NCBI GenBank assembly: GCA_905233445.1
Contig: CAJOEP010000001.1
Span: 62,001 to 126,000, forward strand
Origin: an uncultured Bacteroidales bacterium
GTDB taxonomy: Bacteria > Bacteroidota > Bacteroidia > Bacteroidales > F082
Length of the DNA stretch: 64,000 nucleotides
Direction: 5' to 3'
Shown: positions 1 through 64,000 of the stretch, in pieces
How the letters are laid out: each line of letters begins with the position of its first letter
How positions within the stretch are numbered: position 1 is the stretch's first letter
Translations under genes and position numbers: made by a program
The notes under the pieces: model-generated
What the model was told of the DNA's origin: nothing
Database searches by the model: none
The model's input: the letters and a program-made list of their open reading frames with translations, nothing else

Positions 1-1
1 T

Positions 2-2065
2 ACCAGCTATGTGCATCACGACGGTCACGCTAACTCTGGTTACGTGGCAGGTTGGTACAGCGTTTCTAACAGCGATTTTTCCGGTGCCAACGGCGTTGAC
101 CATAACTACACATTCTTCCATTCGCAAGGTTGCGATTGCGGCGCTTTTGACGAGAGCTGTATCCTTGAGAAGATGGTGACTATCGAGAACTTTGCCGTTG
201 CGGTTATCGGAAACTCGCGTTACGGCTGGTTTAACGAAGGTCAGACCGAGGGTCCTGGCGCTCACCTTGAAAGAGAGATGACCGACGCACAGTGGGACGA
301 CCGCGTGGGATGGCTCAGCATCGCTCACGCCATCGGTAAATGTATGACAGCACCATGGGTGACAGCTCCTGGACAGTGGGAGGAAGGCGCTTTGCGTTGG
401 AACTTCTACGATATGAACGTCCTCGGCGACGGTGTCGTCAACGTGTGGCTCGACGAGCCTTTCACAGCAACAGTCGATGTGCCGGCACAGGTAGTCATTG
501 GCACTCAAACAATTAACGCAGTTGTGACAGACTCTAACGGCAATCCGTTGGTTAACTACCGCTGTATGGTTTATATGGATGGCGAGGTTATAGCGATGGG
601 TGTTACCAACGACAACGGTGTAGCCGAGATCCAATTTGAAGGCGGCTTGCAAAACGTGGGCACTATGATTATGAAGGTGCAGGGTGTGAACTCTTATCCT
701 GTTGAAGTGGAAATTATGGGTGTGCCGAGCAACACTGCATATGTGGTTTATGACGGCTATACATTGAACGGCGGCACTCAAATCGAATACGGCGGCAACT
801 ACGGATTCAATATGAATCTGAAAAACGTCGGCAGTGTCAACGCAAACAACGTGACAGCTACGATAACATGCGACAGCGAGTATGTGACAATCAACGAAGC
901 CACTGTAACAGTTGGCAATATCTCAGGAAATCAATTAGTTGCACTTGAAAATGTGTTCAATTTCAGCGTAAGCGACGCTGTGCCGAACAACACCACGGTG
1001 CGCTTTGATATTGTTTGCACCGACGGTAATGACACATGGGAAAGCCATTTCAACGCAAAAATATATGCCCCTGAGTTTGAATTGGTCAGCGCGGTTCTTG
1101 AGACATCTGCAGGCCTGTATATGAATCCTGGTGACAGCGGAACAGTGCATTTTACCTTGAAAAACAAAGGAAACGCCGCAGTTCCTTCAGCTGAGTTCAG
1201 AGTGTTCAACTCACACGATGTGATTACTATAACAACAACAGAGTGGAGCTTCGGAGCTATTGCCGCTGGTGAGGAATTTACCGCCGATATGGACTTCGTG
1301 CTGGCTGAGACAGCTGAGATTGGTGCGATGTACCAGTTGTTCTACGGAGCATATTACGGTAATTACATCCTCGATGGTGAGTATTATATCCAAGTCGGTC
1401 AGTCGATGGATGGCTTTGAGACGGGCGATTTCACAGCGTTTAACTGGCAGTTCACAAGCCCGATTTACGCTTGGACAGTTGTAACAGAGAACCCTTACGA
1501 AGGCATGTATTGCGCCAAATCATCAAGCATCAGCGACTATGAGTCAACATCAATATCGATTACAGTGGAAGTCGGACAGGCGAGCAATGTGAGTTTCTAC
1601 TACAAAGTGTCGTCGGAAACCAACTACGACAAACTGCATTTCTACATCGATGGAGAAGAGAAGAATAATTGGTCGGGTGATGTGTCATGGTCGTATGTCC
1701 TTTACGCTATTCAAGCTGGCACACACACACTTAAATGGGAATATACCAAGGACGTATCAATGTCGAGTGGCTCTGACTGCGCTTGGATTGACAATGTGGT
1801 GCTTCCGGCTTCCTCAGTGATAACCGATGTTCAGGAAGTTGTTGAAAAACATAATGTTATGGTTTATCCTAACCCTGTTAACAATGTTTTGAATGTTAAT
1901 CTCGGTGAAAATCAGTCGGATGTTGTAATCTACAACAGTGTCGGACAGACCGTCAGACGCATTGGAATGGCCTCAGGTGATGTCCAAATCAGCGTTGAAG
2001 ATTTGAATGCCGGTATCTATTTCGTGAAGGTGAACGGTGAAGTAATTAAAGTGATTAAGAGGTAA
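2..2065 (+). CDS. C25 (gingipain-like) peptidase, C-terminal part with T9SS type A sorting domain; 5' truncated by window edge
   Basis: Frame open to window start; motifs HDGHANSGY, HSQGCDCGAF, NSRYGWFNEGQTEGPGAHLEREM; C-terminal VYPNPVNNVLNV...GIYFVKVNGEVIKVIKR sorting domain. Confidence 0.85.
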   Translation, partial: TSYVHHDGHANSGYVAGWYSVSNSDFSGANGVDHNYTFFHSQGCDCGAFDESCILEKMVTIENFAVAVIGNSRYGWFNEGQTEGPGAHLEREMTDAQWDDRVGWLSIAHAIGKCMTAPWVTAPGQWEEGALRWNFYDMNVLGDGVVNVWLDEPFTATVDVPAQVVIGTQTINAVVTDSNGNPLVNYRCMVYMDGEVIAMGVTNDNGVAEIQFEGGLQNVGTMIMKVQGVNSYPVEVEIMGVPSNTAYVVYDGYTLNGGTQIEYGGNYGFNMNLKNVGSVNANNVTATITCDSEYVTINEATVTVGNISGNQLVALENVFNFSVSDAVPNNTTVRFDIVCTDGNDTWESHFNAKIYAPEFELVSAVLETSAGLYMNPGDSGTVHFTLKNKGNAAVPSAEFRVFNSHDVITITTTEWSFGAIAAGEEFTADMDFVLAETAEIGAMYQLFYGAYYGNYILDGEYYIQVGQSMDGFETGDFTAFNWQFTSPIYAWTVVTENPYEGMYCAKSSSISDYESTSISITVEVGQASNVSFYYKVSSETNYDKLHFYIDGEEKNNWSGDVSWSYVLYAIQAGTHTLKWEYTKDVSMSSGSDCAWIDNVVLPASSVITDVQEVVEKHNVMVYPNPVNNVLNVNLGENQSDVVIYNSVGQTVRRIGMASGDVQISVEDLNAGIYFVKVNGEVIKVIKR

Positions 2066-2087
2066 CACTAAACGTCTTAAATACATT

Positions 2088-2149
2088 AAGCGGCAACCTT
2101 AAGGGCTTTAACGCCATTATTGGCTTTAATGCCTTTAAGGTTGCCGCTT
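2088..2149. repeat. Palindromic repeat or bidirectional terminator; 15-bp perfect arms AAGCGGCAACCTTAA/TTAAGGTTGCCGCTT
   Basis: Direct inspection; related 60-nt copy inside murF-alr at 27221-27280. Confidence 0.85.
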
Positions 2150-2166
2150 TTATGTGATTAAGGGCT

Positions 2167-2877
2167 TTATCCTCGGTAGCAAATCACCGACAGTAAAATA
2201 TAGAAAAGGAAAACAAAAGGCAATGCTGCCCATTTAAGAATTGTGACCGCAAGAATGGCGAAAATCACCACAAAGTAGCGGAGAATGTTTTCTTTAAATT
2301 TTAAATTTTTAATTTTAAATGAGAAGAACGGCACTTCGCTAATCATCAGCCAGCTGAAAATGGCGACCATGGCAAGCAGGAAATAAGGATTCATCACTGA
2401 TTTATAGACAATGGTGTCGTTGCCGATGGTGAAAAGCATAAACGGCAGCGAGGCGATGAATAATCCTACCGCCGGCACAGGCAAACCTATGAATGATGTG
2501 CTTTGACGAGTGTCTATATTGAATTTTGCCAGTCTCACAGCTGCGAATGCCGCCAGAATGAATGCGAGCATCGGGAAGATGTTGGCATCGTGAACCCACC
2601 AGCCGATGCCGGTCTTACTCAGCAGCCACGCTACGATAAACGATGGTGCCACGCCGAACGACACCACATCTGACAACGAGTCAAGCTCACCGCCAATGGG
2701 CGACTTCGCGTTGAGCGCACGGGCGGCAAAACCGTCGAAAAAGTCAAAGATTGCGGCGATGAAGACCATCGCGGAAGCCCACAAAAGATGATTGTGATTT
2801 GTAAAAAGTATTGATACACAACCGCATAAGAGGTTGCAGCATGTAATCGTGTTCGGGATATGTTTTTTAATCGACAT
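2167..2877 (-). CDS. pssA: CDP-diacylglycerol--serine O-phosphatidyltransferase
   Basis: N-term NTITCCNLLCGC, DFFDGFAARAL...GGELDSLSDVVSFGVAPS CDP-alcohol phosphatidyltransferase motif. Confidence 0.93.
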   Translation of the reverse strand: MSIKKHIPNTITCCNLLCGCVSILFTNHNHLLWASAMVFIAAIFDFFDGFAARALNAKSPIGGELDSLSDVVSFGVAPSFIVAWLLSKTGIGWWVHDANIFPMLAFILAAFAAVRLAKFNIDTRQSTSFIGLPVPAVGLFIASLPFMLFTIGNDTIVYKSVMNPYFLLAMVAIFSWLMISEVPFFSFKIKNLKFKENILRYFVVIFAILAVTILKWAALPFVFLFYILLSVICYRG

Positions 2878-2910
2878 AAAGGTTAAATTTTTGCAAATAT
2901 ATAAAACTTT

Positions 2911-3825
2911 TTATTGCTGGCGGTAAGAATTTGGAGTGCATCCTGTGTGCGACTTGAAATATTTATAGAAAAACGATTGGTTCGGAAAGTTTAGCTGGTC
3001 TGCTATCTCCTTGACACTCATGTCAGTATGACGCAGAAGATGCTGAGCCTCGAGTATCACATATTTATTAATAATGTCAGGAGCTGAGAACCCACTCACA
3101 TTTTTGATAATTTGCGACAGATATTTTGACGAGATGCACAGTTTGTCGGCGTAGAAGCCCATCGAACGCTCTTTGCTGTGATGTTTCTCGACAAGTTCTA
3201 TAAACATCTCAAACATTCTTTTCTGTCGAGTGGAGGTCGGCCTTTCGTCGTTTTCCTCGACGGCGTGAAGGCGTTTCATGAGCATCCCGCCAATGAGATA
3301 AAAAATGGAGGTTAGAAGATAACTGATGCTATCGTCGCGATACTCTGAGTCTGTATTTATAACATTATCAATGAGTTTGAAGTATTGCATCGAGAGCTCA
3401 ACTTCTTCGGGAGCCATTTCCATAATTGGGCTTTTAAGCATATTGATGGCATCCACAAATATTTTGTCGAGGTCGGAGCTGAGCTTGTTCATGTATTGTG
3501 GCGAGACGGCTAGAATTGTCAGTTCTACGATTTCCTTGTTAGGATCGACAGTTTCCAACTGTATGATATTGTTGGGGGTATTAATCGCCAACATGCCGTC
3601 GTGAATCTCATATTCATTAAGGTTTATGATGCATTTCAGGTGGCCTCTACGGCAATATGCGGCGACATAACCCTCGATGCGGCTGGGGAACTTAAGTAGT
3701 CCCAAATCAACGTTGTTGGTTTGGCGCGCGAGGATAAAATCATCGCCAATGCTGATGATATCGTCCTTCAGAAACAGTTCCCTCACTTTCGAAAGAGTAA
3801 ATTTGTTATATGACTTATTGTCCAT
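2911..3825 (-). CDS. AraC family transcriptional regulator
   Basis: C-terminal HTH: SMGFYADKLCISSKYLSQIIKNVSG...IADQLNFPNQSFFYKYFKSHTGCTPNSYR. Confidence 0.92.
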   Translation of the reverse strand: MDNKSYNKFTLSKVRELFLKDDIISIGDDFILARQTNNVDLGLLKFPSRIEGYVAAYCRRGHLKCIINLNEYEIHDGMLAINTPNNIIQLETVDPNKEIVELTILAVSPQYMNKLSSDLDKIFVDAINMLKSPIMEMAPEEVELSMQYFKLIDNVINTDSEYRDDSISYLLTSIFYLIGGMLMKRLHAVEENDERPTSTRQKRMFEMFIELVEKHHSKERSMGFYADKLCISSKYLSQIIKNVSGFSAPDIINKYVILEAQHLLRHTDMSVKEIADQLNFPNQSFFYKYFKSHTGCTPNSYRQQ

Positions 3826-3996
3826 TGGGAAATTATTTTCGACAAAATTATACTATTTATCTCATATATTGTTCTTTTTTTTTCAAAAATTCGACTTTTA
3901 GATACTTTTTAGTCAAAATTTGACCTTTACAGGTATTAAAAAGTGTTGTTATTTTGCATCATGATTTTGAAAAGGGATATAAATAGTATAAAAATA

Positions 3997-5511
3997 ATGA
4001 AAAGTGTAACAATTACAAGGAATTTGGCTGTTTTAGCCGTGCTTTGCATGACGACCCTCTCTGTGTGGTCGCAGCAGGTCCTGTCGTTGCAGGACTGCCG
4101 CGACATGGCGCTTGAGAATAACAAGAATCTCAAGATTTCGCAGGAGAAGGTCAATATGGCGAACTACGACAGAAAAATAGCGCGGTCGAACTACTTCCCG
4201 ACGATTTCGGCGCAGGGAACGTACATGCACAACGAGAAACAGCTTCAGCTGCTGAGCGACGACAAAATCAACACTATCAACACCATCGGCACATCGCTGC
4301 AGAATGATGTAAACGGCTTCATCGACCCGGTCATTCAAGATTTGATGCAGAATCCGTTGATGTATCAGATTATCATGAACAGTCCTGAGCTTCAGGCACT
4401 TATCCAGGATTTGCATCACATCGGCGCATTCGAGACCATCGATGCCATCGGGCAGGAGGTGACAAAAAACTTCATCCTCGACACACGAAACGTGTATGCC
4501 GGAATGATTACCGTTATGGAGCCGGTGTATGCCGGTGGCAAAATCCGCGCTTACAACAAGGTGGCTCGCTATGCAGAAGATTTGGCTGAAAGCCAGCTTT
4601 CGACCGAGCAGCAGGAAATAATAATTGCCACCGACAAGGCCTACTGGCAGATTGTGTCGCTTGCAAACAAGCAAAAACTCACCGAGAACTATGTCGAACT
4701 GCTTCGGACAATGTCGAGTAATGTCGATAAACTTGTCACGGAAGGCATGGCGACAAACGCCGACAAGCTTTCAATAAAGGTGAAACTCAACGAAGGTGAG
4801 CTTACATTAATAAAGGTGCAGAACGGCGTGGCACTCTCAAAGATGCTGCTCTGCCAAAGCTGCGGATTGCCGATTGACACCAATATCATCCTCGAAGACG
4901 AAAACCTTGAAGACGTGGCGGTGCCTGTGTACGCAACCGAATACACTGAAGATGATATTGTCAACAACCGTCCTGAGCTTAAGAGCCTCTCGATAGCTTC
5001 AAATATTTATGACAAAAAAGTGAATATAGCACGTGCGGAGTTTCTTCCCACCGTTGCTGTCTTCGGCAACTACATTGTGACAAATCCCTCTCTTTTCAAC
5101 GGATTCGAAACAGAGTTTCATGGCATGTATAACTTCGGCGTTGTCGCAAAAGTGCCGCTTTTTCATTTCGGCGAGGGCTATAACAAAGTCCGTAAGGCAC
5201 AGTCGGAAGCAATGATTTACAAACTCAAATTTGAAGACACCAAAGAGCTCGTTATGCTCCAAGTCAGTCAGTATGAGAAAAAGATAGAAGAGGCAAAGTC
5301 GCGTTTGCAGATGACGACCGAAAAGATGACGGATGCAGAGGAAAATCTGCGTATGGCGACAATCGGTTTCAATGAGGGCGTGATTCCGTCATCGACACTT
5401 GAGGCGGCGCAGACGGCATGGATGCAGGCTCATTCGGAATATATCGACGCCAAAATCGACGTCATCATGGCAAATACATATCTTAGAAAAGCAGTAGGAA
5501 ACTTAAATTAA
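3997..5511 (+). CDS. TolC family outer membrane efflux protein
   Basis: Signal peptide, VLSLQDCRDMALENNKNLKISQEKV, TolC-type repeat architecture; internal ATG chosen over the TTG at 3943. Confidence 0.9.
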   Translation: MKSVTITRNLAVLAVLCMTTLSVWSQQVLSLQDCRDMALENNKNLKISQEKVNMANYDRKIARSNYFPTISAQGTYMHNEKQLQLLSDDKINTINTIGTSLQNDVNGFIDPVIQDLMQNPLMYQIIMNSPELQALIQDLHHIGAFETIDAIGQEVTKNFILDTRNVYAGMITVMEPVYAGGKIRAYNKVARYAEDLAESQLSTEQQEIIIATDKAYWQIVSLANKQKLTENYVELLRTMSSNVDKLVTEGMATNADKLSIKVKLNEGELTLIKVQNGVALSKMLLCQSCGLPIDTNIILEDENLEDVAVPVYATEYTEDDIVNNRPELKSLSIASNIYDKKVNIARAEFLPTVAVFGNYIVTNPSLFNGFETEFHGMYNFGVVAKVPLFHFGEGYNKVRKAQSEAMIYKLKFEDTKELVMLQVSQYEKKIEEAKSRLQMTTEKMTDAEENLRMATIGFNEGVIPSSTLEAAQTAWMQAHSEYIDAKIDVIMANTYLRKAVGNLN

Positions 5512-5517
5512 TTCGTT

Positions 5518-6522
5518 ATGGCAACAGAAAAAACACAAAGAATAAACACTTTCATCGCATTGGCGGTGTTGGGATTAGTTATAGCAACCGTATGTGTCAT
5601 AGGCTCAATCACTTACGGCAAGACAAACGAAATCATGCAGGGTCAGATGGAGACAACGGAATACCGTGTCTCGAGTAAGGTCCCGGGTAGAATTCTGGAA
5701 TTCAGGGTTAAAGAAGGCGACAAGGTGAAGGCTGGCGATACGCTGGCAATCATAGAGGCCCCGGAAGTGCTTGCGAAGCTGGCACAGGCCGAAGCTGTCA
5801 GAACAGCCGCAGAGGCATTGAGCGAGAAAGCTGAAGGCGGAGCGCGCGAAGAGCAGATACAGGGCGCTTATGAATTGTGGCAGAAAGCAATCGTCAACCG
5901 CGACATCTGGGAAAAATCGTTCAAACGTGTCAAGAATCTTTATAACGAAGGTGTGGTGAGTGAACAGAAATACGATGAGACGAAGGCGCAGTACGACGCT
6001 GCCGTGGCAACAGAAAAAGCTGCAAAATCGCAGTACGACCTTGCGGTAAAAGGCGCTCAACAAGAAGACAAAGACATGGCGGCTGCTAAGGTCGCTCAAG
6101 CCAACGGCGTCGTGGCAGAAGTCGACTCGTACATCCATGAGACATTCTTGCTTGCCTACGCCGACGGTGAGGTGACGGATATCTTCCCGCATATCGGCGA
6201 GCTCGTCGGCACTGGTGCTCCAATCATGAACATCGCGATGATGGACGACTTGTGGGCCACGTTCAACGTGCGCGAAGACCACCTCATGAAACTGCCTCTC
6301 GGAAGCCGTTTCACTGCTGAGTTCCCGGCATTGGGCGCATCGGTAGTGATGGAAGTCTCTTATATGAAAGACAGAGGCGACTATGCAGCATGGAAGGCTA
6401 CAAAACAAACCGGACAATACGATCTCAAGACCTTTGAAGTGCGTGCCGTGCCAACAGCAAAGGTCGATGGCTTAAGACCAGGAATGACTGTCATTTACAG
6501 AATCGGTGAGGTGTCGAAATGA
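5518..6522 (+). CDS. HlyD family secretion / membrane fusion protein
   Basis: Single N-term TM, VSSKVPGRILEFRVKEGDKVKAGDTLAIIEAPE biotinyl-lipoyl-like domain, GLRPGMTVIYRI. Confidence 0.92.
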   Translation: MATEKTQRINTFIALAVLGLVIATVCVIGSITYGKTNEIMQGQMETTEYRVSSKVPGRILEFRVKEGDKVKAGDTLAIIEAPEVLAKLAQAEAVRTAAEALSEKAEGGAREEQIQGAYELWQKAIVNRDIWEKSFKRVKNLYNEGVVSEQKYDETKAQYDAAVATEKAAKSQYDLAVKGAQQEDKDMAAAKVAQANGVVAEVDSYIHETFLLAYADGEVTDIFPHIGELVGTGAPIMNIAMMDDLWATFNVREDHLMKLPLGSRFTAEFPALGASVVMEVSYMKDRGDYAAWKATKQTGQYDLKTFEVRAVPTAKVDGLRPGMTVIYRIGEVSK

Positions 6523-7688
6523 ACGGATTGAATCAGATATGGGCTATCGCGAAACGTGAGCAGAAAAGGATGCTGGCGCGAGGAATCTATACTTTTTGTA
6601 TGGTTCTTGCACCCATCATGGCGTTCCTTTTCTTCACCACGCTGATGGGCGAGGGCCTCCCGTCGGAACTGCCTGCCGGCGTTGTCGATGAGGACAACAC
6701 CGTCACCACTCGTGAGGTAATACGCAACCTCGACTCCTTCCAGCAAACCAACATCGTGGAGCATTACGCCGATGTGGCTTCGGCGCGAAAAGCCATGCAG
6801 CAAGGAAAGATTTACGCTTTCTATTATATCCCGAAAGGTACGACACAGCTCGCCATCTCCGGCAAGCAGCCTACGGTGTCGTTCTACACCGCCGCATCGT
6901 ACCTCATCCCCGGCTCACTGGCGTATCGCGACATGAAAATGATGTCGGAATATGCCTCCGGAGCCGTCGGACGGGCGACACTTTATGCCAAAGGATACAC
7001 CGAAGACCAGGCCATGGCGGTGCTGCAGCCAATAAAAATGGAGATGCACGCCGTCAACAACCCGAGTCTGAACTATTCGGTTTACCTCTGTAACACATTG
7101 CTTCCAGGAATAATAATGCTGCTAATCATGCAGGTGTCGATTTATTCGATTTATGTCGAGATGAAGGAAGAGACAGCTAGGGAATGGCTGGCGATGGCCG
7201 ACAACGACATCGTTAAAGCCTTGATAGGCAAGCTTTTGCCTCAGGTTACTACTTGGCTTTTGATGGGCTTGTTCTGCCTGTTCCTGCTTTATGGCGTGTG
7301 GAGGTTCCCTTTGAACAGCGGAATCTGGCCGATGTTGCTCAACATGTTCCTGCTCATCAACTCTTCGCTGGCATTGGGCGTCTTCTTCTGCGGACTGGTG
7401 CCGTCGTTGCGATGGGCGTTGAGCCTCGCGACACTTTGGGGCGTGCTTTCGTTCCCAATCTCAGGCTTCTCGTTCCCGCAAATGGCATTCCCCGACACGT
7501 TGAAAGGCCTGTCGTGGCTGTTCCCGTTGCGGCACTACTTCCTGATTTATGTTGACCAAGCACTCAACGGACTGCCGCTGTATTATTCGTGGCTTAACAT
7601 CGCCATCATGATAGCTTTCTGGGGTCTCCCGATAATGCTTCTGGGACGTTTGAGAAAATTCTTGTTAGAATTCCATTACACGCATTAA
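6519..7688 (+). CDS. ABC-2 type transporter permease
   Basis: N-term TM plus large extracytoplasmic domain, C-terminal TM cluster (SLALGVFFCGLVPSLRWALSLATLWGVLSFPISGFSFP). Confidence 0.85.
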   Translation: MNGLNQIWAIAKREQKRMLARGIYTFCMVLAPIMAFLFFTTLMGEGLPSELPAGVVDEDNTVTTREVIRNLDSFQQTNIVEHYADVASARKAMQQGKIYAFYYIPKGTTQLAISGKQPTVSFYTAASYLIPGSLAYRDMKMMSEYASGAVGRATLYAKGYTEDQAMAVLQPIKMEMHAVNNPSLNYSVYLCNTLLPGIIMLLIMQVSIYSIYVEMKEETAREWLAMADNDIVKALIGKLLPQVTTWLLMGLFCLFLLYGVWRFPLNSGIWPMLLNMFLLINSSLALGVFFCGLVPSLRWALSLATLWGVLSFPISGFSFPQMAFPDTLKGLSWLFPLRHYFLIYVDQALNGLPLYYSWLNIAIMIAFWGLPIMLLGRLRKFLLEFHYTH

Positions 7689-7689
7689 A

Positions 7690-8865
7690 TTGTTGATTAT
7701 GAAATGGTTAAGAAATACAATAGAAGTTTGGGCATATGAAATGAAATGCGCGTTACTCGATGAAGGCGTCATTGTCTTCTTCATCATCGTGCCGTTGCTT
7801 TACCCGCTTCTTTACGCATATCTATATAATCATGAGAGCGTCAGAGAGGTGCCGACGGTGGTTGTGGATAATAGCCATTCGCAGCTTAGCCGTGAGTTTA
7901 CACGCCGTGTCGATGCCACTGGCGATGTTCAGATAATCTCACATTGTCAGGACATGGAGGAGGCGCAGCGGATGATTCACAGCCGCGACGCTTATTGCCT
8001 GATTTATATCCCGAAAGACTTCGCAAAAGATGTGGCTGAACATCGGCAGACCACTGTGGAATTGTATTCAGATATGAGCGGAATTCTTTATTACAAGGCG
8101 GTTTTGAGCAGCTGCACCGAGGTGTCCCTCGACATGAACAAGGAAATCAAGGCATCGTTGATTCCAGGCGCTACCGAACAGCAAATCTCCACTTTCCAAT
8201 ACCCAATAGAATATAAATATGTACCTATGTTCAACACCCAAAGCGGCTTTGCCACGTTCATCATCCCTGCTGTTTTGATGATGATTATCCAGCAAACCAT
8301 GGTGCTTGGCGTTGGCATGATGGCAGGCGAGGAGCGCGAAAAAGTGCGTAAACACATAGCAGAACCACATATCATAGGAAAAAATCCTGTCGAGATCCTG
8401 ATGGGAAAATCATCTGTCATTTTTACAATCTATGTTATTGTAGCTGTTTATCTTGTGTGCGTCGTACCAATACTATTCAATCTTGTGCATATCTGGAGAT
8501 GGCAGACATTGCTGGCGTTTATGGTGCCTTACATAGCTGCGTGCACGTTCTTCAGCATATCACTTTCTTCAATAGCTCACGATAGGGAATCGTTTATTAT
8601 CATGTTTGTATTCATCTCAATTCCGTTATTGTTCGCTAGCGGAATCTCGTGGCCGGCAAGCAATATCCCAATGTTTTGGAAGGGGTTTTCTTGGCTGTTT
8701 CCGTCCACATTCGGCATAAACGGCTATGTGAGAATTACCGAAATGGGAGCAACACTTGAAGATGTACAGCATGAACTGAACGCACTGTGGATTCAGACGC
8801 TTGTGTATCTTGGCATCTCTTATTTGGTTTATAAGAGAACTTACGGAAAACAATTGTGGGCGTAA
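7690..8865 (+). CDS. ABC-2 type transporter permease (second subunit)
   Basis: Same architecture as the upstream gene; VVVDNSHSQLSREFTRRVDATGDVQI, ISIPLLFASGISWP. Confidence 0.85.
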   Translation: MLIMKWLRNTIEVWAYEMKCALLDEGVIVFFIIVPLLYPLLYAYLYNHESVREVPTVVVDNSHSQLSREFTRRVDATGDVQIISHCQDMEEAQRMIHSRDAYCLIYIPKDFAKDVAEHRQTTVELYSDMSGILYYKAVLSSCTEVSLDMNKEIKASLIPGATEQQISTFQYPIEYKYVPMFNTQSGFATFIIPAVLMMIIQQTMVLGVGMMAGEEREKVRKHIAEPHIIGKNPVEILMGKSSVIFTIYVIVAVYLVCVVPILFNLVHIWRWQTLLAFMVPYIAACTFFSISLSSIAHDRESFIIMFVFISIPLLFASGISWPASNIPMFWKGFSWLFPSTFGINGYVRITEMGATLEDVQHELNALWIQTLVYLGISYLVYKRTYGKQLWA

Positions 8866-8877
8866 TGAAAAAATTCA

Positions 8878-8905
8878 TATCTTTGCAATTTGTATTAATT
8901 GCAAA
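8878..8905 (+). promoter_or_regulatory. Bacteroidetes -7 element TATCTTTG overlapping inverted repeat TTTGCAATT-tgtatt-AATTGCAAA
   Basis: Perfect 9-bp arms just upstream of the RND gene start. Confidence 0.55.
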
Positions 8906-8907
8906 TT

Positions 8908-11211
8908 ATGTGGAATAGAATTGCCAATTACATATTGAAATATCGGGTTTTAAACCTTGTGATTATCTCTTTTGTGTTGATATTCTTGGGGCTTAATGCT
9001 TTTAACGTGAAAATGGGGCATAGCATCGCCAATACCCTTCCCGATACCGACACCACGATGATTGAGTATCGTCAATTTCTTGAAAAATATGGAGAAGACG
9101 GTAGAAGTATCTTTGTGGGTATGTATGATGACCAACTTTTCACACTTGAACATTTTCAAGCGTATTATGACCTTAACGGCAAGATTAGAGAGATACCAGG
9201 TGTGACCGAATGTCTTTCAGTGACAAGGGTTTACAATCTGAAAAAGAACGACAGTCTAAAGAAATTCGAACTCGTTCAGGTTGTGAAACAGCGTCCTGAA
9301 ACGCAGGAGGAAGTCGATGCCATCAAAGATGAGATTATGAGTCTCGCGATGTACGACAAACTGCTGTTCAATACTGAAAAGCATTCCACCATGATGCTTG
9401 TTTCCCTTGAAGATGAATATGTCAGTTCAAAGAAACGCACCGAACTGGTGGCGTCGCTAAGGTCGTTTTTGGATGAATATGGCAAAGCTCATGGCATCGA
9501 GATGCATATATCAGGAATGCCTTACATCCGCGAAGTAACGACGCAGAAGATGGTTAAGGAAATTGTAGGATTCACGTTTTTGTCTATTTTCGTGGCGGGA
9601 TTCATATTGTTCCTGTTCTTCCGTTCTTGGCGTCCTTTGGTGTCGGTAGTCGCAATAGTCTTAATATCTGTGATTTACATGTTCGGAATCATGGTGTTGC
9701 TTGGCTTTGAAGTGACGATTTTAACAGGAGTGCTTCCTCCTTTATTAATTATTATAGGAGTGGAAAACTCTATATTCATGCTCAACAAATACCATCGCGA
9801 ATACGACCTTTGCCACGATAAGATGCAGGCTTTGAACAACGTGATTGTGCGCATCGGTCCGGCCAATTTCTTGACAAACGTGACTACCGCCGTCAGTTTC
9901 GCTTCATTCATCATTACTCGAAATGTGCTGTTGGTGCCGTTCGGAATACTCGCAAGTATCTGTATCATGCTGACTTACATGCTGACGATGGTGCTTCTGC
10001 CAACGTTTTTCAGCTATCAGAAGAATCCTGAAGGCAAGAGTGTCAATTATATGAACAGCCCGCAAATAAACTATATCATGACAAAGATTTCAAACTTTGT
10101 TTTGAGTCGCAAACGTGTGGTTTATGCGGTGCTAGGCGTTCTTCTGTTACTATGCACTTTCAGCGCTACCAAAATGTCAACATCAGGGCGTGTGGTCGAT
10201 GACATCTCCAAAAGAGATAAACTGTACAAGGACATCATGTTTTTCGAGGAAAACGTCGGCGGTGTGATGCCTTTTGAAATCTCCATCGACACGAGAAAAC
10301 CTAAAGGTGTCATGAATGCCTCGTTCATCCGCAAAGTGCAGCAATTACAGGACACACTGGCACTTTATCCTGAGTTCAGCGAGCCATTGAGCATCGCCGA
10401 AGTGGTGAAATTCGCGCGACAAGGTTTCTTCAACGGAAAACGCGAGCATTATAAAATCCCAAACAATAACGAGTTTGGTTTCATAATGAAATACATGCCT
10501 GAGACCAAAAATGGTGAGTTACCGAAAATTGTAACGCAATACATTGATAATCAGATGCAAAGTACTCGTATCTCTGTGCAGATGGCAAATGTCACTACAC
10601 CTGAGATTGATGCTATAAGCAGGTCGTTGAAACCCCAAATAGACAAGATTTTCCCGAAAGAGAAGTACGACGTTGTGATGACAGGAAGTGCTATGGTGAC
10701 ACTGCAAGGCACTAACTATCTGATTGTCAACCTCTCACATTCGCTGTTGCTAGCCTTTATCGTAATAGCACTGTTGATGGCCATCACCTTCCGAAGGTTT
10801 AAAATGGTAGTTATCTCATTGATACCCAATTTGATACCGCTTGTTTTTACCGCTGGCGTGATGGGAATGTGCGGAATACCGCTGAAAATGTCAACGATTC
10901 TTGTGTTTAGCATCGCTCTCGGAATCAGCGTTGACAATACCATTCATTATCTTGCGAGATACCGTTTGCAGATGAAAATCAATAACTACGATATTAAAAA
11001 ATCGGTGATGGCGGCTATTATGGAGACAGGACCGAGTATGATATATTCGGCCAGCGTGTTAATTTGCGGCTTCTTGATCTTCGCTTTTTCATCATTCGGC
11101 GGTACAAAAATTGTTGGTTTCTTAGTCCCATTTACATTGCTTATTGCATTGATAACCAATATTTTAGTTCTTCCTGCTTTGGTTTTGACATTTAACAGAA
11201 AAAAGATATGA
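8908..11211 (+). CDS. RND/MMPL family transporter
   Basis: About 770 aa, two TM domains; GVLPPLLIIIGVENSIFMLNKYHREY, FSIALGISVDNTIHYLARYR; ATG at 8908 preferred over TTG at 8899. Confidence 0.85.
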   Translation: MWNRIANYILKYRVLNLVIISFVLIFLGLNAFNVKMGHSIANTLPDTDTTMIEYRQFLEKYGEDGRSIFVGMYDDQLFTLEHFQAYYDLNGKIREIPGVTECLSVTRVYNLKKNDSLKKFELVQVVKQRPETQEEVDAIKDEIMSLAMYDKLLFNTEKHSTMMLVSLEDEYVSSKKRTELVASLRSFLDEYGKAHGIEMHISGMPYIREVTTQKMVKEIVGFTFLSIFVAGFILFLFFRSWRPLVSVVAIVLISVIYMFGIMVLLGFEVTILTGVLPPLLIIIGVENSIFMLNKYHREYDLCHDKMQALNNVIVRIGPANFLTNVTTAVSFASFIITRNVLLVPFGILASICIMLTYMLTMVLLPTFFSYQKNPEGKSVNYMNSPQINYIMTKISNFVLSRKRVVYAVLGVLLLLCTFSATKMSTSGRVVDDISKRDKLYKDIMFFEENVGGVMPFEISIDTRKPKGVMNASFIRKVQQLQDTLALYPEFSEPLSIAEVVKFARQGFFNGKREHYKIPNNNEFGFIMKYMPETKNGELPKIVTQYIDNQMQSTRISVQMANVTTPEIDAISRSLKPQIDKIFPKEKYDVVMTGSAMVTLQGTNYLIVNLSHSLLLAFIVIALLMAITFRRFKMVVISLIPNLIPLVFTAGVMGMCGIPLKMSTILVFSIALGISVDNTIHYLARYRLQMKINNYDIKKSVMAAIMETGPSMIYSASVLICGFLIFAFSSFGGTKIVGFLVPFTLLIALITNILVLPALVLTFNRKKI

Positions 11212-12182
11212 CATCAGTTGAAAATATTCAAAATCTGATAACTCAATTCATTGAGTCTCAAGACTTTCTGGGAACACCTGAAGAATTGTACGCACCAATC
11301 GACTATACAATGCGCCAAAGAGGCAAACGCATGCGCCCGACATTGGCATTGCTGTCGTGTGAAATGTTTGGCGGTGACATCAACGAGTGTTTGACACCAG
11401 CGGTCGCAGCAGAGATTTTCCATAATTTCACCTTGATTCATGACGATATTATGGACGAAGCACCGCTTCGACGTGGCTTGGAAACGGTTTACCATAAATG
11501 GAATTCAAATATAGCATTGCTTTCAGGCGACGCCATGCTTATCAAAGCGTTTAAATATGCATTGAATACCAATAAGATATATTCACAGAAGATTCTTGCC
11601 GAGCTTTGTAAGGTGGCTTTGGAAGTGTGCGAAGGTCAGCAGCACGACCTGAATTTCGAGACCCGCGACGATGTCACTCTTGATGAATATATCGAGATGA
11701 TTCGTCTGAAAACTGCTGTTTTGCTCGGCTCTGTCTTGAAAATCGGTTCTATCGTGGCTGGTGCCAGCGATGAAAACATGAAAGCCGTCTATGACTTCGG
11801 TATCGACCTCGGCATAGCATTCCAGCTGCAGGACGATTTGTTCGACTGTTACGGCGATGTGAAGGTTTTCGGTAAGATGCCTGGCGGCGATATCGCAGAC
11901 AACAAAAAGACATATCTCTATCTTAAGGCTCTCGAACTGGCTTCAGCTGACGATAAAAAACGTCTCGAAGGCTATTTCTCAATGTCAAAAGGCCGCGACG
12001 ATAAGAAAATGCAGGCTGTCCTCGAAATTTTCGCCAAATACAATGTTCGCGAAATCGTCAACAACGTGATGACCGATTATTACAACAATTCTCTGAAACA
12101 CCTTGATACAATTGATGTTCCTGAAGAAAAGAAAGTGGTGCTGAAGAATTACGCTGATTATCTTTACAATCGCATAAAATGA
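11208..12182 (+). CDS. Polyprenyl synthetase family protein
   Basis: RQRGKRMRP, LIHDDIMDEAPLRRG, FQLQDDLFDCYGD aspartate-rich motifs. Confidence 0.95.
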   Translation: MTSVENIQNLITQFIESQDFLGTPEELYAPIDYTMRQRGKRMRPTLALLSCEMFGGDINECLTPAVAAEIFHNFTLIHDDIMDEAPLRRGLETVYHKWNSNIALLSGDAMLIKAFKYALNTNKIYSQKILAELCKVALEVCEGQQHDLNFETRDDVTLDEYIEMIRLKTAVLLGSVLKIGSIVAGASDENMKAVYDFGIDLGIAFQLQDDLFDCYGDVKVFGKMPGGDIADNKKTYLYLKALELASADDKKRLEGYFSMSKGRDDKKMQAVLEIFAKYNVREIVNNVMTDYYNNSLKHLDTIDVPEEKKVVLKNYADYLYNRIK

Positions 12183-12189
12183 TACGATT

Positions 12190-12217
12190 GTAAGGGCAAA
12201 TCATTATTTGCCCCTAC
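12190..12217. repeat. 28-nt palindromic repeat / convergent terminator GTAAGGGCAAATCATTATTTGCCCCTAC
   Basis: Imperfect palindrome between convergent genes; contains the queA stop codon (12214-12216). Confidence 0.75.
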
Positions 12218-13440
12218 GGAATGAATAAACACGAATCTCCGTAAGATAAAAACCTGAAATCGTGTTCTAGCGCGAACTTGTACGCTTCTTTCCATTTTTC
12301 TCCAATCAACGCTGAAACCAGTAATAACAATGTACTCTTCGGCTGGTGGAAGTTGGTGATGAGCGCCTTTGTCATCATGATAGGGCAGGAGGGGGCAATC
12401 ATCAACGCTGTTGTGGCGTGCAGTGCATCGAGATGATGCATCTCAAGATATTTCAAGATGGCATCGAGGCTTTCTTTTGCGTAAGGCAAGGTCTCTCTGT
12501 CCTGATATGGAAACCATTGATTTACATGGATGTTTCGTTCCTCATAGCCTTGTTCAATCATCATCACCCCAATCCAATATAGCGACTCGATGGTGCGCAT
12601 GCTTGTGGTGCCTACAGGAATAATAGTTTTACCAATGTTATCGTGCAGATGCTCAATGCATTGCTTCTTTACTATTATTGATTCGGAATGCATTTCGTGT
12701 TCGCCGATGGTGTCTGTCGCCACAGGCCTGAACGTGCCGGCTCCGACGTGTAATGTCACTTCCTCGATGGTGTGTCCCATCTCTTTGAGTTTGGTTATCA
12801 ATGGTTTAGTGAGATGCAACGATGCTGTCGGTGCTGCCACCGAGCCTTCATATTTCGCGAACACGGTCTGATAACGTTCTCTATCGCTCGGCTCTGCCTC
12901 GCGATGCAGATACGGCGGCAACGGAATCTCTCCGGCGGCTTCAAGCACTTCCGCGAAACTGATATCCGACGGCTCCCAAGAGAAACGGACTACAGAATAG
13001 GCGTCGGTCTTCTCAATACGCTCGGCTTTCAAAACGGATTCGGAGCCCCTTATTAATATAGGTGTAGTCAAAACGCCGTCTTTCCAGCGGCGCGAATTTC
13101 CCACCAGACAATGCCATTCAACTGGTGAACTCGCTGAAAACGCCAGCTGGTAGTCGCCATTGCCAGTAATCGGCTCCAGACAAAAAACCTCGATTGCAGC
13201 TCCCGACTCCTTTACAAACTGCAGACGCGCCCGAACGACCTTTGTCTCGTTGAAAACCAAAACCGAATTATTTGGCAAATAATCGCCGATATTGCGAAAA
13301 TGGTCTTCAAGAATATTATCATTTTTTAAAACCAACAATTTCGATGCATCCCTCTCCGCCAGAGGATATTTCGCAATTCTCTCATCCGGCAGCGGGTAAT
13401 CGTACTCGGCAATATTTATATTTTGAACGTTTGAAATCAT
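12214..13440 (-). CDS. queA: S-adenosylmethionine:tRNA ribosyltransferase-isomerase
   Basis: YPLPDERIAKYPLAERDASKLLVL, LHVGAGTFRPV, LITNFHQPKSTLLLLVSALIG. Confidence 0.95.
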   Translation of the reverse strand: MISNVQNINIAEYDYPLPDERIAKYPLAERDASKLLVLKNDNILEDHFRNIGDYLPNNSVLVFNETKVVRARLQFVKESGAAIEVFCLEPITGNGDYQLAFSASSPVEWHCLVGNSRRWKDGVLTTPILIRGSESVLKAERIEKTDAYSVVRFSWEPSDISFAEVLEAAGEIPLPPYLHREAEPSDRERYQTVFAKYEGSVAAPTASLHLTKPLITKLKEMGHTIEEVTLHVGAGTFRPVATDTIGEHEMHSESIIVKKQCIEHLHDNIGKTIIPVGTTSMRTIESLYWIGVMMIEQGYEERNIHVNQWFPYQDRETLPYAKESLDAILKYLEMHHLDALHATTALMIAPSCPIMMTKALITNFHQPKSTLLLLVSALIGEKWKEAYKFALEHDFRFLSYGDSCLFIP

Positions 13441-13461
13441 GACGCAAAAATAGGGATATTT

Positions 13462-13815
13462 TTAATAGAAATGATTTAAATATTGAGATATCATGTGGTT
13501 GTTGCTCACATACCGAATAAAATAAGTCTGCATATTTGAGACATTATCATTATGTATTGTAAAAAACACATACCACATTGTATGTTTGTTGGTTTTGAAT
13601 TTGGCATAATACAAATCTTTACCAAATTTCATGAAATAGTCAGGTGCCGATTTTCTAGTTTTTGTTGGAAGGTTTTTCTTTATGTCTTCAAATAAATCGG
13701 TTACATATCGTATCGCATCTTCTTCAAATCCGAAGTAATCATTTTCGTAAAGAATATCAATAAGATTGTTGAAGTACTTCGATACTGCTGGTGTGGTTTT
13801 TACTTGTGTTTGCAT
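13462..13815 (-). CDS. RelE/ParE-like toxin candidate
   Basis: 117 aa from MQTQVKTTPAVSKYF; FMKFGKDLYYAKFKTNKHTMWYVFFT resembles the RelE/ParE fold; start overlaps an upstream small ORF. Confidence 0.6.
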   Translation of the reverse strand: MQTQVKTTPAVSKYFNNLIDILYENDYFGFEEDAIRYVTDLFEDIKKNLPTKTRKSAPDYFMKFGKDLYYAKFKTNKHTMWYVFFTIHNDNVSNMQTYFIRYVSNNHMISQYLNHFY

Positions 13816-13933
13816 AATTCGGTTTTTGGTATAGTTCGTGAATGTGTTCTTTAACCATGGCAAGCAATTCATCCATTGAAATTGCATTAGCAAGGTCGTT
13901 GTCAACGTTATTGTTATTTAAAACATTACCCAT
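13757..13933 (-). CDS. Small antitoxin-like ORF (58 aa), not in the supplied ORF track
   Basis: ATG at 13933, TGA at 13757-13759: MGNVLNNNNVDNDLANAISMDELLAMVKEHIHELYQKPNYANTSKNHTSSIEVLQQSY; 59-nt overlap with the toxin-like ORF. Confidence 0.6.
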   Translation of the reverse strand: MGNVLNNNNVDNDLANAISMDELLAMVKEHIHELYQKPNYANTSKNHTSSIEVLQQSY

Positions 13934-13993
13934 AATGATTATATTTTTCGCAAAAATACTAAAAAAAAGAATACCTCAGAAAAATCCCATAAA

Positions 13994-14377
13994 TTAATCT
14001 TCTCCTTTTAATTTGTCGAGAATTCTGCGGTCTTTCTTGGTCGGTCTTCCTGCACCACGGTCGCGATATTCCGCCTTGTAGGCGTGCATAAACTCGATGC
14101 GCTCGTATTCTTCCGTCGGCGTGCGGTCGGCGTAGATGTTCGGCACGTCTTTCGGCGACACGCGGCTCTTCGGGATGCTCAAAACCTCCACCACTTTATG
14201 AAGTTGTCCGAGCTGCACGCCGATGACCTCGCCGACCTTCACATCATGCGAAGGCTTCATCGAGACCTCGTTCACTTTCACCTTGCCGCCCTTGCAGGCA
14301 TCAGCAGCCAAAGTGCGCGTCTTGAAAAGCCTCGCGCACCAAAGCCATTTATCTATTCTTAATTCTTCGTTGTCCAT
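13994..14377 (-). CDS. S4 domain RNA-binding protein (HSP15/HslR-like)
   Basis: ELRIDKWLWCARLFKTRTLAADACKGGKVKVNEVSMKPSHDVKVGEVI. Confidence 0.92.
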   Translation of the reverse strand: MDNEELRIDKWLWCARLFKTRTLAADACKGGKVKVNEVSMKPSHDVKVGEVIGVQLGQLHKVVEVLSIPKSRVSPKDVPNIYADRTPTEEYERIEFMHAYKAEYRDRGAGRPTKKDRRILDKLKGED

Positions 14378-14385
14378 AGTTTACC

Positions 14386-14448
14386 ATTAGGTATTAGCTA
14401 TTAGCCATTAGCTATTAGCCATTAGCTATTAGCCATTAGCAATTAGTC
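14386..14448. repeat. Heptanucleotide tandem array, nine units, (ATTAGCY)n
   Basis: ATTAGGT ATTAGCT ATTAGCC ATTAGCT ATTAGCC ATTAGCT ATTAGCC ATTAGCA ATTAGTC. Confidence 0.95.
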
Positions 14449-14463
14449 AGAAGTCATAAAACT

Positions 14464-14491
14464 AATGGCTAATGGCTATCGGCTAATGGCT
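14464..14491. repeat. Inverted heptamer array, four units, AATGGCT (complement of the 14386 array)
   Basis: AATGGCT AATGGCT ATCGGCT AATGGCT directly adjoining the der stop codon. Confidence 0.92.
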
Positions 14492-15799
14492 TTATTTTTC
14501 TCTGAAAAATAATTGTATCGGCACTCCGTGGAAATCCCAAATGCTTCTGATTTTGTTCTCCAAGAACCTCACGTAGTTGTCCTTCACGTCTTTCGGCAAA
14601 TTGCAGAAGAAAATGAACTGCGGGGTAGGACTCTTCAACTGTGTGATGTATTTTATCTTCAGATAACGGCCACGCGACGCGATTTGCGGCGGCTGACTGT
14701 TGATGATCTCCAGCATGGTGTCGTTCAACTCTCGCACCGAGACTTTTCTTTCACGGTTTTCATAAACCTGATGTGCGGTCTCAAGCACCTTAAACGTTCT
14801 CTGACGGTTGATCGCCGAAGTGAAGATAATCGGATAATCGACAAACGGAGCGGTTTTCTCGCGAATCATGTTCTCGAAAGCGAGGTGAGTGTTGCTGTCT
14901 TTCTCCACCAAATCCCATTTGTTCACCACCAAAACGAGGCCTTTCTTGTTCTTTTCGATGAGCCTCAAGATGTTCATATCCTGCGAGTCGAAGCCTTCGG
15001 TGGCGTCGATAATCAGAATCGCGACGTCGCATTCCTCGATGGCACGTATTGAGCGCATCACAGAGTAGAACTCGATATTTTCGTAAACCTTGCTTTTCTT
15101 GCGCAAACCTGCCGTGTCAACCAGCATAAAGTCCATGCCGAATGCGTTGAAATGCGTGTTGTTGCTGTCTCTTGTGGTGCCCGCAATATCGGTCACGATG
15201 TTTCTCTCCTGACCCAAGAAAGCGTTAATCATTGACGATTTTCCAACGTTAGGACGACCAACAACAGCGAATCTTGGCAAGTTCGAATAGTCCTCCGTTG
15301 TGTCGTTTGGCAGATATTTCACCACCTCATCGAGGAGTTCGCCTGTGCCTGTTCCTGTCATAGCCGAGAAAGGATATATCTCGCCAAGTCCGAGGGCATA
15401 GAACTCCGCTGCCTCGCCGAATTTGCTCGGGATATCGGTCTTGTTCACGCCGAGAAGCACTTTTTTCTTGCATTTACGCAGAATCAACGCCACGTCTTCG
15501 TCCAAAACATGCACTCCGGCTTGTCCGTCAACCACAAAGATGATGACATCGGCCTCGTCGATTGCCAAATCCACCTGTTTTCTAATCTCTTCTTCAAAAA
15601 TATCATCTGATCCGACCACATATCCGCCTGTGTCGATGACGGTGAACGACTTCCCGTTCCAGTCGCTGTGTCCGTAATGGCGGTCGCGGGTCACACCGCT
15701 GCTTTCCTCCACAATCGCCTGACGTTTCTGCACCAAACGGTTAAACAACGTCGACTTTCCGACGTTTGGACGGCCTACTATTGCTACTATATTTGACAT
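14492..15799 (-). CDS. der: Ribosome biogenesis GTPase Der (EngA)
   Basis: Two tandem GTPase domains, GRPNVGKSTLFNRL and GRPNVGKSSMINA; C-terminal KH-like domain. Confidence 0.97.
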   Translation of the reverse strand: MSNIVAIVGRPNVGKSTLFNRLVQKRQAIVEESSGVTRDRHYGHSDWNGKSFTVIDTGGYVVGSDDIFEEEIRKQVDLAIDEADVIIFVVDGQAGVHVLDEDVALILRKCKKKVLLGVNKTDIPSKFGEAAEFYALGLGEIYPFSAMTGTGTGELLDEVVKYLPNDTTEDYSNLPRFAVVGRPNVGKSSMINAFLGQERNIVTDIAGTTRDSNNTHFNAFGMDFMLVDTAGLRKKSKVYENIEFYSVMRSIRAIEECDVAILIIDATEGFDSQDMNILRLIEKNKKGLVLVVNKWDLVEKDSNTHLAFENMIREKTAPFVDYPIIFTSAINRQRTFKVLETAHQVYENRERKVSVRELNDTMLEIINSQPPQIASRGRYLKIKYITQLKSPTPQFIFFCNLPKDVKDNYVRFLENKIRSIWDFHGVPIQLFFREK

Positions 15800-15826
15800 A
15801 ATTCAATATTTTTTTTTCATTCTATT

Positions 15827-15847
15827 GGCATAAGGCAGCCTTATGCC
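15827..15847. repeat. Palindrome GGCATAAGG-CAG-CCTTATGCC
   Basis: Direct inspection, der-era spacer. Confidence 0.85.
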
Positions 15848-15863
15848 CTACAGGTTTTATATA

Positions 15864-15903
15864 ACATCCCGTTGGCGCAAGGCATGCCTTGCGCCCTACG
15901 GGT
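15864..15903. repeat. Palindromic element with core GGCGCAAGGCATGCCTTGCGCC and CCCGT...ACGGG flanks
   Basis: Core at 15874-15895; homologous copy inside manA at 20355-20388. Confidence 0.88.
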
Positions 15904-16784
15904 TAGGCTTCGTATCCAAAATGTTTTAATTCTTCTTCATTATCACGCCAATCCTTATCGACTTTCACTCTCAAATCCAAGAAAATCTTCTTTCCGGTGA
16001 ATTCCTCGATGTCGGCTCGCGACTGTATTCCAACTTTCTTGATGGCGGCACCGCCTTTACCTATTAATATAGCTTTCTGCGACTCGCGAGATGCGAAAAT
16101 TGTCGCCTTGATGTTGATGAGCTTGGCGCTTTCTTCATACGCATCTACCACAACCTCAACGCTGTAAGGAATTTCCTGCTGATAATTCAACAAAATCTTT
16201 TCACGGATGATTTCCGTCACAAAGAAACGCATCGAGCGGTCGGTGAGCTCGTCTTTCGGGAAGTAAGGCGGACAAACCGGCAGTTTCTCCACTATGCTCT
16301 CAAACACATACTGCACGTTGGCGTGATGCATGGCTGAAATCGGGAACACTGTCGCTGCAGGAAGCGCGTTGCGCCAATATTCAACAGCTTTCTCCACTTC
16401 TTCCTGTGTCGAGAGGTCGATTTTGTTGAGCAAAACGAAGACTGGAACCTCCATTTTCTTGATGCGTTCCACCGTTTCCTCATCGATTTTCTTGTCGGTG
16501 ATATCGACCACATACAGTATCAAGTCGGCGTCGATAAACGCCACGTTGATGTACTGGTTCATGATTTCGTGCATCTTGTATGCCGGATTTTTGATGATTC
16601 CCGGCGTGTCGGAGAACACGATTTGGAAGTCATCGCCGTTCACGATGCCTAAAATACGATGTCTTGTGGTCTGCGCTTTCGATGTGATGATGCTGATTCT
16701 CTCGCCCACCAAATCGTTCATAAGCGTTGATTTTCCGACGTTTGGCTTGCCAATTATGTTGACGTAACCTGCTCTATGATCCAT
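15903..16784 (-). CDS. era: GTPase Era
   Basis: GYVNIIGKPNVGKSTLMNDLVGERISIITSKAQTTRHRI; C-terminal KH domain ILIGKGGAAIKKVG. Confidence 0.97.
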   Translation of the reverse strand: MDHRAGYVNIIGKPNVGKSTLMNDLVGERISIITSKAQTTRHRILGIVNGDDFQIVFSDTPGIIKNPAYKMHEIMNQYINVAFIDADLILYVVDITDKKIDEETVERIKKMEVPVFVLLNKIDLSTQEEVEKAVEYWRNALPAATVFPISAMHHANVQYVFESIVEKLPVCPPYFPKDELTDRSMRFFVTEIIREKILLNYQQEIPYSVEVVVDAYEESAKLINIKATIFASRESQKAILIGKGGAAIKKVGIQSRADIEEFTGKKIFLDLRVKVDKDWRDNEEELKHFGYEA

Positions 16785-16843
16785 ATTTTTAAAAATATTT
16801 CAATTTTTTTCAAAAAACTCTTGACACGAGCCGAAAAATGTTG

Positions 16844-16851
16844 TATTTTTG
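16844..16851 (+). promoter_or_regulatory. Bacteroidetes -7 element TATTTTTG upstream of tRNA-fMet, with TTGACAC upstream
   Basis: TAnnTTTG consensus. Confidence 0.6.
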
Positions 16852-16866
16852 CAGCCCAATTCACGA

Positions 16867-16940
<74 letters not shown>

Positions 16941-16942
16941 CT

Positions 16943-16970
16943 AAAGGAGGTCAAAAGGCCTCCTTTTTTA
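16943..16970 (+). terminator. Rho-independent terminator after tRNA-fMet
   Basis: AAAGGAGG-tcaaaagg-CCTCCTTT followed by T-run. Confidence 0.85.
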
Positions 16971-17816
16971 TTTTATCTTCCTCTCAGCCGCCATCAAAAC
17001 CTGTCGCGTGTTGTGGTCGGTGATCAAAGCCACGATATAAAACTCATCGGCGTTGTAATCCTCACTGACGTTGAACTTCATGTTTGTGATGAAATTCCTG
17101 CCAGCTGCAATCGACTCTGCATCTGCATCCAAAGTTCTGCCCCAAGTCATGCCGTCAGCAGTGCCTCTGAACACATGACGGTGAACGTATGCAGTGTCAA
17201 CACCAGCAGGTGTGAACTGCTTGCCGATGATGTTGTTTTCCATCATGCAGACTGTAAGACGAACATCGTCGCTTGCCACATTTTGCAGGAACTTCGAGTG
17301 GATACTTAGTCTCAATTCTCTCGTTGCCTCGTAGTATTCTGACTTGACGATAAGTCTTACTGGAGCGTTACCGCCAATTACGTTGCCGACTTCTTCAGTC
17401 CATGATGCCGAACCGATCGCAGCCTGACGATTCACTGTTCCTGTTGGATACGCCGATATATTGAAATGGTTGTTCCATTCGTTGCCATCGTCGGTTCTGA
17501 AATCCGGAAAACCTCCGGCAGGGTTTTGTAATGCTGATTTAGGGTGAACACCCAAAACCACGAGATGCTCGCCGTATTGAGTCTGAAGATTTGTTGCAAT
17601 CTCAGCTGCGCCAGGACAATTGACGCATTTCACGCCTGTGTAGTCTTCGAGAAGAACCACGACTTTGCCGTCGAAATTCAATGTGTCGGCAGCTTCCAAA
17701 GCGATGGTGTCGCTTTTCTGCACAACAGGTTCAGTGAAATAAGGCTCTTTCAACTTATCGCACGACATCATTCCAAAAATGACCATCATGCCGAGTATTA
17801 TCTTTATATTCTTCAT
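16968..17816 (-). CDS. Omp28-related thioredoxin-like outer membrane lipoprotein
   Basis: Lipobox MMSC; VVVLLEDYTGVKCVNCPGAAEIATNLQTQYGEHLVVLGVHP. Confidence 0.82.
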   Translation of the reverse strand: MKNIKIILGMMVIFGMMSCDKLKEPYFTEPVVQKSDTIALEAADTLNFDGKVVVLLEDYTGVKCVNCPGAAEIATNLQTQYGEHLVVLGVHPKSALQNPAGGFPDFRTDDGNEWNNHFNISAYPTGTVNRQAAIGSASWTEEVGNVIGGNAPVRLIVKSEYYEATRELRLSIHSKFLQNVASDDVRLTVCMMENNIIGKQFTPAGVDTAYVHRHVFRGTADGMTWGRTLDADAESIAAGRNFITNMKFNVSEDYNADEFYIVALITDHNTRQVLMAAERKIK

Positions 17817-17832
17817 AATTTTAAATATCAAT

Positions 17833-17860
17833 TGCTAACTGGTAACTGCTAACTGGTAAC
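17833..17860. repeat. Heptamer tandem array, four units TGSTAAC
   Basis: TGCTAAC TGGTAAC TGCTAAC TGGTAAC, abutting the downstream gene stop codon; reverse complement is AGTTACC/AGTTAGC. Confidence 0.92.
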
Positions 17861-19590
17861 TAGAATGATGTTGTTATTGTTAATGAAACTCCACTTGATG
17901 CCGGCACTTCACGGCAAACGCCGCCTACGCATACCAAGCCTTGGCTTTGACGACCGCCGCTGATGGCGATACGTGTCTGGTCTTTAATGTAGCCGAACGA
18001 TCCGGTGAAATAATGGTCACGGTTGTCAGCGATAGGGTTGCCGTAGTTGTATTTGTCGGCGATGCTCACAAACCACTTCGGAGCGATGGTGTATTCCAAA
18101 AGGAATGCGAACCAGTTGCCGCGTTTCACGTAGTTTTCCTCTTGCAGTGGGTCGATTTCCTGATCTTTGCTCACGTTGTCCCACATGTGCTGCATCTCGA
18201 GACGAAGACTGTGGCGCTTGTTGATCTTGTAAATCACCTCGCCGAATGCGAAATGTGCCTTAACAGGCTCAGCTTCCGGATGTCCCTCGATGGTTTCCAT
18301 ATCGTAATACAGATTGATATACATCAAGGTAAGATTCCAGTCTTTGCTGATTTTCTTCTCAATTTCGAAGTTGAAGTCGCGGTAGAACATCTTGTCGCCG
18401 ATTGCGAAGAATGGTGAGTCGTAACCTTTGGTGCCCATCATATACATCGTGTTCACACCGTTTACCATGATGGAATCACGCTTGATGTCGTTCACCTGGC
18501 TGTAGTTGAATGCCAGCTTGGTGCCGTATTTTCCACCGAGTGCGGTCTTCTTCGGGATGGTGTAGTTAATCTGGAACTGTATTCCCATCTCGCCATTTGG
18601 CTGCGTGGCGTATGAGAACATCGACGGCAGACTGTGCGAATGTGTGTAGTTGAGCGGCGGAATGAATCCGATGTCAAGCTTGTTCTCTTCTTCTGTGCGT
18701 TTCGATTTGAAACTCATGTTATCGACGCGCTTTGCCTGCAACACAATGCCGAGTCCTTTCTGCGAATATGACAAAGATGCCAGCAATTCCTGACCGTCGC
18801 GGTAAATCCAATTGTTAAATGCCGACGGGTCGTTGATTTTTCTGGCATATTCTGCCGATAAACCGAATCTGCCATAGCCAAGGTTCATTCTTCCTGCATA
18901 AGCACCGACATTTTGCGGTAATTTGTATGTGTTGTCACCGAAATTATACTCTTTGTCAGCCTCATATTTGCTCACAAAACTTGCGCCTAAAGTTGCTTTG
19001 AGTTTTGTGCTATTCCATGCTTTGACGCTTTGGTTGATGTCCCATTCGCCATCGATGCCACGCACCAAACCGTGGTCTTCGTATGATTCCCAGTAAAGAC
19101 GCTGTTTTCCGTAAAGTCCTTTAATTGTTACTCCTTCAGTCGGACGGAACACAGCACGAATGCCTCGTAATGAGTTGTCAAAGCCGAGTGTCCATTCTTC
19201 GTAAGTCCTGAAAATCAAACCGTTACCGAATTGGTCATAGATGTCACCGACGGTTACGCCTATCGTTCCATTGTCGTAAGTGGCGAAATAATTAGCCAAT
19301 CCCGTGCCGTTTAATTCTGTCGGCATACCTGTCATTTTAAATATCTGATATGACTCAAAACGTATGCCTGCGGTGAAATTTCCCAATTGGTATTGGACTT
19401 TGCCAAAACCGTATCCTCCGAATTTGTTGCCATTGATGTCTTCTTCGGTGATACCGATACCCTCGTCTTCCCAATAGTAGTTTCCGTCAATCTGGAAACT
19501 GCCTGTAACCTTAGATTTCTCGAAGATGCCTTGACCAAACATCGCCGTGGTTCCAAGCATTAAGGCAATTAAAAATGTTAATCTTTTCAT
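17860..19590 (-). CDS. DUF6029-like outer membrane protein
   Basis: Signal peptide and beta-rich sequence; family name from recognition only. Confidence 0.65.
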   Translation of the reverse strand: MKRLTFLIALMLGTTAMFGQGIFEKSKVTGSFQIDGNYYWEDEGIGITEEDINGNKFGGYGFGKVQYQLGNFTAGIRFESYQIFKMTGMPTELNGTGLANYFATYDNGTIGVTVGDIYDQFGNGLIFRTYEEWTLGFDNSLRGIRAVFRPTEGVTIKGLYGKQRLYWESYEDHGLVRGIDGEWDINQSVKAWNSTKLKATLGASFVSKYEADKEYNFGDNTYKLPQNVGAYAGRMNLGYGRFGLSAEYARKINDPSAFNNWIYRDGQELLASLSYSQKGLGIVLQAKRVDNMSFKSKRTEEENKLDIGFIPPLNYTHSHSLPSMFSYATQPNGEMGIQFQINYTIPKKTALGGKYGTKLAFNYSQVNDIKRDSIMVNGVNTMYMMGTKGYDSPFFAIGDKMFYRDFNFEIEKKISKDWNLTLMYINLYYDMETIEGHPEAEPVKAHFAFGEVIYKINKRHSLRLEMQHMWDNVSKDQEIDPLQEENYVKRGNWFAFLLEYTIAPKWFVSIADKYNYGNPIADNRDHYFTGSFGYIKDQTRIAISGGRQSQGLVCVGGVCREVPASSGVSLTITTSF

Positions 19591-19604
19591 AATTTTTAAT
19601 CTTT

Positions 19605-19624
19605 AGACGGTCGGCCGACCGTCT
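19605..19624. repeat. 20-nt perfect palindrome AGACGGTCGGCCGACCGTCT
   Basis: Direct inspection; related element at 53382-53407. Confidence 0.9.
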
Positions 19625-19657
19625 CTACTCTTTACTCTCTACTCTTTACTCTTTACT
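19623..19657. repeat. Heptamer tandem array, five units CTYTACT
   Basis: CTCTACT CTTTACT CTCTACT CTTTACT CTTTACT, ending at the TlpA-like gene stop codon. Confidence 0.92.
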
Positions 19658-20149
19658 CTATTTTGAGATTTTCAAAATCTCCTCATAAAGATCCTCTTCG
19701 CCACCATCCAAATAGCCGGTGTGCTGCCAAACGATCTTGCCTTCACCGTTGAAAAGAAAGGTGTGAGGCGGGTTACTGACGTTCATGGCGCGTGCCAAGT
19801 CTTTGTTCACGTCGAGCAAAATCTCGAAAGGCCAGCCCTTGCCATCGACGAAAGGCTTGATTTTTGCCGTTGAACGTGCGTCGTCGATAGAAACTGAGAA
19901 AATCTTCACGCCGGTTTCTTCTACCCAGTCGTCGTAAACCTCAGTGAGGGCGTTGTGTTCCTTCACGCACGGACCGCACCATGTTGCCCAGAAGGTCATC
20001 ACGAACGGCTTGCCGTCGTTGTTTATCTCGGCGATGTTAACCGACTCGCCGTCAAGGTTTTTCAAAGTGATATTCGGTAAATCTGATTTCTGAGCTGCCA
20101 GCCCTAAAAACATGAATCCGAAAAGTAAAGTTGCCAATAATTTTTTCAT
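19658..20149 (-). CDS. TlpA family thioredoxin-like protein
   Basis: PFVMTFWATWCGPCVKEHNAL CxxC motif with signal peptide. Confidence 0.95.
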   Translation of the reverse strand: MKKLLATLLFGFMFLGLAAQKSDLPNITLKNLDGESVNIAEINNDGKPFVMTFWATWCGPCVKEHNALTEVYDDWVEETGVKIFSVSIDDARSTAKIKPFVDGKGWPFEILLDVNKDLARAMNVSNPPHTFLFNGEGKIVWQHTGYLDGGEEDLYEEILKISK

Positions 20150-20166
20150 GATATAAATTTTAAATG

Positions 20167-21174
20167 TTAAACAATATACGTTTCTAATATTTTACAATCT
20201 TCTAACGCTTTGATTTCCACTTTGTTAATGACATTTGGAATTAAAATGCACTCGCCGATGTTGACGATTTCCTCGCCGCCGTCGTATTTCAGGCTGAAAC
20301 TGCCGCCTACACTCATCAAAATCACGAAAGAATCGAGTTCCGAATAATCTTTTAATAACCCGTAGGTGCAAGGCATGCCTTGTACACCACTGAGATGAAT
20401 GAAATTGGTTGTAAAATATGGACATTCCACCATCTTCACGGTGGCGTCTTTCTTGTCGCGGTCGTATTCGGTGCGGTAGTTGTCCTCGTGTTTGTAGTTC
20501 AATGTGAACAACGACTGCGGGATATGCAGTTCGCGGTACATTCCGTGCTGGTCGAGGCGGTCCCAGTCATAGACACGGTATGTCGTGTCGCTGGTCTGCT
20601 GAATCTCCGCCACCATGCAGCCAGGACCCAAGGCATGGATTCTCCTTGCCGGAATGAAAAACACGTCGCCGTCGTTAACTTGTTCAAAATTAAGGACTTC
20701 TGAAATCTTCTTCTCGTAAATCAGCTTCTCGACTTCGGCTTTTGTCACCTCGCGGTTGAAACCTGAAACGAGTTCGGCGTCTTTCTCGGCGTGCATCACA
20801 TACCACATCTCGGTCTTGCCGTTTTCCAGCCCGATTTTCTGTGCGATCTCATCATCAGGATGTACCTGCACCGAAAGCCATGTCAGCGGGTCTATCACTT
20901 TGATTAACAAAGGGAAAGTCTCGCCGTATTTGTCGAAAACGTTGTCGCCAACGAGGTCGCCCATGAAAGTCTCTACGAGGTCGTTTATCTCGTCGCCCTC
21001 GAAATTGCCGTTTGCCACCACGCTGTTCTGACCCTCGACGCCCGACAGCAGCCACATCTCGCCACAATTCATCATTTTGCCGAAGTCCTTGTGCAGCAAT
21101 GTTTTAACATTCTGTCCGCCCCAGATTTTCTCCAAATAAATGGGCTGAAACTTCAAAGGATATAGCACGTTCAT
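20167..21174 (-). CDS. manA: Class I mannose-6-phosphate isomerase; carries an in-frame palindromic repeat
   Basis: LKFQPIYLEKIWGGQ, SVQVHPDDEIAQ, GKTEMWYVM, IPARRIHALGPGCMVAEIQQTSDTTYRVYDWDR. Confidence 0.95.
   Translation of the reverse strand: MNVLYPLKFQPIYLEKIWGGQNVKTLLHKDFGKMMNCGEMWLLSGVEGQNSVVANGNFEGDEINDLVETFMGDLVGDNVFDKYGETFPLLIKVIDPLTWLSVQVHPDDEIAQKIGLENGKTEMWYVMHAEKDAELVSGFNREVTKAEVEKLIYEKKISEVLNFEQVNDGDVFFIPARRIHALGPGCMVAEIQQTSDTTYRVYDWDRLDQHGMYRELHIPQSLFTLNYKHEDNYRTEYDRDKKDATVKMVECPYFTTNFIHLSGVQGMPCTYGLLKDYSELDSFVILMSVGGSFSLKYDGGEEIVNIGECILIPNVINKVEIKALEDCKILETYIV
20355..20388. repeat. Palindromic element copy inside manA (AATAACCCGTAGGTGCAAGGCATGCCTTGTACACC)
   Basis: Shares TAACCCGTAGG-GCAAGGCATGCCTTG with the complement of the der-era spacer element. 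Confidence 0.85.
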
Positions 21175-21213
21175 TTCTTTTCAATTATAAACTTGCAAAA
21201 ATACAAAAAAATC

Positions 21214-22362
21214 TCATTCAGACCAGAACTTTATCCAATCCTTTTCATCTTTGCTCATGACATTCATGTCGGGCTTGTATTCCGGATTGGGGATATACCA
21301 TTTCGTCGATTCGAAAAACTGCTGTAAATCCTTGTTTTTAAACACATATCCGCGATAGGCGAAAGGCAGGTTTTTCAAAATGCGTTTCGTGTCGTCCGCT
21401 ATCTGCGCCTTGCCCCCGACTATATGTTTCTCGTCATCTTTGTATTCGTTGTTGATATTTAGGTTGTCGCACTCTCTGTAAAAGTTGATATATTGTTTTT
21501 TGATTATATCAAGAATACTGCTGTCTTCCAAAAACACTGTTTTGTTCTGGTAAGTTATTAATCTGTAGTCTGGTTTATAAATCAACAATTCTCCATTAGG
21601 ATGGAAATTTTTCTTGTGGAAAACTATTTTGCCTTCTTGAATGTGATAAGTCGGAACTTTGTCACCCCAGCGATCGGTTGTCGTGATTATTCCCTTGCCA
21701 TCGCAGGTAAATTCGTTTGCGTCGTTGAAGAATTTCGGATCGACCATGAATGACTCCCTGTCTCCAATGTCCAAAATGAGCGTGAAATCGTCGATGCCGT
21801 TGTTAGCCCAGCGATTGGCGGCCGTCAGGACGTAGTCAAAGACAAATTCACTCATGTTGTCGGAAGCGCCGTTGAAAATGTAGGAGTGTTGAATGATATT
21901 AAGCCCTTTCTTGAAATGCGCGTTGAAATGATAAACGTAGAGACAAGGATCCCAATAGCCCTCTTCTTCTTGCTCGCATCGCTGAAACTGTCCGTCGATA
22001 TAATATTCTTTTTTTGGAACAGAAGATATTTGATAATCCAAAGAGTCGCCGTTCATTATGACTTTGAAGTTTATAATCTCAGGCCCGCCAAGACCTTCGC
22101 TCGGTGGCATCGCCTCAAAACCCACTAGCAAATCCTTTTCTTCGCTGGGGTTGAAAAACTCGTAATAAACTGTAACATAATATTTTGGATACCAGAAACT
22201 GCGCCCAAAATGACGAGTCACGGTAAGAATCTCCTTTTGCACGCTGATGTCGGTCTCGACAATAGGAATCAGGTGGTTCCCCTCGGAATCGAAGGAGCCG
22301 TCGTTAGCTCTCGCCGCAAAAAACGAGAGGATGACAGCCAATGAAATGAACAGCTTTTTCAT
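21214..22362 (-). CDS. Hypothetical exported protein (DUF4424-like at best)
   Basis: 382-aa ORF with signal peptide; no firm family. Confidence 0.6.
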   Translation of the reverse strand: MKKLFISLAVILSFFAARANDGSFDSEGNHLIPIVETDISVQKEILTVTRHFGRSFWYPKYYVTVYYEFFNPSEEKDLLVGFEAMPPSEGLGGPEIINFKVIMNGDSLDYQISSVPKKEYYIDGQFQRCEQEEEGYWDPCLYVYHFNAHFKKGLNIIQHSYIFNGASDNMSEFVFDYVLTAANRWANNGIDDFTLILDIGDRESFMVDPKFFNDANEFTCDGKGIITTTDRWGDKVPTYHIQEGKIVFHKKNFHPNGELLIYKPDYRLITYQNKTVFLEDSSILDIIKKQYINFYRECDNLNINNEYKDDEKHIVGGKAQIADDTKRILKNLPFAYRGYVFKNKDLQQFFESTKWYIPNPEYKPDMNVMSKDEKDWIKFWSE

Positions 22363-22396
22363 GATACAATTCTTTTAATCCGCAAATATACAAAAA

Positions 22397-22431
22397 AGTT
22401 TGGAGTGTGGAGTTTGGAGTTTGAAGTTTTT
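22397..22431. repeat. Heptamer tandem array, five units AGTTTGG
   Basis: AGTTTGG AGTGTGG AGTTTGG AGTTTGA AGTTTTT. Confidence 0.88.
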
Positions 22432-22432
22432 T

Positions 22433-22440
22433 TATCTTTG
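22433..22440 (+). promoter_or_regulatory. -7 promoter element TATCTTTG
   Basis: TAnnTTTG consensus upstream of the M20 gene. Confidence 0.5.
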
Positions 22441-22443
22441 CAT

Positions 22444-22488
22444 TGTCATTCCGAACGAGTTGTCATTCCGAACGAAGTGAGGAATCTC
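22444..22488. repeat. GTCATTCCGAACGA(A)GTGAGGAATCTC dispersed repeat with partial duplication
   Basis: TTGTCATTCCGAACGA occurs twice in tandem; related copy in murF-alr at 27854-27882. Confidence 0.85.
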
Positions 22489-22506
22489 ATATAATTAAGC
22501 AGAAAT

Positions 22507-23604
22507 ATGAATAAAATAATTGAACTTCGTCATTTATTACATGAAAACGCCGAGCTTTCGGGCAAGGAAGTTAAGACCAACGCTATTTTAAACGAGTTTA
22601 TTGAGAAACTCAATCCGGATGTGCACATCCGAAATATCGGAGGTAACGGGATCGCTGTTGTTTTCCAGGGAAAAAACAAAGGCAAAAGAATCTTAGTCCG
22701 TGGCGATATCGACGCGCTGAATATCCCTGAAGGTGACCGCCACTGCTCGCACCGATGCGGTCACGACGGACACGCCTCGATTTTGGCAGGATTGGCACAA
22801 CGATTAAGCGAAAAACGTCCTGAAAACGGCGAAATAGTATTACTGTTCCAGCCTGCAGAAGAGACTGGTCAAGGTGCAAAGGCTGTAATTGCCGACCCTC
22901 AGTTTGAGCTGATAAAACCCGATATGGCGTTCGCTTTGCATAACATACCGGGATATGCGAAAAACAAGATTTTATTAAGAAAAGGTTGTTTCGCCGCTGG
23001 TTCGCTGGGTTTGAAACTGGTTTTCGATGGTGTCACCGCACATGCTTCGCAGCCCGAGACAGGTCACAGTCCGCAACATGTCTTGTCAGCACTCATTGAT
23101 GTTTTCGGAAAGAAAGCGGCGATGTTGCAAAATGAAACACCTCTCACCATGATGACGATGACGCATGCCGTGTTGGGTGAGGAGACCTTCGGCGTGGCAC
23201 CGGCTCATGCCGAGATTTGGCTTACATTGCGCTCATTTGATAACGAGAAACTGCAGCATCTCACCGCCGACGTGGTGCAACTGTGCGCGATGGTCGCCGA
23301 AAAACAAGATTTCCAGTTCGGAAGCAGCATTCACGAGGCGTTTTCAGCCACAATGAATAATGATGATATGGTTCAAGTCGTTGAAGATATAGCTCGATGC
23401 TTAAACCTTGATTGTCAATATCTTAAGGAGCCATTCCGCTGGTCGGAAGACTTCGGACGCTTTGCTGATGTATGCCCGATCTGCCTTTTCGGACTCGGTT
23501 GCGGTGAGGACCATCTGCCGCTTCACAATCCGGAATACATTTTCGAGGATGAGATTATTGAAACAGGAATAAATGTTTTCGAGTCTTTAGTTGCTAGTCT
23601 TTAG
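22507..23604 (+). CDS. M20 family amidohydrolase
   Basis: LRHLLHENAELSGKE, CGHDGHASILAGLA, LLFQPAEETGQGAKAVI. Confidence 0.93.
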   Translation: MNKIIELRHLLHENAELSGKEVKTNAILNEFIEKLNPDVHIRNIGGNGIAVVFQGKNKGKRILVRGDIDALNIPEGDRHCSHRCGHDGHASILAGLAQRLSEKRPENGEIVLLFQPAEETGQGAKAVIADPQFELIKPDMAFALHNIPGYAKNKILLRKGCFAAGSLGLKLVFDGVTAHASQPETGHSPQHVLSALIDVFGKKAAMLQNETPLTMMTMTHAVLGEETFGVAPAHAEIWLTLRSFDNEKLQHLTADVVQLCAMVAEKQDFQFGSSIHEAFSATMNNDDMVQVVEDIARCLNLDCQYLKEPFRWSEDFGRFADVCPICLFGLGCGEDHLPLHNPEYIFEDEIIETGINVFESLVASL

Positions 23605-23650
23605 TAATTTTTTTGACTAAAGTCTAAAGCCTAAGGTCTAAAGTCTAAAA
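23582..23650. repeat. Heptamer array: four direct units (AGTCTTT) then five inverted units (TCTAAAG)
   Basis: AGTCTTT AGTTGCT AGTCTTT AGTAATT / ACTAAAG TCTAAAG CCTAAGG TCTAAAG TCTAAAA. Confidence 0.9.
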
Positions 23651-23678
23651 AAATTCGTATTTTTGCAAAAATTTGACA

Positions 23679-24272
23679 ATGAAAAACATTTGTGTTTTCT
23701 GCGGAAGCAGTATGGGCTTTGATAAGCGTTACGAGGAAGCGGCGGCTAGGCTGGGCGAGGTTCTTGCCGACAACGGCTGCACTTTGTATTACGGTGGCGG
23801 CAGCGTCGGCCTGATGAACGTCATCGCCAACAAGATGCTCGAACGCGGCTGCGAAGTGATTGGCGTGATGCCCGATTTTCTGCTCGCTCACGAGATTGGT
23901 CACCCGACTATCACCAAGATGATTCCGACCAAGACCATGGCGGAGCGTAAAGATATCCTTATGCGTGAATCGGATGCTTTCATCACCATGCCAGGCGGCT
24001 TCGGCACCCTTGATGAGTTTTCGGAAGTCGTTGTCGCTGACCAACTTGGGCTGATGGAGAAGCCGATTGCATTGTATAACACCCTCGGCTATTACGACGA
24101 TTTGGTGAAGTGGATCGACCATGGAGTTCGCGACGGCTTTATCCGTGGAGATCATAACAGAAATATCATCGTCACCGACGATCCAAAGGAATTGTTCGAG
24201 AAAATGCGGGATTATAATCCTGTCAAAATCGAGAAATGGATACACGATATAAAGTTAGCAGTTGGCAGTTAG
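23679..24272 (+). CDS. LOG family / TIGR00730 Rossmann-fold protein
   Basis: ICVFCGSSMG, YYGGGSVGLMNVIANKML, MPGGFGTLDEFSEVV (PGGxGTxxE). Confidence 0.95.
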   Translation: MKNICVFCGSSMGFDKRYEEAAARLGEVLADNGCTLYYGGGSVGLMNVIANKMLERGCEVIGVMPDFLLAHEIGHPTITKMIPTKTMAERKDILMRESDAFITMPGGFGTLDEFSEVVVADQLGLMEKPIALYNTLGYYDDLVKWIDHGVRDGFIRGDHNRNIIVTDDPKELFEKMRDYNPVKIEKWIHDIKLAVGS

Positions 24273-24294
24273 CAGTTGGCGGTTAGCAGTTGAC
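24253..24294. repeat. Heptamer tandem array, six units AGTTRGC
   Basis: AGTTAGC AGTTGGC AGTTAGC AGTTGGC GGTTAGC AGTTGAC; LOG gene stop codon (24270-24272) lies within unit 3. Confidence 0.95.
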
Positions 24295-24313
24295 ATTTAA
24301 AAGAAAATAGTAA

Positions 24314-24333
24314 AGATGCGATTCCTCGCATCT
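24314..24333. repeat. Small palindrome AGATGCGA-TTCC-TCGCATCT
   Basis: Perfect 8-bp arms. Confidence 0.75.
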
Positions 24334-24354
24334 CTTCGCAAACATAAATAAACT

Positions 24355-25392
24355 ATGAATATAATTGGAATCACAGGAACTCTCGGTGCCGGAAAAGGCA
24401 CAATTGTTGAATATCTCGTGGAGAAAAAAGGCTATGTCCACTACTCGGTGCGCGCTTTTTTGTCAGAAGAGGTGAAACGCCGCGGACTTGAAGTAAACCG
24501 CGACACCCTGACATCGGTGGCTAACGATTTGCGGGCCAACAACTCGCCAAGTTACATCGCCGAACAGCTTTACGACCGTGCATACAACAACGGCAAGGAC
24601 GCTGTCATCGAGAGCATCCGCACTCCAGGCGAGATCGCCGCTCTTCGCTCAAAAGGCAACTTCCACCTGTTTGCCGTCGATGCCGACCGCAGAGTGCGCT
24701 ATGAGCGTATCACTGAGCGTAAATCAGAAACAGACTCAGTGAGTTACGAGACTTTTGTCGCAAACGAGGAGCGTGAGATGAACAATGCCGACCCTAACAA
24801 ACAGAATCTCGGAGAGTGCATCCATCAGGCGGATTATGTGTTCCAAAATAACGGTAGCATCGAGGAACTTCACAGGAGAGTGGAGGAAGTGTTGCAAGAG
24901 ATTGAAAGTCAGAAATATAAGCGCCCATCATGGGACGAATATTTTATGAATCTGGCCGACACTGTGGCCGAGCGCGCCACCTGTGACCGTGGCCGTAGCG
25001 GCTGCGTCATCGTAAAAGACCGCCAGATTCTCGTGACAGGCTACGTCGGCTCGCCTCGCGGACTTCCGCACTGCGACGAGGTAGGACATCTGTTCCGTAA
25101 AATGATTCATGCTGACGGCAGAATTACCGAGCATTGCGTGAGAACCGTGCATGCCGAGCAAAATGCCATAGCTCAAGCTGCAAGACGCGGTATCGCATTG
25201 GAAGGCAGCACTTTATATTGTCGCATGACACCTTGCCGCACATGTGCAATGCTCATCATCAACTGTGGAATCGTTCGCGTTGTTTGCCAGCGCAAATACC
25301 ATGACGGCGCCGAGTCAGAGGAGATGTTCCGCCAAGCCGGAATCAAACTTGAATACGTCTATGACGAAGTGCAGACCTACGAAAGACAATGA
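24355..25392 (+). CDS. P-loop kinase-like domain fused to dCMP/dCTP deaminase domain
   Basis: N-term GITGTLGAGKGTIVEYL (Walker A); C-term TVHAEQNAIAQAAR and CRMTPCRTCAMLIINCGI zinc deaminase motifs. Confidence 0.88.
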   Translation: MNIIGITGTLGAGKGTIVEYLVEKKGYVHYSVRAFLSEEVKRRGLEVNRDTLTSVANDLRANNSPSYIAEQLYDRAYNNGKDAVIESIRTPGEIAALRSKGNFHLFAVDADRRVRYERITERKSETDSVSYETFVANEEREMNNADPNKQNLGECIHQADYVFQNNGSIEELHRRVEEVLQEIESQKYKRPSWDEYFMNLADTVAERATCDRGRSGCVIVKDRQILVTGYVGSPRGLPHCDEVGHLFRKMIHADGRITEHCVRTVHAEQNAIAQAARRGIALEGSTLYCRMTPCRTCAMLIINCGIVRVVCQRKYHDGAESEEMFRQAGIKLEYVYDEVQTYERQ

Positions 25393-26399
25393 CGGTTATT
25401 TAAAATATCAATCGCGAGGTAAACCGCGTGTCTTATCGCATCGGCATCGGCGACGTTTTTGTTTGCGATGTCGTAGCCTGTGCCGTGTATCGTTGAGGTT
25501 CTTACCACCGGTAATCCTGCCGTGAAACTGACGCCTCCGTCAACGGCGAGCACTCTGAATGGCGTGAGACCCTGGTCGTGATACATACTCAATATGCCAT
25601 CGTATTTACGCCATGCGTCAGAACCGAAGAATCCGTCGGCTGGGAATGGTCCAAACGCCATAATCCCTTGAGCCTTAGCGACTTCCATTGCTGGTTTTAT
25701 AATTTCTTGCTCCTCGCTTCCCATGATACTATTATCGCCTGCATGAGGATTCAATCCCAAAACGGCAATCTTTGGCGCCACAATGTTGAAGTCCTTCACC
25801 AAAGAATTGTTCATTAACTTTAACTTCTTGATAATCAAATCTTTGGTTATTGCACCTGGTACATCTTTCAATGGTAGATGGTTTGTCACGAAACCGACAC
25901 GCATCTGGTGGTTGACAAGCAGTGTAATGTATTCATTATCAGGGAAAAATGATTTTATGTAGTCTGTTTGACCCTTGAATTTGAACTGTTCCGATATAAT
26001 GTTGCTTTTGTTGATAGGTGCCGTCACCATCGCGTCGATGACACCGTTTCGCAAGTCATTGGTGGCCAACTTCAAAGCCGCAAACGACGCTTTCCCGGCT
26101 ATTGGAGTCGAAAATCCAGGCTCCACTTTCAGCTCTTCGTCGGTATGATTGATGATGTTGATGCGTTTCGCCTGGGCCTGCGACGCATCGCGAACCACGG
26201 TGTAAGACATTTCTTCCATGCCGAAATTTTTCTTGTAATAAGAAAACACTTTCGATTGTCCGTAAATTATCGGAATAAACGATTCTAAAATGCGTGAGTC
26301 GGCTAAAAGCTTGAGTATCACTTCGTAACCTATTCCGTTGATGTCACCTTGGGTGATGCCGATTTTCGGAAGGCCGGATGTCTTAAATTGTGGTGTCAT
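25377..26399 (-). CDS. pdxA: 4-hydroxythreonine-4-phosphate dehydrogenase
   Basis: IGITQGDINGIGYEVILK, VLGLNPHAGDNSIMGSEE, YDGILSMYHDQGLTPFRVLA. Confidence 0.95.
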   Translation of the reverse strand: MTPQFKTSGLPKIGITQGDINGIGYEVILKLLADSRILESFIPIIYGQSKVFSYYKKNFGMEEMSYTVVRDASQAQAKRINIINHTDEELKVEPGFSTPIAGKASFAALKLATNDLRNGVIDAMVTAPINKSNIISEQFKFKGQTDYIKSFFPDNEYITLLVNHQMRVGFVTNHLPLKDVPGAITKDLIIKKLKLMNNSLVKDFNIVAPKIAVLGLNPHAGDNSIMGSEEQEIIKPAMEVAKAQGIMAFGPFPADGFFGSDAWRKYDGILSMYHDQGLTPFRVLAVDGGVSFTAGLPVVRTSTIHGTGYDIANKNVADADAIRHAVYLAIDILNNRHCLS

Positions 26400-26514
26400 G
26401 GAAAATGCTCGTTTTTAAAGCGTCAAAGGTACGGAATTATTTTTAAAAATGCAAATTAATTTTTTAAAAAAATAATTATCAGTGATTTGCGTTTATTTTT
26501 TGTAAATTTGCAAT

Positions 26515-29121
26515 ATGCTAAAAGATGGTTATACAATAAAACGAATTGCTTCAGTTGTTGATGGTCAAGTGATTGGAAATCAATTAGATGATATAATTAT
26601 TGAGAATATTCTTTTCGACAGCCGTCAGCTTATTGATGCGGAAAATACGTTGTTTTTTGCGCTTTACACTGCACGCAACGACGGACATAAATATATCGCC
26701 GAACTGTATGAAAAAGGCGTCAAAACGTTTGTAATCAACAGAGATTATGTTGAAAACTACGTAAAGACTCGATACATTGCGTCTCTTCCATGTCCCGATG
26801 CGACGTATATCGTCGTAAAGGACACCCTTTCCGCTTTGCAAAAATTGGCGGCCTATCATCGTGCGCAGTTCGATATTCCTGTGGTCGGAATCACCGGGAG
26901 CAACGGCAAAACGGTGGTGAAGGAATGGCTCTATCAGATTTTGTCGCCCTCGATGTCGGTTTGCCGCAGCCCAAAGAGCTACAACTCGCAAATCGGCGTG
27001 CCGCTGTCGGTCTGGCAGATGAATTCCACCCACGACGTAGCGTTATTCGAAGCGGGTATCTCTCAGCCTGGCGAGATGGAAAAGCTGCGCGAGATCATCA
27101 AGCCGACGATAGGCGTTTTCACCAATATAGGCGCCGCCCACGGCAAGAATTTTGAGAATATTCAGCAGAAAATCGAGGAAAAACTGAAACTCTTTAAGGG
27201 CTTTAAAGACCTTAAGAGCAGCGGCAGCATTAACGGCCTTAACGCCATTAATGGCATTAATGCCCTTAAGGCAGCCGCAGTGGTGTATTGCTCTGATAAT
27301 CAAGAAATTGCGAATGCAATTTCAGCCAATAGCGTTCCAGCTTTTTCCTGGAGCAAAACCGATAAAACCGCCGATTTGTATATTTCCTCGGTTGATTGTA
27401 GAGACGCACGGCCGTACGTCTCTACGGAAATAATCGCGGTTTTCAAAGGCAAAAAAATCGCCATCACAATCCCTTTCATTGACAATGCCTCCATTGAAAA
27501 CGCCATCAACTGCTGGTGTGTGGCGCTCTTGCTGGGTCTCCCGAACGAGACAATCGCTGAGCGTATGGCACATCTTGAGACCGTAGAGATGCGAATGGAA
27601 CTCAAGGCTGGTGTTCGTAATTGTCTGATAATCAACGATTCATACAACAACGACAGAAATGCCCTCGCCATCGCCCTCGACTTCATGAACGCACAGCATC
27701 ACGATAACAAGGTGCTGATACTTTCTGACATCCTTCAAAGCGAACAGAAAGAAGAAGACCTCTACAAAAATATTGCACAACTCATTGAAAATAAAGGCGT
27801 TGACATATTCATCGGCATCGGAGAAGCTATCTGCCGAAACATGCAAAAACGCCTGTCATTCCGAGCGCAGCGAGGAACCTCATATTATTATCCGACAACC
27901 TCCGATTTCCTCGCCAACCACCCGATGAAACTATTTGAAAATCAAATAGTTCTGTTGAAAGGTGCGCGTAGCTTCGAGTTCGAGCGCATCATGAAGGTGC
28001 TGCAGCAGAAATCGCATGAGACAGTGCTCGAAATCAACCTCGACAACCTCGTTAAAAACCTTAACTATTATCGCGGAAAACTTAAAAAAGACACCAAGAT
28101 GATGGTGATGGTGAAGGCTTTTGCATACGGCAGCGGCAATTATGAGGTTTCGAACGTTCTTGCATTCCATCATGTTGATTATCTTACAGTTGCGTATGCC
28201 GACGAAGGCGTTGAGCTACGCAACAAAGGCATAAAACTGCCAATCATGGTGATGACACCGGAGACGAACACATTCGATACAATAATCCTCAACAATCTGG
28301 AGCCGGACATTTACAGTTTCCGTTGCCTGTCGCAGCTGGAAGACGCTATAAATCAATTGGATAAGCCTCTTGAGAAGCCTGTCGGAATCCATATCAAAGT
28401 CGATACCGGCATGCATCGTCTAGGTTTCCTTCCGGAAGATATCAATGCATTGATTGAACATATAAAAGCTAATCCGAATCTCCGAATCATGAGTGTTTTC
28501 TCGCATTTTGCGACGAGCGACATGCCTGAGGAGGACGATTTCGTGATGCATCAGGTCGCGATGTACGAGATGATGAGCCAAAAGATTGTGGCGGCATTCC
28601 CATACAAGATTATTCGCCACCTTTTGAATACCGCCGGCATTACACGATTCACTGAGTATCAATATGATATGGTGCGTTTAGGCATCGGCGTCTATGGAGT
28701 TGCAATCTGCGACGAAGATCGCGGAAAGCTTAACAATGTGATGTCGCTGAAGACCACCATCAAGCAGATCAAGGAATATGGACCTGGCGAGACAATAGGT
28801 TACGGTCGTCACGGCAAGATAACGAAACCATCGAAAATAGCAGTGATTCCTATAGGTTACGCCGATGGCTTGCGTCGTCAGCTGGGCAACGGCAAAGCCT
28901 GTTTCTGGGTCAATGGCAAGTCGGCACCTATCATCGGAAACATCTGCATGGACCTCACGATGATAGACGTAACCGGCATCGACTGTCAAGAAGACGACAC
29001 CGCGGTATTATTCGACGACAACCATCCTATTGAAATCATAGCGGAAGCCTGCGACACGATTCCATACGAAATCATGACGCGAATTTCACAAAGGGTAAAG
29101 AGAATTTACGTGAAGGAATAA
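26515..29121 (+). CDS. murF-alr: Bifunctional MurF ligase / alanine racemase
   Basis: MurF GITGSNGKTVVKEWLYQIL; Alr MVMVKAFAYGSGNYEV, HIKVDTGMHRLGF, VRLGIGVYG. Confidence 0.95.
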   Translation: MLKDGYTIKRIASVVDGQVIGNQLDDIIIENILFDSRQLIDAENTLFFALYTARNDGHKYIAELYEKGVKTFVINRDYVENYVKTRYIASLPCPDATYIVVKDTLSALQKLAAYHRAQFDIPVVGITGSNGKTVVKEWLYQILSPSMSVCRSPKSYNSQIGVPLSVWQMNSTHDVALFEAGISQPGEMEKLREIIKPTIGVFTNIGAAHGKNFENIQQKIEEKLKLFKGFKDLKSSGSINGLNAINGINALKAAAVVYCSDNQEIANAISANSVPAFSWSKTDKTADLYISSVDCRDARPYVSTEIIAVFKGKKIAITIPFIDNASIENAINCWCVALLLGLPNETIAERMAHLETVEMRMELKAGVRNCLIINDSYNNDRNALAIALDFMNAQHHDNKVLILSDILQSEQKEEDLYKNIAQLIENKGVDIFIGIGEAICRNMQKRLSFRAQRGTSYYYPTTSDFLANHPMKLFENQIVLLKGARSFEFERIMKVLQQKSHETVLEINLDNLVKNLNYYRGKLKKDTKMMVMVKAFAYGSGNYEVSNVLAFHHVDYLTVAYADEGVELRNKGIKLPIMVMTPETNTFDTIILNNLEPDIYSFRCLSQLEDAINQLDKPLEKPVGIHIKVDTGMHRLGFLPEDINALIEHIKANPNLRIMSVFSHFATSDMPEEDDFVMHQVAMYEMMSQKIVAAFPYKIIRHLLNTAGITRFTEYQYDMVRLGIGVYGVAICDEDRGKLNNVMSLKTTIKQIKEYGPGETIGYGRHGKITKPSKIAVIPIGYADGLRRQLGNGKACFWVNGKSAPIIGNICMDLTMIDVTGIDCQEDDTAVLFDDNHPIEIIAEACDTIPYEIMTRISQRVKRIYVKE
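27221..27280. repeat. 60-nt repeat copy in frame within murF-alr
   Basis: GCGGCAGCATTAACGGCCTTAACGCCATTAATGGCATTAATGCCCTTAAGGCAGCCGCAG aligns without gaps to 2090-2149 (about 50/60 by eye). Confidence 0.85.
27398..27425. repeat. 28-nt palindrome GTAGAGACGCACGGCCGTACGTCTCTAC in frame within murF-alr
   Basis: One base different from the copies at 29127-29153 and 36203-36230. Confidence 0.95.
27854..27882. repeat. TGTCATTCCGAGCGCAGCGAGGAACCTCA repeat in frame within murF-alr
   Basis: Matches the GTCATTCCGAACGAAGTGAGGAATCTCA element at 22461-22488. Confidence 0.88.
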
Positions 29122-29157
29122 AAATGTAGAGACGCACGGCCGTGCGTCTCTACATTT
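29122..29157. terminator. Palindromic repeat / bidirectional terminator AAATGTAGAGACGCACGG-CCGTGCGTCTCTACATTT
   Basis: Perfect palindrome between convergent genes; same family as the murF-alr and pyrC insertions. Confidence 0.9.
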
Positions 29158-29162
29158 TATCA

Positions 29163-30221
29163 TTAAATCTTTTTCAATAATATCAAATAAACCGGGAAGT
29201 GGTCTGAATATCCTGCCAGCCACACTCCACCTGCAAATGAACGCCACGGATATCCTCTGTAGCGGCCGTCATGCTGCTTCAAAAACTCCTTGGAATGTAC
29301 CATCGGCTTGAGCATCTGATATGTCGCAAACGGAGCATTTTCGTCTTTAAGCAATGCTGGTGTGATGATGCATTGGTCGAGCACGCCTTTCACATCGCGG
29401 TAGTAGTTGGTGCCTTCGCCGTTTTTGTGCATCTTCCACATCGGGTTGAAGAAGTCGTCCCCCTGCATGTCCTCGACACGGCCTTTGGCGCGGAGTCCCT
29501 CGATGATACTTTTGTTTGTTGGATAGTCATTGTAGTCGCCCATCATCACGATTTTTGCATCTGGTTTTTCTGCTAGAATCGAGTCGGCGATATGGCGGCA
29601 GAGGCTTGCGGCAGCCATACGTCCGGGAAGTGAGCGTTTCTCACCACCGTAACGTGAAGGCCAGTGCATCACGATGAAACTCATCTCCTCGTCGTCGAGG
29701 ATACCTGTCACCACAAGCTGGTCGCGGGAGATGAAGTTATGCTGGTTAGGAACAACCAAACGATATGATTTATGATTGGTGACCTTGAAATATTTCGGGT
29801 TGTAAAGCAACGCCACGTCAACACCACGGCGGTCAGGCGAGTCGTAATGCACAATCTGGTAGTTGCGGTTTGCAATTTCAGGCTGTTTCACCAGGTCTTC
29901 AAGCACGTGGCGGTTCTCGATTTCCGAGACACCAAGCACCCAAAGGCCTTCCGGGGTGTTGAACTTGTCGCTTTTGTCGGTGCCTATCGTCGAGATGGCG
30001 TAAGCCATATTGTGAAGCTTTGTGATGTATTTCTCGGAGTTCCAGGCGTTCTTGCCCTGAGGCAGGAATTCCTCGTCGTTTTTCGCAGGGTCGTTAATCG
30101 TATCGTAAAGATTTTCAAGGTTATAGAATCCTACGAGACCCATTTTGTACTGCTGCTGGGCGTTCAATGAGGTGATGACAAACAGCATCACGACGGCTAA
30201 AAGATTAAATTTTCTCAACAT
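29163..30221 (-). CDS. Endonuclease/exonuclease/phosphatase family protein, exported
   Basis: Signal peptide; VGFYNLENLYDT, GVSEIENRHVLEDL, IVMMGDYNDYPTNKS, GYSDHFPVYL. Confidence 0.92.
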   Translation of the reverse strand: MLRKFNLLAVVMLFVITSLNAQQQYKMGLVGFYNLENLYDTINDPAKNDEEFLPQGKNAWNSEKYITKLHNMAYAISTIGTDKSDKFNTPEGLWVLGVSEIENRHVLEDLVKQPEIANRNYQIVHYDSPDRRGVDVALLYNPKYFKVTNHKSYRLVVPNQHNFISRDQLVVTGILDDEEMSFIVMHWPSRYGGEKRSLPGRMAAASLCRHIADSILAEKPDAKIVMMGDYNDYPTNKSIIEGLRAKGRVEDMQGDDFFNPMWKMHKNGEGTNYYRDVKGVLDQCIITPALLKDENAPFATYQMLKPMVHSKEFLKQHDGRYRGYPWRSFAGGVWLAGYSDHFPVYLILLKKI

Positions 30222-30353
30222 AGGTAAAAATATTTGGGTACAAATTTAGATAAAATTTCTACATCCGCAATAAAATTTTAAAAAAATAAATTTTCACCTT
30301 TTTAATTATATTTGGAAAATAATTCGTAAATTTGTGCGATTAAATTTTGTTAA

Positions 30354-32912
30354 ATGAAAAAGTATCTACTATTAATTCTGACTGTGGCATTCAGTATTAA
30401 CCTGATTGCACAGGAAGTCGTGACTGACACTGTCAGTGAGAACACCACGCTGCCGACAATCGTCATGATTGACACGGAATATGACGAGACTAACAGCTCG
30501 ACAGACATCTCGAGTTTCCTTCAGTCATCGCGTGACGTGTTCAGCAACATCGCGGCTTACAACCTGAGTTCGAGGAGATTCCGCATCCGCGCCTACGACT
30601 CTAAGTACACCGACGTTATGATTAACGGTGTGATGATGAACGACCCTGACGGCGGTCGCCCGTACTACTCCAACTGGGGCGGTCTGAACGACGTGATGCG
30701 TAACAGCGTCATCATGGTCAACAGCGGTATCACCTACGAGAGCTTTGGCGGACCGGCTGGCGTGACCGCAATCTCAACAAGAGCAAGAGATTACCGTAAA
30801 CAGACATCGTTGAGTTATTCGCTGTCAAACCGCTCGTATGCCCATCGTTTGATGGCTACTTACGGCACAGGCATGATGAAAAACGGATGGGCGTTTGCCG
30901 TATCAATATCAGGACGTTACACCCCGATGAACAGCGCTTTGAGCTGGAGCGAGGGTACATGGTACAACGGTACAAGCTATTTCCTCTCACTTGAGAAGAA
31001 ACTCAACAACAAACACTCACTCGGATTCCTCGTGTTCGGCTCACCGTCGGAACGCGCTGGCACATCACCTGCAGTACAAGAGGCCTATTACCTGCTTGGT
31101 CATAGTTACTACAACCCTAACTGGGGCTGGCAGACCGACGCCAATGGCAATCGTTTCGCACGTAATGCCCGCGTGAGTTCATATCACCAGCCGATGTTCC
31201 AACTGCAGCATTACTGGAACCCTAACGACAGACTGGAAATCAACACTACAGCCTACGTGTGGTTCGGCAAAGGCGGCACCACATCGCTCGAATGGGGCGA
31301 GGCACCAGACCCGCGTCCGGATTACTACAAGAATCTGCCGAGCTATTACAAATATATGCTCGATCAGGGCAAGGACGGATATACACTGGAAGGTTATTAT
31401 GATTATTGGAGAAATTGGGTCTTAAATGACGACATGCACCAGATCAACTGGGACAACCTCTATGCATGGAATATGGTTAACCTCAAGACCGTCAACAATG
31501 CCAACAATACCAATGGCAACACAATCCAAGGCATTTTCTCGAAATATATCATCGAGCAACGCCGTCAGGATAAGCTGCAATATGGTCTCGTAAGTAGTTT
31601 CAAGTATGAATTCAATCCTAACCTCCACCTGTATGGCGGTATTAAGGCTGGTATTTCAAAGACACATTATTATAAATTGTTGGCCGACCTTCTTGGTGGT
31701 GATTATTATCTCGACATCGATAAATACGCAGACGGCGAAGCATTTGAGATTACCGACGAGCAGCAGGTTAACATCCGCAATAAGAACCATGTGGCTAAAG
31801 TTGGCGACGTGATTGGATATGACTACATCGCCAACGTCAATAATATCTTGGGCTTTGCAGAGTTGACATGGGTGAAGAACCGCTGGTCAACTTACGCAGG
31901 TATTGAGGCTGTTTACACACAGATGTACCGTACAGGTAACTTCGAGAACGGACGTTTCCTCGGTGACCTTTCATATGGCGACTCAAAGAAAATCAACCAG
32001 TTCAACGGAAGTGCAAAGATTGGCGGCAGCTACGCCATCAACGGACGTAACTACATTGTGGCAAACATCATGCTGAAGAGCCAGGCTCCTGAGTTCAGAA
32101 GCGTGTTTGTGGCACCGCGTGTACGTAACACCATCGTGAACGATGTCGATAATGAGAAAATCTTCGCATTCGACCTCGGATACGAATACCGCTCACCATT
32201 CATGAAGGCACGTTTGAGCGCATATCGCACTCAGTTATACGACCTTACATGGAACCGCTCGTTCTACTATGAGGCTTCTGGCAAGTATGTCAACTATATC
32301 ATGAACGACATCAACCAGTATGCACAGGGCGTTGAACTCGGCGCTGAAATCAACATCACCCCGACCATCAGCGCACAGCTGGCTGGAACATGGGGCGAAC
32401 ATGTTTATTCAAACAACCCGAAAGTGTATGTCTATGAGGACAATAACGCAAGCCCAATCTACGAAGGCGAGACAGTGTATCTTGAAAACTACTACGTTGG
32501 CGAGATGCCACAGACAGTCGGTTCTGTCGGCTTGAAATACAATTCGCCAAAATACTGGTGGATCAGCGTCAACGGTAACTTCTTCAGCGAGTATTACTTG
32601 GCCGTCAACCCGACCAACCACACCACTGAGGCTATGGATCAGACAGCAGAGGCTGACAGAAGCAAACTTCTCGAACAGAAGAAACTCGACAACGCCTTCA
32701 CTCTCGATCTCTATGCCGGTAAGTCATGGTCATTCAAAGGTTACCAGTTGCTTGTGAACTTGAGCGTTAACAATCTGCTCAACGACCAGACCATCGTTCT
32801 TTACGGTTATGAGCAGCTCCGCAGCGACTATAGCGACCTCGACAGATTCCCGGAGAAATATTCATACCTCTACGGAACTAACTTCTTCGCAAGTGTGACA
32901 TTAAGATTCTAA
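30354..32912 (+). CDS. TonB-dependent receptor
   Basis: Signal peptide, plug-like segment DVMINGVMMNDPDGGRPYYSNWGGLNDVMRN, C-terminal aromatic FFASVTLRF. Confidence 0.9.
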   Translation: MKKYLLLILTVAFSINLIAQEVVTDTVSENTTLPTIVMIDTEYDETNSSTDISSFLQSSRDVFSNIAAYNLSSRRFRIRAYDSKYTDVMINGVMMNDPDGGRPYYSNWGGLNDVMRNSVIMVNSGITYESFGGPAGVTAISTRARDYRKQTSLSYSLSNRSYAHRLMATYGTGMMKNGWAFAVSISGRYTPMNSALSWSEGTWYNGTSYFLSLEKKLNNKHSLGFLVFGSPSERAGTSPAVQEAYYLLGHSYYNPNWGWQTDANGNRFARNARVSSYHQPMFQLQHYWNPNDRLEINTTAYVWFGKGGTTSLEWGEAPDPRPDYYKNLPSYYKYMLDQGKDGYTLEGYYDYWRNWVLNDDMHQINWDNLYAWNMVNLKTVNNANNTNGNTIQGIFSKYIIEQRRQDKLQYGLVSSFKYEFNPNLHLYGGIKAGISKTHYYKLLADLLGGDYYLDIDKYADGEAFEITDEQQVNIRNKNHVAKVGDVIGYDYIANVNNILGFAELTWVKNRWSTYAGIEAVYTQMYRTGNFENGRFLGDLSYGDSKKINQFNGSAKIGGSYAINGRNYIVANIMLKSQAPEFRSVFVAPRVRNTIVNDVDNEKIFAFDLGYEYRSPFMKARLSAYRTQLYDLTWNRSFYYEASGKYVNYIMNDINQYAQGVELGAEINITPTISAQLAGTWGEHVYSNNPKVYVYEDNNASPIYEGETVYLENYYVGEMPQTVGSVGLKYNSPKYWWISVNGNFFSEYYLAVNPTNHTTEAMDQTAEADRSKLLEQKKLDNAFTLDLYAGKSWSFKGYQLLVNLSVNNLLNDQTIVLYGYEQLRSDYSDLDRFPEKYSYLYGTNFFASVTLRF

Positions 32913-32955
32913 AAGACAATTAACAAAAAGTATTAACAAATAAAATCTAATTATC

Positions 32956-34494
32956 ATGAAAAAGAGCTATTTATTATTAATAATAGGTGTAGCCTTGATG
33001 GTTATTACATCTTGCAAGAAGAAAGATCCGGTTCTTCCGCCTGTAACACCAACTCCTCATGGCGGTGAAGTGCAGTCAATGCCTTACTATCAGTCGTTTG
33101 CAACAGATTTCGGAACTTATACAGCACAGGATGTTCTTGGCGATGAATCATGGATGATTGACTATTCGACAGCTAAGATGACCGGTTATGTAGGTGGCGA
33201 AAACAAAGCCGATGAAGACTGGCTCATCTCATCACCAGTAAATGTTACAGGTGTTGATCATGCCAAGATTGTGATGGAATACATTTGCCGTTATTTCGCA
33301 TCAGTGAATGAAGACATAACATTCTGGGCGTCAGAGGATTATGTTTACGATGAAATGCCGAATACAGCAACATGGGCACAGATTCCGGCTACATTGACCG
33401 AAAGCAGCAGCTGGAGCGACTGGAAGACCGCAGAAATTAGCCTCGACGCATTTATCGGAAAGACCATCACAATTGCTGTTAAGTATTTGTCAAGCACAAC
33501 AAAAGCCGGTACAATTGAGATTAAGTCAATCACCGTGCAGGAAGGTGAAGCTGGTGGTGTGACACCTACACCTCCAACTCCAGGTCCTGGAACAGGTAGT
33601 GGTACAGCCGATGACCCATATAACGTGTCATCAGGTATTGGTTTGCAGGGTAATGCTTCAAATGTTTGGGTACGCGGCTATATCGTTGGTGCTGCTAAAA
33701 ACGGATTGAGCACTGTTACAAGCAATGATGATATTATCTGGTCAGCTCCATTCGATTCATATACCAATGTCTTGATTGCTGATGAGGCTGATTGCCAGGA
33801 AGTTACCAACTGCATCATTGTGAACCTACCTTCAGGCAAACCTCTCCGTCAGCAGGTTAACCTGTATGATAACCCAGACAACTTAGGCAAAACATTGGCA
33901 GTTGTTGGTACATTGCGTACATACTTTGGTCAAGCAGGTCTGCGTGACAGCAATGGTACAGAAGCTGATTTCGTTTTGGAAGGCTATGTCCCGCCAACAC
34001 CAGGTGAAACAATCTTCTCAGAAACATTTGCAAACGGTCAGGGCGACTTCACAATTCAGGATGTCCTCATGCCAGGTGATATTACATACGTTTGGGCACA
34101 CGCATCACAGTATTCATGCATGAAGGCCAGCGCTTTTGTTAGCGGTCAGGCATACGAGACAGAGAGCTGGCTCGTGTCACCAACCATCGATTTGACAGGT
34201 GCCACAGCTCCAAAAATGACCTTCAGCCAGGCTGTCAACTACGCTTCACCAGAAGGCGTTTTGGCAATAATGATTTCTACCGACTATGCAGGCGATGTCA
34301 CAACAGCCAACTGGACAGAGCTCAGCCTCGACCAGTGGCCGGCAGGCAACAACTGGACATTTGTCACATCAAATGCTGATTTGACAAGCTATGTCGGTCA
34401 ATATGTGACTATCGCATTCAAATATACCAGCACTTCAAGCACATCTGCAACATGGGAGGTGAAGAACTTTGTTGTTGAAGAACCAGCTGAGTAA
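32956..34494 (+). CDS. Lipoprotein with choice-of-anchor J-like domains and a DUF6359-like OB-fold domain
   Basis: Lipobox ITSCKKK; GTADDPYNVSSGIGLQGNASNVWVRGYIVGAA; two anchor-J-like blocks. Confidence 0.8.
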   Translation: MKKSYLLLIIGVALMVITSCKKKDPVLPPVTPTPHGGEVQSMPYYQSFATDFGTYTAQDVLGDESWMIDYSTAKMTGYVGGENKADEDWLISSPVNVTGVDHAKIVMEYICRYFASVNEDITFWASEDYVYDEMPNTATWAQIPATLTESSSWSDWKTAEISLDAFIGKTITIAVKYLSSTTKAGTIEIKSITVQEGEAGGVTPTPPTPGPGTGSGTADDPYNVSSGIGLQGNASNVWVRGYIVGAAKNGLSTVTSNDDIIWSAPFDSYTNVLIADEADCQEVTNCIIVNLPSGKPLRQQVNLYDNPDNLGKTLAVVGTLRTYFGQAGLRDSNGTEADFVLEGYVPPTPGETIFSETFANGQGDFTIQDVLMPGDITYVWAHASQYSCMKASAFVSGQAYETESWLVSPTIDLTGATAPKMTFSQAVNYASPEGVLAIMISTDYAGDVTTANWTELSLDQWPAGNNWTFVTSNADLTSYVGQYVTIAFKYTSTSSTSATWEVKNFVVEEPAE

Positions 34495-34513
34495 ATTCAA
34501 AAAATAAAGAAAA

Positions 34514-35347
34514 ATGAAAAAACTATTGAAATATAGCTTGTTAGTATTGTTCATTGCAGGAGTTTTAAGCTCCTGCATGGATAAAAATGCTAGAAAGAAC
34601 AATTATCCGGCACCAGATGTTCCACTGCCACCTGTTGGAAGAGTTTATACCATCCAAGAACTTATCAATGTATGGATGAATGATGGCCAACAGAGTTCAT
34701 ATGCTAATGATACCATTTTCAAAAATAAAGATTGTTCGGTATATGGTATCGTTACAGCAGATGAGAGCTCCGGAAACTTCTATAAGGCATCATTTATTCA
34801 GGATAGAGCTTCAGGAATGGCAATTGAACTTTATATGAAGAGCGTTTCAGGTCTTCGTATAGGCGATTCCGTGAGAGTATGTCTTAGAGATGCAGTCTTG
34901 GGCGCATATGGCGGCACTCCGCAGATTCAGAATCTTGAATCAAAGAATATTGTAATTCTTGAGAATTGTAAATACATTGAGCCTGAGGTAGTTACGATAG
35001 CGGATATTACGGCACATCATCATCTTTGCCAACTGGTTACACTTAATAATGTCCAGTTTAAAGGTCCTTTTGTGGCCCCGACAAATGTTTGGGCAGTGAT
35101 GCACGAGACAAGTGCTACAAGTACAGCGTCGAGCCGCGATTTGGATGAATATGACGATAACTGCAATAAAACAGGCACAATTGTCGTTAGGACAAGTGCT
35201 TATGCTTCGTTTGCTGATAAACTATTGCCTACAGGAAAAGGCAGTATAACAGGCATACTGACATATTATTCTGGCTCAGGCGGCGTATGGCAGTTGTATG
35301 TTAGAAGTTTAAACGAAGTTTCGATGGACGGCGAACGTTGTGAATAA
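34514..35347 (+). CDS. DUF5689-like lipoprotein
   Basis: Lipobox LSSCMDK; YTIQELINVW...CSVYGIVTADESSGNFYKASFIQDRASGMAIELY. Confidence 0.82.
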   Translation: MKKLLKYSLLVLFIAGVLSSCMDKNARKNNYPAPDVPLPPVGRVYTIQELINVWMNDGQQSSYANDTIFKNKDCSVYGIVTADESSGNFYKASFIQDRASGMAIELYMKSVSGLRIGDSVRVCLRDAVLGAYGGTPQIQNLESKNIVILENCKYIEPEVVTIADITAHHHLCQLVTLNNVQFKGPFVAPTNVWAVMHETSATSTASSRDLDEYDDNCNKTGTIVVRTSAYASFADKLLPTGKGSITGILTYYSGSGGVWQLYVRSLNEVSMDGERCE

Positions 35348-35365
35348 TTTTTGGATATTTTAAAT

Positions 35366-36103
35366 ATGGCAGAAAACTTAGTAATCATCCCGACGTATAA
35401 CGAGAAAGAGAATATCGAGAAAATAATCCGATATGTCTTCAATCTCCCGATGGCTTTTGATATCCTGGTTGTCGAGGACAACAGTCCCGACGGCACAGCC
35501 GACATCGTGAAGCGCCTCATGCAGGAGTTCCCCGACAGGCTTTTCATCGAGGAAAGAAAAGGCAAGCTGGGTCTCGGCACGGCTTACATCCATGGTTTCA
35601 AGTGGGCGTTACAGCGTGACTATCAATATATTACGGAGATGGATGCTGATTTTTCACATAACCCTGACGACCTTATCCGTCTGCATGACGCCTGCGCCAA
35701 CGGCGCTGACTTGGCTGTCGGTTCGCGCTACAAATGCGGCGTGAACGTGGTCAACTGGCCGATGGGACGCGTTTTGATGTCGTATTACGCCTCGGCATAC
35801 GTCCGCTTTGTGACGAGGATGAAGGTGCGCGACACCACCGCAGGCTTCGTGTGCTACACACGTAAAGTGTTGGAAACCATCGACTTCGACAGAATTAAGT
35901 TCATTGGATACGCTTTCCAAATTGAGATGAAATACACAGCTTGGAAGCTCGGATTCAAGATTGAGGAAGTCTCGATTATCTTCACCGACCGAAAGGAAGG
36001 CACATCAAAGATGTCGGGCGGAATCTTCAGGGAAGCCGTGTTCGGCGTCATCAACTTGAGATGGAGAGGAATGTGGGGTAAAATCAAACCAAGAAAGAAG
36101 TAA
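35366..36103 (+). CDS. Polyprenol monophosphomannose synthase-like glycosyltransferase
   Basis: LVIIPTYNEKENIEKIIRYVF, VVEDNSPDGTADIVK, MDADFSHNPDDL. Confidence 0.95.
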   Translation: MAENLVIIPTYNEKENIEKIIRYVFNLPMAFDILVVEDNSPDGTADIVKRLMQEFPDRLFIEERKGKLGLGTAYIHGFKWALQRDYQYITEMDADFSHNPDDLIRLHDACANGADLAVGSRYKCGVNVVNWPMGRVLMSYYASAYVRFVTRMKVRDTTAGFVCYTRKVLETIDFDRIKFIGYAFQIEMKYTAWKLGFKIEEVSIIFTDRKEGTSKMSGGIFREAVFGVINLRWRGMWGKIKPRKK

Positions 36104-37458
36104 TGAATTACATCATTAAAAACGCGACACTTGTCAACGAGGGAACGACCACGCTGGCAAGTGTCGTCATTTCTGACGGCAAGATCGCACAAATATTGCC
36201 GGGTAGAGACGCACGGCCGTGCGTCTCTACAGGGACAATTATTGATGCTACGGGCCTGTATCTAATCCCGGGCATCATCGACGAGCACGTGCATTTCCGT
36301 GAACCGGGACTGACACAGAAAGCCGACATCTTCACTGAGAGTAGGGCAGCCGTTGCAGGTGGCGTGACATCGTTTATGGACATGCCGAATACCAATCCGC
36401 AGACCACTACAAATGAGCTGTTGCAACAGAAATTCGACCTTGCGGCACAGAAATCGGCGGCGAATTACTCGTTTTATATGGGCGCAACAAACGAAAACAT
36501 CGACGAGATAAAGAAAGTTGACCCGAAAAAGGTTTGCGGCATCAAGTTGTTTATGGGCTCAAGCACTGGAAACATGCTTGTGAACGACAACGACATGCTT
36601 GTGCGCATCTTCAACGAGTCGCCGTGCCTGATTGCAGCACATTGCGAGGACGAGCAGATAATTCACGAAAACACGGTCTGCTGCAAGGATTTGGAGTCGA
36701 AAGACGCGGTGGTAGTAGATGCGAGCATTCATCCTTTTATCCGCACGACAGAAGCTTGCTACAAATCGACAGCGAAAGCGGTTTATATGGCTGCGAAGTT
36801 TGGCGCGAGATTGCATGTGATGCATATCTCGACGAAGTCGGAGCTGACATTGTTTAGAAATGATATTGCATTGAAAGACAAGAAGATAACAGCGGAGACA
36901 TGTCCGCATTACCTTACTTTCTGCGACAAGGATTACGAAGAAAAAAGCTATGCCATAAAGTGCAATCCGGCGATAAAAATGGCATCTGACCGTGATATTT
37001 TGCGCAAAGCCATCGTTGATGGACATATTGACACCATTGGAACCGACCACGCGCCGCATCTTTGGCACGAGAAATTTACGGACGATTATTTCACGGCAAA
37101 ATCAGGCTTTCCGTCGATACAGAACAGCCTCGATGTGATGCTCAATCTCTATCATCAGGGTGTGATTTCGTTGGAACAAATCGTGAAGCTGATGTGCCAT
37201 AATCCTGCTGAGTTGTATCAAATCAAGGGTAGAGGCTTTATTCGCGAAGGCTATTATGCCGACTTGGTACTTGTCGATTTGAATCATGAAAAAGTGATTA
37301 AAAACGACGATATGCTTTACAAATGCGGCTGGACTCCATACGACGGTATGAATGTGAAATCGCGTGTGACGCATACTTTTGTGAACGGAAAACTCGTTTA
37401 TCACGATGGTATCGTTGAAGAAAATATTATTGGAAAACCTTTGGAATTTGATCGGTAA
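36103..37458 (+). CDS. pyrC: Dihydroorotase
   Basis: PGIIDEHVHFREPGLTQKADIFTESRAAVAGGVTSFMDMPNTNPQT; DTIGTDHAPHL. Confidence 0.95.
   Translation: MNYIIKNATLVNEGTTTLASVVISDGKIAQILPGRDARPCVSTGTIIDATGLYLIPGIIDEHVHFREPGLTQKADIFTESRAAVAGGVTSFMDMPNTNPQTTTNELLQQKFDLAAQKSAANYSFYMGATNENIDEIKKVDPKKVCGIKLFMGSSTGNMLVNDNDMLVRIFNESPCLIAAHCEDEQIIHENTVCCKDLESKDAVVVDASIHPFIRTTEACYKSTAKAVYMAAKFGARLHVMHISTKSELTLFRNDIALKDKKITAETCPHYLTFCDKDYEEKSYAIKCNPAIKMASDRDILRKAIVDGHIDTIGTDHAPHLWHEKFTDDYFTAKSGFPSIQNSLDVMLNLYHQGVISLEQIVKLMCHNPAELYQIKGRGFIREGYYADLVLVDLNHEKVIKNDDMLYKCGWTPYDGMNVKSRVTHTFVNGKLVYHDGIVEENIIGKPLEFDR
36203..36230. repeat. 28-nt perfect palindrome GTAGAGACGCACGGCCGTGCGTCTCTAC in frame within pyrC
   Basis: Identical core to the intergenic copy at 29127-29153. 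Confidence 0.96.
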
Positions 37459-37461
37459 ATT

Positions 37462-37917
37462 ATGAAAAAAATATTGATAATCATAGCGTTAGTAATGGTT
37501 TTTGTCTCTTGCCAGAATAAAACCGTTCGTCATGTGCAGAAAGTGGCTCATTATTATGCGGAGACCGACCTTCCTTGGGTGATTTATTATTACGATGTTA
37601 TTGGGAAGGACTCAACATGGGTGGAGGAGAGATGGTTTCATGAGAATGGTGTGCTAGAACTTGAAGGGAAAATCGTTGATAATCAAAGGGAAGGCGAGTT
37701 TAAAGGTTATTTTCCGTCAGGCGAGTTAATGAGTGTCGGCAAATTTGTTAAAGGCAAGCGCGAGGGTAAGGGCGTGATTTATTATGAAAACGGTCAGGTT
37801 AACGTCGAGAACGAATATCGTAACGGCAAACCATATGGAATATGGAAAAAATATGACGAAGACGGCAACTTGATAATGGTGGGGGATGCAAAAGATGTTA
37901 TCAATCTTCTCGGATGA
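37462..37917 (+). CDS. MORN/YwqK-like repeat lipoprotein
   Basis: Lipobox VFVSCQNK; repeated ENGVLELEGKIVDNQREGEFKGYFPSGELMSVGKFVKGKREGKGVIYYENGQ. Confidence 0.8.
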   Translation: MKKILIIIALVMVFVSCQNKTVRHVQKVAHYYAETDLPWVIYYYDVIGKDSTWVEERWFHENGVLELEGKIVDNQREGEFKGYFPSGELMSVGKFVKGKREGKGVIYYENGQVNVENEYRNGKPYGIWKKYDEDGNLIMVGDAKDVINLLG

Positions 37918-38335
37918 AAACTATATGCGGCAGGCTTTGGCTGAAGCCAAAGCCGCCGCCGATGACGATGAGGTGCCGGTAGGCGCAGTCGTTGTGGTGA
38001 ACGACAAAATCATTGCCCGCGCGCACAATCAGGTGGAGTTGCTCACCGATGTCACTGCGCACGCCGAGATTTTGGCCATCACTGCGGCATGTAACGCCTT
38101 GGGTACCAAATATTTGGATGACTGTACGCTTTATGTCACGCTGGAGCCATGTGTGATGTGCGCTGGCGCGTTGGAGCACTGCCATATAAAAAAGGTCGTG
38201 TGGGCCTGCGACGACCCGAAAAACGGATTCCAGCGTTTTGGTAACCTTTTACATCCGAAAACCGAAATAAAAAAAGGCATTCTCAAAGAAGAATGCCTTG
38301 AAATGTTGACCGATTTCTTTAAAAAGAAACGTTAG
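37886..38335 (+). CDS. tadA: Nucleoside/tRNA adenosine deaminase
   Basis: VTAHAEILAI, YVTLEPCVMCAGAL zinc motifs. Confidence 0.92.
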   Translation: MQKMLSIFSDENYMRQALAEAKAAADDDEVPVGAVVVVNDKIIARAHNQVELLTDVTAHAEILAITAACNALGTKYLDDCTLYVTLEPCVMCAGALEHCHIKKVVWACDDPKNGFQRFGNLLHPKTEIKKGILKEECLEMLTDFFKKKR

Positions 38336-39765
38336 TCTTTCTTCACCATATCTCTGAAGAAACGCATCAGCAGTCTGACGTGAATGCCAACGCCGCCAGC
38401 AGGTTTGTAGCCGTCAGCTTTCTCGAGGAATGCTGTCCCGGCGATGTCGAAATGCACCCAGGGATAGTCGGTGAAATGCTCAAGGAACTTGCCGGCGGTG
38501 ATTGCGCCGCCGAATTTTCCACCTATATTCTTGATGTCGGCCAAGTCTGATTTAATCAATTCGCCATATTCTTCGTACATTGGGAATTTGACGAGGCGTT
38601 CATAAACGCGTTCTCCCACGTCTTCGAGTTGCTTGTAGATGTCGTCGGCATCGTGTTCCATTGCCACCGTCGCTACCGGTCCGATGGCGTAGGATGCCGC
38701 TCCTGTTAGTGTAGCGAAGTCGAACACCATCATCGGGTTGTATTTCTTGGCGTAGGCGAGTGCGTCGGCTAAAATCAAGCGTCCTTCAGCGTCGGTGTTG
38801 AGCACTTCAACGGTGGTGCCGTCGTACATGGTGATGATGTCGCCAGTCACGCGGGCGTTGCCGTCGATGCGGTTGTCGGTGGCCGGCACTAATGCTATCA
38901 CATGGACAGGTAGTTTCGCTTTTGCCACTGCATATACCGTACAAGCCACTGTGGCAGCGCCGGACATGTCGTCTTTCATGTCGCTCATGAAAGTGGAAGT
39001 CTTGAGATTATAGCCACCGGTGTCGAAGACGATGCCTTTGCCGACCAACACTATCGGTTTCTCGTTGACGGGATTTTCAGGTTTCCATTCGAGAATTGTA
39101 AATGTCGGTTCGTCGATACTTCCGGCGTTGACGGCGAGCAGACCGCCCATCTTAAGGGCTTCGATCTTCTTTTTATTGAACACTTCAGCGTTACCGCCCA
39201 CTGAACGTACTTTTTCGCTGATAAACTCGGCGAGTTTTTCGGCGTTGAGTTGGTTGACCGGCTCATTCACCAGGTCGCGTGCCATCAAAGTGGCTTCAAC
39301 GGTGATGTTGAGTTTCTCAACACAGTCGTCGCAAGCTGTTCCTTCAAGGAAATATATGGTTGTCAATGAGTTAGCCTTGACATCAGTCTTGTATTTGTTG
39401 AACTCGTAGTTGGCAAGCATCATGCCTTCGGCGGTACCCATTTTCACGCAGCGTTTACCACCGATATTTTGAATCAGAACATCGCTATACTTATTGGCAT
39501 TCAACCACTTACATATAGATGCGCCTTTTTTACGGCACTTCTCCATGAACTTGTTCTCTGATTCCTCGCTGTCGATGAAGAAAATGTGATAACATCCAGT
39601 GTATCTGTTGATTACGACGGTTTTTTTGTTGTCGTCAGCGTATATTTTCTTTATATAATCGCATTCTTCTTTACGAAGTCCGGTTTTTTCGATGTTATCG
39701 ATTGAATCTAATATAAAAACCTTTGCAGAAACATTGTCGTCGTTTCTAAATTTTAATTGTGTCAT
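38332..39765 (-). CDS. M17 leucyl aminopeptidase family protein
   Basis: VLVGKGIVFDTGGYNLK, NTDAEGRLILADALAYA. Confidence 0.95.
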   Translation of the reverse strand: MTQLKFRNDDNVSAKVFILDSIDNIEKTGLRKEECDYIKKIYADDNKKTVVINRYTGCYHIFFIDSEESENKFMEKCRKKGASICKWLNANKYSDVLIQNIGGKRCVKMGTAEGMMLANYEFNKYKTDVKANSLTTIYFLEGTACDDCVEKLNITVEATLMARDLVNEPVNQLNAEKLAEFISEKVRSVGGNAEVFNKKKIEALKMGGLLAVNAGSIDEPTFTILEWKPENPVNEKPIVLVGKGIVFDTGGYNLKTSTFMSDMKDDMSGAATVACTVYAVAKAKLPVHVIALVPATDNRIDGNARVTGDIITMYDGTTVEVLNTDAEGRLILADALAYAKKYNPMMVFDFATLTGAASYAIGPVATVAMEHDADDIYKQLEDVGERVYERLVKFPMYEEYGELIKSDLADIKNIGGKFGGAITAGKFLEHFTDYPWVHFDIAGTAFLEKADGYKPAGGVGIHVRLLMRFFRDMVKKD

Positions 39766-40991
39766 GATAAAAATCCTTCTAAAACGCGCATTGTTTTATC
39801 AGTTGCACCAACTTTTGATGCTACGTAGTCGTGGCACACACGCGATGCCTTTTTGTAATAATCCTCGTCGTGGATAAGTCTGAAGAAAATGTCTTCGAGT
39901 GCATCCTGGTTTTTGATAGCGAATGCGCCTTTCTTTTTGACGAGGTCAACAGCTTCTTCAAATTCATGGTATTTAGGGCCGAAAACCACCGGGATGTTAT
40001 ACACGATGGCTTCTTGGATATTGTGAATACCGTCGTAGAATCCGGCGCCAATGTAAGCAAAGCGCGCGTATCTGTAAATCTTTGATAAAATTCCTATTTT
40101 ATTGATTACCAAAGTTCTTGACTGCTTACTCGGGTCGAAATTGGTATATAATTGATAATCATGGAGATGCGACTCGATTTGTTTGATGTGCGAATTGGAG
40201 ATGTCGTGTGGCACCATTATGAAGCAGTAGTCGCCAGGCATGTTGTCGATGAAATTATAGAGTATTTTCTCGTCTGACGGCCAGCTACTGCCTGCGATGA
40301 TACATTGTCTGTCGCCGATAAACTGTTCGATGTCGGGGAAACGTTGTTCCTGCTGGGCTATTTCATAGACGCGGTCGAAGCGCGTGTCGCCAGTGACTGT
40401 AAGGTCGTCGATGCCCATTTTGTAAAGAAGAGCTGCAGTCTGGTTATTCTGTGCGAAGAAGAATTTGACTTTGTAGAAGTGTTTTCTGAACCATTTTCCC
40501 CAAGGCTTGAAGAAATACTGGTTCGGACGCAGTACCGTTGATGTATAGAAAATAGGTATATGTCTGTCTTTCAACACTTTAATATGGTTGAACCAGAAGT
40601 CATATTTTACGAAAATAGCTGCTTTGAAATGGAAGTTTTTTACCAGATGGCGTGCATTGCTCAAGGTGTCGAGAGGCATATAGGCCACCATGTCGGCAAG
40701 GGGGAAGTCTTTTTTCACTTCATAACCCGAGGGTGAGAAGAAGGTGAGAAGGATTTTATACTGCGGGTAGTTTTGTTTCAGTTTTTCGATAATCGGCAGT
40801 CCTTGCTCAAATTCGCCCAGAGAAGAGACGTGTACCCATATCCACTTGTCGGTTGGATTGGCTGGTTTGAGTTTTGACCATTGGTTTTTACGTCCCGAGC
40901 ACCATAATTTTGCTTTTTTGTTGCCTAAAAATGCGGCCAAATGTATCATGGCTGCATAAACACGTATGAAAAAGGTATAAATATATCTCAT
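39762..40991 (-). CDS. kdtA: 3-deoxy-D-manno-octulosonic acid transferase
   Basis: WIWVHVSSLGEFEQGLPIIEKLKQNYPQYKILLTFFSPSGYEV; GAGFYDGIHNIQEAIVYNIPVVFGPKY. Confidence 0.93.
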   Translation of the reverse strand: MRYIYTFFIRVYAAMIHLAAFLGNKKAKLWCSGRKNQWSKLKPANPTDKWIWVHVSSLGEFEQGLPIIEKLKQNYPQYKILLTFFSPSGYEVKKDFPLADMVAYMPLDTLSNARHLVKNFHFKAAIFVKYDFWFNHIKVLKDRHIPIFYTSTVLRPNQYFFKPWGKWFRKHFYKVKFFFAQNNQTAALLYKMGIDDLTVTGDTRFDRVYEIAQQEQRFPDIEQFIGDRQCIIAGSSWPSDEKILYNFIDNMPGDYCFIMVPHDISNSHIKQIESHLHDYQLYTNFDPSKQSRTLVINKIGILSKIYRYARFAYIGAGFYDGIHNIQEAIVYNIPVVFGPKYHEFEEAVDLVKKKGAFAIKNQDALEDIFFRLIHDEDYYKKASRVCHDYVASKVGATDKTMRVLEGFLS

Positions 40992-41004
40992 AATATAGGG
41001 ATTT

Positions 41005-41772
41005 TCAATAATAATAGTATTCAGCCGGTTTGCGTTTGTAAGTCGGTATGTATATAGCGGCTCTGATGCCGATATATTGGTCGATGTAGTGTTTTGTGTC
41101 TTTGGCTTGCAGTTTGAAGTCCCAAGCTCGCAATGATTTTGTGTAAGCCTGAATAAACTCAAGTGATAATGAGAAGTTCAGGATTCTCGAGTTGCTTAAA
41201 AACAAATAGCCTATTTCGCCGGACCATGCGAATCCGCCGCGCATTCTGTCGTAACCGTACGGATAATCGCCTGCCATTGCCGGGGGTGGTGATGCGTAAG
41301 AGCCGAATTCGGTCCTGATTCTGTTATAAAGATAGCCCAATCCGCCTTGTACGAAGAATCCGCAGTTCTTATTCGGCGACAAAACAGGGAAAATCTTTCC
41401 TGCCTTTGCCTGAAAATGGGCACCACGCTCAAACAGCGCATAGCTTCCATAAATGCCGTCGCCGGTGATTATCTCGCCATTGTTGTCTAAGACATCGCCG
41501 AAAAGCTCCTCGCGGCTTATTTTTATAGAATTTCCCGAGATGAAATTGCCGTTTATACTGAAAATCCAGTTATTATCAGTCTTGTAACACAAGCTTCCTC
41601 CGATAGAATTATTGTTGTTGTATAAAACTTTGGTGTCTTTTCCCGGAAACTGATAAGCATAAGTCACTTGAAACATAAAGGTTGAAATCTTATCGCTTTT
41701 TATGTCGTATTGTGCCTTTGTTAAAAATGGTAAAAGGCTCAATGTGATGAAAATCAATATCTTATGCCTCAT
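41005..41772 (-). CDS. Hypothetical outer membrane beta-barrel protein
   Basis: Signal peptide, beta-rich sequence. Confidence 0.6.
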   Translation of the reverse strand: MRHKILIFITLSLLPFLTKAQYDIKSDKISTFMFQVTYAYQFPGKDTKVLYNNNNSIGGSLCYKTDNNWIFSINGNFISGNSIKISREELFGDVLDNNGEIITGDGIYGSYALFERGAHFQAKAGKIFPVLSPNKNCGFFVQGGLGYLYNRIRTEFGSYASPPPAMAGDYPYGYDRMRGGFAWSGEIGYLFLSNSRILNFSLSLEFIQAYTKSLRAWDFKLQAKDTKHYIDQYIGIRAAIYIPTYKRKPAEYYYY

Positions 41773-41864
41773 ACTGGTAATAATAATATTTTTGCAAATA
41801 TAATAAACGTTTTGGAATTATGCATATAAATTTTAAAAAATGTTTCATTTATCAAAATTATTAG

Positions 41865-41872
41865 TATCTTTG
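41865..41872 (+). promoter_or_regulatory. -7 promoter element TATCTTTG
   Basis: TAnnTTTG consensus upstream of the lipoprotein gene. Confidence 0.5.
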
Positions 41873-41904
41873 CATTTTAATAATAACAACAAAAAATTAA
41901 TTTT

Positions 41905-42648
41905 ATGAAAAAGAATTTGGCTTTTATTGCATTGGTTTTCAGTGTATTGATGTTGGTTTTTGTGTCATGTGGCAAGAGTGATTCAAACCCTGAGACACCT
42001 GAGACGCCGAATACGCATTGGTATTCACCGGAACCTGGTGAGAATGGTACTTTGCCGGAGTCGGTTTTGCCGGCAGCGTTACAAGATTCTATTAGTGAAT
42101 ATTTCAAAATCCATGATGGCGATAATCCTCCAATTATCAACCATGGCGAGTTTGTTTCGCATCCTCATGTGCTTCTGTTCTCCAACTATTCGTCGTCAGA
42201 GACAGACACTATAGGCTCGGTTTATAATGACCGCTATATAGCCTTCATTGAAAACGGAAATAAAATGGATTTCTATGGCAAACAGTGGGATGATGAATAT
42301 GAGGAATATTATGAGGAAGCATACAGGGGACTTAATGTTTTGGGTTCCGGAGAGAATTTCACATGCTATTATCTCACAGAGGGTTATCCTAACGGAATGT
42401 ACGCTAAACAATCGACAGTGTTCAGTGGTGCATGGACTCCATCATCTCGCGGATTGCGTGATTTTCAAGTAGCTGTGATTCTATTGGAAACCAGTGGCAA
42501 CCCGAGTTTGGCACCTGCCGGTTCGTTCCGTGTGCTTGGCGATGGTGACGGTTTGGCGGAAACCGACAATTGGATGGATGGAAAGAGCGAGTCTTGCCCG
42601 GCCGATATGACGGATAATGATCCTTTCCGAATGTTTAGAGTGAAATAA
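41905..42648 (+). CDS. Hypothetical lipoprotein
   Basis: MKKNLAFIALVFSVLMLVFVSCGKSD lipobox. Confidence 0.75.
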   Translation: MKKNLAFIALVFSVLMLVFVSCGKSDSNPETPETPNTHWYSPEPGENGTLPESVLPAALQDSISEYFKIHDGDNPPIINHGEFVSHPHVLLFSNYSSSETDTIGSVYNDRYIAFIENGNKMDFYGKQWDDEYEEYYEEAYRGLNVLGSGENFTCYYLTEGYPNGMYAKQSTVFSGAWTPSSRGLRDFQVAVILLETSGNPSLAPAGSFRVLGDGDGLAETDNWMDGKSESCPADMTDNDPFRMFRVK

Positions 42649-42649
42649 A

Positions 42650-43894
42650 ATGTCGCAAGAACAGCTGATTTCACAAGCAGTTTTAAAGAATGGAATAAAG
42701 GTAATTCACCGGCATCGTGCCGGTGAATTATCGCATTTGGCTCTTATGGTCAATGCAGGAATGCGTGACGAGAAAGCTGACGAGAACGGCTTGGCGCATT
42801 TCATCGAACATCTTGTATTTAAAGGAACAAAACGCCGTAAGGCATATCATATTTTGAGCTGCCTTGAAAATGTAGGAGGCGATCTTAACGCATTCACTAC
42901 CAAGGAGGAAACTTGCATCCATGCGTCATTTTTGAAGGAACATATCGACAAGGCAATGGATTTGTTTGCCGACGTGGTGTTCAACAGCACTTTTCCTGAA
43001 AATGAGATGGAGAAGGAGAAAGAAGTGATTTTGGATGAAATAAACTCTTACCGCGACACTCCTGCTGACGAGATTTTCGATGAGTTTGAAAATCTGATTT
43101 ACAGAGGTCATCAGTTGGGACGTAACATCTTGGGAACCATCGACTTAGTGAGTAAATACTCCCGCAACGACATAATGAGATTCCGTAATCAGCATTATGC
43201 GCCCGACAGAATGGTTTTAGCGTGTATCGGAAATATCTCTTTTGAAGCTTTTTTGAAGCTGGCGAATAAGTATTTTGCTGATTATCAGGGAGAAGCACTG
43301 CCATTTGATAGGATGCCGTTTGTTGCCAATGAGCCGACAATGCGTGTTGAGGAGCGTAAAAACCATCTGACGCATGTGATAATGGGCGGTTTGGCGTATC
43401 CATACAATGATGAACGCAAACTGAAGTTGATTTTGTTGAACAATATTTTGGGCGGACCGGGTATGAACACTCGTTTGAACCTTAATATTCGTGAGAAATA
43501 TGGTTTTGCCTATACTATTGAATCTCAATATAATGCGTATTCCGACACTGGAAACTATACCATATACATGGGTGTAGACCCGCACTCGCAGGAACGCTCT
43601 ATTGAATTGGTTTACAAGGAGTTAAATAAGCTGATGACTCAGAAACTCGGCATCTTGCAGCTTTCAAACGCAAAAAAACAGCTTATCGGGCAGGTGGCGT
43701 TGAGCAATGAGTCGGGAATGAACGATTTGCTTGGCATGGTGAGAGCCGGTTTCTTTGAGGAACATATTGAGACCTTGCCTGAAACCATAGCGAAATTGGA
43801 AAAGATAACATCAAGCGAGTTGCTTGAAATCGCCAATGACATTTACGATAAAAACAAAGTCAACCTGTTGATATTCAAGGGTAACGAAGAATAA
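42650..43894 (+). CDS. M16 family zinc peptidase
   Basis: HFIEHLVFKGTKRR (HxxEH), NILGGPGMNTRLNLNIREKYGFAY. Confidence 0.95.
   Translation: MSQEQLISQAVLKNGIKVIHRHRAGELSHLALMVNAGMRDEKADENGLAHFIEHLVFKGTKRRKAYHILSCLENVGGDLNAFTTKEETCIHASFLKEHIDKAMDLFADVVFNSTFPENEMEKEKEVILDEINSYRDTPADEIFDEFENLIYRGHQLGRNILGTIDLVSKYSRNDIMRFRNQHYAPDRMVLACIGNISFEAFLKLANKYFADYQGEALPFDRMPFVANEPTMRVEERKNHLTHVIMGGLAYPYNDERKLKLILLNNILGGPGMNTRLNLNIREKYGFAYTIESQYNAYSDTGNYTIYMGVDPHSQERSIELVYKELNKLMTQKLGILQLSNAKKQLIGQVALSNESGMNDLLGMVRAGFFEEHIETLPETIAKLEKITSSELLEIANDIYDKNKVNLLIFKGNEE
42702..42730. repeat. Palindrome TAATTCACCGGCA-tcg-TGCCGGTGAATTA inside M16 peptidase CDS
   Basis: Perfect 13-bp arms, 3-nt loop. Confidence 0.9.
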
Positions 43895-43897
43895 TTA

Positions 43898-44635
43898 CTA
43901 AAACTCTTTCTTTCTCAGTTCGAAATTGGAACCCAGATAATGGCTACGGACTACTGGGTCGCTGGCGAGTTCTTCCGGTGTTCCGGATTTGAGCAATTGA
44001 CCTTCAAACACCAGATACGCGCGGTCGGTGATTGACAGTGTCTCGTTGGCGTTGTGGTCGGTGATGAGCACGCCTATGTTTTTTGTTTTCAGCTTGGCGA
44101 CGACTCGTTGGATATCTTCAACAGCGATAGGGTCAACGCCGGCGAAAGGCTCATCGAGGAGGATGAATTTGGGGTCGATGGCGAGTGCGCGTGCTATCTC
44201 GCAGCGACGGCGCTCACCGCCTGAAAGCTGTATTCCCTTGCTTTTCCTGATATGTTGGAGACCGAACTCATCGAGTAAAGATTCAAGTTTTTCGACGCGC
44301 TGCTCTTTGGTGAAGTCTTTTTTAAACTGCATCACGGAGTAGATGTTGTCCTCTACCGACATTTGGCGAAACACCGATGCCTCTTGTGCGAGGTATCCGA
44401 TGCCTATTTGAGCGCGTTTGTACATCGGGAATTTCGTAATCTCCTCATTATCAAGATAAACATGACCCGAGAAAGGCTTGATAAGACCCACAATCATGTA
44501 GAAAGTGGTGGTTTTGCCTGCGCCGTTTGGACCCAAAAGACCCACGATCTCGCCTTGGTTCACCTCGATGCTGACACCTTTGACGACAGTGCGCTGTTTG
44601 TATTTCTTGACTAAAGTATCGGTTCTGAGTAACAT
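43898..44635 (-). CDS. lptB: LPS export ABC transporter ATP-binding protein
   Basis: [58 protein letters not shown]. Confidence 0.96.
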
Positions 44636-45591
44636 TATATAATTCCTTCCTTGATGATGTCGTGAATATGAATCATGCCCACATATTTGCCGTTTTCGAG
44701 AACAGGAAGCACGGAAATCTCCTTGCTTTGCATGATGTTGAGTGCGTCGGCCACGTGTGCTGATTTTTCAATTGTTGTTGGGTTTTTCGTCATTATCTCG
44801 TTGACTTTAACCGCCTCGATGTTAGGGTGTTTCATCAGCATGCGCCGCAGGTCGCCGTCGGTGACGATTCCCACTAGTTTTTCGTTGTCGATTACTGCTG
44901 CTGCTCCGAGCATCTTTTGTGATATTTCAATAATCGCTTGAGTCATAATGTCTTCCGGTTTCACCAGAGGCACGCCGTTTTTGATGCAGACGTCGCCGAC
45001 GGTGAGGTAGAGACGTTTGCCGAGGGCGCCGCCGGGGTGGAATTTCGCGAAATCTTCGGCAGTGAAGCCGCGCAGTTTAAGGAGAGCCACTGCGAGAGCG
45101 TCGCCCATCACGAGCTGTGCCGTGGTGGAGCTCGTCGGTGCCAAATTGTTTGGACAAGCTTCGCGCGGCACGGTGGTGTCGAGCACGAAATCGGCCTGAC
45201 TGGCGAGATATGACGCTTTGTTGCCGACGATGGCGACGAGTTTGTTCTTTCTTATTTTTATTAAAGGTATGAGGACTTTGATTTCCGGAGTCTCGCCGCT
45301 TTTTGATACGATAATCACCACGTCGTTGTCGCGGATGATGCCCAGATCACCGTGGATGGCGTCGGCGGCATGCATGAAGACTGCGGTGGTGCCTGTCGAG
45401 TTGAGTGTGGCGACGATTTTTTGCGCTATGTTTGCACTTTTTCCGATGCCGGATACGATGACGTTGCCCTTCGATTTGAAGATTAATTCAACCACTTTCT
45501 CGAAATCTTCGGTGAGCAGAGACTTTAACCCTAAAATCGAATTTGCTTCATTATCAATAACTTGCAGTGCAATTTCGCGTAAATTTTCCAT
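44635..45591 (-). CDS. kdsD: KpsF/GutQ family arabinose-5-phosphate isomerase
   Basis: SIS domain [25 protein letters not shown], two CBS domains. Confidence 0.95.
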
Positions 45592-45640
45592 TATAAAAAT
45601 TTTTTTTAAAATTTTCTTGCTTAATTAAAACTAAAAGTTA

Positions 45641-45648
45641 TAACTTTG
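45641..45648 (+). promoter_or_regulatory. -7 promoter element TAACTTTG upstream of recQ
   Basis: TAnnTTTG consensus. Confidence 0.5.
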
Positions 45649-45695
45649 TAAAAATAACGATACAAAGATAAGAATTATTTTTAAATGCTGAAACT

Positions 45696-47900
45696 ATGGC
45701 AAAAATTGATGAAAAAAGTTTACATGATTTGCTGAAGAATGTCTTCGGATTCGACCAGTTCAAGGGTAATCAGAAGGCCATCATTAAGAGCATTCTCGCC
45801 GGAAACAACACTTTTGTGTTGATGCCTACGGGTGGCGGTAAATCATTGTGCTACCAGCTGCCTGCTTTGATGAGCGAGGGTACGACGATAGTCGTTTCAC
45901 CACTTATTGCCTTGATGAAGAATCAGGTTGACATGATTCGTAACTTCGGTGCTGATACGGGAATAGCCCATGTTATGAACTCGTCGCTGTCGAAGGCCGA
46001 GCTCATGCAGGTGCGCGAAGACCTTGTGAGTAAGAAGACGAAGTTGCTGTATGTGGCTCCGGAATCTCTGACGAAAGAGGAAACGCTGGAGTTCTTGCGC
46101 GGCTTGAACATCGCCTTTTTTGCCATCGACGAAGCCCACTGTATATCAGAATGGGGTCATGACTTCCGTCCGGAATACCGCCGTCTGCGCCCGATTATCA
46201 ACGCGATAAACCCGAAGCTGCCTATTATAGCCTTGACAGCCACGGCGACGGTGAAGGTGCAGCAGGATATCATGAAAAACCTTGAAATTCAGGATGCAAA
46301 AATATTCAAGTCATCGTTTGACAGACCGAATTTGTATTACGAGGTAAGGCCGAAAACGAAAGATGTCGTGAAAGACATTATCAAATATATTAAATCTAAT
46401 CCTGGCAAATCCGGTATCGTATATACATTAAGTCGTAAAAAAGTTGAGGAACTCGCTGAGACTCTGCAAGTTAACGGTATCAAGGCGTTGCCATACCATG
46501 CCGGGTTGGACAGTCAGACGCGTAAGGAAAACCAGGATAAGTTCCTGATGGAAGAGGTTGATGTGATTGTTGCTACCATCGCGTTTGGAATGGGTATCGA
46601 CAAGCCTGACATCCGTTTTGTGATTCACCACGACATCCCGAAGAGCCTTGAAGGCTATTATCAGGAGACTGGCCGCGCAGGTCGTGACGGCGGTGAAGGC
46701 AACTGTATTGCATTTTATGACTATGAAGACATTCATAAACTTGAGAAATTCAATAAAGGCAAGAACGTCGCAGAGCAGGAGATTGCACGTGAATTGCTCA
46801 ATGAGACAGTGACTTACGCAGAGTCGCCAGTGTGCCGCCACAAATTGCTGCTGCATTATTTCGGAGAAGAATACGAAAAGGAAAACTGCGGCGCATGCGA
46901 CAACTGCCTCAATCCGAAGGTGAGGTTTGACGGTCAGGAGGATATAAAACTCGTTATTGAGGCGGTTTTGGCGACAAAACAGCTGTTCAAGACGAAGCAT
47001 ATCTCGGAACTTCTGGCAGGGAAAGAGACCGGCGACATCAAGACGGCGAAGCACGACACCAGCGAATATTTCGGTGCCGGCGACGACCATGATGAGAAAT
47101 ATTGGACTTCGATAATTCGCCAAGCCCTTGTTAATAAATTACTTACAAAGGATATTGACAACTATGGCATATTGAAGGTGCCAAAAGAAGGCAAAGATTT
47201 TGTCAAGAAACCTTACACCGTGATGGTGGCTATGGATCATGATTACGACAAGGGTGACGATGATGAATTCGATGAGGAAAGAGTGGCTCTTTCGAAGGAT
47301 TCTGGCACCGACAAGACCTTGTTCTCGATGCTTAAAGACCTTCGCAAGACCATCGCAAAGAAGAAAAATCTGCCTCCGTTCGTCATATTCCAGGATCCGT
47401 CGCTGGAGGATATGGCAATCCAGTATCCTATCACGATGGAGGAGCTGACGCAGATTGCCGGTGTCGGTGCTGGAAAGGCCCAGAAATTCGGTCAGCCGTT
47501 TATCGACCTTATCAAAGAATATGTCGAGGAGAACGAGATTACACGTCCTAACGACATGGTGGTGAAGTCGGTGGTCAACAAATCGGCATTGAAAATCAGT
47601 ATTATACAAAATATCGACAAGGAGATTCCGCTTGAAGATATAGCATATTCGAAAAATCTGGAATTTGATGAGCTTTTGACGGAGATTGAGAGTATCGTGG
47701 CGAGCGGAACGCATCTTGACATAAGATATTACACTCGCGACAACATCGACCAGTATCATCAGGAGGATATCATCCAGTATTTCAAGGATGCTGAATCTGA
47801 CGATTTGGATACAGCAATGAAGACGTTGGGAGAGAACGAATATGAAGAGGAAGAAGTGAGGTTGATGAGGATTCAGTTCCTGTCAGAGGTTGGAAATTAA
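45696..47900 (+). CDS. recQ: ATP-dependent DNA helicase RecQ
   Basis: VLMPTGGGKSLCYQLPAL, FAIDEAHCISEWGHDFRPEYRRL, QETGRAGRDG, HRDC-like C-term. Confidence 0.97.
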   Translation: MAKIDEKSLHDLLKNVFGFDQFKGNQKAIIKSILAGNNTFVLMPTGGGKSLCYQLPALMSEGTTIVVSPLIALMKNQVDMIRNFGADTGIAHVMNSSLSKAELMQVREDLVSKKTKLLYVAPESLTKEETLEFLRGLNIAFFAIDEAHCISEWGHDFRPEYRRLRPIINAINPKLPIIALTATATVKVQQDIMKNLEIQDAKIFKSSFDRPNLYYEVRPKTKDVVKDIIKYIKSNPGKSGIVYTLSRKKVEELAETLQVNGIKALPYHAGLDSQTRKENQDKFLMEEVDVIVATIAFGMGIDKPDIRFVIHHDIPKSLEGYYQETGRAGRDGGEGNCIAFYDYEDIHKLEKFNKGKNVAEQEIARELLNETVTYAESPVCRHKLLLHYFGEEYEKENCGACDNCLNPKVRFDGQEDIKLVIEAVLATKQLFKTKHISELLAGKETGDIKTAKHDTSEYFGAGDDHDEKYWTSIIRQALVNKLLTKDIDNYGILKVPKEGKDFVKKPYTVMVAMDHDYDKGDDDEFDEERVALSKDSGTDKTLFSMLKDLRKTIAKKKNLPPFVIFQDPSLEDMAIQYPITMEELTQIAGVGAGKAQKFGQPFIDLIKEYVEENEITRPNDMVVKSVVNKSALKISIIQNIDKEIPLEDIAYSKNLEFDELLTEIESIVASGTHLDIRYYTRDNIDQYHQEDIIQYFKDAESDDLDTAMKTLGENEYEEEEVRLMRIQFLSEVGN

Positions 47901-48238
47901 TGAAAAAGTTATTTATATTATTGTGTGTCTGTTGTTTTTTCTTCAGTTGCAGCAGCGAGAGGAAAAAGCAAGTTCCGACTGTGTTTCTCACTGAGCCTCA
48001 AATGGTTGACGTGATGACCGACGTTCAGCTCATGGAGGCTATGATAGGATATCAGAAAAACGTGAACAAGAAAGACAATTATTTGAAAAATGTGGGCTAC
48101 GACTCTCTTTTTGCGCATTACGGCATCAACGATTCGATTTTCAAGTTGAATTTGATTTATTACTATGACGTTGAGCCTCTTACACTTGTTAGGATTATGG
48201 ATTCAGTGGAGAGTCGTCTTGCTGGAATGAAGAATTAG
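47900..48238 (+). CDS. DUF4296-like lipoprotein
   Basis: Lipobox FFSCSSE; EPQMVDVMTDVQLMEAMIGYQ. Confidence 0.75.
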   Translation: MKKLFILLCVCCFFFSCSSERKKQVPTVFLTEPQMVDVMTDVQLMEAMIGYQKNVNKKDNYLKNVGYDSLFAHYGINDSIFKLNLIYYYDVEPLTLVRIMDSVESRLAGMKN

Positions 48239-50040
48239 TGAAAGTGTTTGTAAACGATATCAGCTTTTGCAGGGCCGATAATCTCGCTAAGTCTTTGTAA
48301 ATCTGTTTCTTTAATATTTTTGACAGATTTCAGTTCGAGGAGAAGTTTCTCGGCTGTGGTTTTGCCTATGCCTTTGATGTCGTTGAGTTCGGAATGCACG
48401 AAACCTTTTTGGAATTTTTTTCGATGGAATGATATCGCGAAGCGGTGTACTTCCTCTTGAATGTTTGCTAAAAGTCTGAAAACCTCTGAGTTAGGCTTTA
48501 TTTGCACCACTTTGGGAGGGAATCCGAATAGAAGCTCATTGGTGCGGTGGCTGTCGTTTTTGGCTAGTCCAGCGATGGGGATTTCGAGATGCAGCTCATC
48601 CTCAATGACTTGGCGCACAACCTCCATCTGACCTTTGCCGCCATCGGTGATTATGAGATTGGGCAGTTCCTTGCCTTCTTCCACGAGGCGTGAATAGCGC
48701 CGGCGAACTACCTCGCGCATCGAGGCGTAATCGTCGGGACCTTCCACCGTTTTGATGTTGAAATGACGGTAACCGGCTTTGTTCGGCTTGCCGTTGACAA
48801 ACTGTACCATGCCCGCCACAGCGTAGTCGCCTTGGAAATTGGAGTTGTCGAAACACTCGATGACCGATGGCGGTTCTTGGAGATGCAAGTCTTTTTGCAG
48901 CTCAGCCAGAATACGCTTTGAATGACGTTCTGGATCCACCAAAGAACGTAGTTTTTCCGTTTCTAAACGATACTGTTTGGCGTTGCGTGTTGATAGTTCC
49001 AGAATCTCGAATTTTTCGCCTTTTTTCGGGATGGTGAACTTCACGTTTTCCAGTTCCATGTCGAGTTTCAGTGGAACGATTATTTCCTTAACAGAACTCT
49101 CAAAACGTTGGCGTAACTCGATGATTGCCAATGATAAAAGCTCTTCTGGCGTTTCTTCCAAGCGGCGTTTCATCTCAATGGAGAACGACTGGATTATTGC
49201 CCCTTGGATGATGCGCATGTAGTTGACATAGAATGAGTTATCTGCATCATCGAAAGAAAATACCTCCATGTCGTGGAGCGTGTTGCTGCTCACTATTGAG
49301 CGCGCGTGATAGTTTTCGAGTAGGTCGTATTTCCGTTTTATCATTTGCGCCTGCTCGAATTCGAGGCGTGAGGCATGGTCCATCATCTGTGTTTTCAGGT
49401 CTTTTAGTACTCCTGAAATATTGCCTTTTATGACTTCTTTAGTATTGGAAATCATAGAATTATAATCCTCTTCGGAGATGAGGTTGGCGCACGGAGCTTT
49501 GCAGTTGCCGATATGATATTCGAGGCAGGGACGGTTCAACAAATGTTTGCAAGTTCTCAACGGATAAACCTGTTTTAGGATGTCAAGCAGCGTTCTCGCT
49601 GTCATTACGGAAGGGTAGGGGCCGTAATATTGTGAGCCGTCGTTGACTTTTTTTCTCGTCAGGAAAATTCGCGGAAAGCGCTCGTTTTTGATGCATATCC
49701 AAGGATAGGTCTTGTCGTCCTTGAGCATGATGTTGTATCGTGGCTTGTACTGCTTGATGAAGTTGTTTTCGAGGAGAAAAGCCTCTGCTTCGCTGCCCAC
49801 GACAGTAAACCTGATATCGGCGATTTTGCTGACTAAAAGACGTGTTTTGCCGCTTTGTTCCTTGTTGAAATAGCTTGATACTCTGCGCTTTAGGTTCTTA
49901 GCCTTGCCGACATAAATAATCTCGCCAGTCTCGTCGAAATACTGGTAAACTCCCGGAGAAGTCGGGATTGTTTTTAGGATCGAGGTTATTTTTTCGGAAA
50001 CTGCCAACTTATTAAAAGTGTTTAAACCCTTGAGCTTCAA
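48235..50040 (-). CDS. uvrC: Excinuclease ABC subunit C
   Basis: PTSPGVYQYFDETGEIIYVGKAKNLKRRVSSYF (GIY-YIG); NLIITDGGKGQ; helix-hairpin-helix GIGKTTAEKLL. Confidence 0.96.
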   Translation of the reverse strand: MKLKGLNTFNKLAVSEKITSILKTIPTSPGVYQYFDETGEIIYVGKAKNLKRRVSSYFNKEQSGKTRLLVSKIADIRFTVVGSEAEAFLLENNFIKQYKPRYNIMLKDDKTYPWICIKNERFPRIFLTRKKVNDGSQYYGPYPSVMTARTLLDILKQVYPLRTCKHLLNRPCLEYHIGNCKAPCANLISEEDYNSMISNTKEVIKGNISGVLKDLKTQMMDHASRLEFEQAQMIKRKYDLLENYHARSIVSSNTLHDMEVFSFDDADNSFYVNYMRIIQGAIIQSFSIEMKRRLEETPEELLSLAIIELRQRFESSVKEIIVPLKLDMELENVKFTIPKKGEKFEILELSTRNAKQYRLETEKLRSLVDPERHSKRILAELQKDLHLQEPPSVIECFDNSNFQGDYAVAGMVQFVNGKPNKAGYRHFNIKTVEGPDDYASMREVVRRRYSRLVEEGKELPNLIITDGGKGQMEVVRQVIEDELHLEIPIAGLAKNDSHRTNELLFGFPPKVVQIKPNSEVFRLLANIQEEVHRFAISFHRKKFQKGFVHSELNDIKGIGKTTAEKLLLELKSVKNIKETDLQRLSEIIGPAKADIVYKHFH

Positions 50041-51046
50041 TCGGAATCTGATGATTATCAGGTGTTATGAGGTTGGCTTGGCCTTCGTCGGCGGTCATGT
50101 AGCCGATGATGCGGACGTCATCCAAATCCTTCACTTTCTCGTAGTCGCTTTGTGCGATGGTGAACAGCAGTTCATAGTCTTCGCCGCCGTTGAGTGCAGC
50201 AATACTTGGCACTATGTTGAAGTCCTTCGCTGTCTGTATCGTCTTCTGGTTCATAGGGATACGGTCTTCATAGACCATGCATCCCACCTTCGATTCTTTG
50301 CAAAGATGTAAAACTTCAGAAGCCAATCCGTCGGAAATGTCGATCATCGAAGTCGGCTTCACCTTTATTTCCTTGAGTTTCCCGACGATATCGCGACGAG
50401 CTTCAGGTTTCAACTGGCGTTCCAGAATATAATCGTATCCGGCAAATTCAGGTTGCATGTTCGGGTCGGCCATGAAAGCGGCTTTTTCACGTTCGAGAAT
50501 CAGCAATCCGGTATAAGCTGCACCGAGGTTTCCGCTCACGCAAAGCAGGTCGTTCGGTTTTGCTCCACTTCGATAAACGATATCTTCTTTTTTGGCCTTT
50601 CCAATCACCGTCACCGAGATGAAAAGTCCTGATTTTGAAGCTGTTGTGTCGCCACCGACGAGATCTACATGATAACGGTCGCAAGCCAGACGGATGCCGC
50701 GGTAAATCTCTTCAATCGCCTCAACGGAATATTTGCTGCTGATGCCGAGTCCGACCACGATTTGTGTCGGGGTGCCGTTCATCGCATAGATATCTGAGAA
50801 GTTGACGACAGCTGCCTTGTAGCCGAGATGTTTCAACGGACAATACGTCATGTCGAAATGCACGCCTTCGCAGAGAATGTCAACTGAGACAAGCGTTTGC
50901 TCGTCTTTATGGTCGATGACGGCTGCGTCATCGCCGACGGCTTTGAGTGTCGAGTCGTTGTATATCTTGACGTTTTTTACAAGCTTGTCGATGAGCGCGA
51001 ACTCGCCCAGTTCCGAGAGGTTAGTGATGTTTTCCTGATCTGCCAT
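50012..51046 (-). CDS. thiL: Thiamine-monophosphate kinase
   Basis: ELGEFALIDKLVK, VGDDAAVIDHKDEQTLVSVDILCEGVHFDMTYCPLKHLGYKA. Confidence 0.95.
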   Translation of the reverse strand: MADQENITNLSELGEFALIDKLVKNVKIYNDSTLKAVGDDAAVIDHKDEQTLVSVDILCEGVHFDMTYCPLKHLGYKAAVVNFSDIYAMNGTPTQIVVGLGISSKYSVEAIEEIYRGIRLACDRYHVDLVGGDTTASKSGLFISVTVIGKAKKEDIVYRSGAKPNDLLCVSGNLGAAYTGLLILEREKAAFMADPNMQPEFAGYDYILERQLKPEARRDIVGKLKEIKVKPTSMIDISDGLASEVLHLCKESKVGCMVYEDRIPMNQKTIQTAKDFNIVPSIAALNGGEDYELLFTIAQSDYEKVKDLDDVRIIGYMTADEGQANLITPDNHQIPIEAQGFKHF

Positions 51047-51060
51047 GATACTGAATATTA

Positions 51061-51093
51061 AAAAAAAGTCCCAACGTCAGTTGGGACTTTTTT
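51061..51093 (-). terminator. Strong hairpin terminator AAAAAAGTCCCAAC-gtca-GTTGGGACTTTTTT
   Basis: 14-bp perfect stem flanked by A/T runs, directly 3' of the tRNA relic. Confidence 0.88.
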
Positions 51094-51100
51094 GTTTTTG

Positions 51101-51161
51101 TGCTCCCACTAGGACTTGAACCTAGGACCAACTGATTATGAGTCAGCTACTCTAACCGACC
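51101..51161 (-). pseudogene. 5'-truncated tRNA(CAU) relic
   Basis: Reverse strand GGTCGGTTAGAGTAGCTGACTCATAATCAGTTGGTCCTAGGTTCAAGTCCTAGTGGGAGCA: intact anticodon arm, T arm and 3' acceptor strand; no GCTCCCA 5' strand or 5' half of the D stem. Confidence 0.8.
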
Positions 51162-51200
51162 AAAAAATTGTTGAATGTAAAATATTTTTTAATTTTTTTT

Positions 51201-51312
51201 CTCACGCAGAAATCGCAGAAAACGCAGAACCAAATCTGCGAGATCCGATTGCTATAGCAATCAAAATAAATATGGAAGAAAAATTCTGCGGATTCAGCGA
51301 GATCTGCGTGAG
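51201..51312. repeat. 112-nt inverted-repeat element CTCACGCAGAAATCGCAG...GATTGCTATAGCAATC...CGAGATCTGCGTGAG
   Basis: Terminal inverted arms plus 16-bp perfect central palindrome at 51247-51262. Confidence 0.88.
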
Positions 51313-51313
51313 A

Positions 51314-52285
51314 TTAATAATAATTTTCAATTTCTTCGAGAATCTCGGTCACTTCCGCCACTGTCGGCACTTCCATCAGCTTCATTTTGAATTGTTTGAA
51401 GTTAGGGAACCCTTTGAAGTACAAGCCCCAGTGTTTCCGCATCTCGATGACGGCGTAGTGCTCGTCTTTGTAATTTAGGGAGTCGTTGAGATGCATTTTT
51501 GCGACTTTAACTCGCTCTTCGACCGATGGCTTTTCATCTTCGATCCCTTTTTCAAGATAATCGTGAATCTCCTTGAAGATCCAAGGGTTTCCATATGTTG
51601 CGCGACCGATCATGAGGCCGTCAACACCGAAAGTGTCCTTGAAATATTTCGCTGATTTGCCATCGACCACGTCGCCATTTCCGATGATTGGAATCATCAT
51701 GCGAGGGTTGTTTTTCACCGCCCCGATGAGCGTCCAGTCGGCTGGCTCGCCCCATTTGGTGGTACGGAGTCGTCCGTGGATGGTAAGCGCTTGAATACCA
51801 ACATTTTGAAGTCGTTCGGCAATCTCTACGATGTCTTTATGCTCGCTGTCATAACCCAATCTTGTCTTCACCGTAACTGGCGTTTTTACTGCTTTTACGA
51901 CGGCCTCAGTGATGGCGACCATCTTCGGGATGTCGTTCATTATTCCTGAACCTGCGCCTTTCGATGCCACTTTCTTCACCGGGCATCCGAAGTTGATATC
52001 GATGATGTCGGGCTTGTAACGTTCGGCATATTGTGCCGCCTCTACCATCGGCTGAACAGCGTTTCCGAAGATCTGCACTCCAAACGGCTGCTCACTTTCG
52101 GTATATCGTAACTTGTTGATACTCTTGACTGCATCGCGAATCAGACCGTCCGACGAGATGAACTCGGAATAGACGATGTCGGCGCCGTACATCTTGCAAA
52201 CATGCCTGAACGGCGGGTCGGTGACGCCCTCCATCGGTGCCAGCAGCAGCGGATAATGCTCGAAAGAAAGATTCGCGATTTTCAT
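51314..52285 (-). CDS. tRNA-dihydrouridine synthase (DusB-like)
   Basis: PLLLAPMEGVTDPPFRHVC, DINFGCPVKKVASKGAGSGIM. Confidence 0.95.
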   Translation of the reverse strand: MKIANLSFEHYPLLLAPMEGVTDPPFRHVCKMYGADIVYSEFISSDGLIRDAVKSINKLRYTESEQPFGVQIFGNAVQPMVEAAQYAERYKPDIIDINFGCPVKKVASKGAGSGIMNDIPKMVAITEAVVKAVKTPVTVKTRLGYDSEHKDIVEIAERLQNVGIQALTIHGRLRTTKWGEPADWTLIGAVKNNPRMMIPIIGNGDVVDGKSAKYFKDTFGVDGLMIGRATYGNPWIFKEIHDYLEKGIEDEKPSVEERVKVAKMHLNDSLNYKDEHYAVIEMRKHWGLYFKGFPNFKQFKMKLMEVPTVAEVTEILEEIENYY

Positions 52286-52303
52286 GCTGCAAAAATAACA
52301 AAA

Positions 52304-52374
52304 TTTTTAATGCCATTTGCAGAAATGCGACCTACCACAGGGTACTGTGAGCATTTCGAAAATGGCATTAAAAA
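52304..52374. repeat. 71-nt nested hairpin element with 15-bp arms TTTTTAATGCCATTT/AAATGGCATTAAAAA
   Basis: Direct inspection; includes the HTH gene stop codon (52368-52370). Confidence 0.88.
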
Positions 52375-52724
52375 TGTATCTTATTTTTTGTATTTTTGCC
52401 GTAAGGATGCTGTTCTTCGGCCACTTTTAAGCAATCTTCATTAGCAAAATCATATTGCTTTCTTGCAATCATAATTATGTCTTCACCAAGAGCTGAGCTT
52501 ATGTGTGAAATAGTGCTTATCGTGAAATTATGCCTTCCGGTAAGCCATTTGCTTATCTCCGATTCGCGTTTGCCAAGTTTGTTGGCCAAATCACGACGAG
52601 TCATGCCTTTTTGTTTCAGCACTTCAACTATTCGTTCGGCAATAGCAAACGACAGCTCGAATTCTGCCATACGATCTTCGGGTATTTCAGCCAAACATTC
52701 TCTGAATAATTTGTTCTGTATCAT
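52368..52724 (-). CDS. HTH antitoxin-like protein (HigA/XRE-like)
   Basis: LKQKGMTRRDLANKLGKRESEISKWLTGRHNFTISTISHISSALGEDI. Confidence 0.85.
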   Translation of the reverse strand: MIQNKLFRECLAEIPEDRMAEFELSFAIAERIVEVLKQKGMTRRDLANKLGKRESEISKWLTGRHNFTISTISHISSALGEDIIMIARKQYDFANEDCLKVAEEQHPYGKNTKNKIHF

Positions 52725-53251
52725 ATCTCAAATACTGTTTTATCAATTCCAGTAATAATATTGTTCTCAACTTTCACATTTCCTGATCTCATTGCTTCTT
52801 TCAACAATTTGTCAAACTTCTGAAGGTCTAAAACGTAACCGCTCAACTTTTCATCTTCTTGGTAAGTCCTTGTCGTTTTTTCTCCGCCATTGCCTAATAT
52901 CAAAATCTGATCTGAAATTCTGAGGCAGTACAACCTTAAACTTCTCGCATCAATTGACAACGCACAAAGATTGTCATTCATTTTGCTTTCAGTTCTGAAA
53001 AACCTTTCCAAAGCACCTTGTTCTATAATCTTTTTCAAAGCGAAAATAATTGTCTGAAAATCCTTGTTCAACCTTGCATTATCCTTAAATTCCGCAAGAA
53101 ATCTTTCAAATTCGCTTTTGTCGTTTCCCTCAAAACTAATAGAATACAAACAAACTATTTTGTTTTGTTCAATTGTTTTTAATGTCATTTTTTTAGTCAT
53201 AGCTTCACAAATTTTAGCTTGCAAATATACTAATAATTTTTCAAACTTCAC
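52721..53251 (-). CDS. HigB/RelE-like toxin candidate
   Basis: ALERFFRTESKMNDNLCALSIDARSLRLYCLRISDQILILGNGGEKTTRTYQ; overlaps the HTH gene by 4 nt. Confidence 0.68.
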   Translation of the reverse strand: MKFEKLLVYLQAKICEAMTKKMTLKTIEQNKIVCLYSISFEGNDKSEFERFLAEFKDNARLNKDFQTIIFALKKIIEQGALERFFRTESKMNDNLCALSIDARSLRLYCLRISDQILILGNGGEKTTRTYQEDEKLSGYVLDLQKFDKLLKEAMRSGNVKVENNIITGIDKTVFEI

Positions 53252-53381
53252 TTAAAAGTGAAATATTTTTTATAAAATAATCCTAAACCTGAAACATTTT
53301 TCGTTTCGGTTCTTGCTGCAAAGTTACAAAATTTTTCGGATTAAGTGAAGGCTTAGATAAAAATAATTTCAATGATATGCA

Positions 53382-53407
53382 AAGAGACGGCCATTCGACC
53401 GTCTCTT
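53382..53407. repeat. Palindrome AAGAGACGG-ccattcga-CCGTCTCTT
   Basis: 9-bp perfect arms; related to 19605-19624. Confidence 0.85.
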
Positions 53408-53441
53408 CATGATGATTTTTAAACTTTTTATAACTGTAAAA

Positions 53442-54704
53442 TCATTTCTTCCCAAGTTTTCCCTTAACATCGGCTCTTATTGAACTCCAGTCGTAATTAC
53501 GACGCAAACCGACAACTGTTGAGTATGTCATGATGAATGCACTCGCGATGGCGGCTATGAAGAGCGCGGCGAGTATCATCAAAGCCTGAACACCCCATTG
53601 CATGATCTGTCCGGCCATGTCGGCTTCTCGTTCCTTGTGGCCGTCGCTGTAGGTGACAATGTAATCCGGCACATCAGGCATGAACAGCGCACCAAAGAAC
53701 AAGCCGGTGGCAATACTGTAGGCAATTTTCTTGATGCCTCCGAGAATCTTCGCTTCCAGTCGATGGCGTGTCTCCATCCAGCCGTACGGACGGTCGGCAT
53801 AGATGTACAAAGGAATCATTATGATGAAAATCCAGATCCAGATAGTGTACTTGCGGGCTTCTTTACGATAGCCGTTGCGAATCTTTTTAGCTTCTTTTTT
53901 AGCTATTTTATGTACGTCATCGTAATCGGCGTTGCAGATTTCTTGTCCTTTTTCCAAAGCCTCATCAGCATGTTTCTGTGCCGTTTTTTTAAGATCTTTA
54001 TAATAATTTCTGGTGCTTCGTTTTGAAGCTGTATCGATTATCGATTGACATTTATTAACGCCAAAAGGACCGTCAATATTGACATCATAAATGCCTCTGT
54101 GCATTTCTGCAGTCATCGCTTTGAAACTATTTGCATTGGCAAAACGTTTTTCGTCACGATAATATATATGTTTGCCTTCTACTTCATCCCATGAAATGGT
54201 AGTGTCTTGCTCTGTCCAGGATTTATCGACCTGATTGTAGATTTTGTCCCAATTTTTAGCTTTTTCACGAGGTTCTTTCCTGAAATAATTCAAGATAAAT
54301 AAGCCCAAAATCACACCAAGAATAATCATCCACGAGAAGTTGTAGTGACGTTTTTTCGACCAGTCGATGATGTAGCGAACTTCGTCGATTTGATCTTTAA
54401 GTTCGGTGTCGTTGTGATCCTGAATCTTGGCTTCAGCCTGATTGAGCAGGTCTTCCATCTCCAAAGTCTCTTCCAAACTGACTGGATAAACGTCGTCGAT
54501 AGGCACCTCGTGGCCCTTTTTGTCTTTCTTAGTTATGTGCGACGAAGTTGTCACCGCTTGCCACAGTAAATCATAAGCCTCGCGGTTGTCTTTTGAAGCT
54601 TCTTCCTTTGCTTTGATGTCTTCTGGAGTGAACGACACGTAACCTTCCTGACAAGCTTTGTCGCCAGTGGGTTTTTCGTTTTTTTTCTTGCTAAAAAGTC
54701 CCAT
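53442..54704 (-). CDS. Hypothetical membrane protein
   Basis: 420-aa ORF, several TM segments, basic/acidic cytoplasmic N-terminus; no family recognised. Confidence 0.65.
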   Translation of the reverse strand: MGLFSKKKNEKPTGDKACQEGYVSFTPEDIKAKEEASKDNREAYDLLWQAVTTSSHITKKDKKGHEVPIDDVYPVSLEETLEMEDLLNQAEAKIQDHNDTELKDQIDEVRYIIDWSKKRHYNFSWMIILGVILGLFILNYFRKEPREKAKNWDKIYNQVDKSWTEQDTTISWDEVEGKHIYYRDEKRFANANSFKAMTAEMHRGIYDVNIDGPFGVNKCQSIIDTASKRSTRNYYKDLKKTAQKHADEALEKGQEICNADYDDVHKIAKKEAKKIRNGYRKEARKYTIWIWIFIIMIPLYIYADRPYGWMETRHRLEAKILGGIKKIAYSIATGLFFGALFMPDVPDYIVTYSDGHKEREADMAGQIMQWGVQALMILAALFIAAIASAFIMTYSTVVGLRRNYDWSSIRADVKGKLGKK

Positions 54705-54720
54705 GTTTCATGTGATTTAA

Positions 54721-55545
54721 TTATTCAATAGTTCGAGCTAGACGTACAGAGAAACCTTGATGTATATTTTCTCTTTGATCCCAATAAACAAATCCATCTC
54801 CGAAAATCACAGAACGAGAGTTGACTGGTCCGGAGCCTGTGCATTTCCAATAATAACCGCTTGTGCCGGCTTTGATAACGTCTTTTTCGTTACGATAGCC
54901 CGCAGCAGGGAGGAAAATGGCGCCGTTAGCCTCAAATTTTTCGGTCCACACCTTTTGTAAAATGCGGTTGCTGCCGAAACTTGCATCTTCTTTATTTGGC
55001 TCGTTTAACGGATAACCAAATGTTGACCAGCTGTCAGGAAGCAAAATAAGGCCATTCACACCATTTACAATAGCTTTGGCATATAAAATACCGCTTGATG
55101 TCTTGCGGGTCTCGAAAATATAGTTCCATTCATCTTGTGACAATGTAAACCAATTGTAGTCCTCGCCGTTTATGATAGTGTTTTTACCCCAATCGTTGAA
55201 TGATGTATAGTCTTCCCAATAATGATTTTTATATTTAAAAGGAGCGTTGCCTGTTCCCCAACCGAATAAATCTATCCAATCTTCATTGTCATCTGAAATT
55301 CTACTATTGGCATCGCCCATGTAATCCCATTGGTTTTCGGCGAAACGCCATGTATTGGTAGATGCTTGATACTGTAAGTTGCCTTTTGCAAAAAACACTT
55401 TTGTGTTTGCTGATACAGAAAATGCGCCTTTTTCAACGCCTGGATTGCCGGTATTAAGTCCTGCGGTTAAATCAGTCAAGCTGCTGCAGCTCAACATTGC
55501 CATTGCGACGAACGCAATAAGCCCAAATTGTTTAAGTGCTTTCAT
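54721..55545 (-). CDS. Hypothetical lipoprotein with paralogous-domain-like repeats (FSVSANTKVFFAKGNLQYQAS)
   Basis: Lipobox AMLSCSS; GKGNLQYQ/WRFAENQWDYMG signature seen in Bacteroidales surface proteins. Confidence 0.7.
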   Translation of the reverse strand: MKALKQFGLIAFVAMAMLSCSSLTDLTAGLNTGNPGVEKGAFSVSANTKVFFAKGNLQYQASTNTWRFAENQWDYMGDANSRISDDNEDWIDLFGWGTGNAPFKYKNHYWEDYTSFNDWGKNTIINGEDYNWFTLSQDEWNYIFETRKTSSGILYAKAIVNGVNGLILLPDSWSTFGYPLNEPNKEDASFGSNRILQKVWTEKFEANGAIFLPAAGYRNEKDVIKAGTSGYYWKCTGSGPVNSRSVIFGDGFVYWDQRENIHQGFSVRLARTIE

Positions 55546-55772
55546 ATTAATAGTATTTTAGTGAATAATTAGTTAAATCAGTCAAAATCGCAATACAAAG
55601 TTCCTTATTATTTTAATTATTGAAATTTCGTTGTGTAAAAATGCAGTTTGCTTTGCGTAAGAAAAAGGGTTTTGAGTCGTCAATGCGTAAAAATGAAATT
55701 GCAATACGTAAAAAACGACGTCTAATAATTGAAATTTGAATTATAATAGGAAAAAATTGTAATTTTGCAAAT

Positions 55773-56854
55773 ATGAATAGTGACTCAGTATATATCATGT
55801 TGCTTTGCTTTGTTTCAGGCATTGCGCAATGTGCCTTGATGGGATGCGGGATATACATGCTCAAACACCATTGCAACTACCAGTTCCAGAAGGTCTTTGC
55901 TGTTACGTTGCTACTGCATTCAATCGGCTTTTTTAACAATTTTTGGTGGTGGCGTGCAGCGATTTGTCATGTGCCGATTTCATTAATACACTTCTTTTGC
56001 TTTTCGATTATGTGATCGTTGGAGGCTACATAATTTTCGGAATCTCATTGGTCTTGCCTAACCGCTATAAACTATCGCAACTGATGATGTTCGAGATCCC
56101 TTTTGTTGGAGCAATGGTGTTATTTGCCATTACCCAAAGTCCGAAAGTGTTGCCTGCCGTTCAGATATTTACCTTGTTTATTTCGGTAATTTTAATGGTC
56201 TATTTGTATAAGTCCATAAAGAAATATACCAAAATGCTCGAGAACAATGTGAGCAATTTAGAGTATTTCGACCTCCGTTGGAGTGCAATTTTGATTACCT
56301 TGTTTTTCGCATACCAACTGCTGTGGTCCGGTGACAGTCTGTCACAGCAAAATTGGTTTGCCGAGCAGGAAGGCGATTACAGCTTGATTTTTGACTCAGC
56401 ATATTGCCTCGTTTCCATAGCATTTGTGATTTATGTCATGCATAAAATAATCACCCAGAAGGTGTTTGTTTTGAGAAATCAGGTTGACAAGGATCCTTAT
56501 TATAAAACTTTGTCTGCCAAAGACATTGAGTTTATCATACGCGAAATGCGATATTATCGCGACAGCACGCTGACATTGCAGAAGTTGGCGCAGTTGTTGG
56601 GAACAAACCGGCAGTACCTTAGCAACTACATCAACCAAGAGCGCCATATGACTTTCTACGAATACATCAATGAGTTCCGTTTGGAAGAGGCCAAGGTTAT
56701 TTTGGAAAGTAAAAACTCTGAAAGCCAGCAATCCTTGGAAGACATATCGGTCATGGTTGGCTTCAACTCATACTCCACGTTTTTGCGCTCGTTTAAGAGC
56801 AAGTACGGAAAAACTCCATCGAAGTATCTATTTGAAAGGAGTTCATGTGTTTAA
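55773..56854 (+). pseudogene. AraC family regulator with N-terminal membrane domain, split by a frameshift at 55940-55944
   Basis: ORF 55773-56015 (...LLLHSIGFFNNFWWW) and ORF 55943-56854 (VVACSDLSCADFINTLLLL...AraC HTH) join with one extra T in the TTTTT tract. Confidence 0.72.
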
Positions 56855-56870
56855 CATGAAGAATTTTTCG

Positions 56871-56878
56871 TATTTTTG
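56871..56878 (+). promoter_or_regulatory. -7-like element TATTTTTG upstream of mfd
   Basis: TAnnTTTG consensus; very close to the GTG start. Confidence 0.4.
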
Positions 56879-56883
56879 CCCCC

Positions 56884-59800
56884 GTGAAAGAAAATCCTAT
56901 CTCATATTATAAAGACGACGCTCGAATATTTCAACTCGTTGATTATCTTAATGATAAGAAGAATGTGTTTTGCAAGGGCATCGTCGGCTCGGCTAAGGCT
57001 TTCGCTGTGGCGGCGGCGTTCGAGAAGCTCGGCGGACAGCATTTTGTGGTGTGTCCAGATAAAGAAAGTGCGGCGTATTTCTACAACGACCTCGAGAATA
57101 TCTTCGGCGAACGCGAGCAGGACTACGCCAAGAAGATGATTCTGTTCTATCCGACCTCGTACAAACGTCCGTATGAGCCGGAGAAGCCCGATAACACCTA
57201 TATCTTGTCGCGAACCGAGGTTTTGCAAAGGGTTTCGACATCCGAGCGCAAGACGATAATCGTCTCTTACCCGGAAGCATTGAGCGAGAAGATTGTCACC
57301 CGTAAGATATTGAGCAAGAATACTTTGAAACTTGCGGTGGGCGAGAAGGTCGATATGGATTTCGTCACCGACACCCTGCTGGAATACAACTTCGAGCATG
57401 TCGATTTTGTGGTTGAGCCAGGTCAGTTTGCGATTCGTGGCGGCATCGTCGATGTGTTTTCTTTCGCCAACGACTACCCATATCGTATCGTTTTTGATTT
57501 CGACGAAGTGGAGTCGATTCGTTCGTTCAATCCTGTCGACCAGCTCTCGATTGAGAAGCTGCAACGCATAGTTTTGCTGCCAAATCTTCAGGACCATAAC
57601 CTTTCGGAAGAGCGTGAGACGATATTCCAATATCTTCAGAATCAGACGGTTATGTGGCTCGACGAGACCGATTTTCTGAAAGAGAGAATCGATGCCGAGT
57701 ATAAAAAAGCTGTCGATGCCTACGAAAATTCTGAAGAAAACGAGAACCTGAAATCGCCTGAGACTTTATTCGCGCAAAGTGATGAACTTCTTACGCAACT
57801 TGATGATTTTAAATCGGTTACGTTTGAAACATATTCCGATTCGGTGGGGAAGGAGATTGTGGAATTCAACATCACCAGTCAGCCTGTGTTCAACAAGAAC
57901 TTCGAGATGTTGCAAAACACCATTAACTCGTTGAAAGACAGAGGCTACCGCATACTTTTCTTCTCCGAAAGCAAGCGCCAGCTCGAGCGAATTCAGAGCA
58001 TTTTGAACGATTTGCAGCAGAAGGACGAGTCGAACCACGACTTCACACCTATATTATATTCCATCCAGGCAGGTTTTGTCGACAACGACCAGAGGCTGTG
58101 CTGCTTTACCGACCACCAGATTTTTGAGCGTTACCACCGTTTCCATCTCCGTGAAGGTTTTGCAAGCAGTCAGGCGCTGACAATCAAAGAGTTATACGAT
58201 TTGAAACCTGGCGATTATGTCACTCATATCGACCACGGTATCGGACGTTTCGACGGTCTGGAAATTATCGACCACAACGGAAAACAGCAGGAAGCGCTGC
58301 GTTTAATCTATCAAAACGGCGATTTGCTTTACGTGAGCATCCACTCGTTAAATAGAATTTCGAAATATTCGAGTAAAGATGGCGCTGAACCTTCGTTGAG
58401 CAAACTCGGCTCGAACGCTTGGAACAAGCTGAAAGCAAAGACGAAGAGCAAGGTCAAGGACATCGCACGCGAGCTCATAAAACTCTACGCTGAGCGTAAG
58501 AATTCGAAGGGCTTCCAGTTTATGCCGGATACTTATCTACAGACCGAGCTCGAGGCGTCGTTTATGTACGAGGACACTCCCGACCAGCTCAAAGCGACCA
58601 TCGATGTGAAGCGCGATATGGAGAAGGAATCGCCGATGGACCGTCTCGTGTGCGGTGATGTTGGTTTCGGAAAGACCGAGGTGGCAATTCGTGCCGCGTT
58701 CAAGGCGGTCAGCGACTCGAAACAGGTGGCTGTTTTGGTGCCGACAACGGTGCTTGCACTTCAGCATTTCCATACGTTTTCGAGCCGTTTGAAAGGCTTC
58801 CCGGTCACCATCGATTACATGAACCGTTTCAAGACCGCCAAGGAGCAGAAAAAGACTCTCGAAGAGGTCAAAGCCGGTAGAATAGATATATTAATAGGTA
58901 CTCATCGAATCATCAGTAAAGATGTGGAGTTCAAGGACTTAGGTCTCTTGATAATCGACGAGGAACAAAAATTCGGCGTTTCCGCAAAGGAGAAGCTGAA
59001 ACAGATGAAAACCAATGTCGATACCCTCACTTTGACAGCTACTCCAATCCCGAGAACGTTACAGTTTTCTATGATGGGCGCTCGCGACATGAGCATCATC
59101 ACCACTCCGCCGCCAAACAGATATCCGGTCGAGACCGAACTACGTTCGTTCTCTCCTGATGTGATAAGAGACGCCATACAGTACGAGCTCGCGCGCGACG
59201 GACAGGTGTTTTTCGTGCACAACCGCATTCAAAACATCATGGAGGTTTACGACATGATTATCAGCTGCGTGCCGGGCGCGAAGGTGGCTGTGGGTCACGG
59301 TCAGATGGAGGGCGACAAGCTCGAACAGATAATGCTCGACTTTATCGACGGCAAGTACGACGTGCTTCTCTGCACCACGATTATCGAGGCTGGACTGGAT
59401 ATTCCGAATGCCAACACCATCATCATCAACGATGCGCACAAATATGGACTGAGCGACCTGCATCAGCTGCGCGGTAGGGTGGGGCGTTCCAACAAAAAGG
59501 CGTTCTGCTACCTCCTCACACCTCCGCTTGCGATGCTCAGCGACGAGGCTCAGAAACGTTTGAGAGCCTTAGAGGAATTCTCCGATTTAGGCAGCGGCTT
59601 CAACATCGCAATGCGCGACCTCGACATCCGTGGAGCCGGCAACCTGCTTGGTGCCGAGCAGAGCGGTTTCATCAACGATATCGGCTTCGAGACCTATCAT
59701 AAAATCCTCGACGAGGCCATCATGGAGCTCAAGGAAAACGAGTTCAAAGACCTGTTCGAGAAGCCCGAAGAAGAGAAAAAATACGTCCGCGAGTGCGCCA

Positions 59801-60246
59801 TCGAGTCGGATCTGGAGATACTTCTTCCGAACGAGTACGTCGATTCATCAGCTGAGCGTATCAGTCTTTACAACGAGCTCGATCATATTGAAAATGAAGA
59901 AGGTTTGATGCGCTTCACCGACAACCTCATCGACCGTTTCGGTGAACTTCCGCCGCAGGCTAACGACCTTTTGAATACCGTAAGATTACGCTGGATTGCC
60001 CGTGACCTCGGATTCGAGAAAATTGTCCTCAAAAAAGGCGATATGACTTGTTATTTCCTGCAAGATCAGGAGTCAGATTACTTCAAAACCGAGACTTTCA
60101 ACAAAATCATCCGTTACGCTTCCGACCATCTGAAACGTTGTCAGTTTAAGGAGCAAAACGGCAAGAATATATTGATTTTCAAAGTCGTTGACAGGGTGAA
60201 AGACGCACTTGAATTGTTGCGAGAAATCTCAAATTCAGATAAATAA
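56884..60246 (+). CDS. mfd: Transcription-repair coupling factor
   Basis: CarD-like LKPGDYVTHIDHGIGRFDGLE; DRLVCGDVGFGKTEVAIRAAF; DEEQKFGV; LTATPIPRTLQFS; QLRGRVGRS; GTG start. Confidence 0.97.
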   Translation: MKENPISYYKDDARIFQLVDYLNDKKNVFCKGIVGSAKAFAVAAAFEKLGGQHFVVCPDKESAAYFYNDLENIFGEREQDYAKKMILFYPTSYKRPYEPEKPDNTYILSRTEVLQRVSTSERKTIIVSYPEALSEKIVTRKILSKNTLKLAVGEKVDMDFVTDTLLEYNFEHVDFVVEPGQFAIRGGIVDVFSFANDYPYRIVFDFDEVESIRSFNPVDQLSIEKLQRIVLLPNLQDHNLSEERETIFQYLQNQTVMWLDETDFLKERIDAEYKKAVDAYENSEENENLKSPETLFAQSDELLTQLDDFKSVTFETYSDSVGKEIVEFNITSQPVFNKNFEMLQNTINSLKDRGYRILFFSESKRQLERIQSILNDLQQKDESNHDFTPILYSIQAGFVDNDQRLCCFTDHQIFERYHRFHLREGFASSQALTIKELYDLKPGDYVTHIDHGIGRFDGLEIIDHNGKQQEALRLIYQNGDLLYVSIHSLNRISKYSSKDGAEPSLSKLGSNAWNKLKAKTKSKVKDIARELIKLYAERKNSKGFQFMPDTYLQTELEASFMYEDTPDQLKATIDVKRDMEKESPMDRLVCGDVGFGKTEVAIRAAFKAVSDSKQVAVLVPTTVLALQHFHTFSSRLKGFPVTIDYMNRFKTAKEQKKTLEEVKAGRIDILIGTHRIISKDVEFKDLGLLIIDEEQKFGVSAKEKLKQMKTNVDTLTLTATPIPRTLQFSMMGARDMSIITTPPPNRYPVETELRSFSPDVIRDAIQYELARDGQVFFVHNRIQNIMEVYDMIISCVPGAKVAVGHGQMEGDKLEQIMLDFIDGKYDVLLCTTIIEAGLDIPNANTIIINDAHKYGLSDLHQLRGRVGRSNKKAFCYLLTPPLAMLSDEAQKRLRALEEFSDLGSGFNIAMRDLDIRGAGNLLGAEQSGFINDIGFETYHKILDEAIMELKENEFKDLFEKPEEEKKYVRECAIESDLEILLPNEYVDSSAERISLYNELDHIENEEGLMRFTDNLIDRFGELPPQANDLLNTVRLRWIARDLGFEKIVLKKGDMTCYFLQDQESDYFKTETFNKIIRYASDHLKRCQFKEQNGKNILIFKVVDRVKDALELLREISNSDK

Positions 60247-60266
60247 ATTTTAAATACTAAAGCATA

Positions 60267-61631
60267 ATGCAGCAAGACAGAACTTTAGAATTGGAAACGA
60301 AAAGCATTGGCGCTCTGTTACTTATGTATGCATTGCCGTCGGTAGTGAGTCAGGTTATATCATCGGTTTACAACATTTGTGACCGTATTTTCATCGGACA
60401 CGGAGTGGGCGCGCTCGCCATTGCGGGATTGGCCATCACTTTGCCAATCATCAATATCATTCACGCTTTTGGCGCTTTGATTGGTGTTGGAGCAGGGGCT
60501 AGGATGTCGATAGTTTTGGGCAAGAAAGACATCAACTGGGCTGAGAATATCCTCGGCAACAGCGTCATTTTCACCGTCGTGTTGAGCGGACTGGTTATGC
60601 TGTTATCCTATATTTTCCTTGATAAAATATTGTTTGCATTTGGTGCGACAGCCGAAACTGTGGCTTACGCCCGCGAATATATGGTCATTGTGCTTCCGGG
60701 TATGTTTCTGACCACCATGGCGTTCAACCTCGTCTCGCTGATGCGTGCATCGGGCTATCCGAATCAGTCGATGATAGTGCTCGTGTCGGGTGCAGTGCTC
60801 AATATCGGTCTCGACGCACTGTTTATCTTTGTCTTCCATTTGGGAATAGCAGGTGCCGCTTGGGCTACCACCATCTCGATGACGTTTGCCAGCTTCCTTG
60901 CGATGTTGCATTTCATAAAACGCGACTCGTTCATCCGCTTCCGTCGTCACGGATTTCAGCCCAAGGGCTATATCTTCAAGAATATCTTCATGATAGGAAT
61001 GAGTCCGTTCCTGATGAACGTGGCAGCTGCCGGCGTGGTTGCCATTCTGAACAAACAACTCATAAAATACGGCAGCGATATGGCGGTGGGTGCTTACGGC
61101 ATCGCCAACAGTTTCATCATGATTATGATTATGGTCATCCTCGGAGTGTGCATGGGAATGCAGCCAATCGCGGGCTACAACTATGGTGCAGGTCATCCCG
61201 ACAGGCTCAAACGCGTTTACATCTTAACGATGAAAGTTTGCGTTTTGTTAGGTATTGTCACTGCCATAATCGGTTGCACTATGCCTCGCATCATCTCGAT
61301 GGCGTTCACCAGCGACACGCTCTTGCTCGACATCTCGCAGATGGCCTTGCCTTACATCACCGTGATGACTCCGCTCATCGCCTTCACCATCGTCAACTCC
61401 AACTTCTTCCAGAGTATCGACAAACCATGGATTGCCATAGTCACCAGCCTCTCGCGCCAGGTCATCTTCCTCATCCCGATGATGTACCTCATGCCAATAA
61501 TTTTCCGCGACCTTGGCTTTGATAGCCTCGACGGCGTGTTCTGCTCATGCACGGTCTCCGATGTTTTCGGTGCAATTCTGGCGCTGGTTTTGATGCTTAC
61601 ACAAAGGAAGGTGTTCAGGTACACTATTTAA
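60267..61631 (+). CDS. MATE family efflux transporter
   Basis: 12-TM pattern; VVSQVISSVYNICDRIFIGHGVGALAIAGLAITLPI, GMQPIAGYNYGAGHPDRLK. Confidence 0.94.
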   Translation: MQQDRTLELETKSIGALLLMYALPSVVSQVISSVYNICDRIFIGHGVGALAIAGLAITLPIINIIHAFGALIGVGAGARMSIVLGKKDINWAENILGNSVIFTVVLSGLVMLLSYIFLDKILFAFGATAETVAYAREYMVIVLPGMFLTTMAFNLVSLMRASGYPNQSMIVLVSGAVLNIGLDALFIFVFHLGIAGAAWATTISMTFASFLAMLHFIKRDSFIRFRRHGFQPKGYIFKNIFMIGMSPFLMNVAAAGVVAILNKQLIKYGSDMAVGAYGIANSFIMIMIMVILGVCMGMQPIAGYNYGAGHPDRLKRVYILTMKVCVLLGIVTAIIGCTMPRIISMAFTSDTLLLDISQMALPYITVMTPLIAFTIVNSNFFQSIDKPWIAIVTSLSRQVIFLIPMMYLMPIIFRDLGFDSLDGVFCSCTVSDVFGAILALVLMLTQRKVFRYTI

Positions 61632-63147
61632 CAATCTTTTTTCTGATTTCGCTTCGGCTCTTGTTTACCGAATGCACGCTAAGCCCCAGAATGTAGCCGA
61701 TTTCGGTGTTGGTGAGGTCGGAACACGAAAGCAGCAGCACCTTCGATTCGGTGTCGTTCAGGTTAGGATATTTCTGAAGGATGGTGGTGTACATGTCTGG
61801 ATAAACTCTCTCGATGGCAATAACAGCCGCCTCAAACATAGTGGCTTGTTCGTTGTTGATTTTATATATCAACGGCCCCCATTCTTTAGTGAAATCATTG
61901 GCGCGCCCGTTTATGCGGCTGGCCGTTATGATAAGATGCAGCTGTCGCGAAAGCTCTTCTTCAACAACCTCCGGCTTCACCGATTGCTGCAGTTTTTCTT
62001 TTGTTATGTCTAATTCCTGTTTTATCTCCTTGTTTTCTTTTAAAATATTTTTTTGCCGAACCAATAGAATAATTACGACTATCGAAACTGAAAGCAGTAA
62101 CAGGCTGATTATCAATATAATACGTTGTTTATTGATAATCTTTTCATTCAAAGTGTTTTGCAAAACCTCGTAATCGTATTGGCGTTGAATACGGTATATG
62201 TTTTTTGTTTCTTTTTCTTTTTGTATTTGGTATTGTAATGTTGAGTATTTTTTATAAAAATCTAATGACTGTTTAAAAAGCTCTTGTTTTTCCTTGATAT
62301 ACGATATCAAAAAATAGATAGAGACTTTTGTTTCCGGTTTCGTTTTGACAGACTTGGATAAATCTAAAGCTTTTTGTGTATAACTATCGGCGTTATTATA
62401 ATCGTCGTTATATACATATATAGTCCCAATATTCAGATAGTACATTGTCAGTTGTGTGCTGTCTGTTATGAAATCCTTCATTTGTAACAAGCAATAGATT
62501 GCGTCATCATATTTCCCTTGTTCACGATAAAAAACGGAATAATTGTTCAAAATTTTTCTTATAGCACGAGCTGAGTTCCCTTTATTGGCATAATCAAGTG
62601 CTTTTTGGAGATATATCTCAGCGGTTGAATATTCTTTTTGGATAATAAACGACGAAGCGATTAGATTATTGAGGAAGCCCAGTTCTGTATAATTGTTCCC
62701 AAAGTTTTTGCTTGCTATGGAAGCTATGCTTAGTAAGTCGTTATATGTTTTTTCGTAATACCATAATTTCGCAATGTTAAACTGGGCGCGTGCCATAGTG
62801 AGTGAGTCTCCTGACATACCTGCATAATGCTCGGCATTTTTAAACTGTTTTATGGCAGAGGCTTTGTCGTCTTTTTCTAATTGAGCATAGCCACAATATA
62901 AAGATCCCTGAGCTGTTTTGCCATAATCGCTTTTTTCTGCAAAAAATGCTATAGTCTTAGTCAGTTCTGGTATAAGATCTATTGTATCACATATTTCAGA
63001 ATCATATCTGTCACCATCCGGGTGTTGGTATATGGTTTCGACTTGGTGCAATATGTTGCACATATCATCATATTCGTTATCCGACGGGTTGCATGCTATC
63101 AGCGGCATCAAAACTACAAGTCCGAAATATTTCATTAAAATCTTCAT
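61624..63147 (-). CDS. TPR-containing transmembrane LuxR/HTH-type regulator
   Basis: TPR region, single TM (IILIISLLLLSVSIVVIILLV), C-terminal LNDTESKVLLLSCSDLTNTEIGYILGLSVHSVNKSRSEIRKK. Confidence 0.82.
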   Translation of the reverse strand: MKILMKYFGLVVLMPLIACNPSDNEYDDMCNILHQVETIYQHPDGDRYDSEICDTIDLIPELTKTIAFFAEKSDYGKTAQGSLYCGYAQLEKDDKASAIKQFKNAEHYAGMSGDSLTMARAQFNIAKLWYYEKTYNDLLSIASIASKNFGNNYTELGFLNNLIASSFIIQKEYSTAEIYLQKALDYANKGNSARAIRKILNNYSVFYREQGKYDDAIYCLLQMKDFITDSTQLTMYYLNIGTIYVYNDDYNNADSYTQKALDLSKSVKTKPETKVSIYFLISYIKEKQELFKQSLDFYKKYSTLQYQIQKEKETKNIYRIQRQYDYEVLQNTLNEKIINKQRIILIISLLLLSVSIVVIILLVRQKNILKENKEIKQELDITKEKLQQSVKPEVVEEELSRQLHLIITASRINGRANDFTKEWGPLIYKINNEQATMFEAAVIAIERVYPDMYTTILQKYPNLNDTESKVLLLSCSDLTNTEIGYILGLSVHSVNKSRSEIRKKIVK

Positions 63148-63414
63148 AAAAAGATGTTTTATCGATGCAAAGATAGCACTATTTATTCAAAATGACAATA
63201 AGAAGGGTTGTAAAACACATAAAATAGAATTGTAAATGCAAATTTTCAACACATTATAAATCAATAATATACGAAGATATGGCTCAAAAAAGATTGTAAT
63301 TGGCAAAATCTGAATTGTAAAACTGAAAAAAGTTGGAATAATTGAAATAATATTGCATAGTCAAAATGGCTTAAATGACAAAAAATTACGATTAACAAAC
63401 AAAAACTATTCGCA

Positions 63415-63630
63415 ATGAAAAACAAAAAACTGCTTTTAATCATTTTAGGTGTTTTTAGCCTTTTATCATTACAGGCTATGCCTATATTACACCTAGAATC
63501 ACCCACACAATCTGTCGTCTATGATAGACCGCCGAATTATACTGATATTGAACTTAATGGGAGCTTTGTTTATAACCACGGTCCCAACGCCGTAGAAGCT
63601 TATGCCGAAGGTGATTTTATAAAACAATAA
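63415..63630 (+). CDS. Small exported peptide, 71 aa
   Basis: MKNKKLLLIILGVFSLLSLQA signal peptide, no family certain; C-terminal NAVEAYAEGD. Confidence 0.6.
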   Translation: MKNKKLLLIILGVFSLLSLQAMPILHLESPTQSVVYDRPPNYTDIELNGSFVYNHGPNAVEAYAEGDFIKQ

Positions 63631-63675
63631 CATTAAACTAACAAAGAACTAATTATTAACTTAAAATTCAAAGCC

Positions 63676-63936
63676 ATGAAAAAACACGTAAAATTAATTG
63701 CAACAGTTGCAACATTGCTCATCGCAGCAGCATGAGTAATCACATTTGAGGCCTGCAACAAAAAGAGCGAAATAACAAGCAATAATAATTCTAATAGTAT
63801 CATTACTATATCGTCTGACGTAAATATGGACGAATATTTGCTCGATTTACGAAATCGCATGAAATCAGCTAAAAAAGGAGGGGAAACGATGACTATTGCC
63901 GATGCCGATATGAAAACAATAAAAGTCAAATTATGA
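63676..63936 (+). pseudogene. Small lipoprotein with in-frame TGA at codon 20
   Basis: MKKHVKLIATVATLLIAAA*VITFEACNKKSEITSNNNSNSIITISSDVNMDEYLLDLRNRMKSAKKGGETMTIADADMKTIKVKL; ATGA overlap with the next ORF. Confidence 0.65.
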
Positions 63937-64000
63937 ACAAATTCAATTCTATAATTGGCGATGACAAAAATATTTATTGTATAATGTGTGATATGGATAA
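63933..64000 (+). CDS. Start of an ORF running off the window (MNKFNSIIGDDKNIYCIMCDMD...)
   Basis: ATG overlaps the preceding TGA (ATGA coupling). Confidence 0.5.
   Translation, partial: MNKFNSIIGDDKNIYCIMCDMD

Follow-up and report, generated by a model that had tools for sequence, protein, structure and literature searches.

Short palindromic repeats lie in frame in MurF-Alr and other proteins of a ruminant-gut Bacteroidales genus

We found that the murF-alr gene of a Bacteroidales draft genome carries three repeat segments in frame, and that inserts of this kind occur in about 20 genes of the genome and throughout its genus. The earlier note had presented murF-alr as a single-gene case, which holds as an observation but misses this scale. 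The repeats are probably small non-autonomous mobile elements of several unrelated families, which have multiplied in one ruminant-gut Bacteroidales genus and whose copies inside genes are translated and roughly neutral. The identity of the repeats, their in-frame position in Pfam-supported genes, their variation among relatives, the length filter and their loop position in MurF were established computationally; the transposition route, the neutrality, the translation into peptide (for which there are no protein-level data) and the way in which the cores come to differ are inferred only.

The window (the whole 64,000-nt stretch analysed) corresponds to positions 62001-126000 of contig 1 in a draft genome of 2.47 Mb (65 contigs, 88% complete). 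The murF-alr product contains the Pfam domains Mur_ligase_M, Mur_ligase_C and Ala_racemase_N and C, and its identity as a bifunctional MurF-Alr was supported by NCBIfam NF008897 (1104.6 bits against a cut-off of 804). Named relatives matched through this protein are draft genomes of Bacteroidales, most of them obtained from rumen or other ruminant samples. All three segments described in the earlier note were present at the coordinates it gave, in an uninterrupted ORF (Table 1), and each indeed has a relative in a spacer of the window (R1 at 2089, R2 at 29125, R3 at 22461). The other R2 copy of the window, at 36203, is not in a spacer and lies in frame within a second gene, pyrC. All three segments had been called palindromic, and this applies to R2, a 28-nt palindrome of the form GTAGAGACG-core-CGTCTCTAC, whereas R3 is merely an imperfect inverted repeat and R1 consists of 9-10-nt TTAA/GGC units, so that tandem growth may account for part of R1.

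Table 1. Positions in the window of murF-alr, its three inserts and their copies
Feature	Position	Strand	Description
murF-alr fusion gene	26515..29121	+	uninterrupted ORF, 868 aa
R1 insert, SSGSINGLNAINGINALKAAA	27221..27280	+	aa 236-256, 60 nt
R2 insert, CRDARPYVST	27398..27425	+	aa 295-304, 28-nt GTAG-ended palindrome
R3 insert, LSFRAQRGTS	27854..27882	+	aa 447-456, about 30 nt
Insert-spanning stretch of MurF-Alr, example	around VDCRDARPYVSTEIIAVF		
R1 copy	2089..2147		convergent-gene spacer; 85% match to murF-alr R1, E 7e-14
R2 copy	29121..29158		spacer after alr; match 29125-29153, 97%, E 7e-9
R2 copy	36203..36230	+	in frame within pyrC; match 36203-36231, 97%, E 7e-9
pyrC, dihydroorotase-like gene	about 36082-37455		Pfam Amidohydro_1; contains R2 copy
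R3 copy	22461..22497	+	divergent-gene spacer; 86% match to murF-alr R3, E 1e-7

Other repeats were also noted in the window. An R2-like palindrome with another core (GTCGGCCGAC) lies in a spacer at 19605-19628, and a tandem ATTAGCCATTAGCT array occupies a spacer at 14386-14455. A further palindrome family, CAAGGCATGCCTTG, is found at 20353-20382 within a phosphomannose-isomerase-like gene (20167-21174, minus strand) and at 15862-15891 in the spacer separating two GTPase genes; a repeat of this kind also fills the third MurF site in relatives.

We then searched the whole genome for the three repeats. A degenerate R2 pattern with at most three mismatches gave 24 forward matches against 0 for the reversed control, the R3 pattern gave 33 against 0, and R1 was located by BLAST at roughly 15 places; reversed-pattern controls exist for R2 and R3, whose matches are far above chance. 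The three segments thus belong to dispersed repeat families, as had been proposed. The stretches around the repeat copies were read, and the codon-level counts cover these fetched stretches, not every gene. They contain 44 R2-type palindromes when mismatches are allowed, many of them in frame in Pfam-supported genes, with R2 in frame within pyrC, aroA, malQ, dus, a RecD-like helicase, glycogen synthase/phosphorylase and others. The Pfam-supported hosts include MalQ, a PyrC-type amidohydrolase, a transglutaminase, Dus, a U32 peptidase, GINT1, EPSP synthase (three inserts), glycogen synthase/phosphorylase, the RecD-like helicase and an APH/RapZ protein, as well as a Macro-domain protein, a TPR protein and type IX sorting domains. 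R3 copies are mostly in spacers, and those in genes affect DnaX, a MutS2-like protein (immediately before the P-loop) and a helix-hairpin-helix protein; R1 occurs within TilS. The names RecD-like and MutS2-like, and AnmK-like below, are our own readings, presumed from the sequence alone.

The MurF-Alr alignment with 19 orthologues of the same genus showed that R1, R2 and R3 occupy three length-variable sites separated by well-conserved MurF blocks. Each of the three is missing from most of the orthologues, and some of these hold a different repeat at the same loop; even where MurF is about 70-85% identical, the segments are absent or other repeats stand in their place. At site 1, where our gene has R1, L071 has a TTAAGGGC array and L075 an R2-like palindrome, while most others have little or nothing. 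At site 2, R2 is shared with three relatives (L069, L070 and L073) and is replaced or absent elsewhere; in L081 a decayed 30-nt R2 has kept the frame and reads CEDKSPEVST (17 of 30 bases identical, shuffle P 0.00015). At site 3, L073 shares R3 with our gene, L069, L070, L082 and L083 have a related SFRAERSGVEKSS-type repeat, and a CAAGGCATGCCTTG-type palindrome is found in L074, L075 and L076. The segments are thus not conserved MurF sequence, and neither outcome that would have refuted the earlier reading, namely such conservation or the same peptides in close orthologues without intergenic repeat homology, occurred. Its proposal that repeats have become protein-coding in the MurF half is supported by the presence of the same repeats in spacers genome-wide and by their variability among orthologues. 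We also mapped the segments on an AlphaFold model of the whole MurF-Alr (38-row alignment, mean pLDDT 81.7). Since the pTM of 0.51 makes the domain arrangement unreliable, only local positions were used. R1 is predicted to form a disordered loop (pLDDT 37-40), R2 the tip of a beta hairpin (strands 288-298 and 301-310), and R3 a low-confidence loop linking helix 437-443 to strand 455-459, so that all three lie in loops or at a hairpin tip; solvent exposure was not computed.

The expansion of the R2 palindrome is limited to one genus: the exact GTAGAGACG-N8-12-CGTCTCTAC pattern was recovered from 72 of the 75 genomes compared within the genus, where a genome may hold as many as 79 copies; among 74 genomes from other genera of the family, 3 contain it, once or twice each. 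When eight genes were compared among ten genomes of the genus, a given loop could lack an insert, carry the same palindrome or carry a different repeat. The malQ loop is the clearest case, being empty in G005, G026, G017 and G043, filled with VERHGRASLQ in G000, G032 and G011, and occupied by other repeats in G046, G052 and G039; at the pyrC site, relatives have other cores or no insert. The reverse comparison, from the in-gene copies of G011 to G000 and G052, gave the same picture for 14 genes. The DNA around the insert in the RecD-like gene is nearly identical in G000, G026 and G046 though these genomes otherwise differ, which suggests transfer between species.

These observations can be brought together in a model in which non-autonomous mobile repeats would multiply within the one genus. 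On insertion into a spacer, the main palindrome would fold into a hairpin, often terminator-like. Insertions into genes would persist only if they add a net length that leaves the frame intact (28 nt plus 2, ten codons), if they are read in one of the two frames without the TAG stop, and if their residues extend a loop; they would then be translated as part of the protein and be roughly neutral. Any loop tolerant of one insert would accept others as well, which would explain why relatives show different, decayed or no repeats there. Of 64 non-gene copies, 37 have TTTT no more than 9 nt away, compared with 2 of 35 gene copies (p=1e-7), and the R2 copy after alr has A and T runs on either side and scores as a terminator. 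The main palindrome in spacers thus often looks like an intrinsic terminator. The sole Rfam match over the spacer palindrome was below threshold (27.2 bits against a gathering score of 114) and gave no RNA family identity.

No mobilising enzyme could be named when the presence of Y1_Tnp genes was compared in 55 genomes of the genus, and neither target duplication nor microhomology was found at the insert sites. Microhomology between the element end and the empty site (TCATTGCA versus TCTCTACA), which visual inspection had suggested in recD and aroA, was not above that of shuffles (P 0.57 and 0.96); the recD insert and aroA site 173 are not clean insertions, with net gains of 15 and 21 nt instead of 30. 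It remains possible, if unlikely, that RAYT (Y1/HUH) transposases insert the repeats, which would then be true GTAG REPs mobilised by TnpA-REP. Intragenic GTAG/CGTC REPs, as in Opitutus terrae, are 20-40-bp palindromes found mostly in spacers and in some ORFs including repair genes, and the GTAG repeats surveyed came from Proteobacteria, Cyanobacteria, Chloroflexi and PVC, Bacteroidetes not being among them (PMC3733652). The R2 repeat resembles them as a short palindrome with terminal GTAG, here on both strands. Furthermore, this genome has two Y1_Tnp genes, one of them within 1.4 kb of an R2 copy, and Y1 counts correlate weakly with palindrome counts (rho 0.34, p 0.011, uncorrected for phylogeny or completeness). 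However, Y1_Tnp is missing from 18 of the 55 genomes, which still hold up to 26 palindromes and include ones that are 96-99% complete, and the R2 palindrome was not seen flanking the two Y1 genes of this genome. In addition, the GTAG here is paired within the full palindrome as part of its stem, whereas in REPs it is a one-end tag, and no link to a RAYT has been shown. Presence and absence across the genus therefore do not support Y1/RAYT as a resident mobiliser. One Y1_Tnp gene (L178 2209-2769, on contig 42 of G000) is flanked by other, REP-like GGGC-AAC-GCCC hairpin repeats.

The cores of R2 are very diverse palindromes, the ends being fixed by the search pattern itself. At the pyrC and U32 sites, the cores differ between species at 5-6 of 10 bases with pairing kept (P at most 0.0005), while the ends and the 28-nt length are the same. 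In an AnmK-like gene, the same flanks enclose one core in G011 and another in G000, and G052 lacks the insert; L335 likewise has different cores within the same flanks in G011 and G000. Such differences could arise by a cassette-like exchange, in which a variable palindromic core between constant ends is swapped by recombination or arm-templated copying, so that a DNA-level process rewrites the loops, perhaps with benefit, although neither benefit nor recombination tracks were tested. We consider this exchange rather improbable, since independent insertion at a tolerant loop yields the same picture and aroA site 173 shows no excess core pairing (P 0.35); the core differences themselves are compatible with both processes. 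Equally doubtful is the extension of this idea to a DNA-level diversification in this genus, in which constant-end palindromic units with exchangeable cores are inserted and swapped in tolerant loops of housekeeping proteins. If true, such a process would let loops turn over faster than point mutation permits.

The mobile-repeat reading, with translated inserts, entails a filter on length and frame. We sampled all 39 exact copies of G011, those exact copies of G000 that fell in its fetched stretches and part of those of G044, and counted a copy as in-gene when it lay in an ORF of 200 aa or more and its flanks were coding-like. As a result, 35 of 83 copies of 28 nt were in genes, compared with none of the 16 that measured 27 or 29 nt (p=0.0005 for the three genomes; 0.008 for G000, 0.03 for G011 and 1.0 for G044, which has only two other-length copies). 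Since this criterion requires an open frame, frame-keeping copies are favoured by construction. A second test, which ignored the frame across the repeat, gave 36 of 82 against 1 of 16 (p=0.004), and an earlier, stricter coding filter had pointed the same way at lower power (p=0.019); the thresholds were fixed after this stricter first look. Of the 36 copies of 28 nt whose flanks are coding-like, 32 sit within frame-keeping ORFs, and one of the palindrome's three reading frames has TAG. Hairpins within essential genes could also remain untranslated, through excision from the RNA or ribosomal skipping, and mitochondrial hairpins bypassed by the ribosome offer a precedent for skipping. This is very unlikely here, because skipping needs no frame and yet copies of 27 or 29 nt were absent from genes; the frame-filter results thus speak for a translated insert and against its removal from the RNA or its bypass by the ribosome. 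Finally, an assembly or binning artefact, or ordinary loop growth through slippage, hardly deserves consideration in spite of the incomplete 65-contig draft and the tandem simple repeats in R1 and some loops, since the same in-frame inserts occur at the same sites in separate draft genomes (L069, L070 and L073), the reversed-pattern controls were 0 and dispersed 28-nt palindromes are not a product of slippage, which contradicts it for R2 and R3 and leaves a possible share of slippage for R1.

Protein-coding palindromes are best known from Rickettsia, which are intracellular bacteria. The likeness to Rickettsia palindromic elements (RPEs) that the earlier note drew, with the proviso that the elements differ, is apt as an analogy: the Rickettsia and Wolbachia elements are also palindromic repeats that occur both in spacers and, in frame, within many housekeeping genes, their encoded segments lie in exposed protein regions, where those of MurF-Alr have a predicted loop or hairpin-tip position, and different RPE groups have been reported in orthologues of one gene (PMC3767692, PMC2229807). 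However, RPEs are 100-150 bp long (PMC3767692), compared with 28 nt or ten codons for R2, about 30 nt for R3 and 60 nt for R1, and the host here is a member of the Bacteroidales, not an intracellular alphaproteobacterium. The sequences are also unlike, several families here share one gene, and the cores vary between fixed ends. Nematomorph mitochondria similarly retain palindromes within functional coding sequence, up to 284 bp long and with both arms encoding conserved protein, but these are not described as dispersed loop repeats (PMC6649704). Since the length and host definition of RPEs is unmet and no RAYT link is shown, we assigned the repeats to neither RPEs nor REPs. No published mention of the repeat strings was found in the open-access literature searched. 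Judged by analogy, the system works like RPEs and intragenic REPs, but it differs from them in sequence and host phylum, with no mobilising enzyme shown.

Because the palindromes are spread widely through a gut genus for which dozens of genomes exist, their insertion and decay, the change of cores and the filtering by frame can be traced at orthologous loops. The inserts thereby form a catalogue, made by nature, of those loops in MurF, AroA, MalQ, PyrC and other proteins that accept about ten foreign residues, and they serve as a warning that such segments in these proteins are repeat-derived and do not indicate conserved function. The exact R2 palindrome was also observed in seven stretches of putative viral contigs (L394-L400).

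Follow-up and report, generated by a model that had tools for sequence, protein, structure and literature searches.

In-frame coding palindromes with fixed arms and variable cores in pyrC and other conserved genes of Bacteroidota

How does a perfect 28-bp palindrome come to lie in frame inside a gene as conserved as pyrC, and how do such elements enter, persist and change? The best-known examples of palindromes read in frame within genes come from Rickettsia. The window analysed here, a 64-kb stretch of DNA, holds the pyrC palindrome together with several related sequences, listed below with their host genes.

19601..19628, no strand assigned: related spacer palindrome CTTTAGACGGTCGGCCGACCGTCTCTAC, whose core is different and whose left end is degenerate
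26515..29121, + strand: murF-alr fusion gene, 868 aa, host of the second coding copy
27398..27425, no strand assigned: murF-alr copy GTAGAGACGCACGGCCGTACGTCTCTAC, with one core mismatch, reading CRDARPYVST
29126..29153, no strand assigned: perfect copy in the spacer between the convergent genes murF-alr and 29163-30221
36103..37458, + strand: pyrC, dihydroorotase, 451 aa, host gene; the element encodes residues 34-43
36203..36230, no strand assigned: 28-bp perfect palindrome GTAGAGACGCACGGCCGTGCGTCTCTAC, with arms GTAGAGACG and CGTCTCTAC and core CACGGCCGTG, in frame in pyrC

The palindrome is real: its exact position and its reading in pyrC, GRDARPCVST, were verified as given in the earlier note, and the reading proposed there for the murF-alr copy is likewise correct, in a copy that carries one core mismatch. 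A perfect palindrome of 28 bp is expected by chance about 0.0002 times per 64 kb, and the window contains three copies of the 22-bp centre (one with one mismatch), versus none in shuffled sequence. Other repeats lie in the same stretch. A 59-nt imperfect palindromic repeat, with copies 85% alike, occupies 27220-27278, within murF-alr and just upstream of its 28-bp palindrome, and 2089-2147; a TGTCATTCCGAACGAAGTGAGGAATCT-type repeat, which represents another dispersed family, is present at 22461-22497 and at 27854-27890, the latter inside murF-alr; and the spacer at 14386-14455 contains a 14-nt tandem repeat, ATTAGCCATTAGCT.

Across the genome that contains the window (G000, a draft of 2.47 Mb and 88% completeness), the 22-bp centre has 24 copies at ≤3 mismatches, compared with none for the reversed control. 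A looser pattern, AGACG and CGTCT separated by 4-24 bases, matches 105 places versus 41 for its control, and at many of the places listed the core is 10 bp long and self-complementary, for example TTTCCTGAAA, ATGTGCACAT, CGCCATGGCA and GTCGGCCGAC. Our census of this genome covers these 24 copies and, from the family at large, a sample of 40 elements. The pattern TAGAGACG-N10-CGTCTCTA occurs in at least 118 stretches of GTDB genomes; the matches listed are mostly from Bacteroidota and Cyanobacteria, with single ones in Spirochaetes, Chloroflexi, Planctomycetes, Methylococcales, Cloacimonadota and others. Among 89 matches, in which the pattern left the core free, the core forms on average 4.48 of 5 possible base pairs versus 1.25 expected, and the bases directly outside the pattern are G in 80/89 and C in 81/89 cases (∼90%). 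The family design is thus a pair of fixed 9-bp arms (GTAGAGACG...CGTCTCTAC) around a variable, self-complementary 10-bp core. The idea that the palindrome generally extends in inverted form into its flanks was set aside, there being a few striking cases and no overall excess. A literature search for the arm sequence found no relevant paper. Seven stretches from six IMG/VR viral contigs also contain the exact 28-bp palindrome, so viruses might carry it from host to host.

The element encodes no protein of its own, and each genome holds dozens of copies, most of them in conserved genes. Within G000, 26 of the 40 sampled elements lie inside ORFs of ≥250 aa, one of them being an edge case located where its ORF begins. 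Host genes, whose names (such as recD, glgA and malQ) are interpretations of Pfam matches, include those for a glycogen synthase-like protein, a U32 peptidase, a 4-alpha-glucanotransferase, a dihydrouridine synthase, a PrmC-like methyltransferase, an M20 peptidase, a RecD-like helicase, MurF-Alr and PyrC. The earlier note took the common frame of the pyrC and murF-alr copies as a sign that the RDARPCVST frame is preferred. Both copies do use that frame, and the census refutes the preference: long ORFs of G000 read 13 elements as VETxxxxxSL and 12 as RDxxxxVST, and a sample from other genomes has more elements in the VET frame (16:4). With two usable frames, the agreement between the two genes is a coincidence of two cases, explained by there being only two open frames and by frame inheritance at sites that were occupied before several species split. 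The third frame, which contains TAG, is unused in the sampled long ORFs of G000, except in the edge case, where the end of the element is changed. If the three frames were equally likely, finding 0/25 elements in the stop frame would have a probability of 4e-5.

Residues 34-43 of PyrC form a coil between predicted strands at 27-33 and 45-48, in a model that is weak overall (mean pLDDT 48) and reaches 71-85 around the element. The best PDB match, 2gwn, is a dihydroorotase whose alignment spans the loop with one gap, so the element occupies a loop already present in PyrC. This location, together with the variation of the loop among orthologues, bears out the proposal that the palindrome sits where related dihydroorotases have a variable loop. 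Orthologues of pyrC were found in 75 of the 80 relatives searched. Of the 12 genomes in the closest clade, seven (including G000) hold a same-arm element at the identical position, G039 has an eroded-looking copy, and the element is absent from G017, G035, G043 and G041; in more distant congeners the loop carries another palindromic family, CCCTGAGCCCGTCGAAGGG, or unrelated residues. The pyrC element is not a fresh insertion: the same place is occupied in 7/12 species, and the frame is inherited. The element-free pyrC loop of G017 contains an inverted repeat of 43 bp, GCATCGGCAAAATCATTTTTGGAAAAAATGATTTTGCCGATGC, with a right arm that seems to be a copy of upstream coding DNA.

Could the element have been kept in pyrC for a function of its own, with the peptide or an RNA hairpin selected as a regulator of translation or as an interaction motif? 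Strong hairpins are indeed over-represented at the loop, in 8/30 orthologues versus 2/570 other gene windows. The same scan disposes of a hairpin conserved at the loop in every species, as strong hairpins are missing there from many orthologues; in addition, the peptide sequence is not conserved, other species have unrelated residues, and the same element is found in unrelated genes and in two frames. We therefore regard a selected function in PyrC as very improbable.

The cores at this single pyrC position differ among species. G000 and G011 have CACGGCCGTG, G026, G046, G015 and G005 have CGATTAATCG-like cores, and G032 has CGCCATGGCA, which is also the commonest core of that genome (9 of 31 listed). 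The cores CACGGCCGTG, CGATTAATCA, CGATCAATCG and CGCCATGGCA at one position represent at least three unrelated core types. G011 and G032 have in common a right-arm variant, CGTCTTTAC followed by AAATTATGATGT, under unrelated cores, so the arm is of common descent and the core is a replacement. The present core of the window's pyrC probably replaced an older one, perhaps a CGATTAATCG-like core. The U32 peptidase gene and a transglutaminase-like gene also show unrelated cores at a single position, in the latter gene at 4/4 multi-species sites.

We extended this comparison to 79 species pairs, drawn from seven multi-species coding sites and a two-species glgA-like site. Mean identity was 0.57 for cores, 0.78 for flanks and 0.88 for arms, the last value being inflated because elements were chosen by arm similarity. 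Core identity was bimodal, with 41 pairs at 0.7-1.0, 38 at 0.1-0.4 and none between, a pattern expected from wholesale replacement and not from gradual drift. These alignments show that position, frame and arms persist at orthologous coding sites and that the core is swapped as a whole. Compensatory gradual change occurs as well, as in murF-alr, where G000 and G046 have CACGGCCGTA and G011 has the fully paired AACGGCCGTT. In malQ, G000, G032 and G011, which are not sisters in the tree, have in common the variant GAGAGGCAC...GTGCCTCTC together with its flanks; gene-segment exchange between species seems to take place and may be the source of some core differences.

Element-free orthologous sites bear on how copies are gained. 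The recD-like gene is filled in G000, G026 and G046, with 15 nt more than in five other genomes, and the methyltransferase gene is filled in G000, G032 and G011, again with 15 nt more. Elements found in G000 only add 12 nt in the glycosyltransferase gene and 18 to 21 nt in dus. The M20 gene holds a pair of elements in G000 alone, absent in 11 relatives, at a gain of about 60 to 63 nt, and the site in the relatives reads GGCGACGTT, resembling the GGAGACGTT of the element itself. These unequal net gains (12, 15, 15, 18-21 and ∼60 nt) exclude insertion of a fixed length, including a net insertion of 30 nt (28 plus T/A), which had been a candidate. They agree with the earlier suggestion that gain involves replacement of host DNA, and the aligned sites show that new coding copies replace a short stretch of host DNA, with a length change that is a multiple of three. 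Empty sites in relatives had also been anticipated; they exist, and neither a constant target duplication nor a constant net length was seen at them. At one spacer site, comparison of G005 with G026 shows AATAAT...ATTATT, which suggests an inverted copy of a flank.

Different cores at one site might instead stem from recurrent independent insertion at a preferred target, with loss between insertions, or from exchange of gene segments between species, with no conversion of cores. Several observations favor such histories. The loops of PyrC, U32 peptidase, PrmC, MalQ and an APH-RapZ protein hold unrelated palindromic families in other species; presence departs from the species tree, the recD-like gene being filled in the three genomes named above and not in G035; and the filled recD-like, methyltransferase and malQ copies have common flank haplotypes. 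With short internodes in the tree and, in some genes, haplotypes common to non-sister species, exchange of gene segments could place different cores at one site. Recurrent insertion is opposed by positions identical to the base, by flank-linked arm variants kept under different cores, and by the lack of both a constant target duplication and a fixed net length. On balance, we consider these histories rather unlikely as the explanation in place of core conversion. Unrelated palindromic families in the same loops of sister species include CCCTGAGCCCGTCGAAGGG, CGTCATTTCGACTGGAGC...GGAGATTTCTCGACT, GTAGGGGCGAATCATCATTCGCCC and GGGACAAGGCATGCCTTGTCCC, and the PrmC loop is different in nearly all species.

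A dedicated enzyme is another candidate. Under this explanation, the element would be a canonical REP moved by a RAYT, a Y1 tyrosine transposase that recognizes the terminal GTAG and the hairpin. The element does start with GTAG and forms a hairpin of REP size (PMC3733652), and G000 has two Y1_Tnp genes. Both genes are flanked by other repeats, and the nearest element lies ∼1.3 kb away, beyond another gene. Eight of 12 relatives gave no Y1_Tnp match, several of these genomes being incomplete; among the eight are G005, G046 and G032, with 72, 43 and 31 places that match the arm pattern, and the 99%-complete G015. The element-bearing loci, 586 kb in all, contain no RAYT-like ORF, and the ten Y1 loci of relatives have no palindrome of this kind beside them. 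It is possible that a RAYT acts from elsewhere in the genome or has since been lost, and overall we hold RAYT-driven movement to be improbable. The two Y1 genes of G000, at L018 ∼3326-3670 and L028 ∼2595-2936, have flanking repeats of their own (GTTGCCCCTTCGGGGCGC and CGTGCCTCCGGCACG) and are possible RAYT-REP systems of other families.

We lean towards a different explanation, in which the element is a coding palindrome of the REP or RPE (Rickettsia palindromic element) kind, housed in permissive protein loops, with one copy acquiring the core of another through conversion or template switching. A hairpin formed on single-stranded DNA would switch template to another copy, or be repaired from it, through the shared 9-bp arms, and such events could both spread copies and exchange their cores. 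Selection would then eliminate frameshifting insertions, those read in the TAG frame and those that strike structured parts of the protein, and the surviving copies would be those in surface loops, residues 34-43 of PyrC among them. Neither an intermediate of template switching nor a donor tract was seen. A more specific version, which we put forward tentatively, is that the fixed arms serve as docking sites and the palindromic core as a cassette converted between copies with no dedicated transposase, so that loops of conserved enzymes might be rewritten species by species. Within one genus, the same loops can be compared across many species in filled, refilled and element-free states, making entry, persistence and exchange directly testable, and a fixed-arm, variable-core design common to Bacteroidota and Cyanobacteria calls for an arm-recognizing agent or repair process.

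Members of the GTAG-tagged REP superfamily are short palindromic repeats with a terminal GTAG, present in many copies, single or paired, and some of them are intragenic (Di Nocera et al. 2013, PMC3733652). The present family resembles them as a 20-40 bp palindrome in many copies (here 28 bp and 24 close copies). It departs from them in that its GTAG is paired with CTAC in most matches, leaving no unpaired tag at one end, in that ORFs of ≥250 aa harbor 26/40 sampled copies whereas GTAG REPs are mainly extragenic, and in having no RAYT link; it is set apart from the 24 REP families by description, not by sequence. The same paper describes coding palindromes in Rickettsia and, in several phyla, REPs that lie within genes (PMC3733652). 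As characterized there, RPEs are likewise in-frame palindromes in ORFs of unrelated, probably functional proteins; our elements differ, in a comparison by description only, by their 28-bp length, their occurrence in Bacteroidota and their fixed arms with exchangeable cores (PMC3733652). REPINs are paired inverted REPs (PMC3116915), and the M20 gene of G000 does hold two close elements, whereas most copies here are single. Unlike MITEs, the elements show no target-site duplication of constant length in comparison with element-free sites, where net changes are 12, 15 and 18-21 nt. The small dispersed repeats of cyanobacteria described by Elhai et al. in 2008 are reportedly very small. Our family is likened to them by description, on account of that size, and GTAGAGACG arms occur in many cyanobacterial genomes. 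Although the family fails three REP features, namely the unpaired tag, extragenic placement and RAYT association, it works like the coding palindromes and intragenic REPs.
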